This document shows, piece by piece, positions 1-64,000 of a stretch of DNA of 64,000 bases. The translations under genes and the position numbers were made by a program. Under the pieces are notes generated by a model. The model had not been told where the DNA came from. It did not search any database and was given only the letters and a program-made list of their open reading frames with translations. Source of the DNA: Prevotella sp. Lineage in GTDB: Bacteria > Bacteroidota > Bacteroidia > Bacteroidales > Bacteroidaceae. How positions within the stretch are numbered: the stretch's first letter is position 1; every line of letters begins with the position of its first letter. The stretch covers positions 58,844 to 122,843 of the forward strand of contig JAFZIY010000025.1 of assembly GCA_017554105.1 (NCBI GenBank). Direction: 5' to 3'.

Positions 1-1026
1 ATCGTGGCGAGTAACCATAACCTGGGATTCTCGCGTGCCAACAACATTGCCATAAAGCAGTCGGAGGGCGAATATGTGCTGCTGCTGAACCCCGACACCT
101 TCGTGGGCGAGAACGTCATATCAGAGTGCCTTGCGTTCATGGAGGAGCATCCCGATGCCGGAGCACTCGGCGTGCGCATGATAGACAGCAACGGCAAGGC
201 GTCGCCGGAGAGCAGGCGTGGTCTGCCCACTCCAATGACGTCATTCTACAAGATGATAGGACTGTGCAAGCGCTATCCCAAGAACAGGCGCTTCGGAAAG
301 TACTACATGGGTTACCTGCCGTGGGACAAGGCGGTGGAGATAGAGGTGGTCAGCGGTGCCTTCTGCCTCGTGCGCCGTGCTGCGCTCGAGAAGGTGGGAC
401 TGCTCGACGAGGACTTCTTCATGTACGGTGAGGACATCGACCTCAGCTACCGTCTGCTGAAGGCAGGGATGCACAACTGGTACTATCCCGCCAGCATACT
501 GCACTACAAGGGCGAGAGCACGCAGAAGAGTAGTTTCCGCTATGTACACGTCTTCTACGAGGCGATGTTTATATTCTTCCGCAAGCACTACGGCAGCATG
601 TCAATACTCCTCAGCGTGCCTATAAGGCTGGCGATACTCTTCAAGGCCACTGTGGCTGCTTCGGCACTCGCATGGGGACGACTGCGCAAGATGCTCGGTT
701 TCTACTACAAGTCACGCGACCGCTATCCCGACTATGTGTTCATAGGCAGGGAGTGCGCCATAAAGAACTGCCGCCGCATATCACGGAAACTGGGTCTCAA
801 TGCACGGTTCTTCACCGCCGACAGCAGTACCAATCCCGAGGGACACAACGCTATTCGCGACGTGTGCGAGATAACCACTCCCACATATGTCGTGTATGAC
901 ATCGATGCCTACACCTACGAGGAGATACTGGACATCTTCAGTGCCAATCCTCAGAAGTACCTCAGCATCGGAACATTCGACATGAGGAACAACAAGATAA
1001 TAACCAAGGACGAGGTACTGGCATGA
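1..1026 (+). CDS. Family 2 glycosyltransferase, 5' end cut by the window
   Basis: Predicted to transfer a sugar from a nucleotide-sugar donor to a growing surface polysaccharide or lipid-linked glycan at the inner face of the membrane. The frame is open to base 1, and the first visible codons (I-V-A-S-N-H-N-LGFSRANN) match the asparagine-rich segment found about 50 residues into rhamnosyltransferase-like GT2 enzymes, so the true start lies before the window; GTG at base 4 is not believed. LLNPDTFV supplies the NPD nucleotide-binding motif, and GEDIDLSYRLLKAG the acceptor-side ED motif. A hydrophobic stretch (about visible residues 198-222) is followed by a C-terminal region of roughly 100 residues that I do not recognise. 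It overlaps the next gene by four bases, implying translational coupling. The family is secure; the sugar and acceptor cannot be told. Confidence 0.85.
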   Translation: MVASNHNLGFSRANNIAIKQSEGEYVLLLNPDTFVGENVISECLAFMEEHPDAGALGVRMIDSNGKASPESRRGLPTPMTSFYKMIGLCKRYPKNRRFGKYYMGYLPWDKAVEIEVVSGAFCLVRRAALEKVGLLDEDFFMYGEDIDLSYRLLKAGMHNWYYPASILHYKGESTQKSSFRYVHVFYEAMFIFFRKHYGSMSILLSVPIRLAILFKATVAASALAWGRLRKMLGFYYKSRDRYPDYVFIGRECAIKNCRRISRKLGLNARFFTADSSTNPEGHNAIRDVCEITTPTYVVYDIDAYTYEEILDIFSANPQKYLSIGTFDMRNNKIITKDEVLA

Positions 1027-1538
1027 CACAGAAGAGCATCACGCTGAGAGCAATGGAGCCCGAGGACCTTGATGAGCTCTATGAGATAGAGAACGACCGC
1101 GGACTATGGGATGTGGGAACGACCAACGTGCCTTATTCCCGATATGCCCTCCACCAGTACATCGCATCCACGAACAATGATATCTTTGCCGACCGTCAGC
1201 TGCGCCTCATCATACAGACGGAGGACGGCAGACTGGCAGGTATCATCGACCTCTACAACTACGAGCCGCTTCACAACCGTGCTGAGGTGGGCGTCGTGAT
1301 AAAGGCGGAATACCGCAATCAGGGAATGGCAAAGGCAGCGCTGGATGAGCTTCACCGCTATGCCGCCGACGTGCTCGACATCTACCAGCTATATGCTGTG
1401 GTGGCGGCAACCAATGACCACTCGCTGCATCTTTTCAAGTCACAGGGATACGAGGCCACCGCAACACTCAGGCATTGGCTGCATGAAAAGGGCGGATATC
1501 AGGATGCCGTATTGTTACAAAAAAAAATAAAAAAATAG
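1023..1538 (+). CDS. GNAT-family N-acetyltransferase (RimJ/RimL/SpeG-like)
   Basis: A 171-residue single-domain acetyltransferase, predicted to move an acetyl group from acetyl-CoA to an amine. The core acetyl-CoA-binding motif is visible around residues 91-105 (VGVVIKAEYRNQGMAKAAL, with the R/Q-x-x-G-x-A pyrophosphate loop). The later N-D-H-S-L-H-L-F-K-S-Q-G-Y-E segment is the usual final GNAT strand-helix. The N-terminal R-A-M-E-P-E-D-L-D layout is typical of proteins acting on ribosomal protein termini, polyamines or amino sugars. Its start codon overlaps the stop of the glycosyltransferase gene, so an amino-sugar substrate made by that pathway is possible but only inferred. The stop sits just ahead of the tRNA-Asp promoter. 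Confidence 0.85.
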   Translation: MTQKSITLRAMEPEDLDELYEIENDRGLWDVGTTNVPYSRYALHQYIASTNNDIFADRQLRLIIQTEDGRLAGIIDLYNYEPLHNRAEVGVVIKAEYRNQGMAKAALDELHRYAADVLDIYQLYAVVAATNDHSLHLFKSQGYEATATLRHWLHEKGGYQDAVLLQKKIKK

Positions 1539-1547
1539 CGTGATTGT

Positions 1548-1579
1548 TTTGGTAGATACAAAAAAAAACTCTACCTTTG
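1548..1579 (+). promoter_or_regulatory. Bacteroidetes-type promoter for the tRNA-Asp pair
   Basis: TTTG at 1548-1551, a 20-bp spacer, then TACCTTTG at 1572-1579, about 30 bases before the first tRNA-Asp. This matches the TTTG / TAnnTTTG consensus of the primary sigma factor in Bacteroidetes. Confidence 0.75.
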
Positions 1580-1608
1580 CACCCGCAATCAGAAGAGGGC
1601 ATACGCTT

Positions 1609-1683
1609 GGTGCGTTAGTTCAGCCTGGTTAGAATGCCTGCCTGTCACGCAGGAGGTCACGGGTTCGAGTCCCGTACGCACCG
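1609..1683 (+). tRNA. tRNA-Asp(GTC), copy 1
   Basis: A complete cloverleaf of 75 bases. The acceptor stem GGTGCGT pairs with ACGCACC, the anticodon stem CCTGC/GCAGG carries the loop CTGTCAC with anticodon GTC, the T arm is ACGGG/CCCGT, and the discriminator is G. CCA follows directly in the DNA (1684-1686). Copy 2 is identical in sequence and starts 34 bases after this one ends. Confidence 0.97.
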
Positions 1684-1717
1684 CCACGATTCCCTCATCA
1701 CTTGCAACCCTAACGCT

Positions 1718-1792
1718 GGTGCGTTAGTTCAGCCTGGTTAGAATGCCTGCCTGTCACGCAGGAGGTCACGGGTTCGAGTCCCGTACGCACCG
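1718..1792 (+). tRNA. tRNA-Asp(GTC), copy 2
   Basis: Identical to copy 1 over all 75 positions, but the next three bases are CAA, so the CCA end must be added after transcription. No promoter of its own is seen; it is probably co-transcribed with copy 1 and ended by the hairpin immediately downstream. Confidence 0.97.
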
Positions 1793-1794
1793 CA

Positions 1795-1824
1795 AAAGCC
1801 ATCCTTCGGGGTGGCTTTCTTGTT
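1795..1824 (+). terminator. Rho-independent terminator after tRNA-Asp
   Basis: AAAGCCATCC, loop TTCG, then GGGTGGCTTT (one G-T pair), followed by CTTGTT. A stable UUCG tetraloop hairpin with a short T-rich tail. Confidence 0.8.
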
Positions 1825-1864
1825 ATGCGTATGGTTCTCTCACCTTGTGACCTCGTCGGTCAGG

Positions 1865-1908
1865 GTTCTTTCAGTCGCTTCGCTTTATGAAAGCGGCAGA
1901 GCCGAGCG
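1865..1908 (+). repeat. Dispersed double-hairpin repeat, copy A
   Basis: Contains GTTCTTT, then CGCTTT-ATG-AAAGCG, then CGGC-AGA-GCCG and AGCG. Two further copies in this window (5507-5539 and 63682-63711) share GTTCTT and AAGCGGCAGAGCC but have different upstream stem sequences that still pair. This copy carries extra bases between GTTCTT and the first stem, and abuts the tRNA-Asp 3' fragment. Confidence 0.55.
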
Positions 1909-1928
1909 CGAGTCCCGTACGCACCGCA
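1909..1928 (+). pseudogene. tRNA-Asp 3'-end fragment
   Basis: Twenty bases identical to the last part of the T loop, T stem, acceptor strand and discriminator of the tRNA-Asp copies, starting at CGAGTCCC. Nothing upstream resembles the 5' part of a tRNA. It runs straight into its own terminator hairpin, so it looks like the surviving end of a third tandem copy, or a scar left at a tRNA 3' end. Confidence 0.75.
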
Positions 1929-1957
1929 TAGGAAGTCTTCGGACTTCCTATTTTTTT
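1928..1957 (+). terminator. Rho-independent terminator
   Basis: ATAGGAAGTC, loop TTCG, GACTTCCTAT, then a run of T. Perfect 10-bp stem and strong tail. It follows the tRNA-Asp fragment and, read from the other side, sits just after the stop of the minus-strand DUF1460 gene, so it may serve both directions. Confidence 0.85.
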
Positions 1958-1973
1958 GTTACCTCCTTTCCTT

Positions 1974-2840
1974 TCAGTCGCAAAGTCTTAGCACCCTCAC
2001 TCCGAGTGCCGTTTTCCTTCCTATGAGATATTTCCTCAGTGTTGCAGGCTCCTCTATCACCTTATGGTGAATGGACGAGGCATCTATCAGGTGAAGACCG
2101 TCCCAGCGCCACACGGCAAATCCCAGGTGCGAGATCTCGAGTCCGCTCTTGCTTGTCACTATGGCTATCACGTCACCGTCGTGCACCACCTTGCGCAGCC
2201 TCCATGTGTTGCGAATGTTGGCGTTGGGCAGGTAGCGGTGCTTCTTGCCGTTGATGTGCTGTTCCATGAGCGCAATCTTCTTTATCATTGCCGTGTCGCC
2301 TGCAAGCATTTTGTATTTGTCGCTGTAGGTGGTCATGTACGTTGCCTTCACCGTCTGGGTGGCATTGAACAGCGTCTCGTCGGAAATCTCCTCCACGATG
2401 CCCATCTCGGTGTTGTCCTCTATCCACATCGTGAAATAGTGCAGGCGCGAGGCATAGTCTTCCAGCACGCCGTGACGGTATCTTATCTTCTTGAGGTTGT
2501 CGCAATAGTCGGCGAAGGACACCTTGCCCTCGCTGGACGTGAGCGCCAGTGCCAGCACCGTCTCGACGTAGGTGGTGCAGTCGAGTTCACGAAGGTTCAC
2601 CACCAGCTGTTCCTTGCTGTTCACCTCCAGGGTGTGCGCGACGTAGGGAATACCCATGAACTTACGCGCGAAGAACAGCACCCTGTTGGCATCTGCCGAC
2701 AGCGACTTCGCCTCGGTGAGCAGTTCCACCACCTTCACGCTGTCCTCCTTGGTATATGTGACGCGTGTTGCGGCATCAGCCTCCGACGAGGCCCACACCA
2801 GACAGAAAAGAACAATAACAAAATACCTAACCATTCTCAT
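1974..2840 (-). CDS. DUF1460 (N-acetylmuramoyl-L-alanine amidase-like) secreted protein
   Basis: 288 residues with an N-terminal signal peptide (about residues 1-23, hydrophobic core YFVIVLFCLVW, then A-D-A). The body matches DUF1460, a cysteine-hydrolase fold related to NlpC/P60 whose members act as cell-wall amidases. The likely catalytic cysteine is C88 in RELDCTTYVETVLAL, and the histidine H238 in EISHLGFAVWRWDG. This predicts periplasmic cleavage of muropeptides during wall turnover or recycling. The start overlaps the end of the upstream DUF4421 gene by 14 bases, so the two are almost certainly co-transcribed. The family assignment is firm; the exact bond cut is inferred. Confidence 0.85.
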   Translation of the reverse strand: MRMVRYFVIVLFCLVWASSEADAATRVTYTKEDSVKVVELLTEAKSLSADANRVLFFARKFMGIPYVAHTLEVNSKEQLVVNLRELDCTTYVETVLALALTSSEGKVSFADYCDNLKKIRYRHGVLEDYASRLHYFTMWIEDNTEMGIVEEISDETLFNATQTVKATYMTTYSDKYKMLAGDTAMIKKIALMEQHINGKKHRYLPNANIRNTWRLRKVVHDGDVIAIVTSKSGLEISHLGFAVWRWDGLHLIDASSIHHKVIEEPATLRKYLIGRKTALGVRVLRLCD

Positions 2841-3975
2841 TTTTCTTCCTCCTGTATCTTTTCATCTTGCCGAAATTCATTCCGAGATAGATGTTTAGTG
2901 AACCAAAGACATTATTTGTAGAGAACTGCGTCTTGCGATAGCTGTAGCCATGCAATACCACGTTTGCTCCACAGTACCATTTCATATTGTTATATACGAT
3001 GCCGAAACGTCCTATGGCATCGAAGTTGAAGTTCGAGAACTCGAAGTCGCGCAGGCGCAGTTTCCTGCTTTCCATCTCTCCCACCGACTTCTTGTAGGCC
3101 ACGGCTATCGATAGCGACGCGGCAAGCAGCCAGTTGCGCGCAAATACAAAGTTGTACGCATAGCCTCCGGAGATGGAATAGTCGTCATAGTCGACGCGGT
3201 TGAACATCAGTCCCGAGTCCACCTTCTCCTTGTCATAGTCTTTTGCTACCTCGGAGATAACGTCCCTGAACTTGTCGTAGTCAAGTTTCAGGGAGTGGTT
3301 GGTATATCCTATGCCGAGAAGTGGCGAGCCGCAGCTCTTCTTCTGTATCGTGCTCTGGCTGAAGGCAGCGGGGTAGGAGAACTTATGGTGATTAAAGATA
3401 TAATATATGTTCACGCCCTTGATGCCTACCTCGATGCCCGAGAACGACAAGTCCTTAGGCCGTACCTTCTCGTTGCCATAGACTACGGAGCGTATCCTAT
3501 AGTCGTCGCCCGTGTTACGGTAGAAAAGGTCGATGCCTATCTGCGAACTGTAAAGGCTGATGTCTATCTCCTTACGTCTGTTGCTGTTGGAGAGATGGTT
3601 GATGTCGAACGTATATCCCAGGAACACCCATCGCCATCCGAAGTAAGGTCCTACCTTGAACGACGGCCGGGGCGCAAACGTAACCTCCTGTCCTGACTTG
3701 CTCGAGAGATAATACACCTCGTATGTCGTGGTGTTCTGCAACATCATGGTGTAGTTGTAGTGCTGCGGTTCAATGTAGGTGGTGTCTATGCGATTGAACT
3801 TCTTGACAAACTCATACAGCCTGTTCCTCTTCTTTGCCTTGACCGCCTTCTCCTGCGTTGTCACCGTCACGCTGTCGTCAGTGACAATACTCTCTACTGC
3901 TGCCGCAGGCGAGGCTATGAGCAGTAACATCGTCAGGCATCCTACAAGATATAGCCGGCACTTGTCGTTCTCCAT
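2827..3975 (-). CDS. DUF4421 outer-membrane-like protein
   Basis: 382 residues, starting with a signal peptide (residues 1 to about 26, LVGCLTMLLLIASPAAA). The rest is rich in alternating aromatic and polar residues with repeated segments such as FKVGPYFGWRWVFLGYTFD and SISGGYAYNFVFARNWLLAAS, and ends in strand-like tails, which suggests a small beta-barrel or barrel-like surface protein. It corresponds to DUF4421, found mainly in Bacteroidetes and of unknown function. Transcribed ahead of, and overlapping, the DUF1460 amidase-like gene, so an envelope role linked to cell-wall turnover is reasonable but unproven. Confidence 0.75.
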   Translation of the reverse strand: MENDKCRLYLVGCLTMLLLIASPAAAVESIVTDDSVTVTTQEKAVKAKKRNRLYEFVKKFNRIDTTYIEPQHYNYTMMLQNTTTYEVYYLSSKSGQEVTFAPRPSFKVGPYFGWRWVFLGYTFDINHLSNSNRRKEIDISLYSSQIGIDLFYRNTGDDYRIRSVVYGNEKVRPKDLSFSGIEVGIKGVNIYYIFNHHKFSYPAAFSQSTIQKKSCGSPLLGIGYTNHSLKLDYDKFRDVISEVAKDYDKEKVDSGLMFNRVDYDDYSISGGYAYNFVFARNWLLAASLSIAVAYKKSVGEMESRKLRLRDFEFSNFNFDAIGRFGIVYNNMKWYCGANVVLHGYSYRKTQFSTNNVFGSLNIYLGMNFGKMKRYRRKKNENG

Positions 3976-3990
3976 ACCTTTCTTCTTCCG

Positions 3991-4974
3991 TCAGAACTTC
4001 CCAAGTATTCTATCCATAACCCAGTTCACGGGAGTTCCCGAGACGCTGGTGCACTCACATACGTCCAGACCCTGAAGATGCTCTATGACACTCTTTATTA
4101 TAGGCAACTGCACGTAAGGAGGGTTGGGAACGTCGATGCTGGTGTGCCCCTCGCTCGTAGTAAGTTCTATGGGCGTATAGTCGTACACCGAGAAAGACAC
4201 CATTCCCGCGTCACCGATGACCTTTATGCTGTCGTCGCGTGACGACTCATGACCCACGAAGCACCATGACCCGCTGCCGGCAACGCCCGACTCAAACTGG
4301 AAGCACGCGCTGATGTTGTCCTCAGGCTTGTACAGTCCGGCACGGTTGCTGCAGATGCCCTCGGCCCTCACTATCACGCCGAACATGTGTTGCAGCAAGT
4401 CAAGCTGATGGGGAGCGAGGTCATAGAAATATCCTCCGCCTGAAATCTCCGGTTGAAGACGCCACGGCAGGTTTCCCTTAGACGAGTAGTCATGCTCGCG
4501 GGGAGGACAGGAGAAACTAATCTCCACGTTCATAATCTTGCCTATCTTGCCCGACTTCACGATGTCCATTACCTTCATGAAGTAGGGTAGGTAACGTCTG
4601 TAATAAGCCACGAAGCAGGGCACTCCCGTCTGCTCGCACACCCTGTTGATGCGTGCGCAGTCGTCATAGCTCGATGCCAGTGGTTTCTCCACGTACACCG
4701 GCTTTCCTGCCCTCATCGACATAATGGCATAGGTGGCATGACTGGAGGGTGGAGTAGCGACATACACCGCGTTGACGTCAGGATCCTCGATAAGTTCCGA
4801 GGCGTCGGTGTACCATTTGGGAATCCTGTGCCTTTCGGCATACATACGTGTCCTCAGGGCATTGCGCCCCATCACGGCGACGATGTCAGAGCCCTCGACG
4901 TCCCTGAAGGCAGGTCCCGACTTCAACTCGGTCACCTCGCCACATCCTATAAAGCCCCATCTTATTTGTTTCAT
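3991..4974 (-). CDS. Gfo/Idh/MocA-family oxidoreductase
   Basis: 327 residues. The N-terminal Rossmann fold starts at once (RWGFIGCGEVTELKSGPAF), and the family EKP motif is at residues 96-98 in VYVEKPLASS. The C-terminal alpha/beta domain includes GGGYFYDLAPHQLDLLQHMFG, with the conserved histidine region. Such enzymes oxidise or reduce sugars or inositols with NAD(P); the substrate cannot be read from sequence. It lies 15 bases upstream of the DUF4421 gene on the same strand and probably heads that operon. A -7 box ends only four bases before the ATG, so its mRNA may have no leader. Confidence 0.85.
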   Translation of the reverse strand: MKQIRWGFIGCGEVTELKSGPAFRDVEGSDIVAVMGRNALRTRMYAERHRIPKWYTDASELIEDPDVNAVYVATPPSSHATYAIMSMRAGKPVYVEKPLASSYDDCARINRVCEQTGVPCFVAYYRRYLPYFMKVMDIVKSGKIGKIMNVEISFSCPPREHDYSSKGNLPWRLQPEISGGGYFYDLAPHQLDLLQHMFGVIVRAEGICSNRAGLYKPEDNISACFQFESGVAGSGSWCFVGHESSRDDSIKVIGDAGMVSFSVYDYTPIELTTSEGHTSIDVPNPPYVQLPIIKSVIEHLQGLDVCECTSVSGTPVNWVMDRILGKF

Positions 4975-4978
4975 GCTG

Positions 4979-5009
4979 CAAAGTTAGTGCAAACCGAAGA
5001 CAATACAAA
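4979..5009 (-). promoter_or_regulatory. Promoter for the Gfo/Idh/MocA operon, probably leaderless
   Basis: On the minus strand TTTG (5006-5009), a 19-bp spacer and TAACTTTG (4979-4986). Only four bases separate the -7 box from the ATG at 4974, so transcription should start at or next to the start codon. Confidence 0.65.
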
Positions 5010-5088
5010 ATAAATATATTTATTTTTATTGTTGAGGTGCAGCCTAAGTTCGCTGTAAGCAGAGTTTTTGCAAACCGAAGACAATACA
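4989..5088. repeat. 19-bp direct repeat around the oxidoreductase promoter
   Basis: GCAAACCGAAGACAATACA occurs at 4989-5007 and again at 5070-5088. The first copy is the spacer of the Gfo/Idh/MocA promoter; the second is flanked by decayed versions of the two promoter boxes, so it looks like a duplicated, inactivated promoter. Confidence 0.6.
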
Positions 5089-5204
5089 TTTGAGTTCCCT
5101 TGATAAGGGAACGGCGTAAGCAAAGGTTTAACTCTGTCGAGCGAGTGCAAAGGAAACACAATTCAAAATAAAAAACACCTCGATACCGATTTTTATTTAA
5201 AAAA

Positions 5205-5236
5205 TTTGGCTGTGCGCGTAAAAATGCCTACCTTTG
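5205..5236 (+). promoter_or_regulatory. Promoter for tRNA-Arg(TCT)
   Basis: TTTG at 5205-5208 (continuing as GG), then TACCTTTG at 5229-5236 after about 20 bp, 16 bases upstream of the tRNA. Confidence 0.75.
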
Positions 5237-5252
5237 CACCCGCATTTATGAT

Positions 5253-5327
5253 GGTTCCGTAGCTCAGTTGGATTAGAGCAACAGCCTTCTAAGCTGTGGG
5301 TCTTGGGTTCGAACCCCAACGGAATCA
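5253..5327 (+). tRNA. tRNA-Arg(TCT)
   Basis: A 75-base cloverleaf: acceptor GGTTCCG/CGGAATC (one G-T pair), D arm GCTC/GAGC, anticodon arm ACAGC-CTTCTAA-GCTGT with anticodon TCT, T arm TTGGG/CCCAA, discriminator A. CCA is not encoded (CGA follows). Confidence 0.97.
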
Positions 5328-5336
5328 CGAAAACAA

Positions 5337-5374
5337 CAAAGAGAGTTATCATGCGATAGCTCTCTTTGTCTTTA
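5337..5374 (+). terminator. Terminator after tRNA-Arg(TCT)
   Basis: CAAAGAGAGTTATC, loop ATGC, GATAGCTCTCTTTG, then TCTTTAT. A 14-bp stem with one G-T pair. Nearly the same hairpin follows the tRNA-Arg(ACG) region at the other end of the window. Confidence 0.8.
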
Positions 5375-5403
5375 TATAGGACTTACTTCTATGCTATTAT
5401 TCA
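5337..5403. repeat. 67-bp sequence shared with 63031-63098, copy 1
   Basis: From CAAAGAGAGTTATC to GCTATTATTCA the two copies agree apart from scattered substitutions; both include the hairpin and the conserved tail TAGGACTTAC...TATGCTATTATTCA. Both lie just downstream of tRNA-Arg sequence. Confidence 0.7.
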
Positions 5404-5425
5404 GTATCTGCAACTTTCCCTTAGC

Positions 5426-5478
5426 ATTCCCGAAAAGGACTTTTGTTGACTGTTGACTTTGTTGACTTTGTTGACTTT
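5426..5478. repeat. Left arm of a long inverted repeat with GTTGACTTT units
   Basis: Starts ATTCCCGAAAAGG and continues into tandem TGTTGACTT-type 9-base units. Its reverse complement recurs at 5861-5919. A shorter, decayed third copy of the head (CCGAGAAGGGCAAATGTT) lies at 5492-5509. Confidence 0.65.
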
Positions 5479-5506
5479 TCAATATGTGATACCGAGAAGG
5501 GCAAAT

Positions 5507-5539
5507 GTTCTTTGCATGCAAAGCGGCAGAGCCGAGCGG
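5507..5539 (+). repeat. Dispersed double-hairpin repeat, copy B
   Basis: GTTCTTTGCATGCAAAGCGG then CAGAGCCGAGCGGA. The first part includes the perfect 14-bp palindrome at 5510-5523; the second is CGGC-AGA-GCCG. Compare copies at 1865 and 63682. Confidence 0.55.
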
Positions 5540-5665
5540 ACACTTTACTGGAATCGTTGACGCCTTTACTGAAAAGGTTGACTTTTTCCTGAAAGAGTTG
5601 ACAACATCGAAAACTGTCGTCTGCAAAGTTATGGATTAATCTGCAAACTCTGCTCATTCCTCGAT

Positions 5666-5792
5666 AAATCTTGTCCTTCCACATCTTTTTCTGCTCACCG
5701 CTCTGTCCGTGGACGTCGTTGGGCGTCTGCAGTCCGATGCTGTAGTGGGGGCGCTTTCCGTTATAGAAATCAACGAAGCGCGGTATCTGCAC
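5666..5792 (-). pseudogene. Transposase remnant (IS3-type integrase-core C-terminus)
   Basis: The reverse-strand translation reads FVDFYNGKRPHYSIGLQTPN followed by a few charged residues. This is the last segment of an IS3-family OrfB / integrase-core transposase, where Y-N-x-x-R-P-H-x-S-(I/L)-G-x-x-T-P is the hallmark. No DDE core precedes it; the reading frame continues past it into unrelated repeat sequence, and a hairpin at 5822 closes the other side. Only about 40 codons of the gene survive, so it is a dead fragment. Confidence 0.75.
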
Positions 5793-5821
5793 AAAGACCA
5801 GTATGAGGTAATCTAAAACAA

Positions 5822-5851
5822 AAAAAGCACTGCCATAAGGCGGTGCTTTTT
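5822..5851. terminator. Bidirectional hairpin terminator
   Basis: AAAAAGCACTGCC, loop ATAA, GGCGGTGCTTTTT (one G-T pair) with A-rich and T-rich flanks, so it could end transcription from either side. It lies between the transposase remnant and the zinc-ribbon gene. Confidence 0.7.
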
Positions 5852-5860
5852 ATATGAATC

Positions 5861-5919
5861 GTCAACAAAGTCAACAAAGTCAACAGTCAACAAAGTCAAC
5901 ATTTGCCCTTTTCGGGAAT
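5861..5919. repeat. Right arm of the inverted repeat
   Basis: Tandem GTCAACAAA units, then ATTTGCCCTTTTCGGGAAT, the reverse complement of the left arm with a few differences. It ends five bases before the stop codon of the minus-strand zinc-ribbon gene. Confidence 0.65.
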
Positions 5920-5923
5920 TCTA

Positions 5924-7279
5924 TTATTCGTTACTTGCCGGTTTCTTCTCTGCAGCGGGCTGTTCCTTCTTCTCTTCGGCTTTGTCTTCCCTTGCGAACT
6001 TCGACATGTTCATCTCAGAAATCAGGCCGTCGGGACTAACTCTTGCAGTAATGCTGTAACTGTTCTTTTCGCTTGCCGACTCGCTACGTATCACATCCTG
6101 ATCGGCGGTGAACTTCACGGTGTATTCGAATTTACCGTCGCCCACCTCACGTTTTGTAATGCGGTAGTCGTTCTTTAACCGCCATACTATGGCTGACACC
6201 CCGTCCTTGTATGAACGGTTCATATAGTCTATGACATCTCCCTTTGAGGCATTCTCTCTTCCGAGGAAGTTGGACATCACATCAGAGACCGTAGAGGTAA
6301 GGCCTCCTTCGTTCTTGGAGTTGATGCTTACGAAGAAGCGGTGGAAAACGTTGCTTACCATCTGCCTGTCCTCAGGGCTCAGTTCTTTTGCCTTCTGCTT
6401 GTTGAGTGCCAACTGTGCCTCATCGTAATGCTCACCTGTTGCGTGCTCGTCGATGTATCTCTGGTAGGCTGCCTGGGTGTTCTCCTTTGACGCAGCATCC
6501 CAGTCGAGGGAGTCGATGCGGTGGGTGAGTTCTGTCTTGTTAGGACTGTTCGGGTTTTCCTCAAGGTATTTCAGTATCTCTTCCTTGTTGGTACTCTTCG
6601 CAATCTTTGCGTATGCCTCGTCTATCTTCTTGAACTTGTTGAGATGTGCCATGATGCTGTCGCGGTGTGCCTGAGGAGCATCGAGGAAGTTATCGAGGTA
6701 CTGCTGCAGTACTGTGGGGTCGTTGCTCTTCATTGCGAAGGCATACTCGTTGTTCTCTGTCCTTTCCTTTGAGTTCCCGTAAGTGTAGATGAGCACTCCG
6801 CATGCAAGTACGGCAAGGATAAACGATATTATGAGTGCAGTGAGGTTTTTCTTCTTGTTGGTCTTCTTCTCCGGCGTTGTGTCGTCAGACGGCTTCGCTT
6901 GTTTCGCCGCTGCCTGTGACGCGTGTGCAATGGCTGCTGCGCCTGCTGCTTCTCTTGTGCCGGTATGCTTTGCTGCCGTCTCGTTGTCCTTAGGACTTGC
7001 GGTCTGTGCTTTTCCAGCGTTGTAGTCTTCTTCAGCCGCTACGTTGTCGGTGTGTACCTCTTCGGTCACTATTTCTTCTTTTGCGGAAGCCGTTTCTTCT
7101 GTTAACGGAGTATCGGCAGAGTAATGACAATTAGGGCAGAAGTGCTCGTCACGGAAGAACACCTCACCACATTTTGCGCATTTCTTGATGTTTCCTGCTA
7201 TCTCCACTCCGCAACTTGGACATAGCGGAGCCCTGTCACTTACTTGGTGCCCACATTCGGGACATTTAATTATTGCCAT
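5924..7279 (-). CDS. Double zinc-ribbon, single-span membrane protein of unknown role
   Basis: 451 residues. Two zinc ribbons open the protein: cysteines 6, 9, 20, 23 and 34, 37, 48, 51 (CPECG/CPSCG, CAKCG/CPNCH). An acidic then Ala/Lys-rich linker leads to one transmembrane helix (about 146-167, LTALIISFILAVLACGVLIY). The rest, outside the cytoplasm, is helical and charged, with coiled-coil-like tetratricopeptide-type segments, then an NTF2-like C-terminal part with V-S-N-V-F-H-R-F-F and a Lys/Glu tail. The layout resembles zinc-ribbon membrane sensors in Bacteroidetes, but I do not recognise a named family. It follows the GH25 gene by about 60 bases on the same strand, so the two may be co-expressed. 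Confidence 0.7.
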   Translation of the reverse strand: MAIIKCPECGHQVSDRAPLCPSCGVEIAGNIKKCAKCGEVFFRDEHFCPNCHYSADTPLTEETASAKEEIVTEEVHTDNVAAEEDYNAGKAQTASPKDNETAAKHTGTREAAGAAAIAHASQAAAKQAKPSDDTTPEKKTNKKKNLTALIISFILAVLACGVLIYTYGNSKERTENNEYAFAMKSNDPTVLQQYLDNFLDAPQAHRDSIMAHLNKFKKIDEAYAKIAKSTNKEEILKYLEENPNSPNKTELTHRIDSLDWDAASKENTQAAYQRYIDEHATGEHYDEAQLALNKQKAKELSPEDRQMVSNVFHRFFVSINSKNEGGLTSTVSDVMSNFLGRENASKGDVIDYMNRSYKDGVSAIVWRLKNDYRITKREVGDGKFEYTVKFTADQDVIRSESASEKNSYSITARVSPDGLISEMNMSKFAREDKAEEKKEQPAAEKKPASNE

Positions 7280-7340
7280 TTATTTGTGTTTAGTGATGCG
7301 TGATTAGTGTTTAGAGTCAATGCTTTTTTCGATTGTGACG

Positions 7341-8060
7341 TCACCTGTGACGGAATCTTATCTCCCTCATGCTGTGAAGTCCCATAAAGCGGTCCTTGTC
7401 AACATATCCGTTCACTCCGTTGATATGCCCTTTTCCGGTGTACTGCCACAAGACGTAGTCGCGTTCGTCGGCAAGCACGGGCTCTCTCTCGGAGTACTGG
7501 GCAATCCACAGTTTGTAGTCGTTCAGTTCTCCGACAAGATATCTGTTGTAGAAGTTGGTATATGTATAGACGATGGGTTTCTGCTTGTATGCTCTTTCGA
7601 CGAGGTAGAGGAACTTGAGAAGTGAGTCGCACAGTTCTTCAGGTCCCATGCCGGCGTTGTTCTCCACGTCAATCATAGGTATGAGGTCCTGGTCGCCAGG
7701 CCTGCATTGCACCATGAAGTTCTCAAGTTGTTGCTGCTGTGGTGCCCGTGCCCTGTAGAAGTGGTATGACCCCACCTTCAGCCCATAGCGATGGGCCATG
7801 TCGATGTTTTCCTTGTATCTCTGGTCGATTCTTGTGTCGCCTTCGGTTGCCTTGATGTAAACGAAGGTCATCTTGCTGTTTTCTCCCACGGCCTCCCAGA
7901 ATATGTCACCCTGATAGTGGCTGATGTCGATGCCGTGAATGTGTGAGCAGGTGTCTTCGCACATCACATCGTAGCCATATTGGGCTTGTGCCTTTACGGT
8001 GAATAACGTGAGGAAAACTACTGTCGAAAGTATATATTTTGATATGTAATGTCGTTTCAT
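7341..8060 (-). CDS. GH25 lysozyme/muramidase, secreted
   Basis: 239 residues with a signal peptide (about 1-26, ending V-K-A-Q-A). The mature part is one GH25 barrel, the Chalaropsis-type lysozyme fold that hydrolyses the beta-1,4 bond between MurNAc and GlcNAc. Catalytic-site signatures are G-I-D-I-S-H-Y-Q-G (D45) and P-M-I-D-V-E-N (D131 and E133). Further conserved blocks are YIKATEGD, GSYHFYRA and the terminal VLWQYTGKG. The length fits a bare catalytic domain with no wall-binding repeats. Likely acts on peptidoglycan in the periplasm or outside the cell. Has its own promoter five bases before the ATG. Confidence 0.9.
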   Translation of the reverse strand: MKRHYISKYILSTVVFLTLFTVKAQAQYGYDVMCEDTCSHIHGIDISHYQGDIFWEAVGENSKMTFVYIKATEGDTRIDQRYKENIDMAHRYGLKVGSYHFYRARAPQQQQLENFMVQCRPGDQDLIPMIDVENNAGMGPEELCDSLLKFLYLVERAYKQKPIVYTYTNFYNRYLVGELNDYKLWIAQYSEREPVLADERDYVLWQYTGKGHINGVNGYVDKDRFMGLHSMREIRFRHR

Positions 8061-8065
8061 AGGTG

Positions 8066-8096
8066 CAAAGATAATGCATGTTATGCAAAAATCAAA
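8066..8096 (-). promoter_or_regulatory. Promoter of the GH25 gene, leaderless
   Basis: TTTG (8093-8096), 19 bp, TATCTTTG (8066-8073), then five bases to the ATG. Full consensus and very close to the start codon. Confidence 0.7.
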
Positions 8097-8106
8097 ATAT
8101 AGAGCA

Positions 8107-8148
8107 CCTTTTTACTTTTTTTTACCTTTTTACTTTTTTACTTTTTAA
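8107..8148. repeat. TTTTTACTTTTT-type tandem repeat at the nhaC stop
   Basis: A run of imperfect 8-9 base units (TTTTTAC/TTTTTACC). On the minus strand it codes the last few codons of the antiporter (S-V-K-K) and its stop codon. Similar runs occur near 22440-22470 and 26146-26162. Confidence 0.5.
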
Positions 8149-9451
8149 CGCTGTATCTTCTGGGGTATCTGAAGATGATGGAGAGGAGTCCTGCGACAAA
8201 TATGGCCATAGGGTAGTAAAGACGCGGCACTATCTGTATGGGGTTGAGACTTGCCAGTCCTGCTGCCATCAGCAGTTGTGCACCGTAAGGTATGAGACCT
8301 TGTATAGAGCATGAGAACACATCGAGTATCGAGGCACTCTTGCGGGGGTCGATGCCGAAGCGCTCGGCAATCTTCTTCGAGATACCTCCCACGGTGAGTA
8401 TCGCAACGGTGTTGTTGGCAGTGCAGATGTCTATGATGCTTACCAATGCGGCGATGGACATCTCGCCGCCACGCTTTCCTCTAATCCTCTTTGTTAAACG
8501 ACTGATAATGAAATCGATACCTCCATTTTCTTTAACTATTTCTAAAAGGCCGCCAGCCATCATCGTGATGATAATCAGTTCGCCCATTCCTACTATTCCC
8601 TCACCCATGGAACCGAACCATCCATAGAGGTCGTAGGAGCCGAGACACATGCCTATCACTCCTGTGAGAATGATTCCTATGGTGAGCACTGCCATCACGT
8701 TAAGTCCCAATATGGCGGTAATGAGGACTGCGAGGTATGGCAGCACCTTCAGGACGCTTACTTCGCCCACCTCGGTAGGTTTCTCTATTCCGGCGCCAAT
8801 GAAGAAGTAGATTATAAGAATCACTATGGCAGCGGGAACGACGATAAAGGAGTTTACCTTGAACTTGTCGTTCATCTTGCATCCCTGCGTCTGTGTCGCT
8901 ACTATTGTGGTATCAGAGATGAAAGAGAGGTTGTCGCCAAAGAACGAACCACCCACAACCACTGCCGTTATCATGGCGGCATCGGTTCCTGTCTGCTGTG
9001 CTACTCCCGCAGCAATGGGAACGAGAGCCACGATAGTACCGACACTCGTTCCTATGGAGAGCGAAATGAAGCACGAGGCAATGAAAAGTCCTGCCAGAAT
9101 CATGTTTCCCGGCAGTATGCTCAGAGTAAGATTCACTGTGGCATCGATGCTGCCTATAGTCTTTGCAGAGTTGGCGAAGGCTCCTGCAAGCACGAAAATC
9201 CAGAGCATAAGGATGAGGTTGCCGGTGCTTGCACCTCGCGAGAATACCTCGATGCGGCGTTTAAGGGGGAAGCCATGAAGCACAGCGACGGCATAGATGC
9301 TCGCTATCATGAATGCCACTGTGATAGGTACCTTGTAGAAGTCCATTGCCACAAGGCTGGTGACAAGATAGATGAGCACAAAGACTATAAGCGGCGACAA
9401 TGCCAGCATGCCGCGTTTCTTGCTTATTCTCTTTTCCTTTGCTTTCCCCAC
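8138..9451 (-). CDS. NhaC-family Na+/H+ antiporter-like transporter
   Basis: 437 residues, almost entirely hydrophobic helices (about 11). Conserved NhaC/ArsB-NhaD superfamily features are visible: SIGTSVGTIVALVPIA, VVGGSFFGDNLSFISDTTIVA (the G-D-N...D-T core) and ICTANNTVAILTVGG. Expected to exchange cytoplasmic Na+ or an organic ion for H+ across the inner membrane. The start is uncertain: GTG at 9451 gives a Lys-rich leader, while the Met 14 codons inside (MLALSPLIVF) would also serve. It sits 20 bases downstream of uxaA, probably in the lacI-uxaA transcript, which raises the chance of a job in sugar-acid uptake or ion balance during it. Confidence 0.85.
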   Translation of the reverse strand: MGKAKEKRISKKRGMLALSPLIVFVLIYLVTSLVAMDFYKVPITVAFMIASIYAVAVLHGFPLKRRIEVFSRGASTGNLILMLWIFVLAGAFANSAKTIGSIDATVNLTLSILPGNMILAGLFIASCFISLSIGTSVGTIVALVPIAAGVAQQTGTDAAMITAVVVGGSFFGDNLSFISDTTIVATQTQGCKMNDKFKVNSFIVVPAAIVILIIYFFIGAGIEKPTEVGEVSVLKVLPYLAVLITAILGLNVMAVLTIGIILTGVIGMCLGSYDLYGWFGSMGEGIVGMGELIIITMMAGGLLEIVKENGGIDFIISRLTKRIRGKRGGEMSIAALVSIIDICTANNTVAILTVGGISKKIAERFGIDPRKSASILDVFSCSIQGLIPYGAQLLMAAGLASLNPIQIVPRLYYPMAIFVAGLLSIIFRYPRRYSVKK

Positions 9452-9471
9452 TTTTTTCGTTGTTATAGTGT

Positions 9472-10968
9472 TTATAGAGTAACGCCGTTCTTGAAAATAG
9501 ATATCTCGCTATATCCATTCTCCTCATTGCGTGCTTTCTCACCGTTGGCGACAGCCAGAATCTTATCGATGAAACGTGGCAGCAGGTCTTGCATACTTGT
9601 GCCTTCCACGAGTTCCCCGGCGTTGAAGTCAATCCAGTTAGGCTTGTTCTTGGCAAGGGTGCTGTTAGTGGAAATCTTCATCGTTGGTATGAAGGTGCCG
9701 AATGGTGTTCCCCTTCCAGTGGTGAAGAGCACTATCTGGCATCCTGCTGAGGCGAGTGCCGTTGCAGCCACGAGATCGTTGCCGGGAGCAGAGAGGAGGT
9801 TAAGGCCGTTTGTCTGGAGACGGTCGCCATATTCGAGTACACCGCTAACCAGTGCACGACCGCACTTTTGCGTGCATCCCAGTGCCTTGTCCTCGAGGGT
9901 GGAGATGCCACCAGCCTTGTTTCCTGGCGAAGGATTCTCGCCAACGGGTTCTCCGTGGCTGAGGAAATACTCCTTGAAATTGTTTATAAGGCTCACGGTC
10001 TGCTGGAACAGTTCAGGTGTCTTGCAGCGGTTCATGAGGATGGTCTCGGCACCAAACATCTCAGGCACTTCAGTGAGGATTGTCGTTCCACCTTGTGCCA
10101 CAAGATAATCGGAGAATTCTCCTACGAGAGGATTTGCCGTGATACCACTGAAACCGTCACTGCCGCCACATTTCAGTCCTATGCGTAGTTTGCTCAGAGG
10201 ACATTCGGTACGCTTGTCTTTGCGTGCTATAGCGTATAGTTCCCTAAGAATCTTCATTCCTTCCTCTACTTCGTCGCCCACTACTTTCTGGGTGATTAGG
10301 AACTTTATGCGGTCGTGGTCGTAGTCACCCAGTAACTGCTCGAACTGCTCGGGCTGGTTGTTCTCGCATCCCAGGCTCAGAATGAGTACTGCACCAGCGT
10401 TGGGATGAAGCACGATGTCGCGCAATACCTTTCGGGTGTTCTCGTGGTCGCCTGACAGTTGGGAGCATCCGTAGTTGTGATGCCATGCGTGAACAGCGTC
10501 GATGCCTTCAAGGGATGTTTCTTTCTCGAGGCGTGAAGCAAGTCGCTCAGCAATTCCGTTGACACATCCTACGGTGGGGACTATCCATACCTCGTTGCGT
10601 ACTCCCACCTCGCCGTTTTTCCTCACATATCCATTGAATGTTCGGTTGTCTTTAGGGATGTAGAGTGAATCGTCAACAGGGTTATACTCATAGTTGAGAG
10701 TTCCTGCGAGATTAGTCTTGATATTGTTCTCGTTCACCCATTCCCCGCTTTTCAGGTCAACCATAGCGTGCCCAATAGGGTAGCCATACTTTATGATGTC
10801 CTGTCCTTTTTTAGCATCGTCGATGAGAATCTTGTGCCCCGCAGGAGTGTCCTGCTTCACTTCGATGTTCTTTCCGTCGATACTGAAGGACTCGCCTTTT
10901 GCGATGGCGCGAAGGCATACCACCACGGTGTCGAGGTTGTTGATTTTGATGAATGATGACTGTTCCAT
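9472..10968 (-). CDS. uxaA: Altronate dehydratase
   Basis: 498 residues, the length of full UxaA. It dehydrates D-altronate to 2-keto-3-deoxygluconate in galacturonate catabolism, using a metal centre. The N-terminal about 90 residues form the SAF-type domain (A-I-A-K-G-E, then HAMVDLKSGEWVNENN). The large C-terminal domain has the conserved WHHNYGCSQL and RIGLKCGGSDGFSGITANP blocks, typical of the altronate/galactarate dehydratase family. Galactarate dehydratase (GarD) is the alternative, but linkage with kdgK and eda makes altronate, which yields KDG, the better substrate. No uxaB, uxaC or uxuA is present here, so the upper pathway must be encoded elsewhere. Confidence 0.88.
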   Translation of the reverse strand: MEQSSFIKINNLDTVVVCLRAIAKGESFSIDGKNIEVKQDTPAGHKILIDDAKKGQDIIKYGYPIGHAMVDLKSGEWVNENNIKTNLAGTLNYEYNPVDDSLYIPKDNRTFNGYVRKNGEVGVRNEVWIVPTVGCVNGIAERLASRLEKETSLEGIDAVHAWHHNYGCSQLSGDHENTRKVLRDIVLHPNAGAVLILSLGCENNQPEQFEQLLGDYDHDRIKFLITQKVVGDEVEEGMKILRELYAIARKDKRTECPLSKLRIGLKCGGSDGFSGITANPLVGEFSDYLVAQGGTTILTEVPEMFGAETILMNRCKTPELFQQTVSLINNFKEYFLSHGEPVGENPSPGNKAGGISTLEDKALGCTQKCGRALVSGVLEYGDRLQTNGLNLLSAPGNDLVAATALASAGCQIVLFTTGRGTPFGTFIPTMKISTNSTLAKNKPNWIDFNAGELVEGTSMQDLLPRFIDKILAVANGEKARNEENGYSEISIFKNGVTL

Positions 10969-11013
10969 GGATTTGTTTTATTAGTTAGTTCAGTAGTTTT
11001 GTTATTTTAGTAG

Positions 11014-12078
11014 TTATATCATTTCCCGGTGGTAAAAATCAACGTTTTCTTTCGTAAGCAGTTCTATCGGCATGTAGTTGACTGTTTCCACGGATTGTTT
11101 CAGTACTATGGCCCGGAAGAGGGTGTCGATACAACTGTATCCTTGTTGGAAGGCATGTTGTGCAATGAGGAAAGATATGGAGCCTTCTTTCAGACACTTT
11201 GCATTCTTGTTTACCATATCATATCCCATTATCTGAACATTGCGACGGTTGTTCCGCAAGAGGTACTCGCCTACGATGTGGGCCTTTGAACACATCGTTA
11301 TGCAATGGTGCACGTCTGTATTCTCGTTGAAGTACTTGTCGAGAATTATATCATATTCTTTCTTGTCCTTTCCCATAGGAAGCTCAAGGCTTTTAATCTT
11401 TATCGACGGGAAGTGCTCACCCATATAGTGGCGGAATCCTACTTCGCGGTTCTCTTGTTGCTTGCTTGCCACTTTGCCGTTCTTGGTGAGTCGCATCAGC
11501 ATGATGCTTTTCTCCTCTTTGGCTATGAGCATCAGCATACGTGCCGCAAAATAGCCACTTCTGAAAGAGTCTTGCCCGTAAAAACTCAGAGGCTTCAGGT
11601 CTGGCATGAATGAGTCGAGGAGTACGAAAGGAATATTTCTTTCATGCAACTGGTCAGTATATTTCTTTGTTGTCTCAAGGTCACTCGGAATCACTATAAC
11701 TCCATTAGGTTCGCTTTCAAGCACCTCCTCAAAGACACCGGAGAATGACTCTTCGTCGAAACGCATGTAGTAGTTAAACTTCACCTCTACATGGAAGTCG
11801 CGCCGAAACTCACATGCCTTTGACGCTCCCTCTTCAATCTCCTGCCAGTAGGCCTCGCTCTCGTGCTTGGGAATTATGAGATGGAAAGTGTAGGACTTGT
11901 TGTATGCCAATGCGCTGGCATACATGTTAGGCTGATAGTTTATTTCTTTGAGAACTTTCTCAACTTTCGCTCTGGCAACTGCCGACACATTAGGGCGGTT
12001 ATGAATAATTCTGTCAACCGTTCCGACGGATACTCCAGCCTTCTCTGCAATGTCTTTTATTCTTACCTTTTGAGACAT
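11014..12078 (-). CDS. LacI-family transcriptional regulator of the KDG locus
   Basis: 354 residues. The N-terminal helix-turn-helix is classic LacI (VRIKDIAEKAGVSVGTVDRI, then the hinge helix R-A-K-V-E-K-V-L-K-E-I-N-Y-Q-P-N). It is followed by a periplasmic-binding-protein-like sensor domain (about 65-350), of the type with a variable sugar pocket rather than the ribose type. Divergent from kdgK, 245 bp away, and first in the strand that carries uxaA and nhaC. Three inverted-repeat sites in the shared upstream region make it the probable repressor of both arms, with KDG or a hexuronate-derived compound the likely inducer (inferred). Confidence 0.85.
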   Translation of the reverse strand: MSQKVRIKDIAEKAGVSVGTVDRIIHNRPNVSAVARAKVEKVLKEINYQPNMYASALAYNKSYTFHLIIPKHESEAYWQEIEEGASKACEFRRDFHVEVKFNYYMRFDEESFSGVFEEVLESEPNGVIVIPSDLETTKKYTDQLHERNIPFVLLDSFMPDLKPLSFYGQDSFRSGYFAARMLMLIAKEEKSIMLMRLTKNGKVASKQQENREVGFRHYMGEHFPSIKIKSLELPMGKDKKEYDIILDKYFNENTDVHHCITMCSKAHIVGEYLLRNNRRNVQIMGYDMVNKNAKCLKEGSISFLIAQHAFQQGYSCIDTLFRAIVLKQSVETVNYMPIELLTKENVDFYHREMI

Positions 12079-12125
12079 TTGATTTGTAGTTTGTTAATGT
12101 TAAAAATATAATCTTAAGCAAGATG

Positions 12126-12145
12126 TTTGCGCACACAAGTGCAAA
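12126..12145. promoter_or_regulatory. Candidate LacI-type operator 1
   Basis: TTTGCGCACACAAGTGCAAA: outer arms TTTGC/GCAAA match exactly, with a further partly matching base pair inside. It falls just downstream of the likely lacI -7 box, where binding would block transcription. Confidence 0.45.
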
Positions 12146-12154
12146 ATTTTGTTG

Positions 12155-12186
12155 CAAAAGTACAAATAAAAAGTTAATTGTGCGAA
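12155..12186 (-). promoter_or_regulatory. Possible lacI-uxaA promoter
   Basis: TACTTTTG on the minus strand (12155-12162) with a poor -33 element (TTCG, 12183-12186) 20 bp upstream. The -33 region is covered by candidate operator 2, so autoregulation is possible. Confidence 0.4.
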
Positions 12187-12192
12187 TGCACA
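12179..12192. promoter_or_regulatory. Candidate LacI-type operator 2
   Basis: TGTGC-GAAT-GCACA, a perfect 5-bp inverted repeat with a 4-base centre, located midway in the lacI-kdgK intergenic space. Confidence 0.5.
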
Positions 12193-12232
12193 GCTGTTTT
12201 TTTTTCTTTTCACTTATTTTTTTAGTTATTTA

Positions 12233-12264
12233 TTTGCTTATTTCCCTATAATATCTTAATTTTG
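12233..12264 (+). promoter_or_regulatory. kdgK-eda promoter
   Basis: TTTG (12233-12236), 20-bp spacer, TAATTTTG (12257-12264), giving a leader of roughly 50 bases before kdgK. Confidence 0.7.
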
Positions 12265-12274
12265 TGCTCGCAAA
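12261..12274. promoter_or_regulatory. Candidate LacI-type operator 3
   Basis: TTTGTGCTCGCAAA: TTTG/CAAA arms around a TGCTCG core, overlapping the -7 box and start point of the kdgK promoter, the classical place for repression. Confidence 0.45.
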
Positions 12275-12323
12275 CAATAATATTATAATTAAAATCTACA
12301 AACAAATCAAAAACAAAACAATT

Positions 12324-13346
12324 ATGGCAAAAATTGTAACATTGGGTGAGATAATGCTTCGCCTATCTCCACAGGGTAATGACCGTTTCATTCAGAGTGA
12401 GAGTTTTCGTATCATTCCTGGTGGCGGTGAGGCTAATGTGGCAATCTCTGTAGCCAACTATGGTCATGATGCTTATTTTGTATCCAAATTGCCAAAGCAT
12501 GAGATTGGCCAGATAGCAGTAAATGCTCTCCGCCGTTATGGTGTTAACACGGAGTATATTGCTCGCGGTGGCGACCGTGTAGGTCTCTACTATGCGGAGA
12601 CAGGTGCCAGCATGCGCCCTTCAAAGGTTATCTATGACCGTGCTCACAGTTCTATATCAGAAGCAGAGCCATCAGACTTTGACTTCGATGCTATTATGGA
12701 GGGTGCACAGTGGTTCCACTGGTCGGGCATTACACCGGCAATCTCCGACAAGGCTGCTGAGCTTACACGTCTTGCATGTGAGGCAGCAAAGCGTCACGGT
12801 GTGACTGTCAGCGTGGACCTGAACTTCCGCAAGAAGTTATGGACAAGCGAGAAGGCAATATCCATCATGCGTCCGCTGATGAAGTATGTTGACGTGTGCA
12901 TAGGAAATGAGGAAGATGCAGAACTCTGTCTCGGCTTCAAGCCAGACGCTGATGTTGAGGGAGGTAAGACAGACGCAAGTGGCTATGAGAAGATATTTAA
13001 GCAGATGAAAGAGGAATTCGGCTTCAAGTATGTGGTATCAACACTTCGTGAGTCGTTCTCTGCAACCTTCAATGGTTGGAAGGCTTTGATATATAATGGA
13101 GAGGAGTTCTATCAGAGCAAGCGCTATGAGATAAATCCTATTATCGACCGTGTTGGTGGTGGTGACTCATTCTCTGGTGGTCTTATACATGGATTGCTCA
13201 CAAAGAATAATCAGGGTGAGGCACTTGAGTTTGCTGTTGCGGCCTCTGCTCTTAAGCATACCATCAATGGAGACTTCAATCTTGTTTCTGTTGACGAGGT
13301 GGAGTCGCTTGCAGGTGGCAATGCCAACGGTCGTGTTCAGAGATAG
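12324..13346 (+). CDS. kdgK: 2-keto-3-deoxygluconate kinase (PfkB family)
   Basis: 340 residues from the ATG at 12324 (MAKIVTLGEIM). A longer in-frame start at 12264 lies inside the promoter and is rejected. It phosphorylates KDG to KDPG with ATP. PfkB features: the N-terminal GGGEANVAISVANYG, and the ATP/anion-hole signature D-R-V-G-G-G-D-S-F-S-G-G-L near residue 275, with the catalytic Asp in GGGDSF. Sugar specificity follows from the neighbours: KDPG aldolase directly downstream and altronate dehydratase across the divergent promoter. A different PfkB sugar is possible but unlikely here. Confidence 0.9.
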   Translation: MAKIVTLGEIMLRLSPQGNDRFIQSESFRIIPGGGEANVAISVANYGHDAYFVSKLPKHEIGQIAVNALRRYGVNTEYIARGGDRVGLYYAETGASMRPSKVIYDRAHSSISEAEPSDFDFDAIMEGAQWFHWSGITPAISDKAAELTRLACEAAKRHGVTVSVDLNFRKKLWTSEKAISIMRPLMKYVDVCIGNEEDAELCLGFKPDADVEGGKTDASGYEKIFKQMKEEFGFKYVVSTLRESFSATFNGWKALIYNGEEFYQSKRYEINPIIDRVGGGDSFSGGLIHGLLTKNNQGEALEFAVAASALKHTINGDFNLVSVDEVESLAGGNANGRVQR

Positions 13347-13407
13347 ATTAATTTGACGATTGGACAAATAGTAAAATCGTAAAATAGTATAATTGTATAA
13401 TAAAATC

Positions 13408-14076
13408 ATGGCAAAGTTTGATAAAATAGCCGTCTTAAAGAAAATAGGCGATACGGGAATGGTTCCTGTGTTCTATAATAAAGACCTTGAGATATGCAAG
13501 AACGTGGTGAAGGCTTGCTATGAGGGTGGAGTTCGCGCTTTTGAGTTTACTAATCGCGGAGACTTCGCTCAAGAGGTGTTTGGTGAGCTGGTGAAGTGGG
13601 CAGACAAGGAATGTCCAGAACTCGCACTCGGTATTGGCAGTGTCGTAGATGCTCCTACTGCTGCGCTCTACATTCAGTTGGGTGCAAACTTCGTTGTAGG
13701 ACCTCTGTTCAATCCAGACATAGCACCTGTATGCAACCGTCGCCTTGTTCCTTATTGTCCTGGTTGCGGAACACCTTCTGAAATAGGAAAGGCTCAGGAA
13801 CTTGGTTGCGACCTGACGAAACTTTTCCCGGGCGATGTCTATACACCCAAGATGGTGAAGGGACTTATGGCACCGATGAAGTGGTCGAAGATCATGGTAA
13901 CTGGTGGTGTGGCTCCTGAAAAGGAGAATCTCGAGGCGTGGTTCAAGGCTGGCGTCTTCTGTGTGGGAATGGGTTCAAAGCTCTTCCCCAAAGAAAAAGT
14001 GGCAGCAGGCGACTGGCAGTATGTTACTGATAAATGTAAGGAGGCTTTAGGTTACGTTGCTGAAGCGCGCAAGTGA
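13408..14076 (+). CDS. eda: KDPG/KHG aldolase
   Basis: 222 residues from ATG 13408 ([13 protein letters not shown]). The Schiff-base lysine is K138 in [14 protein letters not shown], and E46 in [10 protein letters not shown] is the general base position. The conserved substrate loops are [19 protein letters not shown] and [12 protein letters not shown]. It cleaves 2-keto-3-deoxy-6-phosphogluconate to pyruvate and glyceraldehyde-3-phosphate, closing the pathway begun by UxaA and KdgK. It follows kdgK by about 60 bases, and its last 20 bases overlap the start of the sensor-kinase gene. Confidence 0.93.
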
Positions 14077-17000
14077 TAAATACGTTGCAAAGGACTCGAT
14101 ATGGCTCATCGTCATATTGGGTCTTTTGTGTTTTTCAGCTTGTCAGAATAATCCCAATAGGGCAGAGGTGGACAGGTTGAACTCTATTTCTTATGCATAC
14201 CACTACAAAAACATAGACTCCACCATCCACTATGCGAGGGAAGCATATAGACTGTCAGACAACTATAATGATGGTAGGGCTGAGGCTCTGAATAATATAG
14301 CCTTTGCAAGTATTGCAAGGATGAACTATCTTGATGCTTACAAACAACTTGACAGCATAGAGGTTATTACAAGCAATCAGGTAGAGCTTCTCATAGCACA
14401 CATACAACAAATGCGACTGTGCCAGCGCGAATCGCACAACAAGGAGTTTTATGACTATCTTGAGAAAGCGACGAAGTGCTTGAAGCGCATCAATGAATCG
14501 CGAGATATGCTCAGCAACAGACAACTCTCGCGTATGGTATATGCTGAGAGTGAGTTGGCAATAGTCACATCTACGTATTATTATTATGTTGGACTTGAGA
14601 AAGAATCACAAGATGCGTTAATGGCTATTGATGCCAACGGAGAGATACAGAAAGACTCCGCACAGCTTATGAACTATCTTTACCAGATAGGAGCGGGAGG
14701 AATAATCACCGAAGGGACGCAGGCAGAGATTAATCAGGCTGAGTGGTATTACCTGATGCGCTGCTATTTTCTTGCTGTGCAGAGCGGAAGTGTTTATTGG
14801 GAAGCAAACTCTCTGCAATCGATGAGCGAGCATCTCCTGGATAAGAGTAGCCGTGAGAAGATAATTGTCGATAACCTTTCTGACATAAATTACATCAATG
14901 TAGACAATATGCCTGACAGCCTACTTGCAGGCTATTTTGCACAGAGGTCGCTAAATTTGTTTCTCGGTCTTGGTGATGTATATCAGACAGCAGGATCCTA
15001 TCGAACCCTTGCCTCATGTTTCTGGGGAGTGGGTGATTTCCCCTCCGCTTTGATTTGTCTTGAGGACGCATTAGGTAAGGATAAACGTATAGAGCAGGCA
15101 CCAGACCTTGTGGCAAGTATTCGTGAACAGATGTCGCTCGTCAATTCTGCAATGGACGACAAACCAGCCAGCGACGACAATCGTAACATTTATCTGGACC
15201 TCCAGGATATGACACGACAAGACCGTCATCTGGAGGCGCGTGCAGAACAACTTGATCGTTCGTCGAGACAACTAAACATAATGATTGTGGCTGTTCTCGT
15301 CACCATTGTCATTGCTGTGGCTATGATGTTCTTCTTTGACTATCTACGCCGTAAGAAACAGAAGAAGAATTCTCTCGACTCTCTTCTTCATCCATTGGAG
15401 CAGTGGCAGTCAGACAACCTTATAGCCAATAATGCATTAGATGAGCGGTATGAGGAGATAAATGAGGCATACGCACTCAATGTTATACACATAGCAAACA
15501 ACAAGAAGCGTAATCTTGAGAATCGTGCTAAGATATTCTTAGTTAACAGTATAATGCCGCTCATTGACCGCATGATTAACGAGGTTAATAGGTTAAAGGG
15601 ATATAATGAGCCAGCGGAGGTGAGGACTGAGAGGTATAACTACGTGGCGGAGTTAACAGACAAGATAAACGACTATAACAACGTACTCACACAATGGATA
15701 CAGTTACGGCAGGGTGACTTGAATATGCATATCGAGAGTTTCCCGCTCGAAGATACCTTCGGAGTGGTGCGCAAGGGAAGGATGTCGTTCCAGCTTAAGG
15801 GTATAAACCTCATAGTGGAGCCTACAGACTTTAGTGTAAAGGCTGACAAGGTGCTTACGCTCTTTATGCTTAACACACTTGCCGATAATGCGCGCAAGTT
15901 TACCCCCGAGGGTGGCACCGTAACAATATCCTCAACATCTACCGACGACTATGTTGAGATATCTGTTCGTGATACCGGCAAAGGAATGTCTGCTGACCAG
16001 TTGTCAGGCATTTTTGACCATAAGGTATATAACGGACATGGGTTTGGACTTATGAATTGCAAGGGTATTATTGAGAAATACCGTAAGATAAGTCAGATTT
16101 TCAATGTGTGCCGGCTGTCGGCGGAGAGTGAAGAGGGCAAGGGTAGCCGATTCTTCTTCCGCTTGCCTCATGGTATTGTGAGAACCATCATTGCATTTGT
16201 TCTGATGATGTCTGCCTGTGGCATAAATGCTGCTGACACTTCGCTGAAGATGGCAGCCAAATATGCTGATAGCGCATATTTCTCAAACATCAATGGCAGA
16301 TATGAACAGACATTGCAATTCGCGGACAGTGTTAGGAAGTATATCAATATAAGATATAAGCATTTGGTTCCTAATGGTAATGCGCTAATGGAACGTGAAG
16401 GCAATGTCAAGTCAGAGCCGGCAGAGATAGCATGGTTTCATGACAGTCTCGATATTGACTATAACATTATTCTCGACATACGCAATGAGAGTGCTGTAGC
16501 CGCTCTTGCCTTACACAACTGGTCACTATACCGCTACAACAACCGCATCTATACAATGCTTTTCAAGGAGAGGTCGGCAGACAAGAATCTTGCCGCGTAT
16601 TGTAGAAAGATGCAAACGTCGGAATCGAACAAGATGATAGCAATTGCTATGCTTTTCTTGCTTTTCCTGATAATTCTTGTAGCGTACTATTTCCTCTATT
16701 ATCGACACCGCATCAACTATGAATATTGCATGGAACAGGTGGGATATATTAACGATATTCTACTGAGTGAAAAGGATGATGAGGAAAAACTTGCGCTGAT
16801 TTCACCAATATCCACAAGCAAATACCCTGAGCCGCTAAGTGATATTGTTGACAAGGTTAAGCAGGCATTGGAGTCGTCAGTAAGGAACTCCAAGGAGAAA
16901 CGTGATGTTATAGAATTGGCTGAGGATGAGCGTAGGCGTGCAGAGTTTGAGGATGACAAGCTACACGTTAGTAACAATGTGTTAGACAACTGTCTTAGCA

Positions 17001-17569
17001 CATTGAAGCATGAGACGATGTACTATCCTTCTCGCATTCGTCAAATAGTTGATGAGGTAAATAACGACAACACTACAGAAGACCCGCAAAAGCTTCAGGC
17101 AATAGATGAGCTGTTGTCATATTACAAGGAGCTTTACTCAATACTAAGCGCACAGGCAATGAGGCAGGTAAATGTGGTGAAGAATAAGTGCGTGCAAGTG
17201 AGTTCCAACGATATAATACAGTCTAATGTTGAGGATGTAAATGTAATGGGCGACCCATTAATGCTTAAGCATCTCTTTGACATCTTACAGAAACAAAACG
17301 GAGGGGCATTCGCTAGTGTAGGAGCGAAAGAGAGAGGAGGATATGTTGATTTTATGCTTGAGATGGACAAATTGGATTATAGAGACATCTTCGTTCCATC
17401 GATGGAAAACATACCTTTCATGATATGTCGCCAGATAGTGAGGGAGAATAGTGAAAGTACCAATCAGCGAGGATGTGGAATTGTGGCACAGCCATTAGAA
17501 GAACGAGGCACACTTGTCACAGTCACTCTTGCCGCACCCGCAAAAAAGATATTATCAAAAAAGTTCTAA
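14057..17569 (+). CDS. Double-lobed sensor histidine kinase (DUF5112/DUF5113-like)
   Basis: 1170 residues starting at TTG, inside the end of eda; no in-frame ATG occurs for about 88 codons, and TTG restores a lipoprotein-like leader (hydrophobic 16-28, Cys29 in C-F-S-A-C). Layout: helical repeat region (about 35-370), transmembrane helix (407-428), a dimerisation-like helix pair lacking the usual histidine ([10 protein letters not shown] at 495-504), then an intact HATPase (N box about 605-615, D-T-G-K-G-M 639-644, G-H-G-F-G-L 660-665). A second leader-like stretch follows (708-721, ending M-S-A-C), another extracytoplasmic domain, a transmembrane helix (860-882), and a His-box-like motif L-K-H-E-T-M-Y-Y-P with H985. 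The final ATPase-like lobe has lost its N and G boxes. It resembles Bacteroidetes DUF5112/5113 proteins and is followed by its response regulator. Confidence 0.75.
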
Positions 17570-17599
17570 CCGTAAATTGAAAACGTAAAACATATAAGA

Positions 17600-18328
17600 A
17601 TGGAAAACTTCAAAGTAATCATCGTAGAGGATGTGCCATTAGAATTGAAAGGCACAGAAGGAATATTCCGCAATGATATCCCTGAAGCAGAGATAATAGG
17701 AACCGCAGAAAGCGAGGTTTCCTATTGGAGACTCATGAAGCAGCAAAAGCCAGACATGGTGCTTCTTGACCTTGGACTCGGAGGCTCAACCACTGTTGGC
17801 GTTGAGATATGTCGCCAGACAAAAGAGATGTATCCTGCAATAAAGATACTCATCTTCACTGGCGAAATACTTAACGAGAAACTTTGGGTAGATGTGCTTG
17901 ATGCCGGATGTGATGGTATTTGCCTGAAGAGTGGTGAACTGCTGACGCGTGACGATGTTGTCAGCGTTATGACAGGAAAGAAAATGGTGTTCAACCAGCC
18001 AATACTTGAAAAAATACTCGAACGTTTCAAGCATAGCGTTAGCACACAGTTGATGCGGCAAGAGGCTCTCGTGGATTATGAGATTGATGAGTATGATGAA
18101 CGATTCCTTCGTCATCTCGCGCTTGGATACACAAAGGAGCAGATAACAAACCTCAGGGGAATGCCATTCGGAGTGAAAAGCCTTGAGAAAAGACAAAATG
18201 AGCTTGTACAGAAATTATTCCCCAATGGAGGTAGAGGAGGAGCAGGAGTAAATGCAACAAGGCTTGTTGTTAGGGCACTTGAACTGAGAATTATCGATCT
18301 CGATAATCTATTGCCCGACGACGAATAA
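17600..18328 (+). CDS. Response regulator, NarL/LuxR-type output
   Basis: 242 residues. The receiver domain (1 to about 125) has acidic pair E10/D11, phosphorylation site D57 (MVLLDLGLGG), T87 (ILIFTGE) and K110 (ICLKSGE), a complete active site. After a linker, residues 165-208 (ERFLRHLALGYTKEQITNLR onward, with VKSLEKRQNELVQKLFP) form a LuxR-like helix-turn-helix, though less typical than FixJ/NarL because the recognition helix carries S-L-E-K-R. It starts 30 bases after the sensor kinase and is its evident partner. Target genes are unknown; the KDG locus itself or the following membrane gene are the first candidates. Confidence 0.85.
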   Translation: MENFKVIIVEDVPLELKGTEGIFRNDIPEAEIIGTAESEVSYWRLMKQQKPDMVLLDLGLGGSTTVGVEICRQTKEMYPAIKILIFTGEILNEKLWVDVLDAGCDGICLKSGELLTRDDVVSVMTGKKMVFNQPILEKILERFKHSVSTQLMRQEALVDYEIDEYDERFLRHLALGYTKEQITNLRGMPFGVKSLEKRQNELVQKLFPNGGRGGAGVNATRLVVRALELRIIDLDNLLPDDE

Positions 18329-18351
18329 CGGCAATACACGACATAAGATAA

Positions 18352-18960
18352 ATGGAGAAGACTAAACGCATCGCTCTCATAATATGTAAGTTACTACTAA
18401 TTGCGAACCTGTTGGTAGTGTTGCTCTCATGGATTATCAGTGCTATGGGAAATACCGACATACGTTCGTTAATTAGTAGTGAAGGACTTAGATGGTTCTT
18501 GGGCAACTATGTTGACATAATTGCCACGCCGGTACTTGCTTGGTTACTGCTTTTGGCAATAGCATATAGTTGCTTTCGACAAAGCGGACTGTCAGATGCC
18601 CTAAGCAAACGATTCATGGGCGATAAGCTGATGTTCAAACAACGTCTTGCCTTACGTGTGACAATCATCGCATTGATAGCGATAATTGCTATAGTCTCTC
18701 TATTGGTGTTCACTCCGCATGCGGTATTGCTAAGTCCCGTCGGAAGCATATTTCCTTCGCCGTTCAGCAGGAGCATAATACCTATCATTGCGGGAACAGT
18801 TACCATTCTCTCTCTCCTTTACGGATTAGTCAGCGGTACCATTAATAATGCTGAAACGGCATTCATGTGTCTCTATAGCGAGATTAAGAATCTGTTTCCG
18901 ATATTCATTATATATATTCTCGCCGCTCAATTATACGCCTGTCTGCGTTTTGTGTTCTAA
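18352..18960 (+). CDS. Miniature AbgT-like membrane protein
   Basis: 202 residues with about five membrane helices. Two blocks resemble the p-aminobenzoyl-glutamate transporter family: LISSEGLRWFLGNYVDII...QSGLSDAL (about 40-85) resembles the AbgT N-terminal L-L-S-x-E-G-L-x-W-F-L region, and SPFSRSIIPIIAG...LLYGLVSGTI (about 138-166) the later S-P-F-x-x-x-I-V-P region. The usual protein is about 500 residues; here the intervening helices and the whole C-terminal half, including the substrate hairpins, are absent. The reading frame is clean, so it is a shortened family member rather than a broken gene. Likely not a transporter; a membrane partner of the kinase is a guess from its position 24 bases behind the response regulator. 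Comparison is from memory of AbgT. Confidence 0.6.
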   Translation: MEKTKRIALIICKLLLIANLLVVLLSWIISAMGNTDIRSLISSEGLRWFLGNYVDIIATPVLAWLLLLAIAYSCFRQSGLSDALSKRFMGDKLMFKQRLALRVTIIALIAIIAIVSLLVFTPHAVLLSPVGSIFPSPFSRSIIPIIAGTVTILSLLYGLVSGTINNAETAFMCLYSEIKNLFPIFIIYILAAQLYACLRFVF

Positions 18961-18983
18961 AGAAAGAAGATATAGAAATAAAT

Positions 18984-19018
18984 AAGAGGGAAACAATACA
19001 TTCATTGTTTCCCTCTTT
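18984..19018 (+). terminator. Terminator of the kdgK/kinase transcript
   Basis: AAGAGGGAAACAAT, 6-base loop, ATTGTTTCCCTCTT, then T. A perfect 14-bp stem with flanking A and T runs; it can also act for the opposite-strand tRNA-Lys. Confidence 0.85.
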
Positions 19019-19021
19019 AAG

Positions 19022-19094
19022 TACGCCTGCAGGGGTTCGAACCCTGGACACCCTGATTAAGAGTCAGGTGCTCTACCAACTGAGCTACAAGCGC
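19022..19094 (-). tRNA. tRNA-Lys(CTT)
   Basis: A 73-base cloverleaf on the minus strand: acceptor GCGCTTG/CAGGCGT (with G-T pairs), D arm GCTC/GAGC, anticodon arm CCTGA-CTCTTAA-TCAGG with anticodon CTT, T arm CAGGG/CCCTG, discriminator A. CCA is not encoded. Confidence 0.95.
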
Positions 19095-19136
19095 ATCCAT
19101 TTATTACCAGAAAGACTGGTTTTCGAATTGCGAGTG

Positions 19137-19168
19137 CAAAGGTACTGCCTTTTTTCGTAACAGCCAAA
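19137..19168 (-). promoter_or_regulatory. Promoter for tRNA-Lys
   Basis: TTTG (19165-19168), 20 bp, TACCTTTG (19137-19144) on the minus strand, about 40 bases before the tRNA. It lies between trpG and the tRNA, beside the 18-bp palindrome at 19179-19196 (ACTTTTTTCGAAAAAAGT). Confidence 0.7.
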
Positions 19169-19211
19169 CATTTCCCTCACTTTTTTCGAAAAAAGTTTCA
19201 TCAGGCATACT

Positions 19212-19778
19212 TTATGCCGAAAGCCAGTTGGAAATGATACGTTTTCCGTCAGGAGTAAGCACACTTTCGGGATGGAATTGTATTCCGTGTATGTCATATT
19301 CACGATGACGCAGTGCCATTATCTGTCCTTCATCGCTCTCAGCCGTCACTTCAAGGCATTCCGGGAATCCCTCTCGAGACACCACCCACGAATGATATCG
19401 GCCCATGACAATGCGTTTCGGACATCCTTCAAAGATATAGTCATCGGAAATTATGGTACCTTCTGTTGCCACACCGTGGAAGACATCTGAAAGGTTTGTC
19501 AGTTTGGCCCCAAACACTTCACCAATGGCCTGATGACCAAGACAAACTCCAAAGATGGGTTTCTTTCCTGAATAATATTTTATCACATCAAGCAAAAGTC
19601 CTGCTTCAGAAGGGATGCCTGGTCCTGGTGATAAAACAATCTTGTCGTATTGTTCCAGTTCTTCAAGTGCAAACTGGTCATTGCGAACAACTGTTACGTC
19701 TGCCCCCAGCACTTTTAAAAGGTGTGAGAGGTTGTATGTGAAACTATCGTAGTTGTCTATGATTACTATTTTCTTCAT
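19212..19778 (-). CDS. trpG: Anthranilate synthase component II (glutamine amidotransferase)
   Basis: 188 residues, a class I glutamine amidotransferase alone. Nucleophile C79 in F-G-V-C-L-G-H-Q-A-I-G, and H169/E171 in G-I-Q-F-H-P-E-S. It supplies ammonia from glutamine to TrpE for making anthranilate from chorismate. Last gene of the trp operon, 17 bases behind trpE. PabA of folate synthesis is homologous and some bacteria share one subunit, but the position in a full trp operon supports trpG. Confidence 0.92.
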   Translation of the reverse strand: MKKIVIIDNYDSFTYNLSHLLKVLGADVTVVRNDQFALEELEQYDKIVLSPGPGIPSEAGLLLDVIKYYSGKKPIFGVCLGHQAIGEVFGAKLTNLSDVFHGVATEGTIISDDYIFEGCPKRIVMGRYHSWVVSREGFPECLEVTAESDEGQIMALRHREYDIHGIQFHPESVLTPDGKRIISNWLSA

Positions 19779-19795
19779 GATTTAGGAGGTTTAAA

Positions 19796-21223
19796 TTACA
19801 TACTTTCTGCCATAAGTATTGCTCGACGGAGAGCACCGAGTTTGTTGTTCACTTCCTGTAGTTCGTATTCCTCATCGCTCTTTGCAACGATGCCACCGCC
19901 AGCCTGGAACCAAAGTTCTCCGTTACGACTAACGAAAGTACGTATTGTGATTGCCTGGTTAAGGTTTCCGTTGAATCCGATATAACCGATGCATCCTCCG
20001 TATGCACCACGATTGTGCGGCTCATATTCAGATATCAGTTGCATCGCCCTTACTTTCGGGGCACCTGAGAGTGTGCCGGCAGGGAAGGTGTCGATGAATG
20101 TTTTCACCGGATCAGCACTCTTGTCGAGTGTTCCACTCACGCGGCTTACGAGGTGAATGACGTGAGAATAGTACTGTAAGTCTTTGTAGAAGTCCACTTT
20201 TACATCGTGGCAGTTGCGCGAGAGGTCGTTGCGTGCAAGGTCAACGAGCATCACGTGTTCGGCATTCTCCTTAGGGTCGTTGCGTAGGAACTCTGCACCC
20301 TGACGGTCTTTCTCTGCATCTCCAGTACGTTTTGTCGTACCTGCAATAGGGTCAATATATGCACGGAAGCCTCCATTTGTATTGTCTGACTCTATCCTGC
20401 AGTGCGTCTCTGGTGAAGAGCCGAATATCCTGAAACCTCCAAAGTCGAAATAGAACAGATATGGAGAAGGATTGATGCTACGCAATGCACGGTATAGTTT
20501 GAAGTCGTCGCCCTCATATCGTTGTACGAAGCGTCGCGAAATAACTATCTGGAAGACATCTCCCCTAAGACAGTGCTGAATGCCACGTCTTATATTTGCC
20601 TTGTGTTCCTCATCGGTAAGTGGTGACGAGGTGTCGCCAACGGGATGGAACTGATAGGGCTTCACGTTCGTGCGATTGATTTTCATTAGCAAATCGTCAA
20701 TGCGAGCATCTGCTTCCGACATCTCATCTTCGTTCATCATTGTCACAATAGTCACCTTGCTGTTATAGTGGTCAAAGACTATGATATCACGATATAGTAT
20801 ATAATACATGTCAGGAGCATCGTTCTTCTCCATTGTGACATCCTTTACGGGAATGTCCTCGAAATAGCGAACGGCATCGAAAGCGGTATAACCATAGAGA
20901 CCGCAGTAGTTTGATGAGTCGCCAGAGATATTGAAGTGTGATAGGAACTCATTGATAGCATGGTCGGAGCGATACTCCTTGTTCACCTCATGTTCTATTA
21001 CTTCTCCGTCGGGGAATGAGCAGATGCTCTTCCCATGAGCTATAGCCACAGAGGCTATCGGGTGAATGCCGATAAATGAACGTGAGTTATTGGAGTCGTG
21101 ATAGTCGCTACTCTCCATCAGTGAACTCTGTGGATATAAGTCCCTTAGTCGCATATACACGCCAACTGGTGTGTATAGATCAGCGAGAATTGTACGAGAG
21201 ACGGTTGTATAATTGTATTTCAT
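19796..21223 (-). CDS. trpE: Anthranilate synthase component I
   Basis: 475 residues from the ATG at 21223 (MKYNYTTVSRTIL); a TTG three codons upstream is less likely. It converts chorismate and ammonia to anthranilate. The chorismate-binding C-terminal domain shows the conserved FQIVISRRFVQ, SPSPYLFYFDF-like, IAGTTKRTG, DLARNDLSR, GTLSGAPKVRAM and GGCIGYIGFNG blocks. An N-terminal SSLMESSDY corresponds to the L-L-E-S element of the tryptophan feedback pocket, so allosteric inhibition is expected in addition to leader control. Preceded closely by trpB. Confidence 0.93.
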   Translation of the reverse strand: MKYNYTTVSRTILADLYTPVGVYMRLRDLYPQSSLMESSDYHDSNNSRSFIGIHPIASVAIAHGKSICSFPDGEVIEHEVNKEYRSDHAINEFLSHFNISGDSSNYCGLYGYTAFDAVRYFEDIPVKDVTMEKNDAPDMYYILYRDIIVFDHYNSKVTIVTMMNEDEMSEADARIDDLLMKINRTNVKPYQFHPVGDTSSPLTDEEHKANIRRGIQHCLRGDVFQIVISRRFVQRYEGDDFKLYRALRSINPSPYLFYFDFGGFRIFGSSPETHCRIESDNTNGGFRAYIDPIAGTTKRTGDAEKDRQGAEFLRNDPKENAEHVMLVDLARNDLSRNCHDVKVDFYKDLQYYSHVIHLVSRVSGTLDKSADPVKTFIDTFPAGTLSGAPKVRAMQLISEYEPHNRGAYGGCIGYIGFNGNLNQAITIRTFVSRNGELWFQAGGGIVAKSDEEYELQEVNNKLGALRRAILMAESM

Positions 21224-21245
21224 ATTATTCAATATTATTAATATG

Positions 21246-22433
21246 TCAACTTAGATACTTTAGATAAGTCTCAATATCCTTGTCACCACGACCGCTTACT
21301 GTAAGCACTACCACATCGTCTTTCTTGAAAGTGAGTTTCTTCAGGGCGGCAACGGCGTGTGCACTTTCTATTGCGGGGATTATACCTTCCATTCGTGTTA
21401 GCTCATAACCGCCAGCAATGGCCTCGTCGTCATTAATTGCAAGTACAGTCGAACGTCCCTTCTTTGCCATATTGCAGTGCATAGGGCCTACTCCAGGATA
21501 GTCAAGTCCTGCCGAGATAGTGAATGCTTCCTCTATCTGACCGTCAGGAGTCTGCATTACAAGCATCTTGGAACCATGCAGGATACCTGTCGTTCCACGA
21601 TGGATAGTGGCTGCCGTGTAGTTGGTATCAACGCCGTGACCACCAGCCTCTGCAAGTACTATCTTCACTCGTTCGTCGTCAAGATAGTGGTAAATCGTTC
21701 CTGCTGCATTGCTTCCACCGCCAATGCATGCTATGAGATAGTCAGGATAGTCGCGTCCGACCTTCTCTTCGAGTTGCCATTTCAGTTCTTCCGAGATAAT
21801 GCTTTGCATCCGTGCCACGATGTCAGGGTAGGGATGAGGTCCCATTGTGGAACCAACGATGTAGAAGGTGTCTTGCGGATGACAGCACCAGTCGCGTATT
21901 GCCTCCGAGCAAGCATCGCTCAGTGTCATGTTGCCTGTGCGGACAGGATTCACTTTTGCACCAAGCATCTTCATGCGTTCCACGTTAGTATGTTGTCGCT
22001 CCACGTCGGTGGCACCCATAAACACCTCGCACTTCATGTTCATCAGCGCGCATACCGTTGCTGTTGCCACTCCATGCTGTCCGGCTCCAGTCTCGGCAAT
22101 GATACGTGTCTTGCCCATCTTTTTTGCCATAAGTATCTGTCCGATGGTGTTGTTTATCTTATGAGCACCAGTGTGATTCAGGTCTTCACGCTTCAAATAA
22201 AGTTGACAACCATACTGTTCGCTCATTCTCCGTGCATAATAAAGAGGCGACGGACGACCTACATAGTCTTTCAGCAGGGCGTGGTATTCCTTCTTGAACT
22301 CCTCACTCTCTATTATCGGAAGGTACGCCTCGCGCAAATCTTCCACACATTTATAAAGTATCTCAGGAACGTAGGCTCCACCAAATTCTCCGTAGAACCC
22401 GTTCTCATCAACGAAATATGATTCCTTAGCCAT
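21246..22433 (-). CDS. trpB: Tryptophan synthase beta chain
   Basis: 395 residues, standard length for TrpB1. It condenses indole with L-serine, using PLP. PLP lysine K92 in N-H-T-G-A-H-K-I-N-N; the phosphate loop GGGSNAAGTIYHYL; the terminal GRGDKDIETYL. Sits 30 bases after trpA, so alpha and beta chains are made together and will form the alpha2beta2 channel enzyme. Confidence 0.95.
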   Translation of the reverse strand: MAKESYFVDENGFYGEFGGAYVPEILYKCVEDLREAYLPIIESEEFKKEYHALLKDYVGRPSPLYYARRMSEQYGCQLYLKREDLNHTGAHKINNTIGQILMAKKMGKTRIIAETGAGQHGVATATVCALMNMKCEVFMGATDVERQHTNVERMKMLGAKVNPVRTGNMTLSDACSEAIRDWCCHPQDTFYIVGSTMGPHPYPDIVARMQSIISEELKWQLEEKVGRDYPDYLIACIGGGSNAAGTIYHYLDDERVKIVLAEAGGHGVDTNYTAATIHRGTTGILHGSKMLVMQTPDGQIEEAFTISAGLDYPGVGPMHCNMAKKGRSTVLAINDDEAIAGGYELTRMEGIIPAIESAHAVAALKKLTFKKDDVVVLTVSGRGDKDIETYLKYLS

Positions 22434-22463
22434 AGTTTCTTTTCTTTTTTGTCTTTTTACCTT

Positions 22464-23249
22464 TTACCCTTTCAATGCCTCATAAAGATTATCCATCGCC
22501 TTGTCGGCATCACCCTCTGCCTCACTAAGCAGAGTGACGAACTTGGAACCTATGATTGCACCCGCAGCATTCTGCTGTGCACTCTCCAGAGTCTGCTTGT
22601 TGCTTATGCCGAAACCAATCATACGAGGATTACGTAGGTTCATCGAGTTTATGTGACGGAAGTATTCCTGCTTTGCTTCATCAAAACTCTTTTGCGCTCC
22701 GGTGATGCTTGCCGAACTCACCATGTATATGAAGCCGTCGGTGTGGTCGTCAATGAATCGTATGCGTTCCTCGCTTGTCTCCGGAGTTATCATCATTATG
22801 ATGCGTAAGTCGTATTTGTCCGCGATGGGTTTCACTATCTCGAGATAGTCCTTGAACGGAAGGTCTGGGATGATAGCACCCGAAACACCACACTCCACAC
22901 AACTCTGGCAGAATCTCTCAATGCCGTAGTGCATTATCACATTGAGATAACCCATCATTACAAGTGGTATGCTCACCTCGTCCTTTATCTCACGAAGTTG
23001 TTCAAAAAGTCTGGTAAGTGTCATCCCGTTCTTCAGTGCTATGGTACCTGCGGTCTGTATCACAGGACCGTCAGCAAGAGGGTCGCTGAACGGAATGCCG
23101 ACCTCTATCATGTCGATGCCCCTTCTCTGCAATGTCTTTATGACGTTGCCCGTACCTTCGAGCGTAGGACATCCGGCACAGAAATACAGGGAGAGCAGTT
23201 TGCGCCCTGATTGTTTCTGCTCTTCAAATAATTTATTTATCTTGTTCAT
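22464..23249 (-). CDS. trpA: Tryptophan synthase alpha chain
   Basis: 261 residues. It cleaves indole-3-glycerol phosphate to indole, passed to TrpB. Catalytic E49 and D60 lie in E-V-G-I-P-F-S-D-P-L-A-D-G-P; the phosphate-binding IGFGISNKQTL and loop VSSASITGAQ are present. Between trpF and trpB in the operon. The gap before it has a T-rich run of the repeat type noted at the nhaC stop. Confidence 0.94.
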   Translation of the reverse strand: MNKINKLFEEQKQSGRKLLSLYFCAGCPTLEGTGNVIKTLQRRGIDMIEVGIPFSDPLADGPVIQTAGTIALKNGMTLTRLFEQLREIKDEVSIPLVMMGYLNVIMHYGIERFCQSCVECGVSGAIIPDLPFKDYLEIVKPIADKYDLRIIMMITPETSEERIRFIDDHTDGFIYMVSSASITGAQKSFDEAKQEYFRHINSMNLRNPRMIGFGISNKQTLESAQQNAAGAIIGSKFVTLLSEAEGDADKAMDNLYEALKG

Positions 23250-23290
23250 GTATATACTCTATATTCTAAATGTTTTTACCTTATGTTAAT

Positions 23291-23989
23291 TCATTGGCGA
23301 ACTTTCTCAATGAAGTCGCGCAACTTCTCCACGTCCTTCATTCCCGGCTCTGTCTCGAATCGGCTGTTAAGGTCGATGCCCGCAAACATCGGATGATGTA
23401 TCTGCTTTATCCTTTCAGCGTCCTCCGGACCGATTCCGCCACTGAGAATGAACGGGATATTGCCGTCGTATGCTTCGATAATGCTCCAGTCGAAGTGCTC
23501 TCCGCTTCCCCCGACGCTTTTACATCTTGTATCGAAAAGCAACATGTCGGCATGTCCTTCGTATTCGCGCCATCGCTCAATGTCGGCCTTTCCGCTTATG
23601 CTCAGGGCCTTGATAATCTTCAGTCCCGGGTGAATGTCCGGGTCAACGCTGTTTCTCAGGTTGTCAATCATAACGCTGCTCTCATCGCCGTGCAACTGAA
23701 CATAGTCGAGGTCGTAGTTATATATGCGGGTGATAATAGTTTGCGGCATCTCGTCAACAAACACCCCAACGCGCGAAGGTTTAGCCTTTGGGGCTTCGTT
23801 GACTATTTTTCCGCGAGCCTTGTCAAGTCTTTCCTTACTATAGTCGGGAATGATACCTGCCCGAGCGGAAATCATCTGCACATACCGGGGACTCTCCGGA
23901 TAGAAGATAAACCCTATCATGTCAATGCCCAAGTCAGACACCTCGCGAATATTCTCGGCATCGCGCATACCGCATACTTTTATCAACAT
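23291..23989 (-). CDS. trpF: Phosphoribosylanthranilate isomerase
   Basis: 232 residues, a TIM barrel performing the Amadori rearrangement of PRA to CdRP. The signature K-V-C-G-M-R-D at 4-10 holds the catalytic cysteine, and the aspartate is in A-G-I-D-L-N-S-R-F-E. It is a separate gene, not fused to trpC as in Escherichia coli. Slightly longer than typical (about 205) through insertions after residue 60. The spacing to trpC is 10 bases. Confidence 0.93.
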   Translation of the reverse strand: MLIKVCGMRDAENIREVSDLGIDMIGFIFYPESPRYVQMISARAGIIPDYSKERLDKARGKIVNEAPKAKPSRVGVFVDEMPQTIITRIYNYDLDYVQLHGDESSVMIDNLRNSVDPDIHPGLKIIKALSISGKADIERWREYEGHADMLLFDTRCKSVGGSGEHFDWSIIEAYDGNIPFILSGGIGPEDAERIKQIHHPMFAGIDLNSRFETEPGMKDVEKLRDFIEKVRQ

Positions 23990-23999
23990 ATTTATAATT

Positions 24000-24800
24000 T
24001 TATAATTTTATCATTTTAATAATTCTATCAAGTGCCTTGCCGGGATTGTCTTCCTTCATGAAACACTCTCCGATTAGGAACCCGTTGTAGCCCGCCTGTT
24101 TCAGGTCTTTTATCGTGTCAGGATTGCTGATTCCGCTCTCGCTTACCTTGCAAGCATCCTTCGGGAGCAGTTCTGCCATGCGGAACGAGTTGTTGACGTC
24201 GGTGATGAAGGTCCCAAGGTTACGGTTGTTCACTCCCCACATGTCAGGCTCAGCCACTCCATACTCAATCTCGTTCTCACTATGTGTCTCGAGCAACACC
24301 TCAAGTCCCAGTTCATGGGCAGTGCGGGCAAGTTGACGACACTGGCTCTTTTCAAGATTGGCGGCGATAAGCAACACCGCTGATGCTCCGCATTGCCGTG
24401 CCTGGAACACCTGATACTCATCGATAACGAAATTCTTGTACAGCACGGGGATTGTAACTCCCGACTTTCTTGCCGCTACGATGAACTCATCCTTGCCTCC
24501 AAAAAACTTCTCGTCGGTGAGGATGCTAATCGCCGATGCTCCGTTTGTCTGATAGTCAAGGGGTATGATGTCAGCCTTGCCAGTCTCCTTAATCCATCCC
24601 TTAGAAGGACTCTTGCGCTTGAACTCAGCAATTATGCCTGTTTCCGAGCGTCTTAGTGCCTGTGACATAGAAGCAACCGTACTCCCCTCGGCAATCATCT
24701 TCTCAACGATTGCATGTATCTCATGTTCAGGCAGCGCTTTCTTTGCAGCCTCCACCTCGACACGTTTCCATGCTATTATATCCTGTAATATATCTTTCAT
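24000..24800 (-). CDS. trpC: Indole-3-glycerol phosphate synthase
   Basis: 266 residues, a TIM barrel that closes the indole ring from CdRP. Active-site blocks are EFKRKSPSKGWI (with the substrate-binding Lys), FFGGKDEF, VLYKNFVIDEYQ, WGVNNRNLGTF and SESGISNPDTI. It overlaps trpD by one base, a TAATG-like arrangement that couples the two. Confidence 0.95.
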   Translation of the reverse strand: MKDILQDIIAWKRVEVEAAKKALPEHEIHAIVEKMIAEGSTVASMSQALRRSETGIIAEFKRKSPSKGWIKETGKADIIPLDYQTNGASAISILTDEKFFGGKDEFIVAARKSGVTIPVLYKNFVIDEYQVFQARQCGASAVLLIAANLEKSQCRQLARTAHELGLEVLLETHSENEIEYGVAEPDMWGVNNRNLGTFITDVNNSFRMAELLPKDACKVSESGISNPDTIKDLKQAGYNGFLIGECFMKEDNPGKALDRIIKMIKL

Positions 24801-25804
24801 TACGAGTTAATCTCTGCAAATTTCTTGAATGTGGCAAGAGCCTTGCCGCTGTCTATCGACTCACGTGCTATCTCGATACACTCCTCGATGCTCTTCTTGC
24901 CCTTTTCCAGCACCTGAATACCGAATGCCGCATTAGCCAATACGATGTTCTTCTGTGCGGGCAGTGCCTCGTTCTTCAATACCGTATCAAATATCTGGGC
25001 TGCCTCTTCCTCTGTTGCGCCACCTACCAGTTCCTCAGGCTTTGCGATATCAAAACCGAGATCCTTCGGGTGGAACACACGTTCATAGTCGTTGGTGGAA
25101 ACCTTGAAGTCGCCCGTCAGAGATATCTCGTCGTAGCCGTCGATGCTGTTTATAATTCCATAGTCGATACCAATCTTCTGATATACATTATTATATAGTC
25201 TCATCTGGTCGAGATTAGCCACGCCGAGCAACTGGCACTGTGGCTGACTGGGATTCACTATAGGACCCAGAAGGTTGAAGAGAGTGGGGAAGGGTAGTGC
25301 CTTTCTTATCGGTCCCACAAACTTCATGGCCCTTGCAAACAACTGAGCGTGCAGATAAACGATGCCTGCCTCGTTGATGCTTCGGTTGAGGATATCGATG
25401 TCGTCGGTGAATTTCACACCGTGATGCGCAATCACATTAGATGCACCACTGACGCTTGTGGCAGCATAGTTGCCGTGTTTTGCCACCTTGTATCCTGCAC
25501 CTGCAATCACGAAACACGACGTGGTGCTTATGTTGAACGTGTTCTTGCGGTCGCCACCTGTTCCCACCACGTCAATGTATCTGTCGCAATCGAGGGGTAC
25601 GGGCACGCCTGTCTCAAGTATTCCGTCGCGGAATCCCAGCAGTTCGTCCACCGTGATGCCTCTCATCTGTATGCCGGTGAGCAGTGCGGTAATCTGCTCT
25701 GTGGGGAACTCACTCTTGGTTATTCCCACCAGAATGTCCTTTGTTTCCTCACGGGTCAGTTCCTCGTGGTTGAGCATTCTGTTCAGTATTTCCTTCATCT
25801 CCAT
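24800..25804 (-). CDS. trpD: Anthranilate phosphoribosyltransferase
   Basis: 334 residues. It transfers phosphoribose from PRPP to anthranilate. The PRPP motif V-G-T-G-G-D is present, followed by N-I-S-T-T-S and K-H-G-N-Y-A-A-T-S-V-S-G. First structural gene behind the leader and attenuator; start ATG 25804, with a second Met two codons in. Not fused to trpG. Having trpD first gives the order D-C-F-A-B-E-G. Confidence 0.95.
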   Translation of the reverse strand: MEMKEILNRMLNHEELTREETKDILVGITKSEFPTEQITALLTGIQMRGITVDELLGFRDGILETGVPVPLDCDRYIDVVGTGGDRKNTFNISTTSCFVIAGAGYKVAKHGNYAATSVSGASNVIAHHGVKFTDDIDILNRSINEAGIVYLHAQLFARAMKFVGPIRKALPFPTLFNLLGPIVNPSQPQCQLLGVANLDQMRLYNNVYQKIGIDYGIINSIDGYDEISLTGDFKVSTNDYERVFHPKDLGFDIAKPEELVGGATEEEAAQIFDTVLKNEALPAQKNIVLANAAFGIQVLEKGKKSIEECIEIARESIDSGKALATFKKFAEINS

Positions 25805-25849
25805 AATGCTGAATGTTTTTATTTTACTTTTATATTTTGTTTCTTAACT

Positions 25850-25885
25850 AAAAAAGGACCTGTCGCAAGTACGGCAGGCCCTTTT
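25850..25885 (-). terminator. trp attenuator terminator
   Basis: On the minus strand AAAAGGGCCTG, a 12-base loop, CAGGTCCTTTT (one G-T pair), then a T run, ending 46 bases before trpD. It lies 32 bases behind the leader peptide stop, the layout of ribosome-controlled attenuation. I could not fix the competing antiterminator pairing by eye. Confidence 0.85.
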
Positions 25886-25917
25886 GTGTATCTGGATGTA
25901 TCCACACGGCTAACGTC

Positions 25918-25977
25918 TCACGACTTGTTAAATCTTGAGCAGCGCCACCACCATGCTGTAAATACACTCTTATTCAT
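25918..25977 (-). CDS. trpL: trp operon leader peptide with three Trp codons
   Basis: A 19-codon frame, MNKSVFTAWWWRCSRFNKS, with three consecutive TGG codons and a TGA stop. It lies between a consensus promoter and the attenuator hairpin. Shortage of charged tRNA-Trp would stall the ribosome on the Trp codons and permit read-through into trpDCFABEG. The gene is far below the usual annotation cut-off; the evidence is the Trp run, its placement and the terminator that follows. Confidence 0.88.
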   Translation of the reverse strand: MNKSVFTAWWWRCSRFNKS

Positions 25978-26006
25978 AATTAATGCTTTATCTTTTAATT
26001 CGGATG

Positions 26007-26037
26007 CAAAGTTACATATTTTCTGATAAATCGCAAA
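26007..26037 (-). promoter_or_regulatory. trp operon promoter
   Basis: TTTG (26034-26037), 19 bp, TAACTTTG (26007-26014) on the minus strand, about 30 bases upstream of the leader peptide ATG. Confidence 0.8.
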
Positions 26038-26185
26038 CTTTTTCGTTACTTTTTTTGCTCTATTGTCAATTTTAGGAGTTATTCGCCTATTTCTGTTGTT
26101 CCTTCGGGGATGATTCCCACTCCGTCTTTAATTTCAAATTCTTCCATTTTTTTACTTTTTTTATAATCGTCGACACTGACCATAT

Positions 26186-26734
26186 TCAAAAACCTCTATT
26201 TTCTTTTCTAACCCTCATCATGCGCTCAGAGAAGCCCCCTTGGTTGGCGAAATCATTCTCCAGACGCTCCAGTTGCTTAAACAGCAGGTAGTCGGCTTGG
26301 TTTATCAAGATGATTGCCATGTTGGCTATCGTCTCTGGCGGACGTGTTTCACAGAGGCTCATGAAGAAAGCCGCATCATTATGCTTTCTGCCCAGTTCGC
26401 GCATTGCCGTCCATTCTGCCGAGCCCTCTTCCCACTGACGATGATTGCGGGTGTTCAGATAGTCGATATAGTCCTCAAGCAGTTCTTGCAGGCTTGCCTT
26501 CGCCACATTCACCAGCTTGATTTCAGTCTTAGCAGAAGTGGCTGAAGCAGCACATCCCTCTATGATATTCTGTTTGCCGGAACGAGCAGCCTGTACCATC
26601 TGGTCAATGGTGCGGTCGCCTTTCTGCAAGTACTTCTGACAGAAGTAGAAGGTCATCTGATAGATGACGTCCGTCTTCTGATAGGACAGAAGCTTGCGAT
26701 AGTTGCCTGTTCGCTTAATCAGTTTTTCCGGCAT
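26186..26734 (-). CDS. Four-helix-bundle suffix-domain protein (S23/IVS-like)
   Basis: 182 residues, predicted all-helical. The stretch S-Y-Q-K-T-D-V-I-Y-Q-M-T-F-Y-F-C, then QAARSGKQNIIEGCAAS and YIDYLNTRN, is the pattern of the four-helix-bundle family related to proteins encoded in 23S rRNA intervening sequences, in the form with an extended C-terminus (the suffix-domain variant). No function is established for the family. It is a free-standing gene here with no rRNA nearby. Its upstream region has a 10-bp tandem repeat and a long AT-rich gap. Confidence 0.75.
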   Translation of the reverse strand: MPEKLIKRTGNYRKLLSYQKTDVIYQMTFYFCQKYLQKGDRTIDQMVQAARSGKQNIIEGCAASATSAKTEIKLVNVAKASLQELLEDYIDYLNTRNHRQWEEGSAEWTAMRELGRKHNDAAFFMSLCETRPPETIANMAIILINQADYLLFKQLERLENDFANQGGFSERMMRVRKENRGF

Positions 26735-26763
26735 AGTGCTTACTGTTCTTTTAATGGTTAGAC

Positions 26764-26802
26764 TTTAACGACCTTAAGGACCTTAAGGACTTTAAGGACT
26801 AC
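26764..26802. repeat. CCTTAAGGA tandem repeat
   Basis: TTAACGACCTTAAGGACCTT followed by AAGGACTTTAAGGACTAC: three to four units of about 9-10 bases, each built on the palindrome CCTTAAGG. Confidence 0.6.
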
Positions 26803-27385
26803 AAGAACCCTAATTCTGCTTATCTGTTTTCATAGACTTTTTTCGCTTGATAAAAATAACAAGTGCAAAAATACAATTTATTTTTGAAAATGTTGTATTG
26901 TCGAAAAAAAAGAACGCTAGATTGCAAGATTGCATATTGCATTCGTTTTTTTTGAAGAGAAGAGAAATTATAGTTAATAAAGTATAATTATATTATGTAA
27001 TATATTGATTATTAATTATTTATATAATATTTATTATACAAATACTTTAACTCTCTACTCCTCGCTTGAAAAATTTTTGAATGCAATATGCAATATTGCA
27101 ATATAACTCGACACACGCGTCACTTCCGCATGTAAGGAGTGGCTCCTGACCCTCTCACTTATGGCTTCTAGGTAGGTCACTTGTGTCTCCTAGCCTCACC
27201 CCCGACCCCAAGCCTCTCTCCAAGGGGTGAGGGATACTTTGAGGGGAGGTTAGAGGGGAACTTTAGGTGGTGGTAAATCCGCTTGAAAATATTTTTTGCT
27301 TTTTGTGTAATAAACATATATAGGTGTGCGTTATAATGATAAAGAGAATAAAACAAATAGAATCAAGTAAATGTAAATGTTGCCT
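26803..27385. other. Gene-poor AT-rich gap with a GC-rich island
   Basis: No coding frame here is believable. The first two-thirds is very AT-rich (long A/T runs near 26870-27060). From about 27113 to 27261 the composition changes to a C/G-rich stretch containing CTCACCCCCGACCCC and, further on, CCAAGGGGTGAGGG and TTTGAGGGGAGG, which can fold back on itself. The style matches the GC-rich intergenic hairpin after rpe, so it is probably a small mobile or repeat-derived element. The last 120 bases are the leader of the small gene before rpe. Confidence 0.5.
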
Positions 27386-27511
27386 ATGAAGTATTTTACA
27401 CCAGAGGAAATGAAACCATCTGAGCAGACGCTCAATCTCATTCGTCAGATAGCATACACCTACAGGGTGTTCAAGAACAGTGGCAAACCGCAGGCATATT
27501 GCTTGAACTAA
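27386..27511 (+). CDS. 41-residue conserved-looking small protein
   Basis: A short frame, beginning MKYFTPEEMKPSEQTLNLIR and ending Y-C-L-N, with the central I-A-Y-T-Y-R-V-F. It stops 11 bases before rpe on the same strand. Composition is that of a real folded or amphipathic small protein, and I recall very similar peptides (P-S-E-x-T-L...I-R-Q...A-Y-T-Y-R-V) in other Prevotella and Bacteroides genomes, but cannot check. Function unknown. The rpe gene may be coupled to it. Confidence 0.7.
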   Translation: MKYFTPEEMKPSEQTLNLIRQIAYTYRVFKNSGKPQAYCLN

Positions 27512-27522
27512 ACTGAAGAAAA

Positions 27523-28170
27523 ATGGCACTTGTCTCACCCTCTTTGCTTGCCGCTAATTTCCTTGACCTACAGTCGGACATCGAAATGATTAACAGCAGT
27601 GAGGCCGATTGGCTTCACATGGACATCATGGACGGTGTCTTCGTTCCCAACATCTCATTCGGATTCCCCGTACTGGAGGCGGTGTCGAAGATATGCAAGA
27701 AACCCCTTGACGTGCATTTCATGATTGTTCACCCTGAGCAATATATCGCCCAGACGGCAAAGATAGGTGCAATGATGATGAACGTGCACTATGAGGCGTG
27801 TACGCATCTGAACCGTACCATACAGGAGATTCACGATGCCGGAATGAAGGCTGGCGTAACACTGAATCCCTCGACACCCGTCTCGTGTCTTGAGGACGTG
27901 ATTGCCGATGTCGATATGGTATTGCTGATGAGCGTCAACCCTGGATTCGGCGGGCAGAAGTTTATTGAGAACACAATAAACAAGGCTCAGCGCCTGAGAA
28001 AACTCATTAAGGAGTCGGGCTCTAATGCGTTGATTGAGGTCGATGGGGGAGTGCAGGGTGAGACTGCACCCCGTCTTGTTGCCGCAGGTGTTGACGTGCT
28101 TGTCAGCGGAAGTTATGTCTTCCGTGCCTCAGATCCTCATGAAACGATTAGACAACTGAAGGCGCTTTAA
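27523..28170 (+). CDS. rpe: Ribulose-phosphate 3-epimerase
   Basis: 215 residues, a TIM barrel interconverting ribulose-5-phosphate and xylulose-5-phosphate in the pentose phosphate pathway. Metal and catalytic residues are in L-H-M-D-I-M-D-G-V-F-V-P-N, V-H-F-M-I and I-E-V-D-G-G-V; MSVNPGFGGQKF is the family's phosphate-loop block. Begins just behind the 41-codon gene; ends at a strong hairpin shared with the opposing sigma-factor gene. Confidence 0.95.
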   Translation: MALVSPSLLAANFLDLQSDIEMINSSEADWLHMDIMDGVFVPNISFGFPVLEAVSKICKKPLDVHFMIVHPEQYIAQTAKIGAMMMNVHYEACTHLNRTIQEIHDAGMKAGVTLNPSTPVSCLEDVIADVDMVLLMSVNPGFGGQKFIENTINKAQRLRKLIKESGSNALIEVDGGVQGETAPRLVAAGVDVLVSGSYVFRASDPHETIRQLKAL

Positions 28171-28200
28171 AAAGCCCCTCCGGCTCCCCCAAGGGGGAGG
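28168..28200. terminator. GC-rich hairpin between rpe and the sigma-factor gene
   Basis: AAAAAGCCCCTCCGGCTCCC then CCAAGGGGGAGG: CTCCCCC/GGGGGAG stem with the C-C-T-C-C-G-G-C-T prefix, an intergenic motif often seen in Bacteroidetes. It can terminate both convergent transcripts. Confidence 0.65.
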
Positions 28201-28797
28201 TTAAATCATGTTGAGAGCCACGTTGTGCTCCTTGGCCATGCGTCTCATGTTGATGATGGCATAGCGCATGCGGCCGAGGGCCGTGTTTATGCTTACGCCT
28301 GTGGTCTCTGCTATCTCCTTGAACGACAGTTCCTGATAGTAGCGCATGAAAACCACTTCACGCTGTGAGGGAGGCAGGTTCTCCATGATGCGTCTTACAT
28401 CACGCAGTATCTGCTCATTCACATAGTCAGCCTCTACGAAACCATCAAGAATATCCTTTGGATTAAGGTTGCTCAGGTCGTTGTCCTGAGTAGGCTCGAT
28501 AATATTCTGTGCCTTCTGGTCACGGAACCAGTCCATTACGGCGTTATGTGCGATGCGCATCATCCAACCCAGGAACTTGCCACATGGACGGTAATGCCCG
28601 TGGTTGAGTTTGGCAATGGCCTTCAGGAAGGTCTCTTGGAAAATGTCTTCTGCCGTGTCCTTGTCGCGCACAACAAAGAGGATATATTGAAACAATCTAT
28701 CCTGTGTACGTCCAAGAAGCAAGTCGAAAGCACGGTTGTTCCCATTAACATAAGATAATGCCAACTCTTCGTCGGTCATATCATGCAAATCTTTCAT
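28201..28797 (-). CDS. RNA polymerase sigma-70-family (ECF-type) factor
   Basis: 198 residues with sigma regions 2 and 4 only. Region 2: NNRAFDLLLGRTQDRLFQYI and DTAEDIFQETFLKAI with FLGWMMRIAHNAVMDWFR. Region 4: LPPSQREVVFMRYYQELSFK, then EIAETTGVSINTALGRMRYA. No anti-sigma gene is adjacent, which is unusual for an ECF factor and suggests a constitutive or differently controlled member. It has its own promoter, back to back with the riboswitch promoter. Confidence 0.88.
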   Translation of the reverse strand: MKDLHDMTDEELALSYVNGNNRAFDLLLGRTQDRLFQYILFVVRDKDTAEDIFQETFLKAIAKLNHGHYRPCGKFLGWMMRIAHNAVMDWFRDQKAQNIIEPTQDNDLSNLNPKDILDGFVEADYVNEQILRDVRRIMENLPPSQREVVFMRYYQELSFKEIAETTGVSINTALGRMRYAIINMRRMAKEHNVALNMI

Positions 28798-28923
28798 CTT
28801 CTATATATTTAATATTTCGAAGTAAAGATATATATCTATAGGCAACCTTTTGTTTTTAGTTATTAATAAAAATGAATACTAAGACATGCGTTGATAGGAT
28901 GCAATCATTGCAATTCTTGGCTG

Positions 28924-28955
28924 CAAAGATATGTAGAATAGTTTAATCAAACAAA
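28924..28955 (-). promoter_or_regulatory. Promoter of the sigma-factor gene
   Basis: TTTG (28952-28955), 20 bp, TATCTTTG (28924-28931) on the minus strand, giving a leader of about 120 bases. Confidence 0.65.
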
Positions 28956-28981
28956 TTTTTTTATAAAAAAGTGACAAAAAG

Positions 28982-29012
28982 TTTGTAGAAAACACAAAAA
29001 AATGTAATTTTG
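28982..29012 (+). promoter_or_regulatory. Promoter of the cobalamin riboswitch transcript
   Basis: TTTG (28982-28985), 19 bp, TAATTTTG (29005-29012), immediately upstream of the aptamer. Confidence 0.7.
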
Positions 29013-29017
29013 CAAGC

Positions 29018-29208
29018 GCTAAGGTTCACTTTTCAGAGTGATTAATAGGGAACGGGGTGTGATTCCCCGACTGTCTCGCAGCTGTGAGTCCCTTTATAGT
29101 ACTGAAGCAAGAAAATCCACTGCCCCTTCGTTTTATCCCGGGCGGGAAGGAGCATCAGTATGGGACGTAGTCAGAAGACCTGCCTTATGCTATAGAGGTC
29201 TGCCTCTC
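29018..29208 (+). ncRNA. Cobalamin riboswitch without an adjacent target gene
   Basis: Conserved elements occur in order: AAGGTTCAC, then AATAGGGAACGGGGTGTGAT with TCCCCGACTG, TCTCGCAGCTGTGAG, and the B12 box AGTCAGAAGACCTGCC at 29169-29184, followed by a small hairpin (AGAGG-TCTG-CCTCT). This is a complete adenosylcobalamin-class aptamer with its own promoter. The plus strand downstream holds no gene: only micro-frames and then a hairpin, after which comes a convergent gene. It may control a small RNA or antisense read-through, or be left over from a lost cobalamin-uptake gene. Confidence 0.88.
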
Positions 29209-29246
29209 TCGATGCAAGGGGCGCAGGCAATGGTTTCAGAAAAGTA

Positions 29247-29291
29247 ATGCGTTTCACGTGGTGCTATGCGCCATGTTGTCGTGTAGGGTAG
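29247..29291 (+). CDS. Possible 14-codon peptide behind the riboswitch
   Basis: MRFTWCYAPCCRVG, three cysteines. Its ATG overlaps the stop of a five-codon frame beginning at 29230 (M-V-S-E-K) as TAATG. The same stretch forms a 9-bp hairpin (ACGTGGTGC-TAT-GCGCCATGT), so it may simply be the riboswitch's expression platform. Low certainty. Confidence 0.2.
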   Translation: MRFTWCYAPCCRVG

Positions 29292-29334
29292 AGTTTTATT
29301 AACTAACGTGTATTATTATATAAGTTTTTTAGTG

Positions 29335-29370
29335 AGAATAGCGAGTCCGTGAGGCCTCGCTATTCTTTGT
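29335..29370. terminator. Hairpin between riboswitch transcript and reductase gene
   Basis: AGAATAGCGAG, 10-base loop, CTCGCTATTCT then TTG. An 11-bp perfect stem with a weak T tail, positioned to end both the riboswitch RNA and the convergent tat-reductase operon. Confidence 0.7.
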
Positions 29371-29384
29371 ATTGATACTTGCAT

Positions 29385-30821
29385 TTATGCGTTGTCTATC
29401 GATTCCTGGGCTTTCTTTATTGTCTGGTTCGCATCTTTCATTCCTTCCACAAACTCGTCAATCTTTCTCATCTCCTTTGGAATGTCAATGCGTTGTGGGC
29501 AGTGCTCAACACACTGGCCGCACCCGATGCAATGGTTTGCCTGCCTTAGTTTTGGCACGCTGCGGTCATACCCGATGAGGAAGGCACGCCGTTGTTTTGC
29601 ATATTCCGAGTCCTCCCTGTGTCTTGGCATGTTGCCTTCCTTGATGCATTTGTTGTAATGCGAGAAAATGGCCGGGATGTTTATGCCATACGGACAAGGC
29701 ATGCAATAGTTGCACTCGTTGCAGGGTATTGTCTTGAGGTCGTAGATGTCCTTTGCTATCTCCATCAGGAAGTCGTCTTCCTCTTTCGATATGGGTTCCA
29801 GCGGAGAGTAGGTCCAGATGTTCTCCTGCAGGTGCTCCATGTACGTCATACCGCTCAATACCGTCAGCACGCCCTCGGGTGTTCCGGCAAAGCGGAAAGC
29901 CCATGATGCGACGCTGTCCTCATGTCTCTTGGCCTTCATCTTCTCAACAATTGGGTCGGGCACATTGGCGAGACGTCCACCAAGCAGGGGTTCCATTATG
30001 ACCGCCGGTATTCCTCTCTTGTGCAGTTCGCCATAGAGATAGACGGCATCGGTGTTGCGTGGGTTTATCTCGTCTGCGAAGTTCCAGTCGAGATAGTTGA
30101 GTTCTATCTGTACGAAGTCCCAATGATAGCGTCCCTCGTCGTGCCACTTAAGCAGCATGTCGTAAATGGCGATGTCTCCATGATATGAGAATCCGAGGTT
30201 GCGAATCCTTCCTTTCTTCTTTTGCTCAACGAGCCAATCGAGTATTCCGTTGTCCATGAAACGGGCGTTGAAGGTCTCTAAGGCATCATTGCCGCCGCCG
30301 ATGCCATGAAGCAACAGATAGTCGATGTAGCCCACCTGCAGTTTCTTGAGTGACTCCTCAAACATAGCCTGTGACTCCTTGGCCCCCATTGCCTCGGGAC
30401 TGAAGTTGGACAGTTTTGTCGCGATAAAATACTCTGAGCGTTTGTGTCTGCTGAGTGCGATTCCTGTCGCCTCCTCTGACAGTCCCCTGCAGTACACTGG
30501 TGAGGTGTCGAAGTAGTTCACACCGTGTTCGATGGCATAGTCCACCTCTCTGTTCACCATCTCCTGGTCGATGGGAGCATCTTTGTTCTCTTTCATATCA
30601 CTGCCTCCTTCCATTGGCAGCCTCATCATTCCATATCCGAGAAGTGACACCTTGTCGCCGGTGTTGGGATTCACCCTCATGGTCATCTTTCCCTTTGGAG
30701 GCTCTCCACGTCCGTTATTGTTCTCCTTCTCTCCCTTGCATGCTGCCAGCAGTGCGGAAGAAGCTATTGCTCCGCCGCCGAGCAGTTTCAGGAAGTCTCG
30801 TCTGTTGATATCTTTTTTCAT
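29385..30821 (-). CDS. Tat-exported aldo/keto reductase with ferredoxin-type C-terminus
   Basis: 478 residues. A Tat signal N-R-R-D-F-L-K-L-L-G-G-G opens the protein, followed by a lipobox (A-L-L-A-A-C, C28), so it is probably exported folded and lipid-anchored. The aldo/keto reductase barrel follows (LGYGMMRLPMEGG, YFDTSPVY, YIDYLLLHG). Two 4Fe-4S motifs close it: cysteines 367, 370, 373, 377 and 431, 434, 437, 441. Exported iron-sulfur reductases need the Tat route, and tatA/tatC are in the same operon. The substrate is unknown; electrons may come from the polyferredoxin encoded just upstream. Confidence 0.88.
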   Translation of the reverse strand: MKKDINRRDFLKLLGGGAIASSALLAACKGEKENNNGRGEPPKGKMTMRVNPNTGDKVSLLGYGMMRLPMEGGSDMKENKDAPIDQEMVNREVDYAIEHGVNYFDTSPVYCRGLSEEATGIALSRHKRSEYFIATKLSNFSPEAMGAKESQAMFEESLKKLQVGYIDYLLLHGIGGGNDALETFNARFMDNGILDWLVEQKKKGRIRNLGFSYHGDIAIYDMLLKWHDEGRYHWDFVQIELNYLDWNFADEINPRNTDAVYLYGELHKRGIPAVIMEPLLGGRLANVPDPIVEKMKAKRHEDSVASWAFRFAGTPEGVLTVLSGMTYMEHLQENIWTYSPLEPISKEEDDFLMEIAKDIYDLKTIPCNECNYCMPCPYGINIPAIFSHYNKCIKEGNMPRHREDSEYAKQRRAFLIGYDRSVPKLRQANHCIGCGQCVEHCPQRIDIPKEMRKIDEFVEGMKDANQTIKKAQESIDNA

Positions 30822-30835
30822 GATGGCAATTCTTT

Positions 30836-32353
30836 TTAAATTATTCTATGCATTTCGTGTCCTTCTACATATATTGCAGGGAATGGTCGGGCGGGGCAGA
30901 GGTTCTCGCACGCACCGCAACCGATGCACTTTTGAGTGTTCACGGCTGGTACCAATGGCGCGTTCTCGTCGTCTTCTCTCAGAGGAACCATAAGTATTGC
31001 GCCAGTAGGACAGTGACGGGCACAGTTTCCGCACTCCACAGCCTCCTGGTCCTTGTCAGCATCGGTAATGACGGGTATACACTGGTCCTTAATCCATACG
31101 GCGTGACCTATCTGTATGCTCGTCTTCTCCTCTCGTCTTATGGGTTTTATTGCACCTGTGGGACACACTTCGGAGCAGCGATGGCACTCCGGACGGCAAT
31201 ATCCCCTCTCATAACTCATCGTGGGCTGCATCAGCGTCATCAGGTCTGTAGATGGTCTCAGCACGTCATTGGGACATTCCGACACGCATAACTGGCATGC
31301 GGTGCAGTGCTGCGACATGTTCTTTGCAGAGAAAGAGCCTGGAGGAGTGATAGGGGTCTTACGCTCCGGTGCTTCCTTGTCTTCAATGACAGCCAGTCCT
31401 CCGTCGGTCTTTTTCTTTACCTGTGCCAGAGCAGCCGTTGTTGTTGCAAGTGCTGCACCGACAAGAAACGCACGTTTTCCCTCATCTACCTCTTGCTTCT
31501 CACCTCTCACCTCTTGCTTCTTATCTCTCACCTCTTGCTTCTTCCTTCTCATTCCGTAATGCAGAGCGTCGAAACTACATTCTTCAAGGCAGTTGCCACA
31601 CGTCACGCAACGGCTATAGTCAACGGTCATGTTCTTATAGTCGATGCACGAGGCCTTGCAGTTCTTGGAACACTTGGAGCACTTGCGGCACTTGTCCTCA
31701 TCGAAATAGACCTTGAAAAGCGAGATGCGGGCGAAGAAACTCAGTATTGTGCCTACCGGACAGATGGTGTTACAGTAGGTTCTTCCACTTCGCCAAGCAA
31801 GGTAAGCGATGACGATAAAGGTAACTGCTGCGATAATGAAGGTGGGAAGTGACTTAATCCATACATCTGTATGATAGAAAGCATAACTGTCAAAGTGCTC
31901 TGCTATTGAGGCAAGTATATTGTTGCCAAAGAGATATATGGGACGCAGAAGATTCTCGGCAATCCTTCCGTAACTGCTATATGGAGCGAGAAGGGCGACG
32001 AAAGAGCCAATTCCTGCAACAAGTGCGACAACGAATACCGCAAGTACAGGGTATCTCAGCCATTTTCTTTCCTTAGAGAAACTATAGCGGTTTTTCTTCT
32101 TTCGGAACCACGCTATGATATCTTGCATTATGCCGAGAGGACACACGACAGAACAGTAAATCCTGCCTAATAGCAAAGTCAGCAAGATTAATAGCACCAC
32201 GATTATCATGTGCATCGCAAGCACTGCCGGCAGGAACTGTATCTTTGCCATCCATCCGAACCATCTGTGGAATGTGCCAGTGAAATCGAGGAACAACAGT
32301 GTTATCAGTGCGAACACGATTGTTGCTAAAGTGATTCTTATTTTCCTTAACAT
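30836..32353 (-). CDS. NapH-like/NapG-like polyferredoxin fusion
   Basis: 505 residues. The N-terminal part has about five membrane helices with two C-x-x-x-C-P loops (C67/C71, C194/C198) as in NapH, then two 4Fe-4S motifs (from C222 and C249). A Lys/Glu repeat linker (271-289) leads to a second Tat-signal-like stretch (G-K-R-A-F-L-V-G at 292-299, then Ala-rich). Four more cysteine clusters follow (from about C350, C386, C441 and C476), as in the exported ferredoxin NapG. It should carry quinol electrons across the membrane to a periplasmic acceptor, plausibly the reductase 14 bases downstream. The fusion is in one clean frame. Confidence 0.8.
   Translation of the reverse strand: MLRKIRITLATIVFALITLLFLDFTGTFHRWFGWMAKIQFLPAVLAMHMIIVVLLILLTLLLGRIYCSVVCPLGIMQDIIAWFRKKKNRYSFSKERKWLRYPVLAVFVVALVAGIGSFVALLAPYSSYGRIAENLLRPIYLFGNNILASIAEHFDSYAFYHTDVWIKSLPTFIIAAVTFIVIAYLAWRSGRTYCNTICPVGTILSFFARISLFKVYFDEDKCRKCSKCSKNCKASCIDYKNMTVDYSRCVTCGNCLEECSFDALHYGMRRKKQEVRDKKQEVRGEKQEVDEGKRAFLVGAALATTTAALAQVKKKTDGGLAVIEDKEAPERKTPITPPGSFSAKNMSQHCTACQLCVSECPNDVLRPSTDLMTLMQPTMSYERGYCRPECHRCSEVCPTGAIKPIRREEKTSIQIGHAVWIKDQCIPVITDADKDQEAVECGNCARHCPTGAILMVPLREDDENAPLVPAVNTQKCIGCGACENLCPARPFPAIYVEGHEMHRII
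31488..31550. repeat. Three 21-bp tandem units inside the polyferredoxin gene
   Basis: Three head-to-tail units beginning ACCTCTTGCTTCT, differing by a few bases. In the coding frame they give a seven-residue repeat (K-K-Q-E-V-R-D/G) that forms the linker between the two ferredoxin halves. Confidence 0.85.
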
Positions 32354-32397
32354 CTTTGTATTATTATATTGTTTACGGTTGTTCTAAGAATAAAAGG

Positions 32398-33120
32398 CTA
32401 TCGTCTCACTAAAAAGACACTTGCCTCATATAGTATGTATATAGGTAGGGAGACAACCAACAGGGTAAAGATATCACCCGTAGGTGTGATGATTGCGGCA
32501 ATGATGAGAATCGCTACAATGGCGTGACGGCGGTAATGCGTCATCCATTCTGATTTCAACAATCCTAACCTTCCTAATATCCAGCATATAACAGGCAACT
32601 CAAATATTATTCCAAACCAGAGGCTCATCATCAGCAGACTATCCACATAACTGCTTAACGACAGCATGTTCTCTACCTCAGAACTGACACTATAGGTTCC
32701 GAGAAACCTGACTGTCAGGGGGAAAACGAGGAAATAGTTCAGTGCTACACCAACGATGAACATGATGTAAGCACTCAATGTAATGGTTACCGAGTATCTC
32801 CTTTCGTTTTCATAGAGTGCGGGAGAGATGAAATGGAATAATAAGTATAGTATGTATGGCGATGCAACGAGGAGTCCAACGGTTAGTGCCACTTTCATGT
32901 GTATGGTGAACTGCTCTGCCAATCCTGTGTTTATCAGTCTTATGTCAAAAGGTCCTGTTCCGATTAAACGGTACAGGAAGAAGTCGGACTTGCTCGGTGC
33001 GAGAACAATATCAAAAAGAGTTTCCTTGAATGCAAAGGCAATTAAACCCATTGCCACTGCAGCAATGGCCATGCGTATCAGACTGCCGCGCAATTCATCG
33101 AGATGCTCCCAGAATGTCAC
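32398..33120 (-). CDS. tatC: Sec-independent protein translocase TatC
   Basis: 240 residues, six membrane helices. Family signatures include [11 protein letters not shown] at the N-terminus, the signal-recognition site, and FVFPL-type segments such as [13 protein letters not shown] and [14 protein letters not shown]. It is the receptor for twin-arginine signals. It overlaps tatA by four bases, and the operon goes on to a polyferredoxin and a Tat-signal reductase. Confidence 0.95.
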
Positions 33121-33302
33121 TCCTCTTCTTTCTTCTCGATAGTTTCCTCTTTCTCTTCCTTCACTTCTTCGGACATTCCGTCCTTAAAACTCTTTACTCC
33201 ACGTCCCATTCCTTTCATCAGCTCGGGAATTTTCTTTCCTCCGAACAAGAGCAGAATGACGAGAACGATGAGAATAATCTCTCCTGTTTTTAGTCCAAAC
33301 AT
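33117..33302 (-). CDS. tatA: Twin-arginine translocase TatA
   Basis: 61 residues: an N-terminal helix ([12 protein letters not shown]), the hinge F-G-G-K-K-I-P-E-L, then the amphipathic [12 protein letters not shown] and a Lys/Glu tail. The only TatA/B-type gene here, so it may serve both roles, as in minimal TatAC systems. First in the operon. Confidence 0.92.
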
Positions 33303-33309
33303 ATATCTG

Positions 33310-33323
33310 ATGTATTAATACAT
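33310..33323. promoter_or_regulatory. Palindrome in the tatA leader
   Basis: ATGTATTAATACAT, a perfect 14-bp palindrome between the predicted start of transcription and the tatA ATG. It could be an operator, or chance in an AT-rich region. Confidence 0.25.
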
Positions 33324-33349
33324 TATAACTTCGTGGTCATGTTTGTTTG

Positions 33350-33381
33350 CAAATATACACCTTTTTATTAAAACCGCCAAA
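33350..33381 (-). promoter_or_regulatory. tatAC operon promoter
   Basis: TTTG (33378-33381), 20 bp, TATATTTG (33350-33357), minus strand, about 45 bases before tatA. Confidence 0.65.
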
Positions 33382-33456
33382 CAATGTATAATGTTTTCTT
33401 AACTCAAAATACAAAAAAGCATTTTTTATGATACAAAAGCATTGGCCTTTTGTTTG

Positions 33457-35052
33457 TTAGAACTCGCTCGTAAAGTGGAACTTTATATGCTTGAAGTCTT
33501 CTTGAGCCATCTGCAGGACATATTCGCTGTCGGCGAGGAAGACATCGCGTCCTTCTTTGTCAAGTGCCATATACTGATACTTGCGTTTCTTGAAGTTCTC
33601 AAACTCCTGGTCATCGTCGCTCTCTATCCAACAGGCCTTGTACAAATGCACGGGTTCCCAACGGCATTTCGCGTTATACTCGTTCTCAAGTCGATACTGA
33701 ATGACCTCAAACTGCAGTTGTCCAACAGTGCCGATAATCTTTCTTCCGTTGAACTGGTTAACGAAAAGCTGTGCGACACCCTCGTCCATCAACTGGTCGA
33801 TACCCTTTGCCAGTTGCTTTGATTTCATAGGGTCGTCGTTCTCTATATACTTGAACATCTCAGGAGAGAATGATGGCAGTCCGCGGAAATGCAACTGCTC
33901 ACCCTCTGTCAGCGTGTCGCCAATCTTGAATATCCCGTTGTCTGGAAGGCCTACAATGTCTCCTGGCCAAGCCTCGTCGATGGTGCTTTTACGCTGGGCC
34001 ATGAACTGTGTGGGGGAAGAGAATCTCAATGTCTTCCCCTGTCGCACATGAAGGTAAGGCTGATTCCTTTGGAACTTACCGCTGCATACCTTGCAAAAAG
34101 CGATACATGAGCGGTGGTTCGGGTCGATGTTTGCCGTTATCTTGAAGATAAATCCAGTGAACTTTTGCTCTTCCGGCTTTACTATTCGTTCCTCTGCTTT
34201 TGTATCTTTGGGGCTCGGAGCAATTTCCACGAAACAGTTAAGCAGTTCCTGAACGCCAAAATTGTTGAGCGCAGATCCAAAGAACACTGGTGCAACCTCG
34301 CCAGAAAGATATGTCTCCACGTCGAATTCGGGATATACTCCATCGATGAGTTCAAGGTCGTCACGCAGTTTCTCGGCATCCTGTTCGCCAATAAAGGATT
34401 CAAGGTCGGCAGAGTTGATGTCAACCTCCACTTTCTCCGTAACGCGCTGCTTGTCAGGAGTGAAGAGGTCGAGTTTTTCTTCATATATGTTATATACGCC
34501 CTTGAACTTCGCTCCTTGGTTTATTGGCCATGTAAGGGGGCGCACCTTTATCTGAAGTTCCTGCTCAAGTTCATCAAGCAAGTCAAACGGGTCACGTCCT
34601 TCACGGTCCATCTTGTTGATGAATATTATCACCGGAGTGTTTCTCATACGGCAGACATTCATCAGTTTTCGCGTCTGTGTTTCCACACCCTTCGCTCCAT
34701 CTACCACAATGATTGCCGAGTCAACGGCGGTGAGCGTACGATATGTGTCCTCCGCAAAGTCCTGGTGACCTGGAGTGTCAAGTATATTCACCTTGTAAAC
34801 TATGCTGTCAGGTGAGTCTGGGTTGGGAGAGTAGTCAAACTCCATCACAGAGGTTGAAACCGAGATACCGCGTTGCTTCTCGATGTCCATCCAGTCGCTG
34901 GTTGCGGTCTTCTTTATTTTGTTGTTCTTGACTGCTCCAGCCACTTGTATCTGTCCTCCAAAAAGCAGGAACTTTTCTGTAAGCGTAGTTTTACCAGCAT
35001 CAGGGTGACTGATTATGGCGAACGTTCTTCTTCTTTCTATTTCTTGATTCAT
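33457..35052 (-). CDS. prfC: Peptide chain release factor 3
   Basis: 531 residues, the standard RF3 size. GTPase motifs: [11 protein letters not shown] (G1), D-T-P-G-H-Q-D-F (G3), N-K-M-D (G4). It removes RF1/RF2 from the ribosome after termination, hydrolysing GTP. The later QFMAQRKST and [13 protein letters not shown]-like blocks (residues [14 protein letters not shown]) distinguish it from EF-G. Single gene; a TACCTTTG box lies at 35074-35081 on the minus strand without a good -33. Confidence 0.95.
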
Positions 35053-35207
35053 TGTCTTTCTGTTTCAGAGGTGCAAAGGTAGTGAGAAATTTCAAGAATC
35101 TTGTATTTTTTCCTGAAAAGCATCGCAAATTGATGAAAAACCACTATCTACCAAACTAAAAAAAGTTAATAATCAACTATAATTATGATAATTATGGTGT
35201 ACCTTAG

Positions 35208-35236
35208 TTGTATTTCAAAGAAAAGTTGTACCTTTG
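35208..35236 (+). promoter_or_regulatory. rpsP promoter, -7 box clear
   Basis: TACCTTTG at 35229-35236; only a partial -33 (TTG at 35208-35210) precedes it. About 50 bases before the S16 start. Confidence 0.5.
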
Positions 35237-35295
35237 CGCCCGCTACCACGAGATGGTAGTATAAAATTCAAACCAAATTAATAATTTAAACAAAA

Positions 35296-35847
35296 ATGGC
35301 AACAAAAATCAGATTGCAGCGCGGCGGTCACAAAGGATATGCGTTCTATCGCATCGTTATCGCTGACGCAAGAGCACCACGTGATGGTAGATTTACTGAG
35401 AAGATTGGTACTTACAACCCTAACACCAATCCAGCCACAGTGGATTTGAATTTCGACCGCGCCCTCTATTGGGTTGAGGTTGGAGCACAACCAACAGACA
35501 CCGTTCGTAACATTCTTAAGAATGAGGGCGTGTATCTGATGAAGCACCTCCGTGGTGGAGTGAAGAAAGGCGCTTTCGACGAGGCTGCTGCACAGAGCAA
35601 GTTCGACGCTTGGAAGAGTGCGAAAGAAAAGGGCTTCGATGCTATCCGTGAGAATGAGGCTAAGGCAAAGAAAGAGGCTGCGGCTAAGGAACTGGATGCA
35701 GAGAAGAAGGTTAATGAGGCAATAGCAAAGAAGTTGGCAGACAAGAAGGCCGCTGAGGCTGCTGCCAAAGCAGAGGCAGAAGTTACTGCTACTGAAGAAG
35801 AGGCTCAGGCTGAGGCTCCTGCTGAGGAAGCACCTGCTGAGGCTTAA
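35296..35847 (+). CDS. rpsP: 30S ribosomal protein S16 with long C-terminal tail
   Basis: 183 residues; the first 85 or so are ordinary S16 ([20 protein letters not shown], then [17 protein letters not shown]-type and YNP). The remainder, about 95 residues, is Ala/Glu/Lys-rich and likely a charged helix ending in [11 protein letters not shown]. Escherichia coli S16 is 82 residues; longer tails are known in Bacteroidetes. The gene stands alone, without rimM, trmD or rplS. Confidence 0.95.
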
Positions 35848-35870
35848 TCATTCCTTTTTCAACAGAACAA

Positions 35871-35910
35871 AAAACGGGACTTCTTTTTGGGAAGTTCCGT
35901 TTTCTTTTTA
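35871..35910 (+). terminator. rpsP terminator
   Basis: AAAACGGGACTTC, T-rich loop, GAAGTTCCGTTTT (one G-T pair) then CTTTTT. Also placed to end the convergent dsbD-like gene. Confidence 0.8.
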
Positions 35911-35929
35911 TAATCTAAAATTGCCTTTC

Positions 35930-37993
35930 TCATTTTCCAGTCTTGCCAAGTCCCTTTTGGAGGAACTGCAGGTAGGCATGTGGGTCCTCTTTGTATGCGA
36001 AAGGTTCTGCGAGAGGCTCGCCCTTTGCATTTACTGGTACGTAGAAAGGTTGTGCGAGATAACCATACTTGGTTTCTTGCAGGTAACTCCATTTATCTCC
36101 TATAGTACGCAGTGTCTTCTTGTCGCCATTTGGCATTGTCACCTCAATATTTTTGTCCAGTGGGGTCTTGTCGTCCACATATAGTGAAACGAGGATGTAA
36201 TTGTTGTTAAGAGTCTCTGCCACTTGTGGGTCTGTCCACACAGCAGCCTCCATCTTACGGCAGTTGACACATCCGTAACCGGTGAAGTCTAATAGTACAG
36301 GTTTCCCTGTCCGTACCGATTCTGCTATACCCTCATCATAATCAAGGAATGCTGCTTTCACCTCATTTCTGTTGAGATTGAAGTCCTGTGTGCTAATTGG
36401 TGGCGTGAATGCACTTATTGCCTTGCACGGAGCGCCCCATAGTCCTGGTATCATATATATGGCGAAAGCAATAGAGATTAGTCCTCCCATAATGGCAACA
36501 ACAGGCTTGGGCTTTATTGTGCCATCCGCCTCGGTGTCGCTTTGGAAATGGAAGATGCCGCATAGATATAGTCCGAGCAGAAGGAATATTGCTATCCACA
36601 AGCAGAGGAATACCTCACGGTCGAGCAGGTGCCATCCGTATGCGAGGTCGGCAACTGAGAAGAACTTCAGGGCAAAAGCCAGTTCGATGAATCCCAACGT
36701 CACCTTCAGGATGTTCATCCATGAGCCGCTCTTGGGTGCCTGTTTAAGCCATGCGGGGAAAAGGGCAAAGAGTGTGAATGGTAGTGCGAGGGCAAGTGCA
36801 AACCCGAACATGCCTATTGCGGGAGCAACGACGTTGCCCGATGTGGAGAAGTCTACGAGCAGGAATCCTATAATAGGACCAGTGCATGAGAATGATACTA
36901 TCGCAAGCGTAAAGGCCATTAGGAATATCCCGAGCAGTCCTCCTGTTTTCCCTGCCTTACTATCTAATTTGTTGCTCCATGATGAAGGGAGAGAAATCTC
37001 AAACCATCCGAAAAAGGAGAGCGCAAAGACCACAAGCAGTAGGAAGAAGAAAATGTTGACGTAGGCATTTGTTGCTAGTTCATTGAGTTTCTGGGCTCCA
37101 TATATGGCGGTGACAACTAATCCAAGGGTAAGATAAATAATGATAATCGATAGCCCATAAGTCATAGCGTCTGTCACAGCCTTCCGCTTGTTGTCCTTCG
37201 CACGCTTGAGGAAGAAACTCACGGTCATAGGGATTATCGGCCACACGCAGGGTGTGAGGAGTGCTATGAATCCTCCGAGAAGACCCATTAGGAATATATA
37301 CCACAGACTTTTGGAATTGGTCGGAGATAACTGATTAATATCCACATTGCTTTTAAAAAGCCCTATTGAATCATGTTTTTCAACCTCTTGCCCGGAAAGA
37401 GTATCTTGGGATAGGGTAGTTTGTCCTTTCTCCGCTTCGCTCTCTTCTGAATTTAGTGGGTTAGTATCGGTAGCCTTTAGTGTTTCCTTTGATTCTTCAG
37501 ATTGCTGCTGTTTGGAATCGGCATCTGTATTCTTGGGTGCCTCACCATTGTAATTGAAATCTACGGAAGTAGGAGGAAGGCACATCTGGTCGTTGCATGC
37601 TCCATAGACGAGGCTGCCTTTCACATCGTATTTCCCTCCTGTGGTACGGAAGCGCTGAGAGAAGGTCACGGCATCCTCAAAGTAACGCACGTTCATCTCG
37701 AAAAGGTCGTCGTAAACATTCTTCTCTTTGCCTATTGCCTTCAGGGGGCCTTCTGCGACTATTCCTTCGCTCTTGTCAATGGCTATTGCAGCAGAGATGG
37801 GACCGCCGGCAGGCAGTGAAGTACTGTAAACATGCCATCCCTTATCGATGGTGGCAGTAAACAACACATCGAAGGTGTTTTTGTTTACTTCTTTCTTTTC
37901 TACTTTGAAGCGCACGGGCTTGGTCATCAGATTCTGTGCTGATGCCGTTGTCATTATGGCAAGTAATGCCAATAATAGTATTCTTGTTTTCAT
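35930..37993 (-). CDS. DsbD-like thiol:disulfide interchange protein
   Basis: 687 residues. A signal peptide (about 1-19), an N-terminal DsbD-alpha-like domain (to about 160), a Ser/Glu/Thr-rich linker, then an eight-helix CcdA/DsbD membrane domain with the redox cysteines in LLTPCVWPIIPMTVSFF and VSFSCTGPIIGF, and a C-terminal thioredoxin domain with D-F-T-G-Y-G-C-V-N-C-R-K-M-E. It carries electrons from cytoplasmic thioredoxin to periplasmic thiol proteins. The gene is six bases behind the adaptor of the ABC exporter and thus at the end of that operon, which is an unusual partner. Confidence 0.9.
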   Translation of the reverse strand: MKTRILLLALLAIMTTASAQNLMTKPVRFKVEKKEVNKNTFDVLFTATIDKGWHVYSTSLPAGGPISAAIAIDKSEGIVAEGPLKAIGKEKNVYDDLFEMNVRYFEDAVTFSQRFRTTGGKYDVKGSLVYGACNDQMCLPPTSVDFNYNGEAPKNTDADSKQQQSEESKETLKATDTNPLNSEESEAEKGQTTLSQDTLSGQEVEKHDSIGLFKSNVDINQLSPTNSKSLWYIFLMGLLGGFIALLTPCVWPIIPMTVSFFLKRAKDNKRKAVTDAMTYGLSIIIIYLTLGLVVTAIYGAQKLNELATNAYVNIFFFLLLVVFALSFFGWFEISLPSSWSNKLDSKAGKTGGLLGIFLMAFTLAIVSFSCTGPIIGFLLVDFSTSGNVVAPAIGMFGFALALALPFTLFALFPAWLKQAPKSGSWMNILKVTLGFIELAFALKFFSVADLAYGWHLLDREVFLCLWIAIFLLLGLYLCGIFHFQSDTEADGTIKPKPVVAIMGGLISIAFAIYMIPGLWGAPCKAISAFTPPISTQDFNLNRNEVKAAFLDYDEGIAESVRTGKPVLLDFTGYGCVNCRKMEAAVWTDPQVAETLNNNYILVSLYVDDKTPLDKNIEVTMPNGDKKTLRTIGDKWSYLQETKYGYLAQPFYVPVNAKGEPLAEPFAYKEDPHAYLQFLQKGLGKTGK

Positions 37994-37999
37994 ATTCTT

Positions 38000-39109
38000 T
38001 TATTCTTTATTATCTTCCACTACTTTCGGGCCTCTAACCTTATCGGTTTTCTGTAATCCAGAGCGTATTTCTATGTTTACTCCGTCACTGAGTCCTGTCA
38101 CCACTTTCTTGCGGTTGTATGTTTTGTTCTTACCCTCGCCTTTGATAACATAGACGTAGGTGTCTTCACCTTCGAATTCTATAGCACTCTCAGGAACGCA
38201 AATTACTCCCTTTGCACTTTGTAGCACGATTTCAGCATTCGCACTATATCCTGAACGTAGGTTACTTCCTGTAGGAACGCTTACTGCCGCTTTCACCTCG
38301 AACTGATTTGCTCCATTAGTCTCAGTTGCCTTAGGTGAGATATACTCAAGTCGGGCGTCGAAGTGGAGGTCCTGCAATGCACCGATAGTTATTTTCATTA
38401 GCATTCCCTCATGCAACTGTCCCACTTCCGTTTCGTCTATATTTCCACGGAAGATAAGGTCACGCATGTCAGCAACACTTGCTATAGTCGTACCATCGTT
38501 GAAGGTGTTGCTCAGTATAACAGAGTTTCCCACCTTCACAGGAACGTCAAGAATCACTCCGCTGATGGTTGAGCGTATAAGGGTACTGCTGGCGCTGGCA
38601 TTGCTTGCTGACACACCGTCGCGCACCACCTGTAGGTTGTCGGTTGCAGCCTTTTTCTCTTCTTGTGCCTGTTTCAATGCTTGATGTACCTTATCATATT
38701 CGTCGGCACTCACCAGTCCTTTGTCGAATAGCATTTTCTCGCGCTCGTGATCTACTTGGGCCTGTTTGAGGTTGACATTGGCAAGTCGTAGTCGGCTCTG
38801 TGCAGAACTCAGTTGTCCCATATCAGGAATTACCTTTACCTTCGCAATTACTTCTCCGGCATTGACATTCTCACCAGCCACCTTGTATATCTCGGTTATG
38901 ATACCGCTAATCTGAGGTTTCACATTCACCTCGTCGCGCGGTTCTATCTTTCCAGTGATAACCGTAGTTTTGCTAATATCCATCACCTTTGGCTGGAACT
39001 CCTCGTACACTTCCTCTTTCGGTAATGACTTTATGTATAGGAACACAAATGTACCGAGAAAAACGAGAGCAATCAAGGCAGCCACTATAAACTTTGTATA
39101 TTTTCTCAT
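38000..39109 (-). CDS. Periplasmic adaptor (HlyD/MacA-like) of an ABC exporter
   Basis: 369 residues. N-terminal membrane anchor (about 7-28, FIVAALIALVFLGTFVFLYI), then a biotinyl-lipoyl-like domain (V-K-P-Q-I-S-G-I-I-T-E-I), a coiled-coil hairpin rich in Q/A/E (LKQAQVDHEREKMLFDKGLV), and beta-barrel domains (GVICVPESAIEFEGEDTYV). MacA-type adaptors bridge MacB-like transporters and an outer-membrane channel. No TolC-like gene is next to it. Fourth gene of the exporter operon. Confidence 0.85.
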   Translation of the reverse strand: MRKYTKFIVAALIALVFLGTFVFLYIKSLPKEEVYEEFQPKVMDISKTTVITGKIEPRDEVNVKPQISGIITEIYKVAGENVNAGEVIAKVKVIPDMGQLSSAQSRLRLANVNLKQAQVDHEREKMLFDKGLVSADEYDKVHQALKQAQEEKKAATDNLQVVRDGVSASNASASSTLIRSTISGVILDVPVKVGNSVILSNTFNDGTTIASVADMRDLIFRGNIDETEVGQLHEGMLMKITIGALQDLHFDARLEYISPKATETNGANQFEVKAAVSVPTGSNLRSGYSANAEIVLQSAKGVICVPESAIEFEGEDTYVYVIKGEGKNKTYNRKKVVTGLSDGVNIEIRSGLQKTDKVRGPKVVEDNKE

Positions 39110-39138
39110 ATCGTAAATTGATAATTTCCTGTTTTTAA

Positions 39139-40386
39139 TTATTCGTCTCGCATTGCATCAACGGGCTTAATGCTCATTGCCCGAAGTGCTGGTGCTAGTC
39201 CTGCTAGTACTCCGAGAATACTAAGCAATATAAGGGCCGCTATTGCAGCCCAGATGCTTATCTGGAACCTGGCGGTGAGGATGCCATCAGTTGTATTTGC
39301 CAATTCAAGCATCTCAAGAACAAACACTGCGAAAAGGATACCCATCATACCTGCTACTATAGTGAGGAGTATGCTTTCAGTGATTATCTGTGAGAGTATG
39401 TTTGATGGCGTTGCTCCTATAGCCCGCCGAATACCAATCTCTGTGGTGCGCTCTTTTACAGTCACCATCATTATGTTACTTACTCCGATTGCTCCTGCAA
39501 GCAATGTGCCAATTCCTACGAGCATGATGAGGAAATTGACTCCCGAGAAGAGGTTGTCAAGCATTCCAAACATCACTTCTGAGTTGAAGATGCTTATGGC
39601 TTTCTCGTCAGTAGGGTCGATGTGGTGAGCACTGGCTATGACTGTACGCATCTTGTCAGTGATGTCGCTCATCGCTACTCCTCTCTTTGCTGTTACTGCT
39701 ATCAGGTGCACCGTGTCACCCTTGTTATATGCCTGTTGCATCATTGAGAGTGGTATGGAAACTGACTCGTCGGCACTTCCGTTGATGTTTATGTTGCCGC
39801 TGGAATAATCCACACCTACTACACTATAGTATATCTTGTCGATGCAGATGCGTTTACCACATGGGTCACCACCGCCGGGGAATAGTTCTTTGTATATCTT
39901 TTTCCCTATGACACATACTTTTCGGTTCTGGTTAATATCCATTTCATTGAGATACCTGCCGTAGAATATTCTGGGCTGTTCGACGTACTGATAGCCTGCG
40001 AGTAGCCCTTTTACGGTTGCTGTGCTTTTATTATCTCCCACGGTAACTATTCGTCCCCATTCAGATATAAGCGGCTGTACCTCTTCCAGTTCGGGTACTT
40101 GCTGCTTAAGTCTTATCACGTCGTTATGGTTCATGCTCCACCACCTGCCTTTGCGTAGCCCGTTGTATGGCTTTGTAGTCGACTGTGCCCATATCATAGC
40201 GGAGTTTGTAGCAAACCCGTCGAAGTTTCTTGCCAGAAGTTCCCTCAGTCCGTTTCCTCCACCAAGAAGTGCTACGAGCATAAAGATACCCCAGAACACG
40301 CCAAAGCCAGTGAGTAGCGAGCGGCTCTTGTTTCTCGTTATAGTGTCGAGAATCTCTCTATGTCGGTCAATATCGAATAGTAGCAT
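39139..40386 (-). CDS. ABC transporter permease, MacB/FtsX type (2)
   Basis: 415 residues with one N-terminal helix, a large periplasmic MacB-type domain, and three C-terminal helices with the FtsX core (LLAGAIGVSNIMMVTVKERT, EIGIRRAIGATPSNIL). The terminal L-A-P-A-L-R-A-M-S-I-K-P-V-D-A-M-R is typical. Paired with a second permease of the same type and a separate ATPase, so the active unit is probably a heterodimer. Confidence 0.88.
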   Translation of the reverse strand: MLLFDIDRHREILDTITRNKSRSLLTGFGVFWGIFMLVALLGGGNGLRELLARNFDGFATNSAMIWAQSTTKPYNGLRKGRWWSMNHNDVIRLKQQVPELEEVQPLISEWGRIVTVGDNKSTATVKGLLAGYQYVEQPRIFYGRYLNEMDINQNRKVCVIGKKIYKELFPGGGDPCGKRICIDKIYYSVVGVDYSSGNININGSADESVSIPLSMMQQAYNKGDTVHLIAVTAKRGVAMSDITDKMRTVIASAHHIDPTDEKAISIFNSEVMFGMLDNLFSGVNFLIMLVGIGTLLAGAIGVSNIMMVTVKERTTEIGIRRAIGATPSNILSQIITESILLTIVAGMMGILFAVFVLEMLELANTTDGILTARFQISIWAAIAALILLSILGVLAGLAPALRAMSIKPVDAMRDE

Positions 40387-40412
40387 CTTCTAACGTCCCT
40401 CGGAATCTTTGG

Positions 40413-41672
40413 TTATTCAGCCCTTAAAGCCTCAATAGGTCTTATCTTTGCAGCCTTTCTTGCTGGTATTAATCCTGCTAACGTTCCAGCAATTATCATT
40501 ACCAGTGTTGCTTCTATGCAGACGTCAATACCCACAGTGGGGTTTAGGAACATCGTCGCCTCGAAGACACCAGAGTTAACGGTGGTGTGTCCGATTGTGG
40601 CATCCATATACTCATTTGCTGCCACACCGAGTAGCATTCCCACATATCCAAAAAATGTCGTAATGATGACACTCTCTATTATTATAAGCTTTAGGATAGA
40701 CCACGGGGTGGCTCCTATTGCTTTTCGTATTCCAAATTCGCGTGTACGCTCCTTCACGGTAATCAGCATAATGTTAGATACCCCAACTATGCCACTGAGT
40801 AGTGTAAATAGACCTATTATCCACAGAGCCGTCTGTATGATGCCTATTCCTGTGTTCATCTGCATGCTCTGTGTGAAACGGTTCCATATCCATAATGCAC
40901 CCTCGTCGTCGGGATCGGCATGATGGTTACCATTTACTCGTGCGCGGTAATTACTCTCGAAATCCTCGTTTGCTTTTTCTGTTGCCAGTCCGTGGAATGA
41001 GAACGCAATGCGGTCGGTCTTGTCTCCTTTATTATATATGGTTCGGAAGGTGGTGAATGGGGTGTAGATGCTGGCATTCCTTCCGCTCTTGTCTGACTTG
41101 TAAATTCCCACAACCTGAAAAGCCATTTTCCCGACGTTCACATGCTGTCCCACAAAATCACTCATTTCCTTGTTCCAGAGTTCTTTTGCGTCGTCACTTC
41201 CCATAACAATAACCTTACGTCTCTCTTGGATGTCAATGTCGTTTATGAATCGCCCGCACAGCATCTCCTTCTTATTGATACGTATCTCGTTCGGATAAAC
41301 TCCCTGCATCTGTGTGCTTATGTAATTCTCTCCAAGGCTGACGATGTTTCCACCCTGTTGTATAGTGGCTCCTACTTCGTCTATTATGTCATGATATTCG
41401 TTTGTCGTCACATTGATGTCCTTGTCATTAAGTTGAATATCTCTGCCTTCTTGCATTCCTTGATAGGCCTTGGTTGTAGTGCCACCGCCCACCATCATGG
41501 AGTTGTCCATGAATCGTGCACTTTGTTCCATCTGTGCGTTAATAAGACCATTACCAGCTCCCAAAAGAAAAATAATCATAAAAATACCCCACGCCACTGA
41601 GAATCCAGTCAGTGCCGTGCGCAATTTATTTCTTTTGGCAGTAGCCAATATCTCATCGATAATATCGTTCAT
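40413..41672 (-). CDS. ABC transporter permease, MacB/FtsX type (1)
   Basis: 419 residues, related to the next permease in the operon: N-terminal GFSVAWGIFMIIFLLGAGNG, a periplasmic domain, and C-terminal helices with SGIVGVSNIMLITVKERTRE and FGIRKAIGATPWSILK. Ends P-I-E-A-L-R-A-E. Its partner's N-terminus (GFGVFWGIFMLVALLGGGNG) shows the two arose by duplication. The substrate is unknown; lipid, peptide or drug export are all possible. Confidence 0.88.
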   Translation of the reverse strand: MNDIIDEILATAKRNKLRTALTGFSVAWGIFMIIFLLGAGNGLINAQMEQSARFMDNSMMVGGGTTTKAYQGMQEGRDIQLNDKDINVTTNEYHDIIDEVGATIQQGGNIVSLGENYISTQMQGVYPNEIRINKKEMLCGRFINDIDIQERRKVIVMGSDDAKELWNKEMSDFVGQHVNVGKMAFQVVGIYKSDKSGRNASIYTPFTTFRTIYNKGDKTDRIAFSFHGLATEKANEDFESNYRARVNGNHHADPDDEGALWIWNRFTQSMQMNTGIGIIQTALWIIGLFTLLSGIVGVSNIMLITVKERTREFGIRKAIGATPWSILKLIIIESVIITTFFGYVGMLLGVAANEYMDATIGHTTVNSGVFEATMFLNPTVGIDVCIEATLVMIIAGTLAGLIPARKAAKIRPIEALRAE

Positions 41673-41732
41673 TATGGTTATTTCTACGCTTTGCTTTGAT
41701 AACGTCTTATAATGCCCTTGGAGAGATGTAAC

Positions 41733-42401
41733 TCAAACAATTATACCATCCTTTATCCTTATTATTCTATCTGTTTGTTCCGCTACTACAGGGTCATGAG
41801 TCACGATAATCATCGTCATTCCATCCTTGCGGTTAAGGTCTTTCAGTAGTTGCATCACTTCCACGCTTGTCTTGGAGTCGAGAGCACCTGTTGGTTCATC
41901 TGCAAGAATTATCTGAGGATTAGTTATCAGGGCTCTTGCTGTTGCCACGCGCTGTTTCTGTCCTCCAGAAAGTTCGTTGGGGTAGTGTGTTGCCCATTCT
42001 TTCAGTCCTAGTTTGTCGAGATACTCCATCGCCATAAGATGCCTTTTGCGTCGCCCCACGCCCTGATAGAATAGGGGAAGTTCTACGTTCTCAACGGCAG
42101 TCTTGAATGAGATGAGGTTGAACGACTGGAATATAAACCCAATCATTCTATTTCTGTATTCCGCTGCCTTTCGTTCGCTAAGGTCCTTTATAAGTGTACC
42201 TCCCAGCAGATACTCACCAGTGTCGTAGTTGTCAAGAATGCCGATAATATTAAGTAGAGTGGATTTCCCAGACCCAGAAGCTCCCATGATGCTTACGAAT
42301 TCTCCTTTTGAAATGTCGAGGTCAATCCCCTTAAGTACATGCAGCGGCTGTGCCCCCATATAGGTCTTGTTTACTGCACTCAGATGAATAATATTCTCCA
42401 T
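41733..42401 (-). CDS. ABC transporter ATP-binding protein (MacB/LolD type)
   Basis: 222 residues. Walker A G-A-S-G-S-G-K-S-T-L, Q loop F-I-F-Q-S-F-N-L-I, signature L-S-G-G-Q-K-Q-R-V-A, Walker B I-I-L-A-D-E-P-T-G-A-L-D, H loop T-H-D. Drives the two FtsX-type permeases encoded downstream. First gene of the operon ATPase-permease-permease-adaptor-DsbD-like. Confidence 0.93.
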   Translation of the reverse strand: MENIIHLSAVNKTYMGAQPLHVLKGIDLDISKGEFVSIMGASGSGKSTLLNIIGILDNYDTGEYLLGGTLIKDLSERKAAEYRNRMIGFIFQSFNLISFKTAVENVELPLFYQGVGRRKRHLMAMEYLDKLGLKEWATHYPNELSGGQKQRVATARALITNPQIILADEPTGALDSKTSVEVMQLLKDLNRKDGMTMIIVTHDPVVAEQTDRIIRIKDGIIV

Positions 42402-42418
42402 ATTTACTATTAGGGTAG

Positions 42419-42450
42419 CAAAGGTAATGTAAAAACCTTAACATTGCAAG
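42419..42450 (-). promoter_or_regulatory. Promoter of the ABC exporter operon
   Basis: TACCTTTG at 42419-42426 on the minus strand; a weak -33 (CTTG, 42447-42450) lies 20 bp upstream. Start codon 17 bases beyond. Confidence 0.5.
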
Positions 42451-42491
42451 CAAAATAGTGCTTTTTTAACACTCAATTGTAAAAGTATCTT

Positions 42492-44240
42492 TTATTGACG
42501 TTTTGCGGAACTTTGCTTGCTATTAACATCTAACTTTGCTAGTCTGCGTTTTGCCTCTGTATGCTCTGGACAAATCTTAAGTGCCTTGCGATAGTTGGCG
42601 ATAGCGGCATCGGTAAGATGTTCATGCTCGCACTCCTTGCCCATGATAACATACTCTGTGGCCAGTTTTCTGAGAAATACCTTTTGTTCTTCGCGTTCTT
42701 TCTTGAGTTCCTTCACCTCGTTTCTCAGAGTCACTATCTCACTCAGTTTCTGTTGTAAAAGACGTCGTGGTCCAGGTTTTTCAATGTCATATCGGGCATG
42801 AATGGCTACAAAGAAATGATTAAGGCATTCCTTTATGTTTCCTTCTTTAAGGCATTGGCATGCAGCATTATACTCTGCATCGGCTTTTGATTCGGATAGT
42901 GCTGTATTTAGTAGTTGCTGGTTATTGAAATGTCGTGCGAATTGTTGCACCTCTGCACGTACGAAAATCTGGTCAAGACGCAGAGGTTGTTGCATAGTAA
43001 GTCCTTCAAGTGATGAACAACGGCTTAGCGCCACATAAGCCTGGCCACCAGCAAAAACCCCACCTGTAAAATCGATATTGACACGCTTGAAAGTAAGTCC
43101 TTGACTCTTATGTATAGTGATAGCCCATGCTAATCGGATAGGGAACTGAATATATACTCCTATTTCCTCCTCCTCAATTTTCTTTTCCTCTTCATTAAAG
43201 GTATAGTGAACATTGCTCCATCGCTCTCGCTCTACCTGCTGTTCTTGTCCGTCATCTGTGATGACATAGATGATGCCCGCTTCCTCGTCGATAGCCTCTA
43301 TGATGCCAATGGTACCGTTCACCCATCTTTTTTCCATGTCGTTCTTGATGAAAATTATCTGGGCACCAACCTTGACACTCAATTCCACTGGTGTAGGAAG
43401 ACTTGTTTCTGGGAATTCGCCCATCACCTGTCCCATGAATAACGTTGGTTCGCCTGCCAGTTTGTCGAGTTCTACTTGATTAATGTGGTCAACAGTGTCA
43501 CGTCTGGCAGAAAGTGTTATTACAGGTTGTTCGCCGTTATTGTTTGGTGATGATTTGCAAACTCTTTTATTCAATAGGCTGAGGTCTGCTTGTGATGCGT
43601 GAGAAGTGCGGATGTGATCGAGAATGCTTATGAATATTGGATCATTCTGTCTATATACCTTTTTCAGTTCTATACTAAGAAGTGAAAACTCACGGAACAC
43701 TCGTGCATGGAAAAAGAAAGCCGAGGGGTAGAAGGGCTGTAATAGCTGACGGTCTTCCTCCCTAACAACAGGCTCAAGTTGGTATATGTCACCAACCAGA
43801 AGCAGTTGCTTGCCGCCGAAAGGTTGTCTCATATTACGGCAGTAAATGCGAAGTATTCGGTCGATAAAATCAATAATGTCCGCCCTTACCATTGAAATCT
43901 CGTCAATGATAATAAGTTCGATTTCCTTTAATATCTTTATCTTTTCGCTGTTGTATTTGAGTGTCTCACGTATGTTTCTTGCAGAATAACGAGTGTCATT
44001 TGGTAGCAACGGGTGAAATGGCAGTTTGAAGAAACTATGCAATGTCACACCTCCTGCATTAATAGCAGAAATACCAGTTGGTGCCAACACAACATGTTTC
44101 TTCTTCGTATTTTCGCAGATATATCGCAGGAATGTGCTTTTTCCTGTACCAGCCTTGCCGGTGAGAAAAAGCGAGCGTTGCGTATAGTTAACTATCTGCA
44201 AAGCCTGTTGAAACTCAGGATTATTCGTGTCGATACCCAT
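42492..44240 (-). CDS. Pif1/RecD-like DNA helicase with TPR tail
   Basis: 582 residues. Walker A G-K-A-G-T-G-K-S-T-F-L, Walker B L-I-I-I-D-E-I-S-M-V, sensor L-V-G-D-I-Y-Q-L-E-P-V, and the C-terminal UvrD-like motif A-W-A-I-T-I-H-K-S-Q-G-L-T-F with Y-V-A-L-S-R-C. It belongs to superfamily 1B, 5'-3' DNA helicases. The last 150 residues are helical with a tetratricopeptide-like motif near the end (AIANYRKALKICPEHTEA). The TPR tail is a departure from plain Pif1 and suggests a protein partner. Last gene of the long minus-strand run. Confidence 0.88.
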   Translation of the reverse strand: MGIDTNNPEFQQALQIVNYTQRSLFLTGKAGTGKSTFLRYICENTKKKHVVLAPTGISAINAGGVTLHSFFKLPFHPLLPNDTRYSARNIRETLKYNSEKIKILKEIELIIIDEISMVRADIIDFIDRILRIYCRNMRQPFGGKQLLLVGDIYQLEPVVREEDRQLLQPFYPSAFFFHARVFREFSLLSIELKKVYRQNDPIFISILDHIRTSHASQADLSLLNKRVCKSSPNNNGEQPVITLSARRDTVDHINQVELDKLAGEPTLFMGQVMGEFPETSLPTPVELSVKVGAQIIFIKNDMEKRWVNGTIGIIEAIDEEAGIIYVITDDGQEQQVERERWSNVHYTFNEEEKKIEEEEIGVYIQFPIRLAWAITIHKSQGLTFKRVNIDFTGGVFAGGQAYVALSRCSSLEGLTMQQPLRLDQIFVRAEVQQFARHFNNQQLLNTALSESKADAEYNAACQCLKEGNIKECLNHFFVAIHARYDIEKPGPRRLLQQKLSEIVTLRNEVKELKKEREEQKVFLRKLATEYVIMGKECEHEHLTDAAIANYRKALKICPEHTEAKRRLAKLDVNSKQSSAKRQ

Positions 44241-44267
44241 TGCCTGCTCTAAATAAAATAGATATTT

Positions 44268-46745
44268 TTACAAATTGTCAAGAATTACTTGTGAACCATC
44301 ATCCGTGCCTTCAGGGTTTTCATAATCCTCGTCATTATTTGGTGGCAATAAGGGGTATCCATTTTCATCGTATTCGATGTCGTCTTCATCGTCAGGAATG
44401 CTGTCATTCACCTCTTCCTGTGCTGGTATCCATCCATTGCAGTTGTACATGTCTTGTGATATCCCGAGCGCCGATGGGGATACAAAACGTGCCCTATACT
44501 GCTTGAATGCAGGATTAGCCAATGCCTTCTGGAGGAACAGACCGCATATGGGCAATGCCGTTCGCGAGCCTTGTCCCAATGCACCTGTGCGGAAGTGAAT
44601 GCTACGGTATTCTCCTCCCACCCATGCACCTACTACGAGTTTTGGCGATACGGCCATGAACCAGGCATCGGAATGGTTGTTGGATGTTCCTGTTTTTCCG
44701 CCAAAGTCGGTATCGTTGAAATTGCCGACATATTGCCATAATGCCATTGATGTTCCTCCAGGTTCGCGCATGCCACCCATAAGAAGTTGCTGGACGAGTG
44801 CTGCTGTTTTTCTGGGTACTGCCTCGAACCCATCAGAAGGTGCGATATAGACTTCATCGCCATTTCTGTCTACGATGCGTGTAACGAGTACTGGCTCAAC
44901 ATGAATACCATTATTTGCTATGGAAGAATAAGCATTAACCATTTCAAGTAAAGTCACATCGCTTGACCCGAGCGGAAGTGATGGCTGATTGTCGAGTGGG
45001 CTTTTAATGCCCATCTTTTCAGCGGTGGCGATGATATTCTTGATGCCCATCTCTTGTCCGAGCCTTACTGCAATGGTGTTAATGCTCCTTGCGAATGCTG
45101 CCTTGAGAGGGATGCTGTCGCCAGAAATCCGTCCGTCTGCATTATGTGGAGTCCATACGTTGGTTTGATGCGTCGCTTTATCATAGACGCTCATCCTGAT
45201 ATACTCGTCGCGCCTTTTGTCGCATGGTGTCAAACCTTGGTTGAATGCTTCGGTATATACGAAGAGTTTGAATGTAGAACCTGGCTGGCGCATTGCCTCC
45301 ACCTTATCGTACTGCCATGATTGGAAATCGATGTCTCCCACCCATGCTTTTACATGTCCTGTCTGTGGTTCCATAGCAACGAATCCACAGTGCATGAAAG
45401 ACACCATGTAGCGTATGGAGTCGAGCGTTGACATCTCTTTCGTGATATGTCCGTTTTGATAGTCGAACAATCTTACGGGGTGCGGTTTGTTGAGATAGTA
45501 CTTTATGGAGTCGGGCTCATTAGGGAACTTCTCTTTGAGGCTCTGGTATAGCGGCAGTTTCTGTGCAATTTTCTCTATGAAGTCTGGTATCACCTGCTGG
45601 TTTTCGTCACGCCAAGGCTCAGCCCCTTGCCAGTGGTTGTTGAAGTTCTGCTGTACCTGTTTCATCTGCTGTATAGCAGCTTCCTCAGCATATTTCTGAA
45701 GTCTTGTGTCGATAGAGGTATAAATCTTAAGTCCGCTGGAATACAGGTCGTACCCGTTGTAATCACACCATTCATCGAGATGCTTTGCTACTGCCTCGCG
45801 GAAATAAGACGCCTGTCCGTCATATGGGTTGTCGACTTTCACGTCAAGAATTATAGGAATCATAGACAAAGAATCGTCTTGTTCCTGTGTCAGGTCGCCA
45901 AGTCTCACCATATTATCAAGTACCACGTTTCTACGTTCCTTGCTGTTCTCTGGGTGAGATATGGGATTGTATGTCGTTGTAGCCTTGAGCATACCCACGA
46001 GTGTTGCCGCCTGTTCAGTCGTCATGTCTTTCGGCGTAGTATTGAAGTATGTCTTGCAGGCCGTCTTAATGCCGAATGAGTTGGCTCCGAAGTCCACAGT
46101 GTTAGCATACATTGTTAGGATTTCGTCTTTAGAATATAGGAACTCCAGTTTTGACGCGATAATCCATTCCTTGCTCTTCATTATTATCATTCTTATGCCA
46201 GGAATGTTTCCTAATAGTCCGGTGCTATACTGTGTTCTTACGCGGAACATATTCTTAGCCAACTGCTGTGTTATCGTTGATGCTCCTCGCGCATCGCCGC
46301 CAGTGATGATATCCTTTATGACAGCGAAGAATCCTATTGGGTCAACACCCAAATGATGATAAAAACGTTCGTCCTCAGTATCGATGAGTGCTTTCCAGAA
46401 CACTGGGTTCACATCATTATATTTCACAGGTGTTCGGTTCTCATTATAATATTTTCCAATGAGCACACCGTCTGCGCTATAAATCTCAGATGCTTCGCTT
46501 GTGTCAGGATTCTTAATCTGTGCAAAACCAGGAGACTTTCCAAATAACCATAGGAAGTTGGTATCAACAGCACCCAGATAAAGAATCAATGCGACAATAC
46601 ATGTCGCAAATGCAGCCAAGGTCTTAACATACCAAGGTCGTTTTATGAATAGATGCTTATACCAATAAATTGCATCAGACAATTTATCTCTGCACCACCA
46701 GTATGAGTAATATATCTCTTCTATAAGGGAATGTTTGTGCTTCAC
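44268..46745 (-). CDS. Bifunctional penicillin-binding protein 1A type
   Basis: 825 residues. Transmembrane helix near 42-60, GT51 transglycosylase (E124 in D-T-E-D-E-R-F-Y-H-H, then GASTITQQLAKNMF), and a transpeptidase with S-T-F-K (R-Q-P-G-S-T-F-K-L), S-I-N motif and K-T-G-T-S. An acidic Asp/Glu/Asn-rich tail ends it. It polymerises glycan strands and crosslinks peptides in the periplasm. It overlaps miaA by four bases. Confidence 0.93.
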   Translation of the reverse strand: MKHKHSLIEEIYYSYWWCRDKLSDAIYWYKHLFIKRPWYVKTLAAFATCIVALILYLGAVDTNFLWLFGKSPGFAQIKNPDTSEASEIYSADGVLIGKYYNENRTPVKYNDVNPVFWKALIDTEDERFYHHLGVDPIGFFAVIKDIITGGDARGASTITQQLAKNMFRVRTQYSTGLLGNIPGIRMIIMKSKEWIIASKLEFLYSKDEILTMYANTVDFGANSFGIKTACKTYFNTTPKDMTTEQAATLVGMLKATTTYNPISHPENSKERRNVVLDNMVRLGDLTQEQDDSLSMIPIILDVKVDNPYDGQASYFREAVAKHLDEWCDYNGYDLYSSGLKIYTSIDTRLQKYAEEAAIQQMKQVQQNFNNHWQGAEPWRDENQQVIPDFIEKIAQKLPLYQSLKEKFPNEPDSIKYYLNKPHPVRLFDYQNGHITKEMSTLDSIRYMVSFMHCGFVAMEPQTGHVKAWVGDIDFQSWQYDKVEAMRQPGSTFKLFVYTEAFNQGLTPCDKRRDEYIRMSVYDKATHQTNVWTPHNADGRISGDSIPLKAAFARSINTIAVRLGQEMGIKNIIATAEKMGIKSPLDNQPSLPLGSSDVTLLEMVNAYSSIANNGIHVEPVLVTRIVDRNGDEVYIAPSDGFEAVPRKTAALVQQLLMGGMREPGGTSMALWQYVGNFNDTDFGGKTGTSNNHSDAWFMAVSPKLVVGAWVGGEYRSIHFRTGALGQGSRTALPICGLFLQKALANPAFKQYRARFVSPSALGISQDMYNCNGWIPAQEEVNDSIPDDEDDIEYDENGYPLLPPNNDEDYENPEGTDDGSQVILDNL

Positions 46746-47647
46746 TTTATAACACTTTCTATGTAATCAGTTATTATCTCAATGTCGTCGGGTGAAAACC
46801 ACTTTATTTTTTCATCACGTTTGAACCATGTAAGTTGTTTGCGACAATATCTGCGCGTGTTTCCCTTGATTCTTTCTGTAGCTTCCTCGAGTGTCCAGGT
46901 GCCATCAAGATAAGTGAACAGTTCCTTGTATCCAACGGTGTTCAGGGCATTGACTGTCCTGTATGGCAGCACCGCACGCACCTCTTCTAACAATCCGTCA
47001 GCCATCATCTGATCAACGCGGCGGTTGATACGTTGGTATAGCTCTTCACGTGGTCTTGATAATCCAATCTTAATGATGTTGAACGGTCGTTCCTTTATTA
47101 CGTTCTTTCTGAACGAAGTGTATGTATTGCCTGTCTGATGGCATATCTCGAGAGCATGGATAACACGTCGATAGTTTTTCTTGTCAACAACTTCGTAATG
47201 TTCTGGGTCTAGAATACGTAATTCCTCAACGAGAGCGTCAAGTCCCTCTTCGTTATATCTTCGTTTCATCTCACTGCGAATATCTTCGCGAATGGTAGGA
47301 ATGTCGTCGATACCATTGCATACGGCATCAATATACATCATGCTCCCGCCGGAGATTAGGGCGATACCACTTTTAGACAATTCGCTGTTGATAACCTTTA
47401 ACGCATCGTGTTCGTAAGATGCAGCACTATAATAGTCGCATATGCTATGGCTACCCACAAAATAATGCTTTACCCTTGCCTGCTGTTCTTCTGTAGGAGC
47501 CGCAGTTCCTATAGGAATCTCACGGAAAATCTGTCTTGAGTCGGCATTGATAATAGGAATATGAAAATGCTCAGCTACCGAGAGACAAAGTTCCGTTTTT
47601 CCAACGCCCGTAGGTCCAAGTATAACGATAAGGAAATGCTCCTCCAT
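46742..47647 (-). CDS. miaA: tRNA dimethylallyltransferase
   Basis: 301 residues. P-loop G-P-T-G-V-G-K-T-E-L, then INADSRQIFREIPIGTAAPT and the C-terminal R-Y-C-R-K-Q-L-T-W-F. It adds the isopentenyl group to A37 of tRNAs that read U-starting codons. It overlaps lpxA by one base and PBP1A by four, a tightly packed run. Confidence 0.95.
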   Translation of the reverse strand: MEEHFLIVILGPTGVGKTELCLSVAEHFHIPIINADSRQIFREIPIGTAAPTEEQQARVKHYFVGSHSICDYYSAASYEHDALKVINSELSKSGIALISGGSMMYIDAVCNGIDDIPTIREDIRSEMKRRYNEEGLDALVEELRILDPEHYEVVDKKNYRRVIHALEICHQTGNTYTSFRKNVIKERPFNIIKIGLSRPREELYQRINRRVDQMMADGLLEEVRAVLPYRTVNALNTVGYKELFTYLDGTWTLEEATERIKGNTRRYCRKQLTWFKRDEKIKWFSPDDIEIITDYIESVIK

Positions 47648-48420
47648 TACCTTATAATACCTCTTTGCGAGTTTTCTACGAAGTCAATGATGTATTGTAT
47701 TTCGGGAGAAAGAGGTATGTTTTTCTTGATTTCCTCAATGCCTTCGGCAAGCACGCCCTTGGAGTAGAGTAGTCTGTAGGCAGTGTGTATCTGGTCAATC
47801 AGTTCGTTACTATAACCTCGACGTCTTAGTCCGATAAGGTTTATTCCAGCGTATCGAATAGGTTCCTTGCCTGCAATGATAAAAGGAGGAATATCCTGAG
47901 AAGTGCGACTTCCACCTTGAATCATAACATATCCTCCAATGCGGCAGAACTGATGTATAAGAACTGTTGCAGAGATGATGGCATTGTCGTCAACAATAAC
48001 CTCTCCGGCAAACTTCGTAGAGTTTCCAATGATACAACCAGAACCTACAACACAATCGTGTGCGATGTGCATATTCTCCATTAGAAGGTTATTGTTTCCA
48101 ACTACAGTCTTGCCTTTGCTTGCCGTGCCTCTTGAAATAGTGACATTCTCACGTATGGAGTTGTTGTCGCCAATTTCGCAGAGAGTATCCTCCCCCCTGA
48201 ACTTCAGGTCTTGTGGCTTAGTGGAAATGCTTGCTCCAGGAAAGAACTCGTTCCCCGACCCGATACGTGCTCCATAGTTAATGGTAACACTGTTTTGCAT
48301 TACGTTATTGTCTCCTATAACGGTGTTCTTGTCTATGTAGCAGAAAGGTCCTATAATGTTGCCATCACCGAGTTGTGCCTCAGGATGAACATAAGCCATT
48401 GGACTAATTTGGTTTGCCAT
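47647..48420 (-). CDS. lpxA: UDP-N-acetylglucosamine O-acyltransferase
   Basis: 257 residues, a left-handed beta-helix of hexapeptide repeats (IGDNNVMQNSVTINYGARIG, then many I-G-x-x-N units) and a helical C-terminus. First step of lipid A synthesis. Catalytic-type histidine in MENMHIAHDCVVG. Directly downstream of the lpxC-fabZ fusion. Confidence 0.95.
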   Translation of the reverse strand: MANQISPMAYVHPEAQLGDGNIIGPFCYIDKNTVIGDNNVMQNSVTINYGARIGSGNEFFPGASISTKPQDLKFRGEDTLCEIGDNNSIRENVTISRGTASKGKTVVGNNNLLMENMHIAHDCVVGSGCIIGNSTKFAGEVIVDDNAIISATVLIHQFCRIGGYVMIQGGSRTSQDIPPFIIAGKEPIRYAGINLIGLRRRGYSNELIDQIHTAYRLLYSKGVLAEGIEEIKKNIPLSPEIQYIIDFVENSQRGIIR

Positions 48421-48459
48421 AAGTGTAAATTTAATATTGTAAATGAAAACACCTTCAGA

Positions 48460-49845
48460 CTATTTGTTCTTAATAATCTGAGCGGTGAATGTAGCTTCGC
48501 TCACCACCTGATCGCCCACGAACATGTATCCTTTCATCGTAGATATACCGTGACGAACAGGAGCCAGCAAATCAACCTTGAACAGTAGAGTATCGCCAGG
48601 AACAACTTTCTGACGGAATTTCACGTCGTCAATTTTCAGGAAGTAAGTACTCCATTTTTCTGGTTCCTCGACGGTGTTGAGTACGAGAAGACCACCACAT
48701 TGTGCCATTGCCTCTATCTGAAGTACTCCAGGCATTACCGGTTCCTGTGGGAAGTGTCCTTGGAAGAACGGCTCATTAGAAGTGATGTTCTTAAGTCCGA
48801 CAATACTTGTAGGTCCTAATGATATTACCTTATCCACCAACTGCATAGGATATCGGTGTGGAAGCAGTTCCCTGATACGGTTGACATCCATTACCGGAGT
48901 CTCGTTAGGGTCGTAAAACGGAGCTTGTATCTCATGTTTACGAATTATCTTCCTCATCAGGCGGGCAAACTTATTGTTAATGGTGTGTCCTGGACGTGTC
49001 GCAATAATACGTCCCTTGATAGGCTTCCCTATCAATGCCATATCACCAATGATGTCAAGCAGCTTGTGTCGGGTACATTCATTCTCCCACACAAGAGGCT
49101 TGTGCTGTATGTATCCAATATTGTTTGCGTCCATATGAGATACTCCGAGCAAGTCGGCGAGTTTGTCAAGACGCTCCTGAGTCGTCTGTCGCTCATAAAT
49201 CACAATAGCATTGTCCAGGTCGCCACCCTTGATAAGATTTGCATTAAGCAACGGCTCGATGTCTCTAACGAAGACGAAGGTGCGTGCAGCAGCAATCTCC
49301 TTGGCATAATCCTCCATGTTGTCGAGTGAGGCGAACTGACTGTTTATGAACTTCGACTCGAAAGAGCACATTGTGGTTATTGAGAACTCCTCGTCAGGAA
49401 GAATAGTGATTACAGAACCGCTTTCTTCATCCTTCACCTCATGCTTGTGACGTATGATGTAATAGTCTTTAGGCGCATTTTGTTCCTCAACACCAATCTC
49501 GTTAATCTTGTTGACGTACATTATGGCAGAACCGTCGAGGATTGGGAATTCCGGACCATTAACTTGCATCAAGCAATTGTCTATTCCCATAGCGTAAAGC
49601 GCTGATAAAGCGTGCTCTACAGTAGAAACCTTAACGTCGCCTTTTCCGAGAACAGTTCCTCTTGTGGTCTCTACCACATTCTCTGCAACGGCATCAATGA
49701 TTGGCTGGTCATCAATGTCTATTCTTTGTATTTTGTAACCAGTATTCTCGGGTGCGGGATTGAATGTTACTGTAAGGCTGAGTCCAGTATGTAGTCCCTT
49801 TCCGCAGAGTGCGAAACTGCCTTTTAAGGTTGTTTGTTTAAGCAT
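48460..49845 (-). CDS. lpxC: LpxC-FabZ bifunctional fusion
   Basis: 461 residues. The N-terminal part (to about 305) is the zinc deacetylase of lipid A synthesis: S-T-V-E-H-A-L-S-A-L has the metal histidine, and KLLDIIGDMALIG the later motif. The C-terminal part (from about 315) is 3-hydroxyacyl-ACP dehydratase FabZ: LLPHRYPMQLVDKV, then H-F-P-Q-E-P-V-M-P-G-V-L-Q-I-E-A-M-A-Q. The fusion is normal for Bacteroidetes and links lipid A and fatty-acid synthesis, which compete for the same hydroxyacyl-ACP. Confidence 0.95.
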   Translation of the reverse strand: MLKQTTLKGSFALCGKGLHTGLSLTVTFNPAPENTGYKIQRIDIDDQPIIDAVAENVVETTRGTVLGKGDVKVSTVEHALSALYAMGIDNCLMQVNGPEFPILDGSAIMYVNKINEIGVEEQNAPKDYYIIRHKHEVKDEESGSVITILPDEEFSITTMCSFESKFINSQFASLDNMEDYAKEIAAARTFVFVRDIEPLLNANLIKGGDLDNAIVIYERQTTQERLDKLADLLGVSHMDANNIGYIQHKPLVWENECTRHKLLDIIGDMALIGKPIKGRIIATRPGHTINNKFARLMRKIIRKHEIQAPFYDPNETPVMDVNRIRELLPHRYPMQLVDKVISLGPTSIVGLKNITSNEPFFQGHFPQEPVMPGVLQIEAMAQCGGLLVLNTVEEPEKWSTYFLKIDDVKFRQKVVPGDTLLFKVDLLAPVRHGISTMKGYMFVGDQVVSEATFTAQIIKNK

Positions 49846-49857
49846 ATATGTTTATGT

Positions 49858-50901
49858 TTAATCATTATTCTTGGATTTAAGTTGCTCAATCTCTCGTTGC
49901 ATTTGTGCAATCTGTCTGTATATCTGAGGCAACTTCTTATATACTGCAAAAGCACGGAAGTACTCTTTTGGATCAGTGTGCGGACTTCCGATAAGACTCT
50001 CGCCGTTACCTTTTGTATCGCTGATGACGCCACATTGCGCTCCAACGAATGTCTTGTCGGCAATGGTTATGTGTCCGGAAGCACCTGCCTGTCCTCCAAA
50101 CATACACCACTTGCCAACCTTGGTGCTTCCTGCAAGTCCTACCTGTGCAGACATCACTGTATTCTCGCCGACCTCAACGTTATGTGCGATTTGTACGAGG
50201 TTGTCGAGTTTCACTCCCTTATGGATAATCGTACTGCCCATAGTTGAACGGTCGATGCATGTGTTTGCTCCGATTTCCACGTTATCCTCAATGGTAACTA
50301 TACCTATTTGTGGAATCTTGTCATATCCATCACTATTTGGTGCGAAACCGAAGCCGTCGGCTCCTATTACACTTCCTGCGTGAATGGTAACATTGTTGCC
50401 AAGCCGGCAATCGTGATAAATCGTGACATTGGGGTATATCAGGCATTGGCTATCAATCTTTGTTCCTTTGCAGATAACGGTATTAGGATAGATTTGTGTT
50501 CCGTTGCCAATCTCCACGCCATCTTCGATAACAACAAACGGACCAATATAGCATCCCTCGCCAATTTTGGCAGTTTCTGAGATGCTTGCCTTTTCATCGA
50601 TTCCGGTGCGTCCTGGTTGCATCTGCTGGTATAGTTGCAGAAGCCTGGCCACACACTCATAGGCATTGTCCACCCTTATAAGCGTCGTCTTTACAGGATG
50701 CTCAAGTACAAGGTCGTTGTTCACAAGCACAATGCTCGATTCCGTTTCATAAAGAAAGTGGGTGTATTTTGGATTTGACAGAAACGAGATAGACCCCTTC
50801 TTGCCTTCTTCTATCTTGGCAAAGGAGTTTATTGTAGTGTTCTCGTCACCTTCTATTCTGCCCTGAACAAATTCAGCAATCTGTTTCGCTGTAAATTCCA
50901 T
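49858..50901 (-). CDS. lpxD: UDP-3-O-acylglucosamine N-acyltransferase
   Basis: 347 residues. An N-terminal uridine-binding domain (to about 100), then hexapeptide repeats (KIGEGCYIGPFVVIEDGVEI), catalytic histidine region N-V-T-I-H-A-G-S-V-I-G-A-D-G-F-G, and a short coiled-coil tail (LPQIYRQIAQMQREIEQLK). Third acylation step of lipid A. Twelve bases before lpxC-fabZ. Confidence 0.95.
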   Translation of the reverse strand: MEFTAKQIAEFVQGRIEGDENTTINSFAKIEEGKKGSISFLSNPKYTHFLYETESSIVLVNNDLVLEHPVKTTLIRVDNAYECVARLLQLYQQMQPGRTGIDEKASISETAKIGEGCYIGPFVVIEDGVEIGNGTQIYPNTVICKGTKIDSQCLIYPNVTIYHDCRLGNNVTIHAGSVIGADGFGFAPNSDGYDKIPQIGIVTIEDNVEIGANTCIDRSTMGSTIIHKGVKLDNLVQIAHNVEVGENTVMSAQVGLAGSTKVGKWCMFGGQAGASGHITIADKTFVGAQCGVISDTKGNGESLIGSPHTDPKEYFRAFAVYKKLPQIYRQIAQMQREIEQLKSKNND

Positions 50902-50948
50902 GATTAGTCATTTTATGCATAAAACTTTGCAAAGATAATTATTTTTCT

Positions 50949-52169
50949 TTAAAAACGTTGATAACAGAGATAATATTTACGAATTTTTTTTGAAAGAAGA
51001 CTGACATTAAGAATTTCCGACGATTCTGAGATGTCTTTTGTCGAGCCGTCTTTGAAGAGTATCGTAATGCGGTCGTCATTAACGTCATACATGTCTTTCT
51101 GTACGATGTTGACGCTCATCAGGTAATTTGCTTCCTCCTTGCTGACTCCAAAAGCCTCGGAGAGTTGGTTCAGAAGCATGTCCTTTCGCTCCTCGGTTAT
51201 AGGTTCGTTGGTCACCTCCACTTTGAAGATGTTTCTGTTGAGCATATCGTTGGCGAGTAGTGAGAGAATCTTGTCGTCGCTATATGCCCACACTTTCATT
51301 GCGCTCCAAATATCGTTGTCGTCAAGTAGCCCATAGTAGTGAAGAGCCTCAGGGTTGTTTCTTAGTGTCTCTCCATCAACATTGTTCTCGAGGAAGTATC
51401 TCAGGCAGGGTGGGGCGAATACTTGTTTCCCTTCTGATGAGAGATGCTTGGCACGTAACAGAGTGTTCACCAACACCTTCTCATAAGCTACTGCTGTCTT
51501 GTGCAGATATACCTGCCAGTACATAAGTCTTCTTGAGGTGAGATAGTTCTCAATAGAGTATATGCCCTTAGACTCCACGACCAGTCTGTCGTCAACCACA
51601 TTGAGCATCTTTATGATACGAGCCGAACCGATGTTGCCCTCGTTCACCCCAGTGAAGAAACAGTCGCGACGCAGGTAGTCGAGCCTGTCCATATCCAGTT
51701 GTGAACTGATAAGCTGGTGCAGGAAGCGCTTGGGATACTCATCCTTAAAGACCTTTATTGCAAGGTTAAGCGCACCATTCAGGTCGTTGTTTATCTGTTC
51801 CATCATCATAAGTGATATTTCCTCGTGGGAAATGCCTGTGATGAGTGTGTCCTCAAGAACATGCGAGAACGGACCATGCCCGATGTCGTGCATCAAGATG
51901 GCTGCTTCCACCGCCTCTGCTTCAGAATCGAAGATAAAGATGCCTTTCTGAGTGAGACTCGTTATTGCCTCGCTCATCAGATGAAAAGCACCTATGGAAT
52001 GTTGGAAACGAGTATGTTGGGCCGCGGGATATACGGCATTGGCGAGTCCCAACTGCTTGATTCTCGTAAGTCGTTGCATAAGAGGATGCTTCACAACGGA
52101 GAGAAGCGTCCCTTGTGGTATCTTTATAAACCCGAAAACGGGGTCGTTTATAATCTTTGCATCATTCAT
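50949..52169 (-). CDS. HD-domain phosphohydrolase
   Basis: 406 residues. Metal motif H...H-D at A-A-Q-H-T-R-F-Q-H-S-I-G and L-M-H-D-I-G-H-G-P-F-S-H, as in dGTPase-like and SAMHD1-like hydrolases. DMDRLDYLRRDCFFTGV is typical of the family. It may act on dNTPs, nucleotides or a nucleotide signal; the specific substrate is not clear. It lies between pyrF and lpxD. Confidence 0.85.
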   Translation of the reverse strand: MNDAKIINDPVFGFIKIPQGTLLSVVKHPLMQRLTRIKQLGLANAVYPAAQHTRFQHSIGAFHLMSEAITSLTQKGIFIFDSEAEAVEAAILMHDIGHGPFSHVLEDTLITGISHEEISLMMMEQINNDLNGALNLAIKVFKDEYPKRFLHQLISSQLDMDRLDYLRRDCFFTGVNEGNIGSARIIKMLNVVDDRLVVESKGIYSIENYLTSRRLMYWQVYLHKTAVAYEKVLVNTLLRAKHLSSEGKQVFAPPCLRYFLENNVDGETLRNNPEALHYYGLLDDNDIWSAMKVWAYSDDKILSLLANDMLNRNIFKVEVTNEPITEERKDMLLNQLSEAFGVSKEEANYLMSVNIVQKDMYDVNDDRITILFKDGSTKDISESSEILNVSLLSKKIRKYYLCYQRF

Positions 52170-52196
52170 AGTACTGTGCTACGGATGTATGCTTCA

Positions 52197-53021
52197 CTAA
52201 CATATGCTAGAAAGTACCTTCTCCATTTGTTGCTGGAGCTCGCTTGCCTTTTGAGCGGCCACTTCAGCAAAATCTTTATCAGATGAAGCGTAAATTATTC
52301 CGCGTGAGGAATTTACGAGCAGTCCGCAATCCTTGATTAGACCAAAGCGACATACTTCTTCAAGTGAGCCGCCCTGTGCTCCTATGCCGGGAACAAGCAG
52401 GAAACTGTTCGGTGCTATGCGCCTCACGTCTTCGAACATTCGTCCTTGTGTGGCACCTACTACGAACATCAGGTTTTGTTCGTCTCCCCACTTTTGTGAC
52501 TTGCGTATGACTTTCTCGAAAAGTTTCTCACCATTCTTGTCCTCTGTTAGCTGGAAGTCGTAACTTCCCTTGTTGCTCGTAAGTGCCAAGAGGATAACCC
52601 ATTTTCCATTATATTCGAGGAATGGCATTATGGAGTCATCGCCCATGTATGGCGCTACGGTGAGGGCATCAACGTCATACTCTTCGAAGAACGTTCTGGC
52701 ATACATTGCACTTGTGTTCCCTATGTCGCCGCGCTTGGCATCGGCTATTATGAAGTGTGAAGGGTAGTGCTGTTTGAGGTATCTCACAGTTTTTTCAAAT
52801 GCAATTATTCCCTTTATGCCGGCAGCCTCGTAGAATGCAAGATTCGGCTTGTACGAGACACAGTAAGGGGCTGTCGCATCGATAATCTTCTTGTTGAAAC
52901 TGAAAATAGGATCCTCGTCATCAAGCAGATGCTGAGGTATCTTCTTCAAGTCTGTGTCGAGTCCCACACAAAGGAAGGATTTCTTTGAGAATATCTGTTG
53001 AGTCAGTTCTTTGCGGTTCAT
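52197..53021 (-). CDS. pyrF: Orotidine-5'-phosphate decarboxylase
   Basis: 274 residues, the longer type of OMP decarboxylase. Catalytic [11 protein letters not shown]-terminal L-C-V-G-L-D-T-D-L, and [12 protein letters not shown]. It makes UMP. The long form is expected in Bacteroidetes and Actinobacteria. Confidence 0.93.
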
Positions 53022-53042
53022 GTCTTATGTGATTAGTTTTGT

Positions 53043-54152
53043 TTAGAGTTCTGCTTCTTTCATTCGCTCAGCGTTCTCTGCCACTGTGAGTGCATCAATC
53101 ATAGGCTGTATGTCACCTCCCAGGAAACCTTGCAGGTCGTGTGTCGTGAAACCGATACGGTGGTCGGTAACTCGTCCTTGCGGGAAGTTGTAGGTGCGTA
53201 TCTTGGCACTTCTGTCACCCGTGGAAACAAGACTCTTGCGGCGGTTTGCTATATCATCGACATACTTCTGATGCTCCTTGTCATAGATAAAGGTGTATAG
53301 TCGTGAGAGCGCACGCTCCTTGTTCTTTGGCTGGTCACGCGTTTCGGTACATTCAATGAGTATCTCTTCCGTCTCACCGGTGTTGGGGTTCTTCCACATG
53401 TAACGCAGACGAACACCAGATTCCACCTTGTTCACGTTCTGTCCTCCAGCACCAGACGAGCGGAAAGTGTCCCATTTTATCTCTCCTTCGTTCACATGTA
53501 CCTCGAACTTGTCTGCCTCAGGCAATACTGCTACCGTAGCGGCAGAGGTCTGCATTCGTCCGTTTGACTCTGTAACAGGTACTCTCTGCACGCGATGGAC
53601 ACCCGACTCATATTTCAATGTACCATAGACATCGGCTCCGCTAACGGCGAAATCAATCTCCTTGTAGCCACCTACGGCACCCTCGTTGAAGTCGGTTACC
53701 GACAATTGCCATCCCTTCGACTCACAGAAACGCTTGTACATCTGGAACAGGTCGCCAGCAAAAAGGCACGCCTCGTCGCCACCTGTACCTGCTCGTATCT
53801 CCATCTGCACGTTCTTGGCATCCTCAGGGTCCTTAGGAATGAGAGCAATCTTAATCTCTTCCTCCAGACGCGGCTGCAGTTCCTCGTTAGTGGCAAGTTC
53901 CTCGCGTGCCATCTCCCTCATCTCAGGGTCGCTTTCGTTAGCGAGGATATCCTTTGCTTCCTTTATTCCGTTCAGACATGCTATGTATCGCTTTCGCGCA
54001 TCCATGATGTCCCCAAGGTCCTTATACTCCTTGGTTAGTTTCACAAATCTCTGCTGGTCGGCAATCACGCTGGGGTCGGTAATCAGAGTCGTTACCTCCT
54101 CGTAGCGTGCCTCCAGTCCGTCAAGTTTCTGTAGTATGCTGTTGTTGTCCAT
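53043..54152 (-). CDS. prfA: Peptide chain release factor 1
   Basis: 369 residues. G-G-Q motif in S-S-G-A-G-G-Q-N-V-N-K, and the codon-recognition element of RF1 type. It terminates at UAA and UAG. It stands 22 bases before pyrF. Confidence 0.95.
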   Translation of the reverse strand: MDNNSILQKLDGLEARYEEVTTLITDPSVIADQQRFVKLTKEYKDLGDIMDARKRYIACLNGIKEAKDILANESDPEMREMAREELATNEELQPRLEEEIKIALIPKDPEDAKNVQMEIRAGTGGDEACLFAGDLFQMYKRFCESKGWQLSVTDFNEGAVGGYKEIDFAVSGADVYGTLKYESGVHRVQRVPVTESNGRMQTSAATVAVLPEADKFEVHVNEGEIKWDTFRSSGAGGQNVNKVESGVRLRYMWKNPNTGETEEILIECTETRDQPKNKERALSRLYTFIYDKEHQKYVDDIANRRKSLVSTGDRSAKIRTYNFPQGRVTDHRIGFTTHDLQGFLGGDIQPMIDALTVAENAERMKEAEL

Positions 54153-54177
54153 AACTTACTTGCAAAAGTTGAGTACT

Positions 54178-55356
54178 TTAATAATCGAATACGCCAAATT
54201 CGCTCTTGATGGTGAGGCTCTTCTTGCCTTCCTCCACGCGTCCCACCAACTGCGCATCAATGTTGAACGACTTGCTTATTTCAATAACCTTGTCTGCCAC
54301 TTCAGGACGCACATAGATTTCCATTCGATGTCCCATGTTGAACACCTGGTACATCTCGCGCCAGTCGGTGCCGCTTTGCTCCTTGATGATCTGGAAGAGT
54401 GGGGGAACGGGGAACATGTTGTCCTTAATCACGCGGCAGTTGTCACCCACGAAGTGAAGCACCTTGGTCTGCGCTCCGCCAGTACAGTGAACCATTCCGT
54501 GAATCTCCGGACGTATCTCATCGAGCACACGCTTGATGACTGGGGCATAGGTGCGAGTGGGCGACAGTACGAGTTGCCCCACATCCACTTTCTCCCCAAG
54601 GGATTGTAGCAGGTCGGTTAGTTTATATTTCCCGCTATATACCAGTTCCTCAGGCACATTGTGGTCGTAACTCTCGGGGTATTTCTCTGCCAGATACTTA
54701 CCGAATACATCATGACGTGCCGATGTCAGTCCGTTGCTTCCCATTCCTCCGTTATAACGCTTCTCGTATGTTGCCTGACCAGTGGATGAGAGTCCCACGA
54801 TGACATCACCGGGACGTATGTTCGCGTTATCTATGACATCGCTTCGCTTCATGCGGCATGTGACGGTAGAGTCAACTATGATGGTGCGTACAAGGTCGCC
54901 CACGTCGGCTGTCTCTCCACCGGTGGGGTATATGCCTATTCCCATATCACGAAGTTCGGCGAGCAGTTCGTCGGTTTCGTTGATAATGGCTGAAATCACC
55001 TCGCCGGGAATGAGCATCTTATTGCGCCCTATGGTACTCGACACGAGAATGTTGTCCACCGCTCCGACACAAAGCAGGTCGTCGGTGTTCATCACGATAG
55101 CATCCTGCGCTATGCCTTTCCACACAGAGAGGTCTCCGGTCTCCTTCCAGTACATATACGCGAGGCTCGATTTCGTTCCGGCACCATCGGCATGCATTAT
55201 GTTGCAATACTCCGGGTCGCCTCCCAGAATGTCTGGAATAATCTTGCAAAACGCTTGTGGGAAAATACCCTTGTCAATGTTCTTGATGGCGTTGTGGACA
55301 TCTTCCTTTGCCGCACTCACTCCGCGCATCATATATCTATTTGATTTATCCATCAT
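54178..55356 (-). CDS. purM: Phosphoribosylformylglycinamidine cyclo-ligase
   Basis: 392 residues, longer than Escherichia coli PurM (345) but of the length seen in Bacteroidetes. AIR synthase signature blocks HADGAGTKSSLAYMY, VDSTVTCRMKR, PGDVIVGLSSTGQATYE and VHCTGGAQTKVL. It closes the imidazole ring in purine synthesis. Part of the run with purC, three genes away. Confidence 0.9.
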   Translation of the reverse strand: MMDKSNRYMMRGVSAAKEDVHNAIKNIDKGIFPQAFCKIIPDILGGDPEYCNIMHADGAGTKSSLAYMYWKETGDLSVWKGIAQDAIVMNTDDLLCVGAVDNILVSSTIGRNKMLIPGEVISAIINETDELLAELRDMGIGIYPTGGETADVGDLVRTIIVDSTVTCRMKRSDVIDNANIRPGDVIVGLSSTGQATYEKRYNGGMGSNGLTSARHDVFGKYLAEKYPESYDHNVPEELVYSGKYKLTDLLQSLGEKVDVGQLVLSPTRTYAPVIKRVLDEIRPEIHGMVHCTGGAQTKVLHFVGDNCRVIKDNMFPVPPLFQIIKEQSGTDWREMYQVFNMGHRMEIYVRPEVADKVIEISKSFNIDAQLVGRVEEGKKSLTIKSEFGVFDY

Positions 55357-55390
55357 GTTGTGTTTGTTGTTTAGTGAAATGACTCAAACC

Positions 55391-56137
55391 TCATCTCTCC
55401 CCATGCCAGAACTCCCATGAGGCGAATGCCTGCAGGAGAAGCATCTCAAGTCCGTTCTTTACCGTCGCACCTTTCTGCCTTCCCTTTTCAAGGAACAGCG
55501 TCTCGTCGGGGTTGTATATGAGGTCGTATAGTATGTTATGCTCGTCCATTGCCTCGTAGGGCAGTTTGGGACACTCGTCGGTGTGTGGGTACATACCGCA
55601 TGGAGTGCAGTTCACAATCACATTGTACTCCTTCACCACGTCAGGCGTAATCTTGTCATACTGCAATGTTCCGGGCCTTTCATATCTGCTGACGAAAACC
55701 GTCTCCAGTCCCAGTGAGCGTAATCCGAAGTCGATGGCCTTTGATGCTCCGCCAGTACCCAGTATCAGTGCCTTCTTATGGCAACTCTCAATCATCGGCT
55801 CTATGCTGCGCGTAAAACCGATGACATCGCTGTTGAATCCTTTAAGTACGAAATCAGCGCCCTTGTGCTCAACCCTTATCACGTTGACTGCTCCGATAGC
55901 CCTTGCTTCAGGACTGATATAGTCGAGATACTCCATCACCTTCTCCTTATACGGTATAGTGACGTTCAGTCCCCGAAGTTCTGGATTCCTTGCCAGAACC
56001 TCTGGAAGCATGTCTATGGAGGCTATCTCGAAGTTTATGTACCGAGCGTCGATGTTCTCGTTCGAGAACTTCTCATTGAAGTAACTAATAGAGAACGAGT
56101 GCCCCAATGGGTAACCAATCAGTCCGTACTTGTCCAT
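55391..56137 (-). CDS. aroE: Shikimate dehydrogenase
   Basis: 248 residues. G-Y-P-L-G-H-S-F-S at the N-terminus binds shikimate; N-V-T-I-P-Y-K-E-K has the catalytic Lys; the NADP fold is LILGTGGASKAIDFGL; NCTPCGMYP follows. It reduces 3-dehydroshikimate in the path to chorismate, which feeds trpE. Confidence 0.93.
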   Translation of the reverse strand: MDKYGLIGYPLGHSFSISYFNEKFSNENIDARYINFEIASIDMLPEVLARNPELRGLNVTIPYKEKVMEYLDYISPEARAIGAVNVIRVEHKGADFVLKGFNSDVIGFTRSIEPMIESCHKKALILGTGGASKAIDFGLRSLGLETVFVSRYERPGTLQYDKITPDVVKEYNVIVNCTPCGMYPHTDECPKLPYEAMDEHNILYDLIYNPDETLFLEKGRQKGATVKNGLEMLLLQAFASWEFWHGER

Positions 56138-56164
56138 AATTATAATGTTATAAAGATTCTTTGC

Positions 56165-56899
56165 CTATTTTGTTGCTATGTAAAGCGTGCAGATGCCAAA
56201 GGTGAGACGTTTGAATCTCGACTTGCTGAATCCCGCCTTCTGCAGGATGTCCATCATTGCCTCTCCTTGAGGGAATGCCTCGATTGTGGCGGTGAGATAC
56301 TTATATGCGCTCTTGTCCTTTGAGACGAGTTTCCCGTATATCGGTAGGAAGGTGTGGCTGTAAACCCAGAACAGTTGCCTCATGGGGAAACTGACAGGTC
56401 GTGTTAGTTCCACCACACTGAGGTGTCCTCCGGGCTTGAGCACACGGCACATCTCGCTGAGTCCTCTGTCGAGACTTCCGAAGTTACGTATGCCGAATGC
56501 TGCCGTTACAGCGTCAAACGTATTGTCTTCGAACGTAAGGTTCAGACAATCCTCCTTCCTGAAGGATATGATGTCGGCAAGCCCTGCCTGTTCCACTTTC
56601 TTTCTTCCTATCTCCATCATGCCTTCAGAGATGTCGGCACCAATGAGATTCGTAGGCTTCAGCAGTTGGGCAGACAAGATGGCAAAGTCTCCGGTGCCTG
56701 TGGCGATGTCGAGCATCACCTTAGGCTTATACTCCCTGAGTTGTTCTATTGCCTTGCGTCGCCATCCCTTGTCTATGTCCCACGAGAGACGATGGTTGAG
56801 GGTGTCATAGCTTGGGGCGATGTTGTCGAACATCTCCTCCACCTGTTTCGTCTTTTCCTCCCCCTTGTCGTAGGGCTTTATCGTCTCTTGCTTGTACAT
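56165..56899 (-). CDS. menG: Demethylmenaquinone methyltransferase (MenG/UbiE)
   Basis: 244 residues. SAM-binding [11 protein letters not shown] and family motifs [28 protein letters not shown] and [15 protein letters not shown]. As Bacteroidales use menaquinone, methylation of demethylmenaquinone is the expected role. Confidence 0.9.
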
Positions 56900-56908
56900 T
56901 GTCAGGCT

Positions 56909-57862
56909 TTACTTAGCACAGGATGCAAGATATTCTCTTACATTCTTCTCTATGCGTGCGGCGATATCATCCTCTGCTTCGGCACGGTCAAACTTCTCGC
57001 CCGTGATATGCTCGTAGAGTTCGATGTAGCGCTCACTCACGCTCTCGGCATATTCGTCGGTAATCTCAGGCATCACCTGTCCCGGCTCGTTCATGAAGTT
57101 ATGCTCAATGAGCCACTGTCTCACGAACTCCTTTGAGAGTTGTCGCTGAGGCTCGCCCTTGGCCAGTTTCTCCTCGTAGCCTTCAGCATAGAAGTAGCGG
57201 CTGGAGTCGGGAGTGTGAATCTCGTCAATGAGATACACCTTGCCGTCACGCTTTCCGAACTCATATTTTGTGTCAACGAGGATAAGTCCTTGCTTTGCAG
57301 CAATCTCCTGTCCACGTGCGAAAATCTTACGGGTGTAGTCCTCCATCACCTCGTAGTCTTCCTTTGACACGATGCCCTGTGCGATAATCTCTTCCTTCGA
57401 GATATTCATGTCGTGTCCCTCGTCGGCCTTTGTCGTAGGTGTGATTATAGGTTCCGGGAACCGTTCGTTCTCACGCATTCCATCGGGCAGTTTCACACCG
57501 CACAGTTCGCGGCAACCGTTCTTATACTCGCGCCATGCAGAGCCTGTGAGGATAGAGCGGATAATCATCTCCACGCGGAATCCCTCGCATTTCAGTCCTA
57601 CGGTCACCATAGGGTCGGGCGTTGCTAGTTTCCAGTTAGGGCAGATGTCGGTCGTGGTGTCAAGAAACTTTGCGGCAATCTGGTTCAGTACCTGTCCCTT
57701 GAAAGGTATTCCCTTAGGCAGAACCACGTCAAATGCCGATATTCTGTCGGTTGCAACCATTACCAGAAGGTCGTCGTTGATGTCATATACATCGCGCACC
57801 TTACCGTGATAAACACTCTTTTGTCCTTCGAAGTGAAAATCTGTTTTTGTTAAAGCTTTCAT
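56909..57862 (-). CDS. purC: SAICAR synthase
   Basis: 317 residues. [20 protein letters not shown] is the nucleotide-binding start; [14 protein letters not shown], then VRQWL are the C-terminal signature. It joins CAIR and aspartate with ATP in purine synthesis. The longer form is normal for Bacteroidetes. Confidence 0.95.
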
Positions 57863-57874
57863 TCCTATATCTTT

Positions 57875-58864
57875 TTAATCTGTTTGTTCACTTTCCGAAT
57901 GTCTTCTTTTTGCATAGCTCTGCTCCTTCTCCTTGTCGTAGGACTCGTAGGCGTTGACAATCCTTGTAACGAGTTTATGGCGCACTATGTCTGTCTTGTT
58001 CATCTCAATGAACGAGATACCTTCCACACCCTTCAGTATCCTCATTGCCGTTCGCAGTCCGCTGTTGATTTCGTGTGGCAAGTCAACCTGAGTCATGTCG
58101 CCGGTGATAATCATCTTCGTGTTCCATCCCATGCGGGTGAGGAACATCTTCAGTTGAGCCGTTGTGGTGTTCTGTGCCTCGTCGAGAATTACTACGGCAT
58201 CGCTCAGTGTGCGTCCTCGCATGAAGGCAAGTGGTGCTATCTGAATGATATGCTTGTCCATCATGTCCTGTAGTTTCACTGCAGGTATCATGTCCTCAAG
58301 CGCGTCATAGAGAGGTTGCAGATACGGGTCTATCTTATCCTTCATGTCGCCGGGCAGGAACCCCAGTTTCTCACCTGCCTCCACCGCCGGTCTTGAGAGG
58401 ATAATCTTCTTTGCCTGTTTCTCCTTCAGTGACTTCACCGCAAGTGCTATGCTGAGATACGTCTTTCCCGTTCCCGCCGGTCCAACGGCAAAAATCATGT
58501 CGTCCTTCTCAAACGCATCGATAATCTTCTGCTGATTCTCGCTTCGTGCCTTGATGGGACGTCCCGAGATGCTGTACACCACAACATCCTTCGCGGCATC
58601 GTCCTTCGTCTTCCTCCCGTTGGCGATGTCCAGGATGTCCTCCTCTGAGATGGAGTTGTATTTCAAGACGTGCTTCCGCATCGCCTCGATGCAATTCTCA
58701 AAGTGAAGCATCTGGTCGCTGTCACCAATGACACGCAACACATTGTCGCGGGCCACAATGCGCAACTTCGGGAAGAGCGCCTTAATCATCTGAAGGTGGT
58801 TGTTTCCGACCCCGTAGAACACTACGGGGTCAATATCTTCAAGTACTATATGCTTCTCTGTCAC
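57875..58864 (-). CDS. PhoH-family ATPase
   Basis: 329 residues. Walker A G-P-A-G-T-G-K-T-Y-L and Walker B A-V-V-I-L-D-E-A-Q-N; the family block ALVKSLKEKQAKKI-like and FLTRMGWNTKMIITGD follow. PhoH-like proteins are RNA-linked ATPases of stress or rRNA processing, function not settled. First in the minus-strand run; two overlapping TAATTTTG boxes lie upstream (58929-58944). Confidence 0.9.
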   Translation of the reverse strand: MTEKHIVLEDIDPVVFYGVGNNHLQMIKALFPKLRIVARDNVLRVIGDSDQMLHFENCIEAMRKHVLKYNSISEEDILDIANGRKTKDDAAKDVVVYSISGRPIKARSENQQKIIDAFEKDDMIFAVGPAGTGKTYLSIALAVKSLKEKQAKKIILSRPAVEAGEKLGFLPGDMKDKIDPYLQPLYDALEDMIPAVKLQDMMDKHIIQIAPLAFMRGRTLSDAVVILDEAQNTTTAQLKMFLTRMGWNTKMIITGDMTQVDLPHEINSGLRTAMRILKGVEGISFIEMNKTDIVRHKLVTRIVNAYESYDKEKEQSYAKRRHSESEQTD

Positions 58865-59030
58865 GTTTCCCTTTATACTTTTGCTTACAGATAATAATAA
58901 TGAATTCTCTTTGTTAAAAAATCACGTGCAAAATTACAAAATTAATTCGACATAACATCTCCTTTCTTTCTATTTTATGTTAAACTTTCATCTTTTGGTC
59001 GAAAATGAGTCAAATGTCAGGAAAAAACAG

Positions 59031-59038
59031 TACCTTTG
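59031..59038 (+). promoter_or_regulatory. -7 box before the DUF5715 gene
   Basis: TACCTTTG, 17 bases before the ATG. No TTTG at the right distance upstream; a candidate only. Confidence 0.35.
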
Positions 59039-59055
59039 TCGCTTGAAACACTCTT

Positions 59056-59856
59056 ATGAAGTTTAAAGTCACAAAAAACAGATATCTGGAAGGGTTCGGG
59101 ATTGTAGTGGTGATACTCGCTCTCGTACGATGCTTCTTTCCTTCTGTGGCAGAGCAGAAAGTCTCTGTGCAGGAGGGAGCGGAGTTTGACAGTGTGCAAG
59201 TTGACCAGCAGCGTGCCGCCACCGATGTCCCTGAAAAGAAAGAGCCCGACTCTAAACCTCTTGAGATAAAGCCTTCCCGATTCTTTGATTCCGCAGGCAA
59301 CATCATCAAGAACAAAATCCTCAGCGTGAATAATTACAAAGAGGCTTTTCCCGACACCAACGACTTGCAGATGGTTGCTGCACAGAAGTATGGCGTACCG
59401 CCTATGGAGTACCGTGCCGACGTGGAGAACAACAAGACAGGACTCGTGTATATAGGTGCCAATCCTTACTATGACACCGACCCTATGACGCGCAGCATAC
59501 CATATCTCGTACCCCGTGCCGCAACGCTTCTTAACGACATCGGAAGGGCTTTCTTCGACAGTCTTCAGGTAAAGGGACTGCCCATCAACCGTTTCATCGT
59601 CACCAGTGCCACCAGAACGCGTGAGGACGTGGCCATCCTGCGCCGTCACAACAGAAATGCGACGGAGAACAGTTGTCACATGTACGGCACCACGTTCGAC
59701 ATATCATATACAAGATATAATCCCATTTCAACTCCCGTGCGTGACGATCAGTTGAAATGGGTTCTCAGTGAAGTATTACGTGATATGCGTGAGAGTGAGC
59801 GTTGCTATGTCAAATACGAAGTGAAACAAAGTTGTTTCCACATCACGACGAGGTGA
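59056..59856 (+). CDS. DUF5715-family protein, M15-peptidase-like
   Basis: 266 residues. An N-terminal membrane helix (about 10-30) precedes a Glu/Lys-rich linker. The C-terminal half has TSATRTREDVAILRRHNRNA with S-C-H-M-Y-G-T-T-F-D-I-S-Y, which echoes the S-x-x-R-T and S-x-H-x-x-G-x-x-x-D-I metal-site pattern of D-Ala-D-Ala carboxypeptidases of type M15. DUF5715 is the Bacteroidetes family I place it in. A role in peptidoglycan trimming is inferred. Confidence 0.7.
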   Translation: MKFKVTKNRYLEGFGIVVVILALVRCFFPSVAEQKVSVQEGAEFDSVQVDQQRAATDVPEKKEPDSKPLEIKPSRFFDSAGNIIKNKILSVNNYKEAFPDTNDLQMVAAQKYGVPPMEYRADVENNKTGLVYIGANPYYDTDPMTRSIPYLVPRAATLLNDIGRAFFDSLQVKGLPINRFIVTSATRTREDVAILRRHNRNATENSCHMYGTTFDISYTRYNPISTPVRDDQLKWVLSEVLRDMRESERCYVKYEVKQSCFHITTR

Positions 59857-59857
59857 G

Positions 59858-60661
59858 TTAGTATTCTTCGTCTTCCACTATATCTGCTGCCTCGAGCGAC
59901 AGTGAGTCGGGGTCTTCCTCTATTGTGGTGCGGTAACTCTCTTCCGTCAGCTTGTCCTCGTCGAAGTCGTCATCGTCATCGTCTGCATTGTAGTTGTCAA
60001 CGATTTCCACATCCTCGTCGGCATTATCCTCATTGATAGCATCGTCGTCATCATCGATGTCGAACTTAGTGCGCTGACGCTCCACCTTCGGTTTCTCCTT
60101 CGCGAAGATAGCCTCCACCCAGGTGCCCTTCGGTATCTCCAGTACCTCGTAGCCGTCCTCTATTTTCTTCTCATACATACCGCCTTTCTTGTGCAGCCTG
60201 TCGGCCGGAAGGGTGGTGGTGCTTATGTCGAAGCCGTGCTGTATGATGTCCTGGATGCTCTGAGACAGGGAGTCCCATCCTCCTCCGAAGTTACGGTCGA
60301 GCACCTCGATGAGTTTCGCGGCAGAGATATGCCCGATGTTCTCGTAGGTGAGGTCAGTGACGCGTGTGATAGGGTGTTTCTTCACGGCCCATTTCACCTT
60401 CTCGTTGTCCTCGCCCTTTATCTGTGCGACCTTGAATCCTCTTGCCTCGTATTTCTTTATCACTTCCGGCTTGTCAATCTTTACCTCTTCGATGTCGAAA
60501 GCGCTTTTGATGATATCTAGATAATGGCGCATGTTCTCCTTCAGGTCGGCATCCTTCTGCGCAGATTCTATCATGCGGAAGATGTCATTCTCCTGAATGT
60601 CCCATACGTTGCTCTTGTTCAGTGTCTTCAGCGTTAAGGTTTTTCCTGCTGTTTCTTTCAT
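59858..60661 (-). CDS. Acidic-tailed protein of unknown function
   Basis: 267 residues. The N-terminal 185 are mixed helix and strand (HPITRVTDLTYENIGHISAA). The C-terminal 80 are extremely acidic, with runs of Asp (F-D-I-D-D-D-D-D-A and N-A-D-D-D-D-D-D-F-D-E-D). I do not recognise a named family. The tail recalls nucleic-acid-mimic or chaperone-like acidic tails. It is convergent with the DUF5715 gene, one base apart. Confidence 0.65.
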   Translation of the reverse strand: MKETAGKTLTLKTLNKSNVWDIQENDIFRMIESAQKDADLKENMRHYLDIIKSAFDIEEVKIDKPEVIKKYEARGFKVAQIKGEDNEKVKWAVKKHPITRVTDLTYENIGHISAAKLIEVLDRNFGGGWDSLSQSIQDIIQHGFDISTTTLPADRLHKKGGMYEKKIEDGYEVLEIPKGTWVEAIFAKEKPKVERQRTKFDIDDDDDAINEDNADEDVEIVDNYNADDDDDDFDEDKLTEESYRTTIEEDPDSLSLEAADIVEDEEY

Positions 60662-60708
60662 AATGATTTAAAAGTTCAAAGTTCTATGTTCTAAGTACAA
60701 ATCGTTTG

Positions 60709-60739
60709 CAAAAATACTATATAAAATCTTATTTGCAAG
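60709..60739 (-). promoter_or_regulatory. Promoter of the acidic-tailed protein gene
   Basis: CTTG (60736-60739), 19 bp, TATTTTTG (60709-60716) on the minus strand. Confidence 0.4.
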
Positions 60740-60786
60740 TTTTTCTATGAAAAAAAATGCTAACATTGAAAAAAAACTCACACACC

Positions 60787-60818
60787 TTGCATTTTTACAT
60801 TTTAAATTTTTACTTTTG
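60787..60818 (+). promoter_or_regulatory. rarA promoter, almost leaderless
   Basis: A weak TTG (60787-60789), 21 bp, TACTTTTG (60811-60818), then ten bases to the ATG at 60829. Confidence 0.5.
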
Positions 60819-60828
60819 CACATGTATT

Positions 60829-62106
60829 ATGGCCGAACCATTAGCGGAAAGGATGCGACCTCACACGCTCGAGGACTATATCGGGCAGAAGCATCTTGTG
60901 GGTGAGGGTGCTGTCCTGCGTCGTATGATTGACGCTGGGCACATCACCTCTTTTATATTATGGGGACCTCCGGGAGTGGGGAAGACCACACTCGCCCAGA
61001 TAATAGCCAACAAGTTGAAGACTCCTTTCTATACCCTGAGTGCCGTAACAAGTGGAGTGAAGGACGTGCGCGACGTCATAGAGAGGGCTAGGAACGGACG
61101 GTTCTTCAACTCCGCCAGTCCTATACTCTTCATCGACGAGATACACCGCTTCAGCAAGAGCCAGCAGGACTCGCTCCTCGGAGCCGTGGAGAAGGGTGTG
61201 GTGACACTCATCGGGGCCACGACCGAGAACCCCTCGTTCGAGGTCATCCGTCCTCTGCTGTCGCGCTGTCAGTTATATGTGCTGAAATCCCTCGACAAGG
61301 ACGACCTGTTGCAGTTGCTCCACCGTGCTATAGAGGAGGATGTGGAACTCAAGAAACGCAAGATAGAGTTGCGCGAGACCTCGGCAATGCTGCGCTATAG
61401 CGGTGGTGATGCGCGCAAACTTCTCAATATCCTTGAACTGGTGGTCGAGGCATCGCCCGAGGGAGAGGATGTCGTAGTCACCGATGAGATAGTGGTCAAC
61501 CGCCTCCAGCAGAACCCTCTGGCATACGACAAGGACGGGGAGATGCACTACGACATTATCTCCGCATTCATAAAAAGCATTCGCGGCAGCGACCCCGACG
61601 CCGCCCTTTACTGGATGGCACGCATGATAGAGGGTGGGGAAGACCCGCAGTTCATTGCCCGCCGTATGGTTATCAGCGCTGCCGAGGACATCGGACTTGC
61701 CAATCCCAATGCCCTTTTGCTGGCCAATGCCGCCTTCGATGCCGTTATGAAGATAGGATGGCCCGAGGGCAGGATACCGCTTGCAGAGTGTGCCGTCTAT
61801 CTTGCCACGTCGCCAAAGAGCAATTCCGCATATATGGGCATCGGCAAGGCACTCGAGGTGGTCAAGGAGACCGGCAACCAACCCGTGCCCCTGCATCTGC
61901 GCAATGCACCGACGAAACTGATGGCTGAGTTAGGCTATAGCGACGGATATAAGTATGCCCACGACTATCCGGGCAACTTCGTCGTACAGCAGTTCCTTCC
62001 CGATGAACTGAAGGACGAGCGATTCTGGCACGCCCAGCACTCCCCGTCGGAGGAAAAACTATACCAGCGCATGATACAGTGCTGGGGAGAGCGCTTCAGG
62101 AAATAG
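60829..62106 (+). CDS. rarA: Replication-associated recombination protein A (RarA/MgsA)
   Basis: 425 residues from ATG 60829 (MAEPLAERMRPHTLEDYIGQ); the frame extends upstream to 60757, but that Met lies before the promoter. AAA+ ATPase with Walker A G-P-P-G-V-G-K-T-T-L-A and Walker B I-L-F-I-D-E-I-H-R-F. The C-terminal tetramer domain is seen (LYWMARMIEGGEDPQFIARR, ALEVVKETGNQPVPLHLRNA). It acts at stalled replication forks. Confidence 0.93.
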   Translation: MAEPLAERMRPHTLEDYIGQKHLVGEGAVLRRMIDAGHITSFILWGPPGVGKTTLAQIIANKLKTPFYTLSAVTSGVKDVRDVIERARNGRFFNSASPILFIDEIHRFSKSQQDSLLGAVEKGVVTLIGATTENPSFEVIRPLLSRCQLYVLKSLDKDDLLQLLHRAIEEDVELKKRKIELRETSAMLRYSGGDARKLLNILELVVEASPEGEDVVVTDEIVVNRLQQNPLAYDKDGEMHYDIISAFIKSIRGSDPDAALYWMARMIEGGEDPQFIARRMVISAAEDIGLANPNALLLANAAFDAVMKIGWPEGRIPLAECAVYLATSPKSNSAYMGIGKALEVVKETGNQPVPLHLRNAPTKLMAELGYSDGYKYAHDYPGNFVVQQFLPDELKDERFWHAQHSPSEEKLYQRMIQCWGERFRK

Positions 62107-62122
62107 CATGTAAGACAATACT

Positions 62123-62743
62123 ATGGAGTCATTCATATTCATAATAGAGTTTTTAGGAACCTTTGCCGCCGCGATATCAGGCATCCGACTTGCCGCTGCC
62201 AAGCAGTTCGACTGGTTCGGGGGCTATGTCGTCGGTCTTGCTACGGCCATCGGCGGCGGAACGCTCCGCGACCTGATGATCAACGCCACACCCTTCTGGA
62301 TGACCAAGAGCGTATATATAATATGTACCGGAATAGCACTTGTCGTTGTCATCATCTTCAAGAAATACCTTGTAAGGCTCAATAACACGTGGTTTATCTT
62401 CGACACGCTGGGACTGGCGTTCTTCACCGTCGCCGGCATACAGAAGACGCTGATGTACGGCTTCCCCTTCTGGGTGGCCATCATTATGGGATGCATCACG
62501 GGAGCGGCAGGTGGAGTGGTGCGTGATGTCCTGATAAACGAGGAGCCTTTGATATTCCGCAAGGAGGTCTATGCGCTTGCAAGCATCATCGGAGGACTCA
62601 TCTTCCATCTGCTGTCGTGGCTCGGTGCAGGTCATGCGGCGTGTGCTGTAGTATGCTTCATCAGTATTGTCGCCATGCGTGTCCTTGCCGTGAAATATCA
62701 CATCAGTCTGCCACATCTGAAGGCGGAAGATATCGAAAAATAG
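62123..62743 (+). CDS. UPF0126/TRIC-type cation channel family protein
   Basis: 206 residues, seven helices in two repeats. Each repeat carries a glycine-rich motif followed by R-D (T-A-I-G-G-G-T-L-R-D and T-G-A-A-G-G-V-V-R-D), the trimeric intracellular cation channel hallmark. Probable K+ channel of the inner membrane. 16 bases behind rarA. Confidence 0.9.
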   Translation: MESFIFIIEFLGTFAAAISGIRLAAAKQFDWFGGYVVGLATAIGGGTLRDLMINATPFWMTKSVYIICTGIALVVVIIFKKYLVRLNNTWFIFDTLGLAFFTVAGIQKTLMYGFPFWVAIIMGCITGAAGGVVRDVLINEEPLIFRKEVYALASIIGGLIFHLLSWLGAGHAACAVVCFISIVAMRVLAVKYHISLPHLKAEDIEK

Positions 62744-62793
62744 GCCTCACAACCACTTTTTGCCACTTTTTCTCAAAAAAACACGCGAAATAT

Positions 62794-62824
62794 TTTGCCG
62801 TTAGCAAAAAACTATGTACCTTTG
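62794..62824 (+). promoter_or_regulatory. Promoter for tRNA-Arg(ACG)
   Basis: TTTG (62794-62797), 19 bp, TACCTTTG (62817-62824), 20 bases before the tRNA. Confidence 0.75.
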
Positions 62825-62844
62825 CACTCGCAATTCAAGAAGGA

Positions 62845-62918
62845 GGCTCCCTAGCTCAACTGAATAGAGCATCTGACTACGGATCAGAAGGTTGTGGGTT
62901 TGAATCCCGCGGGAGTCA
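62845..62918 (+). tRNA. tRNA-Arg(ACG)
   Basis: A 74-base cloverleaf: acceptor GGCTCCC/GGGAGTC (one G-T pair), anticodon arm TCTGA-CTACGGA-TCAGA with anticodon ACG (A34 normally changed to inosine), T arm GTGGG/CCCGC with a T loop TTTGAAT, discriminator A. CCA is not encoded. Confidence 0.95.
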
Positions 62919-62931
62919 CAAAAGGGATAAG

Positions 62932-62969
62932 CCAAGACGAGAGTTTACTTTCAGTCTTGGTTTTTTCTT
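62932..62969 (+). terminator. Terminator after tRNA-Arg(ACG)
   Basis: CCAAGAC, 15-base loop, GTCTTGG, then TTTTTTC. Confidence 0.75.
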
Positions 62970-63010
62970 TTTGTTGGACGGCTGGTGCAACCGAAGGGAT
63001 ATGCAATTTT

Positions 63011-63020
63011 GCGGGAGTCA
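63011..63020 (+). pseudogene. Short tRNA-Arg 3'-end fragment
   Basis: GCGGGAGTCA repeats the last ten bases of tRNA-Arg(ACG); the bases after it (CGAAAAGCAACAAAGAGAG) instead match those following tRNA-Arg(TCT) at 5328. Short, so by itself weak; the context supports it. Confidence 0.5.
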
Positions 63021-63030
63021 CGAAAAGCAA

Positions 63031-63098
63031 CAAAGAGAGTTATCACGACGATAACTCTCTTTTTCTTTATGTAGGACTTACCTTTATGCTATTATTCA
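63031..63098. repeat. 67-bp sequence shared with 5337-5403, copy 2
   Basis: Contains the hairpin AAAGAGAGTTATC-ACGAC-GATAACTCTCTTT and the tail TAGGACTTACCTTTATGCT. On the minus strand its end includes the stop codon of the SH3-like gene. Confidence 0.7.
63032..63066. terminator. Hairpin terminator beside the SH3-like gene
   Basis: A 13-bp perfect stem with loop ACGAC followed by TTCTTT on the plus strand. Lies within the shared 67-bp sequence. Confidence 0.7.
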
Positions 63099-63617
63099 TG
63101 GACAAGTGGTGATCGGATTGCTGCAAATTTTGTCGATAGGCATCCACCCTGTATAGCGTTTGTCTGAAGTCTCCACCTTGATCCATTCACCCCGAATCTC
63201 AATAGGACGCAGTCCCACTTCCATCAAATAGGAAGTACCTATTTTAAGGGGCTTGCCCTTTGCCGATGGGGTTACACGCAACACATTATCATAACTGCCA
63301 CTGATATGGAACCGCAACACCGAGTTATGCACCCAATAACCTGTCGTCGAACCTTTAAGCTGCACACTCTCATCCTCTTCGTAGCCGTAAACTTCAACAA
63401 CAGGGTCTATCTTCCACCAGTTGTTTTTCACTTCGAGCAGCTCCACCACATGACCGCCATCAACGTCAGGAAGAGTCTGCACCACCTGTCCATTAGGCGC
63501 ATTACGCACATTGGTGGGAGTACCGCTTGTGTCATAAATATAAGCACTTGCACCAGTCTGGGCATACACCGACATGGAAAAAACCATAATCAGGGTTGTC
63601 AAAACAAATTTTCTCAT
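63096..63617 (-). CDS. Secreted SH3-like domain protein
   Basis: 173 residues. Signal peptide (about 1-19, ending V-Y-A-Q). First half N-V-R-N-A-P-N-G-Q-V-V-Q-T-L and LLEVKNNWWKIDPVVEVYG follow bacterial SH3 patterns; the second half (LRVTPSAKGKPLKIGTSYLM, then RGEWIKVETSDKRYTGWMP) looks like a second, related fold. Such domains bind peptidoglycan or peptides. A possible box TATCTTTG at 63793-63800 (minus) would give a leader of about 170 bases. Confidence 0.75.
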   Translation of the reverse strand: MRKFVLTTLIMVFSMSVYAQTGASAYIYDTSGTPTNVRNAPNGQVVQTLPDVDGGHVVELLEVKNNWWKIDPVVEVYGYEEDESVQLKGSTTGYWVHNSVLRFHISGSYDNVLRVTPSAKGKPLKIGTSYLMEVGLRPIEIRGEWIKVETSDKRYTGWMPIDKICSNPITTCP

Positions 63618-64000
63618 ACCAATCCTAAATTCCGCAGCACTTCAGTTTAACTTCCTTTACAAGCACCTGGGCGGCAAAAGGGTTCTTGCTATAACAAGCG
63701 GCAGAGCCCGACGGCCCGGGATTTCGCCACGTCCGAGATTCCACTTGCCTTAGTGCTGCAAATCAAGACAAGCAAAAACATCAATGACACGACAAAGATA
63801 AACATAAAAATCTGAAAAACACTCCTTTTGGAGGAATAATTCTTGCGAAAAAACTATTTCCCCCGTTTCGACTCCTGGAAGAGCATGAAATAGGAAATGC
63901 AACAATGTAACTTTGTAACAATGTAACATTAAGCAATTTCATATATGTGTCTTGTACTGAAATAGGTTATAGATTGTAAGTATATATATACTATATTAAT
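63618..64000. other. Intergenic tail with repeats
   Basis: No credible coding frame. Contains the third double-hairpin repeat (63682-63711), a possible minus-strand promoter box (63793-63800) for the SH3-like gene, and AACAATGTAACTTTGT with AACAATGTAACATT near 63901-63931, a roughly 16-bp tandem duplication. The last 60 bases are AT-rich and run off the window. Confidence 0.5.
63682..63711 (+). repeat. Dispersed double-hairpin repeat, copy C
   Basis: GTTCTTGCTATAACAAGCGG then CAGAGCCCGA. The first stem is CTTG/CAAG here; the second is weaker (CGGC-AGA-GCCC). Shares GTTCTT and AAGCGGCAGAGCC with copies A and B. Confidence 0.5.

Follow-up and report, generated by a model that had tools for sequence, protein, structure and literature searches.

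A putative one-chain split histidine kinase with complementary half-sites in Prevotella and its relatives

Histidine kinases are generally symmetric (homo)dimers, and this symmetry makes it hard to ask what role each half plays. DivL, a separate protein, controls CckA and is not known to be a pair of complementary halves in one chain. Split kinases distributed over two proteins are known from CheA3/CheA4 of Rhodobacter sphaeroides (PMC3591291, PMC6829392), and the interaction of Hik36 with Hik43 is reported to have been demonstrated by two-hybrid assay (PMC7656254). No one-chain split kinase was found in the literature searched, which also yielded nothing on tandem or degenerate kinases and no paper on DUF5112, DUF5113 or DUF5932. 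The gene described here is one in which evolution has apparently built an asymmetric pair within one chain that shares a single ATP site and a single acceptor.

The gene lies in a 64,000-nt window (the whole stretch of Prevotella sp. DNA that was analyzed) at 14057..17569 on the + strand, as do all features below. It starts with TTG and encodes a two-lobe sensor kinase of 1170 aa that was aligned with its orthologues (n = 193, comprising the window kinase, 59 loci and a further 133 loci; some counts come from a subset of 60). An earlier note on this DNA had described a 1170-codon frame with two kinase lobes, and the frame, Pfam and the orthologue alignment bear this out. Hydrophobic stretches are found near residues 9-29, 402-431, 705-725 and 855-884. 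The N-terminal leader (14057..14143; hydropathy at least 1.6 in 179/189) ends in the lipobox-like Cys29 and is followed by a DUF5112 (TPR-like) extracytoplasmic sensor at 14168..14962 (PF17139, residues 38-302, E 6e-107, 357.4 bits against a Pfam gathering cut-off of 29.4). The membrane sensor protein as a whole occurs in Prevotella and Bacteroides relatives. A partial DUF5113 copy, covering model positions 73-161, was matched at 15080..15349 in the genome search (G000:C23:73923-74192), and membrane helix 1 lies at residues about 404-426 (15266..15334; hydropathy at least 1.6 in 193/193). Behind lobe 1 come membrane helix 2 (residues about 705-725, 16169..16231; at least 1.6 in 164/192) and a second DUF5113 copy, predicted to be a second extracytoplasmic input, at 16235..16705 (PF17140, residues 727-883, E 1e-63, 214.5 bits against a cut-off of 27.1), within which lies membrane helix 3 (16625-16702; hydrophobic in 193/193). 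DUF5113 is present in 233/301 sampled genomes of the window's GTDB family. Of the two leader-like stretches that the earlier note had seen, the one ending in Cys29 stands (Cys in 188/193, and in 56/60 of the subset), while Cys721 as an internal lipoprotein signal is ruled out, with Cys in only 10/60 orthologues; since this residue is not conserved, a membrane helix is the better reading of the second "leader". The 16 Pfam families listed for the kinase chain at E ≤ 1 include no receiver domain, and the protein is thus not a hybrid histidine kinase.

The motifs of a kinase are divided between the two lobes. Lobe 1 consists of DHp1, a dimerization domain without an acceptor His (15464..15781, limits approximate), and CA1, an intact ATPase domain at 15782..16174 (Pfam HATPase_c, residues 604-705, E 2e-18) with the motifs N611 (15887-15889), G1 D639-T-G-K-G643 (15971-15985) and G2 G660-H-G-F-G664 (16034-16048). 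N611, D639, G641, G643, G662 and G664 are each found in 193/193 aligned orthologues. In lobe 2, DHp2 (16919..17212, limits approximate) carries the acceptor H985 (17009-17011) within K984-H985-E-T-M-Y-Y-P991, of which K984, H985, E986 and P991 are each present in 193/193; because the key residues of both lobes are this constant, the half-site pattern is not due to chance. When the lobes are compared by hhalign, residue 497 (15545-15547), which is Asn in the window kinase, faces H985. His is absent from this site in 187/193, in agreement with the claim that lobe 1 keeps N, G1 and G2 without an acceptor His, and the residue following His497 in the six exceptions is S, A, N, G, S or S, none of them acidic. 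A working His still in lobe 1 is ruled out on these grounds, given that a His-acidic pair never occurs in the 6/193 with His497 and that His-Asp is found in 32/32 of the aligned single-lobe relatives described below. A sequence-based search of the 193 orthologues found neither a conserved His in lobe 1 nor, in lobe 2, a normal ATP site, and the half-sites were complementary throughout the family apart from the six with a lobe-1 His. Recent gene decay or a frameshift artefact is likewise ruled out, both lobes being open and conserved in 193 loci.

Lobe 2 ends in CA2 (17213..17551), which profile comparisons and the orthologue alignment identify as an ATPase-fold domain that has lost its motifs. 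The lobe-2 sequence of the window kinase itself has no Pfam match to HATPase_c; among the orthologous lobe 2s, 39/60 have one at E ≤ 0.1, with a best value of 3.9e-9. Solved ATPase domains of kinases are also matched by the lobe-2 profile, with 3a0t ranking first (E 6e-9). At profile level, lobe 2 is a recognizable degenerate HATPase. This corrects the earlier description of lobe 2, which gave its His motif and no recognizable ATP motifs. The N, G1 and G2 columns of lobe 2 are mapped with some uncertainty, with gaps in 91/193 at the N-box column and 106/193 at the first G2 Gly. If gaps are taken as losses, 169/193 lack N, Gly at either G1 place and the second G2 Gly. Single survivals are restricted to N in one row (L124), both G1 Gly in one (L076) and the second G2 Gly in one (L079), and the full motif set occurs in 0/193 rows. 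Judged by their motifs, the acceptor His has disappeared from lobe 1 and the ATP site from lobe 2.

On the evidence of profile comparison, the two kinase halves are an internal duplication, a point that the earlier note had missed. The lobes align over 280 columns (hhalign profiles, probability 99.0, E 2.1e-18), the end of the N-terminal sensor matches the mid-sensor (probability 97.4, E 1e-11), and a single frame carries two DUF5113 matches, both in the window genome and in further members of the family among the matches listed. A fusion of two unrelated kinases is ruled out, because the lobes and the DUF5113 segments preceding them are homologous. Single-lobe relatives were also found, 51 in all, confined to two genera in two other Bacteroidales families (the single-lobe loci are P0002 = L191:2236-4362:-, L202, L203 and L230-L258). 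They resemble the window kinase in having a lipobox-like leader, a sensor whose profile matches the DUF5112 sensor, a kinase core homologous to both lobes and an adjacent related regulator, and differ in that one lobe holds the His and the ATP motifs together: the His, the Asp directly after it, the N-box Asn and the two Gly each of G1 and G2 co-occur in 32/32 aligned (of 51). Their profile finds lobe 1 at E 2e-37, lobe 2 at E 5e-28 and the DUF5112 sensor at E 6e-27, and each lobe is closer to it than the lobes are to each other. The single-lobe sensor did not match DUF5113 copy 2 by profile comparison (probability 1.4), and the one single-lobe kinase tested had no Pfam match to DUF5112 or DUF5113, so that an ancestral DUF5113 is at most tentative. 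DUF5932 scored above the Pfam cut-off in the regulator of the one single-lobe kinase tested; a related regulator directly follows the single-lobe kinase in 30/31 loci, and the gene after the regulator is not AbgT-like at L228, the one locus checked. Weak DUF5113 matches occur in five other-family genomes, of which G120 passes the cut-off only with neighbouring matches added, and their loci (L192-L195, L199) have no match to the lobe profiles. A quick tree (25 + 25 + 14 rows) separates a group made up of both lobes and the single lobes from 23 other kinases with support 98; its branches are long, and it does not settle the branching order within that group. The completeness of the single-lobe relatives and their better match to each lobe argue that a complete kinase was duplicated and that its copies decayed complementarily, and we infer that the extant single-lobe form resembles the ancestor.

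DHp1 and DHp2 probably pack as halves of one four-helix bundle, that is, as a pseudo-heterodimer. Residue coupling lends this moderate support: among the top 20, 40 and 80 DHp1-DHp2 couplings, 11, 18 and 29 fall in four-helix-bundle bands (expected 4.5, 9.0 and 18.1), a count reached by 0/30 row shuffles in each case, with the bands having been written down after the first coupling list had been viewed. For the top 10 pairs, 2/30 row shuffles were equally high. A band-mean test looked good under column permutation, but the row-shuffle null revealed much of its signal as positional: the a1-a1 band could not be told from the shuffles, a2-a1 scored above all 20 of them while a1-a2 failed to do so, and the positive controls, hairpins within a lobe, were no higher (z 1.3). 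The band-mean test being weak, the coupling argument rests on the top-pair test with its row-shuffle null. Inter-lobe coupling is equally compatible with packing between chains. A different geometry with the same chemistry, in which each DHp pairs with its counterpart in a second chain (DHp1-DHp1', DHp2-DHp2') and H985 is reached by CA1 from across that dimer of chains, would accord with the normal homodimerization of kinases and with the good conservation of DHp1 itself (P501, D504 and R505 are near-invariant). The DHp1-DHp2 coupling in shared-bundle bands, modest and not seen in all tests, speaks against this arrangement, which we regard as unlikely.

More remote is the idea that another kinase phosphorylates H985 while lobe 1 serves as a regulatory ATPase or has a target elsewhere. 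The lobes do lie far apart in the chain with a second periplasmic domain between them, and no direct evidence favours this view; both half-sites are invariant in one gene (193/193), the single-lobe relatives carry both in one lobe, and the kinase gene has a regulator of its own next door. Slightly less probable still is a protein whose main activity is that of a phosphatase or of a coupler that does not phosphorylate, with H985 in a structural role. Degenerate kinases can run backwards, and a Caulobacter kinase is reported to have an output domain repurposed as an input sensor (PMC4211667), but the phosphatase motif HE/DxxN/T as given in PMC3591291 is lacking here, residue 989 being Tyr in 57/60, and all ATP motifs persist in CA1, although a mere coupler could do without them.

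The adjacent gene, at 17600..18328, encodes the predicted cognate response regulator, with a receiver (REC) domain bearing D57 (17768-17770) and DUF5932 (Pfam). The acid pair E10 and D11, together with D57, T87 and K110, is invariant in 164/164 aligned, and the protein thus has the full set of REC residues plus DUF5932. A translated search places it next to the kinase in 184/188 loci with enough sequence, a figure that replaces an earlier cluster count of 165/192 in which greedy frame picking is guessed to have hidden genes. The third gene (18352..18960) encodes a shortened AbgT-like membrane protein of 202 aa (PF03806, E 5e-9) and is present in 172/180 loci with enough sequence. By gene order and domain content, kinase, regulator and shortened AbgT-like gene make up a conserved three-gene cluster.

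Taken together, these observations make it probable, in our judgment, that the locus encodes a one-chain split histidine kinase that arose by tandem duplication and complementary loss and that signals from CA1 through H985 to D57 by way of a DHp1-DHp2 pseudo-heterodimer. The ancestor would have been of the single-lobe kind, with a lipobox, a DUF5112-like sensor, a DHp with its His, a working ATPase and a DUF5932-type regulator next door. The sequence shows that sensor end, membrane helix and kinase core were duplicated in tandem within the gene and that lobe 1 then gave up its acceptor His and lobe 2 its ATP site; DHp1 and DHp2 would have come to form one four-helix bundle. ATP bound in CA1 would phosphorylate H985 on DHp2, transfer from lobe to lobe being expected because lobe 1 has no His, and the phosphate would pass from H985 to D57 of the adjacent DUF5932 regulator, which would bind DNA. 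The earlier proposal that lobe 1 phosphorylates H985 is in this way partly supported, by the complementary half-sites (193/193), by the complete single-lobe relatives and, more weakly, by the DHp coupling. Most likely, the regulator next door can be switched on only by the two halves in cooperation. With the ATP half behind the DUF5112 sensor and the His half behind the DUF5113 sensor, output would be expected to depend on the relative position of both. It is conceivable, though we rather doubt it, that the kinase is an obligate pseudo-heterodimer acting as a two-input gate, with its own periplasmic sensor for each half and the shrunken AbgT transporter as a third signalling component embedded in the membrane. 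Should the mechanism hold, single substitutions would allow direct tests of transfer within versus between chains, of sensor asymmetry and of two-input logic, and a role could be assigned to three Pfam families, DUF5112, DUF5113 and DUF5932. The living single-lobe relatives offer a before-state that is directly comparable with the after-state.

An HATPase_c domain with N, G1 and G2, as in a histidine kinase, is present in lobe 1 only (193/193), and the acceptor His is not joined to that ATPase lobe, the conserved His being in lobe 2. As in a split kinase, judged by motif only, the ATP site and acceptor His lie on units that are each incomplete, but the units are not two distinct proteins, both lobes sharing one frame in 193/193 loci. 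DivL of Caulobacter is similar in being a kinase-like protein, a pseudokinase, that was retained after losing its normal role (PMC4211667, PMC9430884). In Hik36-Hik43 of Synechocystis, kinase function is likewise divided between two parts, there the products of two genes far apart that together correspond to one CheA homologue (PMC7656254). With CheA3/CheA4 the likeness is that an ATP-using kinase and a His-bearing acceptor are separate, work only together and have one regulator downstream (PMC3591291); the difference is that these are two CheA-class proteins with the His on a P1 domain, whereas the window kinase is one membrane chain with two duplicated DHp-CA lobes.

The two-lobe kinase is encoded on the forward strand at window positions 14057-17569, in a reading frame of 1170 codons with a TTG start. 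By Pfam matches and hydropathy, a hydrophobic leader to Cys29 is followed by DUF5112, a partial DUF5113 (reduced to model positions 73-161), a membrane helix and lobe 1 with an intact HATPase_c, and then by a second membrane helix, another DUF5113, a third membrane helix and lobe 2. Among the best 80 of 588 relatives, the nearest named ones are Prevotella sp. UBA4330 and P. koreensis, at 77% identity in a best segment spanning nearly the whole length, which places the genome in Prevotella or close to it. The start of the frame and the end of the aldolase gene overlap (14057-14076). From the TTG to Cys29 there is no in-frame ATG, and a Leu codon also opens the frame at this place in three close relatives (L101-L103).

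DUF5113 is present in 233 of 301 sampled genomes of the window's GTDB family (25 of 30 genera). An order-wide sample gave matches in 8 of 198 genomes, three of which, all from this family, carry two strong matches each; the five from other families are weak. In 30 chosen genomes, DUF5112 accompanied DUF5113 in 20/20 and occurred in 0/10 without it. Among the matches listed for the window's family, many genomes of other genera have two DUF5113 matches in one frame; these frames are approximately 1420-1540 codons long, and each match spans nearly the whole model. The frame reaches at least 1280 aa in 88 of 193 aligned orthologues. The kinase half of the gene has thus undergone tandem duplication, and in shorter forms DUF5113 copy 1 has been truncated. 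A profile comparison aligned 280 columns of lobe 1 with lobe 2 (probability 99.0, E 2.1e-18), placing H985 opposite N497.

The orthologue alignment comprises the window sequence plus 59 and 133 further loci (n = 193). Invariant throughout are N611, D639, G641, G643, G662 and G664 in lobe 1 and K984, H985, E986 and P991 in lobe 2. At residue 497 the counts are N 102, T 33, Y 18 and His 6, with others in the remainder, and this site of lobe 1 is unconstrained. The family alignment, a check proposed in the earlier note, thus shows complementary loss: lobe 1 ATP motifs and H985 both persist in 193/193, with His at 497 in only 6/193. The accompanying claim that lobe 2 has no recognisable ATP motifs stands in part. 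The motif residues are largely lost (E, P or Q at the second G2 Gly position in 160/193; N in the N-box Asn column in 1/193, with a gap in 91), but Pfam still detects HATPase_c in 39/60 lobe 2s (E<=0.1; not in that of the window) and in 60/60 lobe 1s. The lobe-2 profile still matches kinase ATPase domains of known structure (3a0t, E 6e-9), and judged by its sequence lobe 2 is a degenerate ATPase fold; since F1112 (192/193) and D1066 (186/193) are retained, that fold seems to be kept by selection. The HE/DxxN/T phosphatase motif, as given in PMC3591291, is not kept, with residue 989 being Tyr in 57/60.

Single-lobe relatives were reached through the lobe-2 profile, beginning with P0002, a 709-residue protein from another Bacteroidales family with no Pfam match to DUF5112 or DUF5113. 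Matches to P0002 at E<=1e-20 occur in 17 of 393 genomes order-wide, and in just three of these does the match span almost the full length. The first family yielded only the two known single-lobe kinases in 60 genomes, and a second family has them in 49 of 121 genomes, within one of 12 genera; 51 were found in all. Every one of the 32 aligned proteins out of these 51 holds the His, the next Asp, the N-box Asn, the G1 Asp, both G1 Gly and both G2 Gly in one lobe. In profile comparisons, single-lobe sensors resemble the DUF5112 sensor (E 6e-27) and show no match to DUF5113 copy 2 (probability 1.4). In that test the single-lobe core is closer to lobe 1 (E 2e-37) and to lobe 2 (E 5e-28) than the lobes are to each other (E 5e-19). 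By eye, this core combines marks of both lobes: C-L-S-x-x-x-H-D-x-x-P-F against C-L-S-I-V-N-G-I-T-P-Y in lobe 1, and H-D-D-x-T-x-R-G-C against H-D-E-x-x-x-R-R-G-C in lobe 2. A quick tree of 25 lobe-1, 25 lobe-2 and 14 single-lobe rows with 23 other kinases clusters the three jointly against the other kinases (support 98) and each in its own group (100, 100 and 98), with long-branch warnings and an unsettled branching order among them.

In the proposed mechanism, CA1, the ATPase part of lobe 1, would bind ATP and phosphorylate H985. Because lobe 1 lacks the His, phosphotransfer would have to run from lobe to lobe, within one chain or between chains. Inter-lobe coupling was assessed by mean-field analysis (193 rows, effective number 128) against four-helix-bundle bands drawn from the hairpin loops after the first coupling list was seen; these bands held 11, 18 and 29 of the top 20, 40 and 80 DHp1-DHp2 couplings versus 4.5, 9.0 and 18.1 by area, with 0/30 row shuffles as high in each case, and 6 of the top 10 versus 2.3, with 2/30 as high. 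Mean-of-band tests were weak against shuffles, and the positive controls, the within-lobe hairpins, gave no stronger signal. With the bands set post hoc, these results lend moderate support to direct packing of DHp1 with DHp2. Control by two inputs is predicted and plausible, because DUF5112 precedes CA1 and DUF5113 precedes DHp2.

The adjoining regulator (17600..18328) combines a receiver with DUF5932 and comes after the two-lobe kinase in 184 of the 188 loci for which there was sufficient sequence (55/58 in an earlier subset); no DUF5932-type regulator was found downstream in the other four (L178, L063, L065 and L080). E10, D11, D57, T87 and K110 are invariant in 164/164 aligned regulators, and the acceptor site is intact. 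A related regulator is likewise found after the kinase in 30/31 single-lobe loci, those of the second family being identified by similarity only; the one tested in Pfam scored above the cut-off for DUF5932 (26.2 versus 23.7 bits) and below it for the receiver (21.3 versus 30.2). An order-wide sample has DUF5932 in 7 of 386 genomes, five of the window's family and two with the single-lobe kinase.

An AbgT-like third gene follows the regulator in 172 of 180 loci, encoding in the window a 202-aa membrane protein (18352-18960), and an annotated Bacteroides finegoldii record has the same order of DUF5113 protein, DUF5932 protein and AbgT family transporter. Among 167 clustered relatives near the kinase, taken as mechanical frames, 137 have at most 300 aa, 29 at least 380 aa and one lies between. 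Short forms align with two separated segments of a 506-aa form (11-173 and 254-370 for that of L051; 35-141 and 263-367 for the window protein), so they lack a middle stretch and the C-terminal part. The gene thus encodes a transporter that has shrunk in place and has perhaps turned into a signalling part. Upstream of the kinase (9472-14076) lie a KDPG/KHG aldolase and a PfkB sugar kinase, with a LacI-type regulator and an altronate-dehydratase-like gene on the other strand; their relatives occur near the kinase in 69, 67, 67 and 48 of 193 loci, respectively. A ribose-phosphate pyrophosphokinase look-alike, named by eye and from the B. finegoldii record, is nearby in 21 loci. Two plasmid-labelled records carry the kinase, L312 (NZ_OY725923.1) beside kdsB, ribose-phosphate pyrophosphokinase and similar genes, and L313 (NC_022111.1) at 1.77 Mb; both resemble parts of a chromosome, or a second chromosome, more than ordinary plasmids.

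Split kinases have been described in CheA3/CheA4 (PMC3591291) and Hik36-Hik43 (PMC7656254); 1556 of 42417 HisKA proteins lack HATPase (PMC3591291), and DivL is a known pseudo-kinase (PMC4211667, PMC9430884). The 'tandem kinase' of PMC12471899 is a serine kinase domain added to KdpD and a different thing from the window's two-lobe kinase. A literature search, with most subscription papers outside it, gave no paper on DUF5112, DUF5113 or DUF5932 and, among the titles and abstract starts listed, no one-chain tandem, dual, heterodimeric, split or degenerate histidine kinase. CheA3/CheA4 and Hik36-Hik43 are described as two proteins each, of the CheA class, whereas the window kinase has both parts in one chain. 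Given split-kinase motifs within one chain and no one-chain precedent in that search, the two-lobe kinase is counted as a variant of the split kinase: by motif it would work like one, but its parts are not separate proteins.
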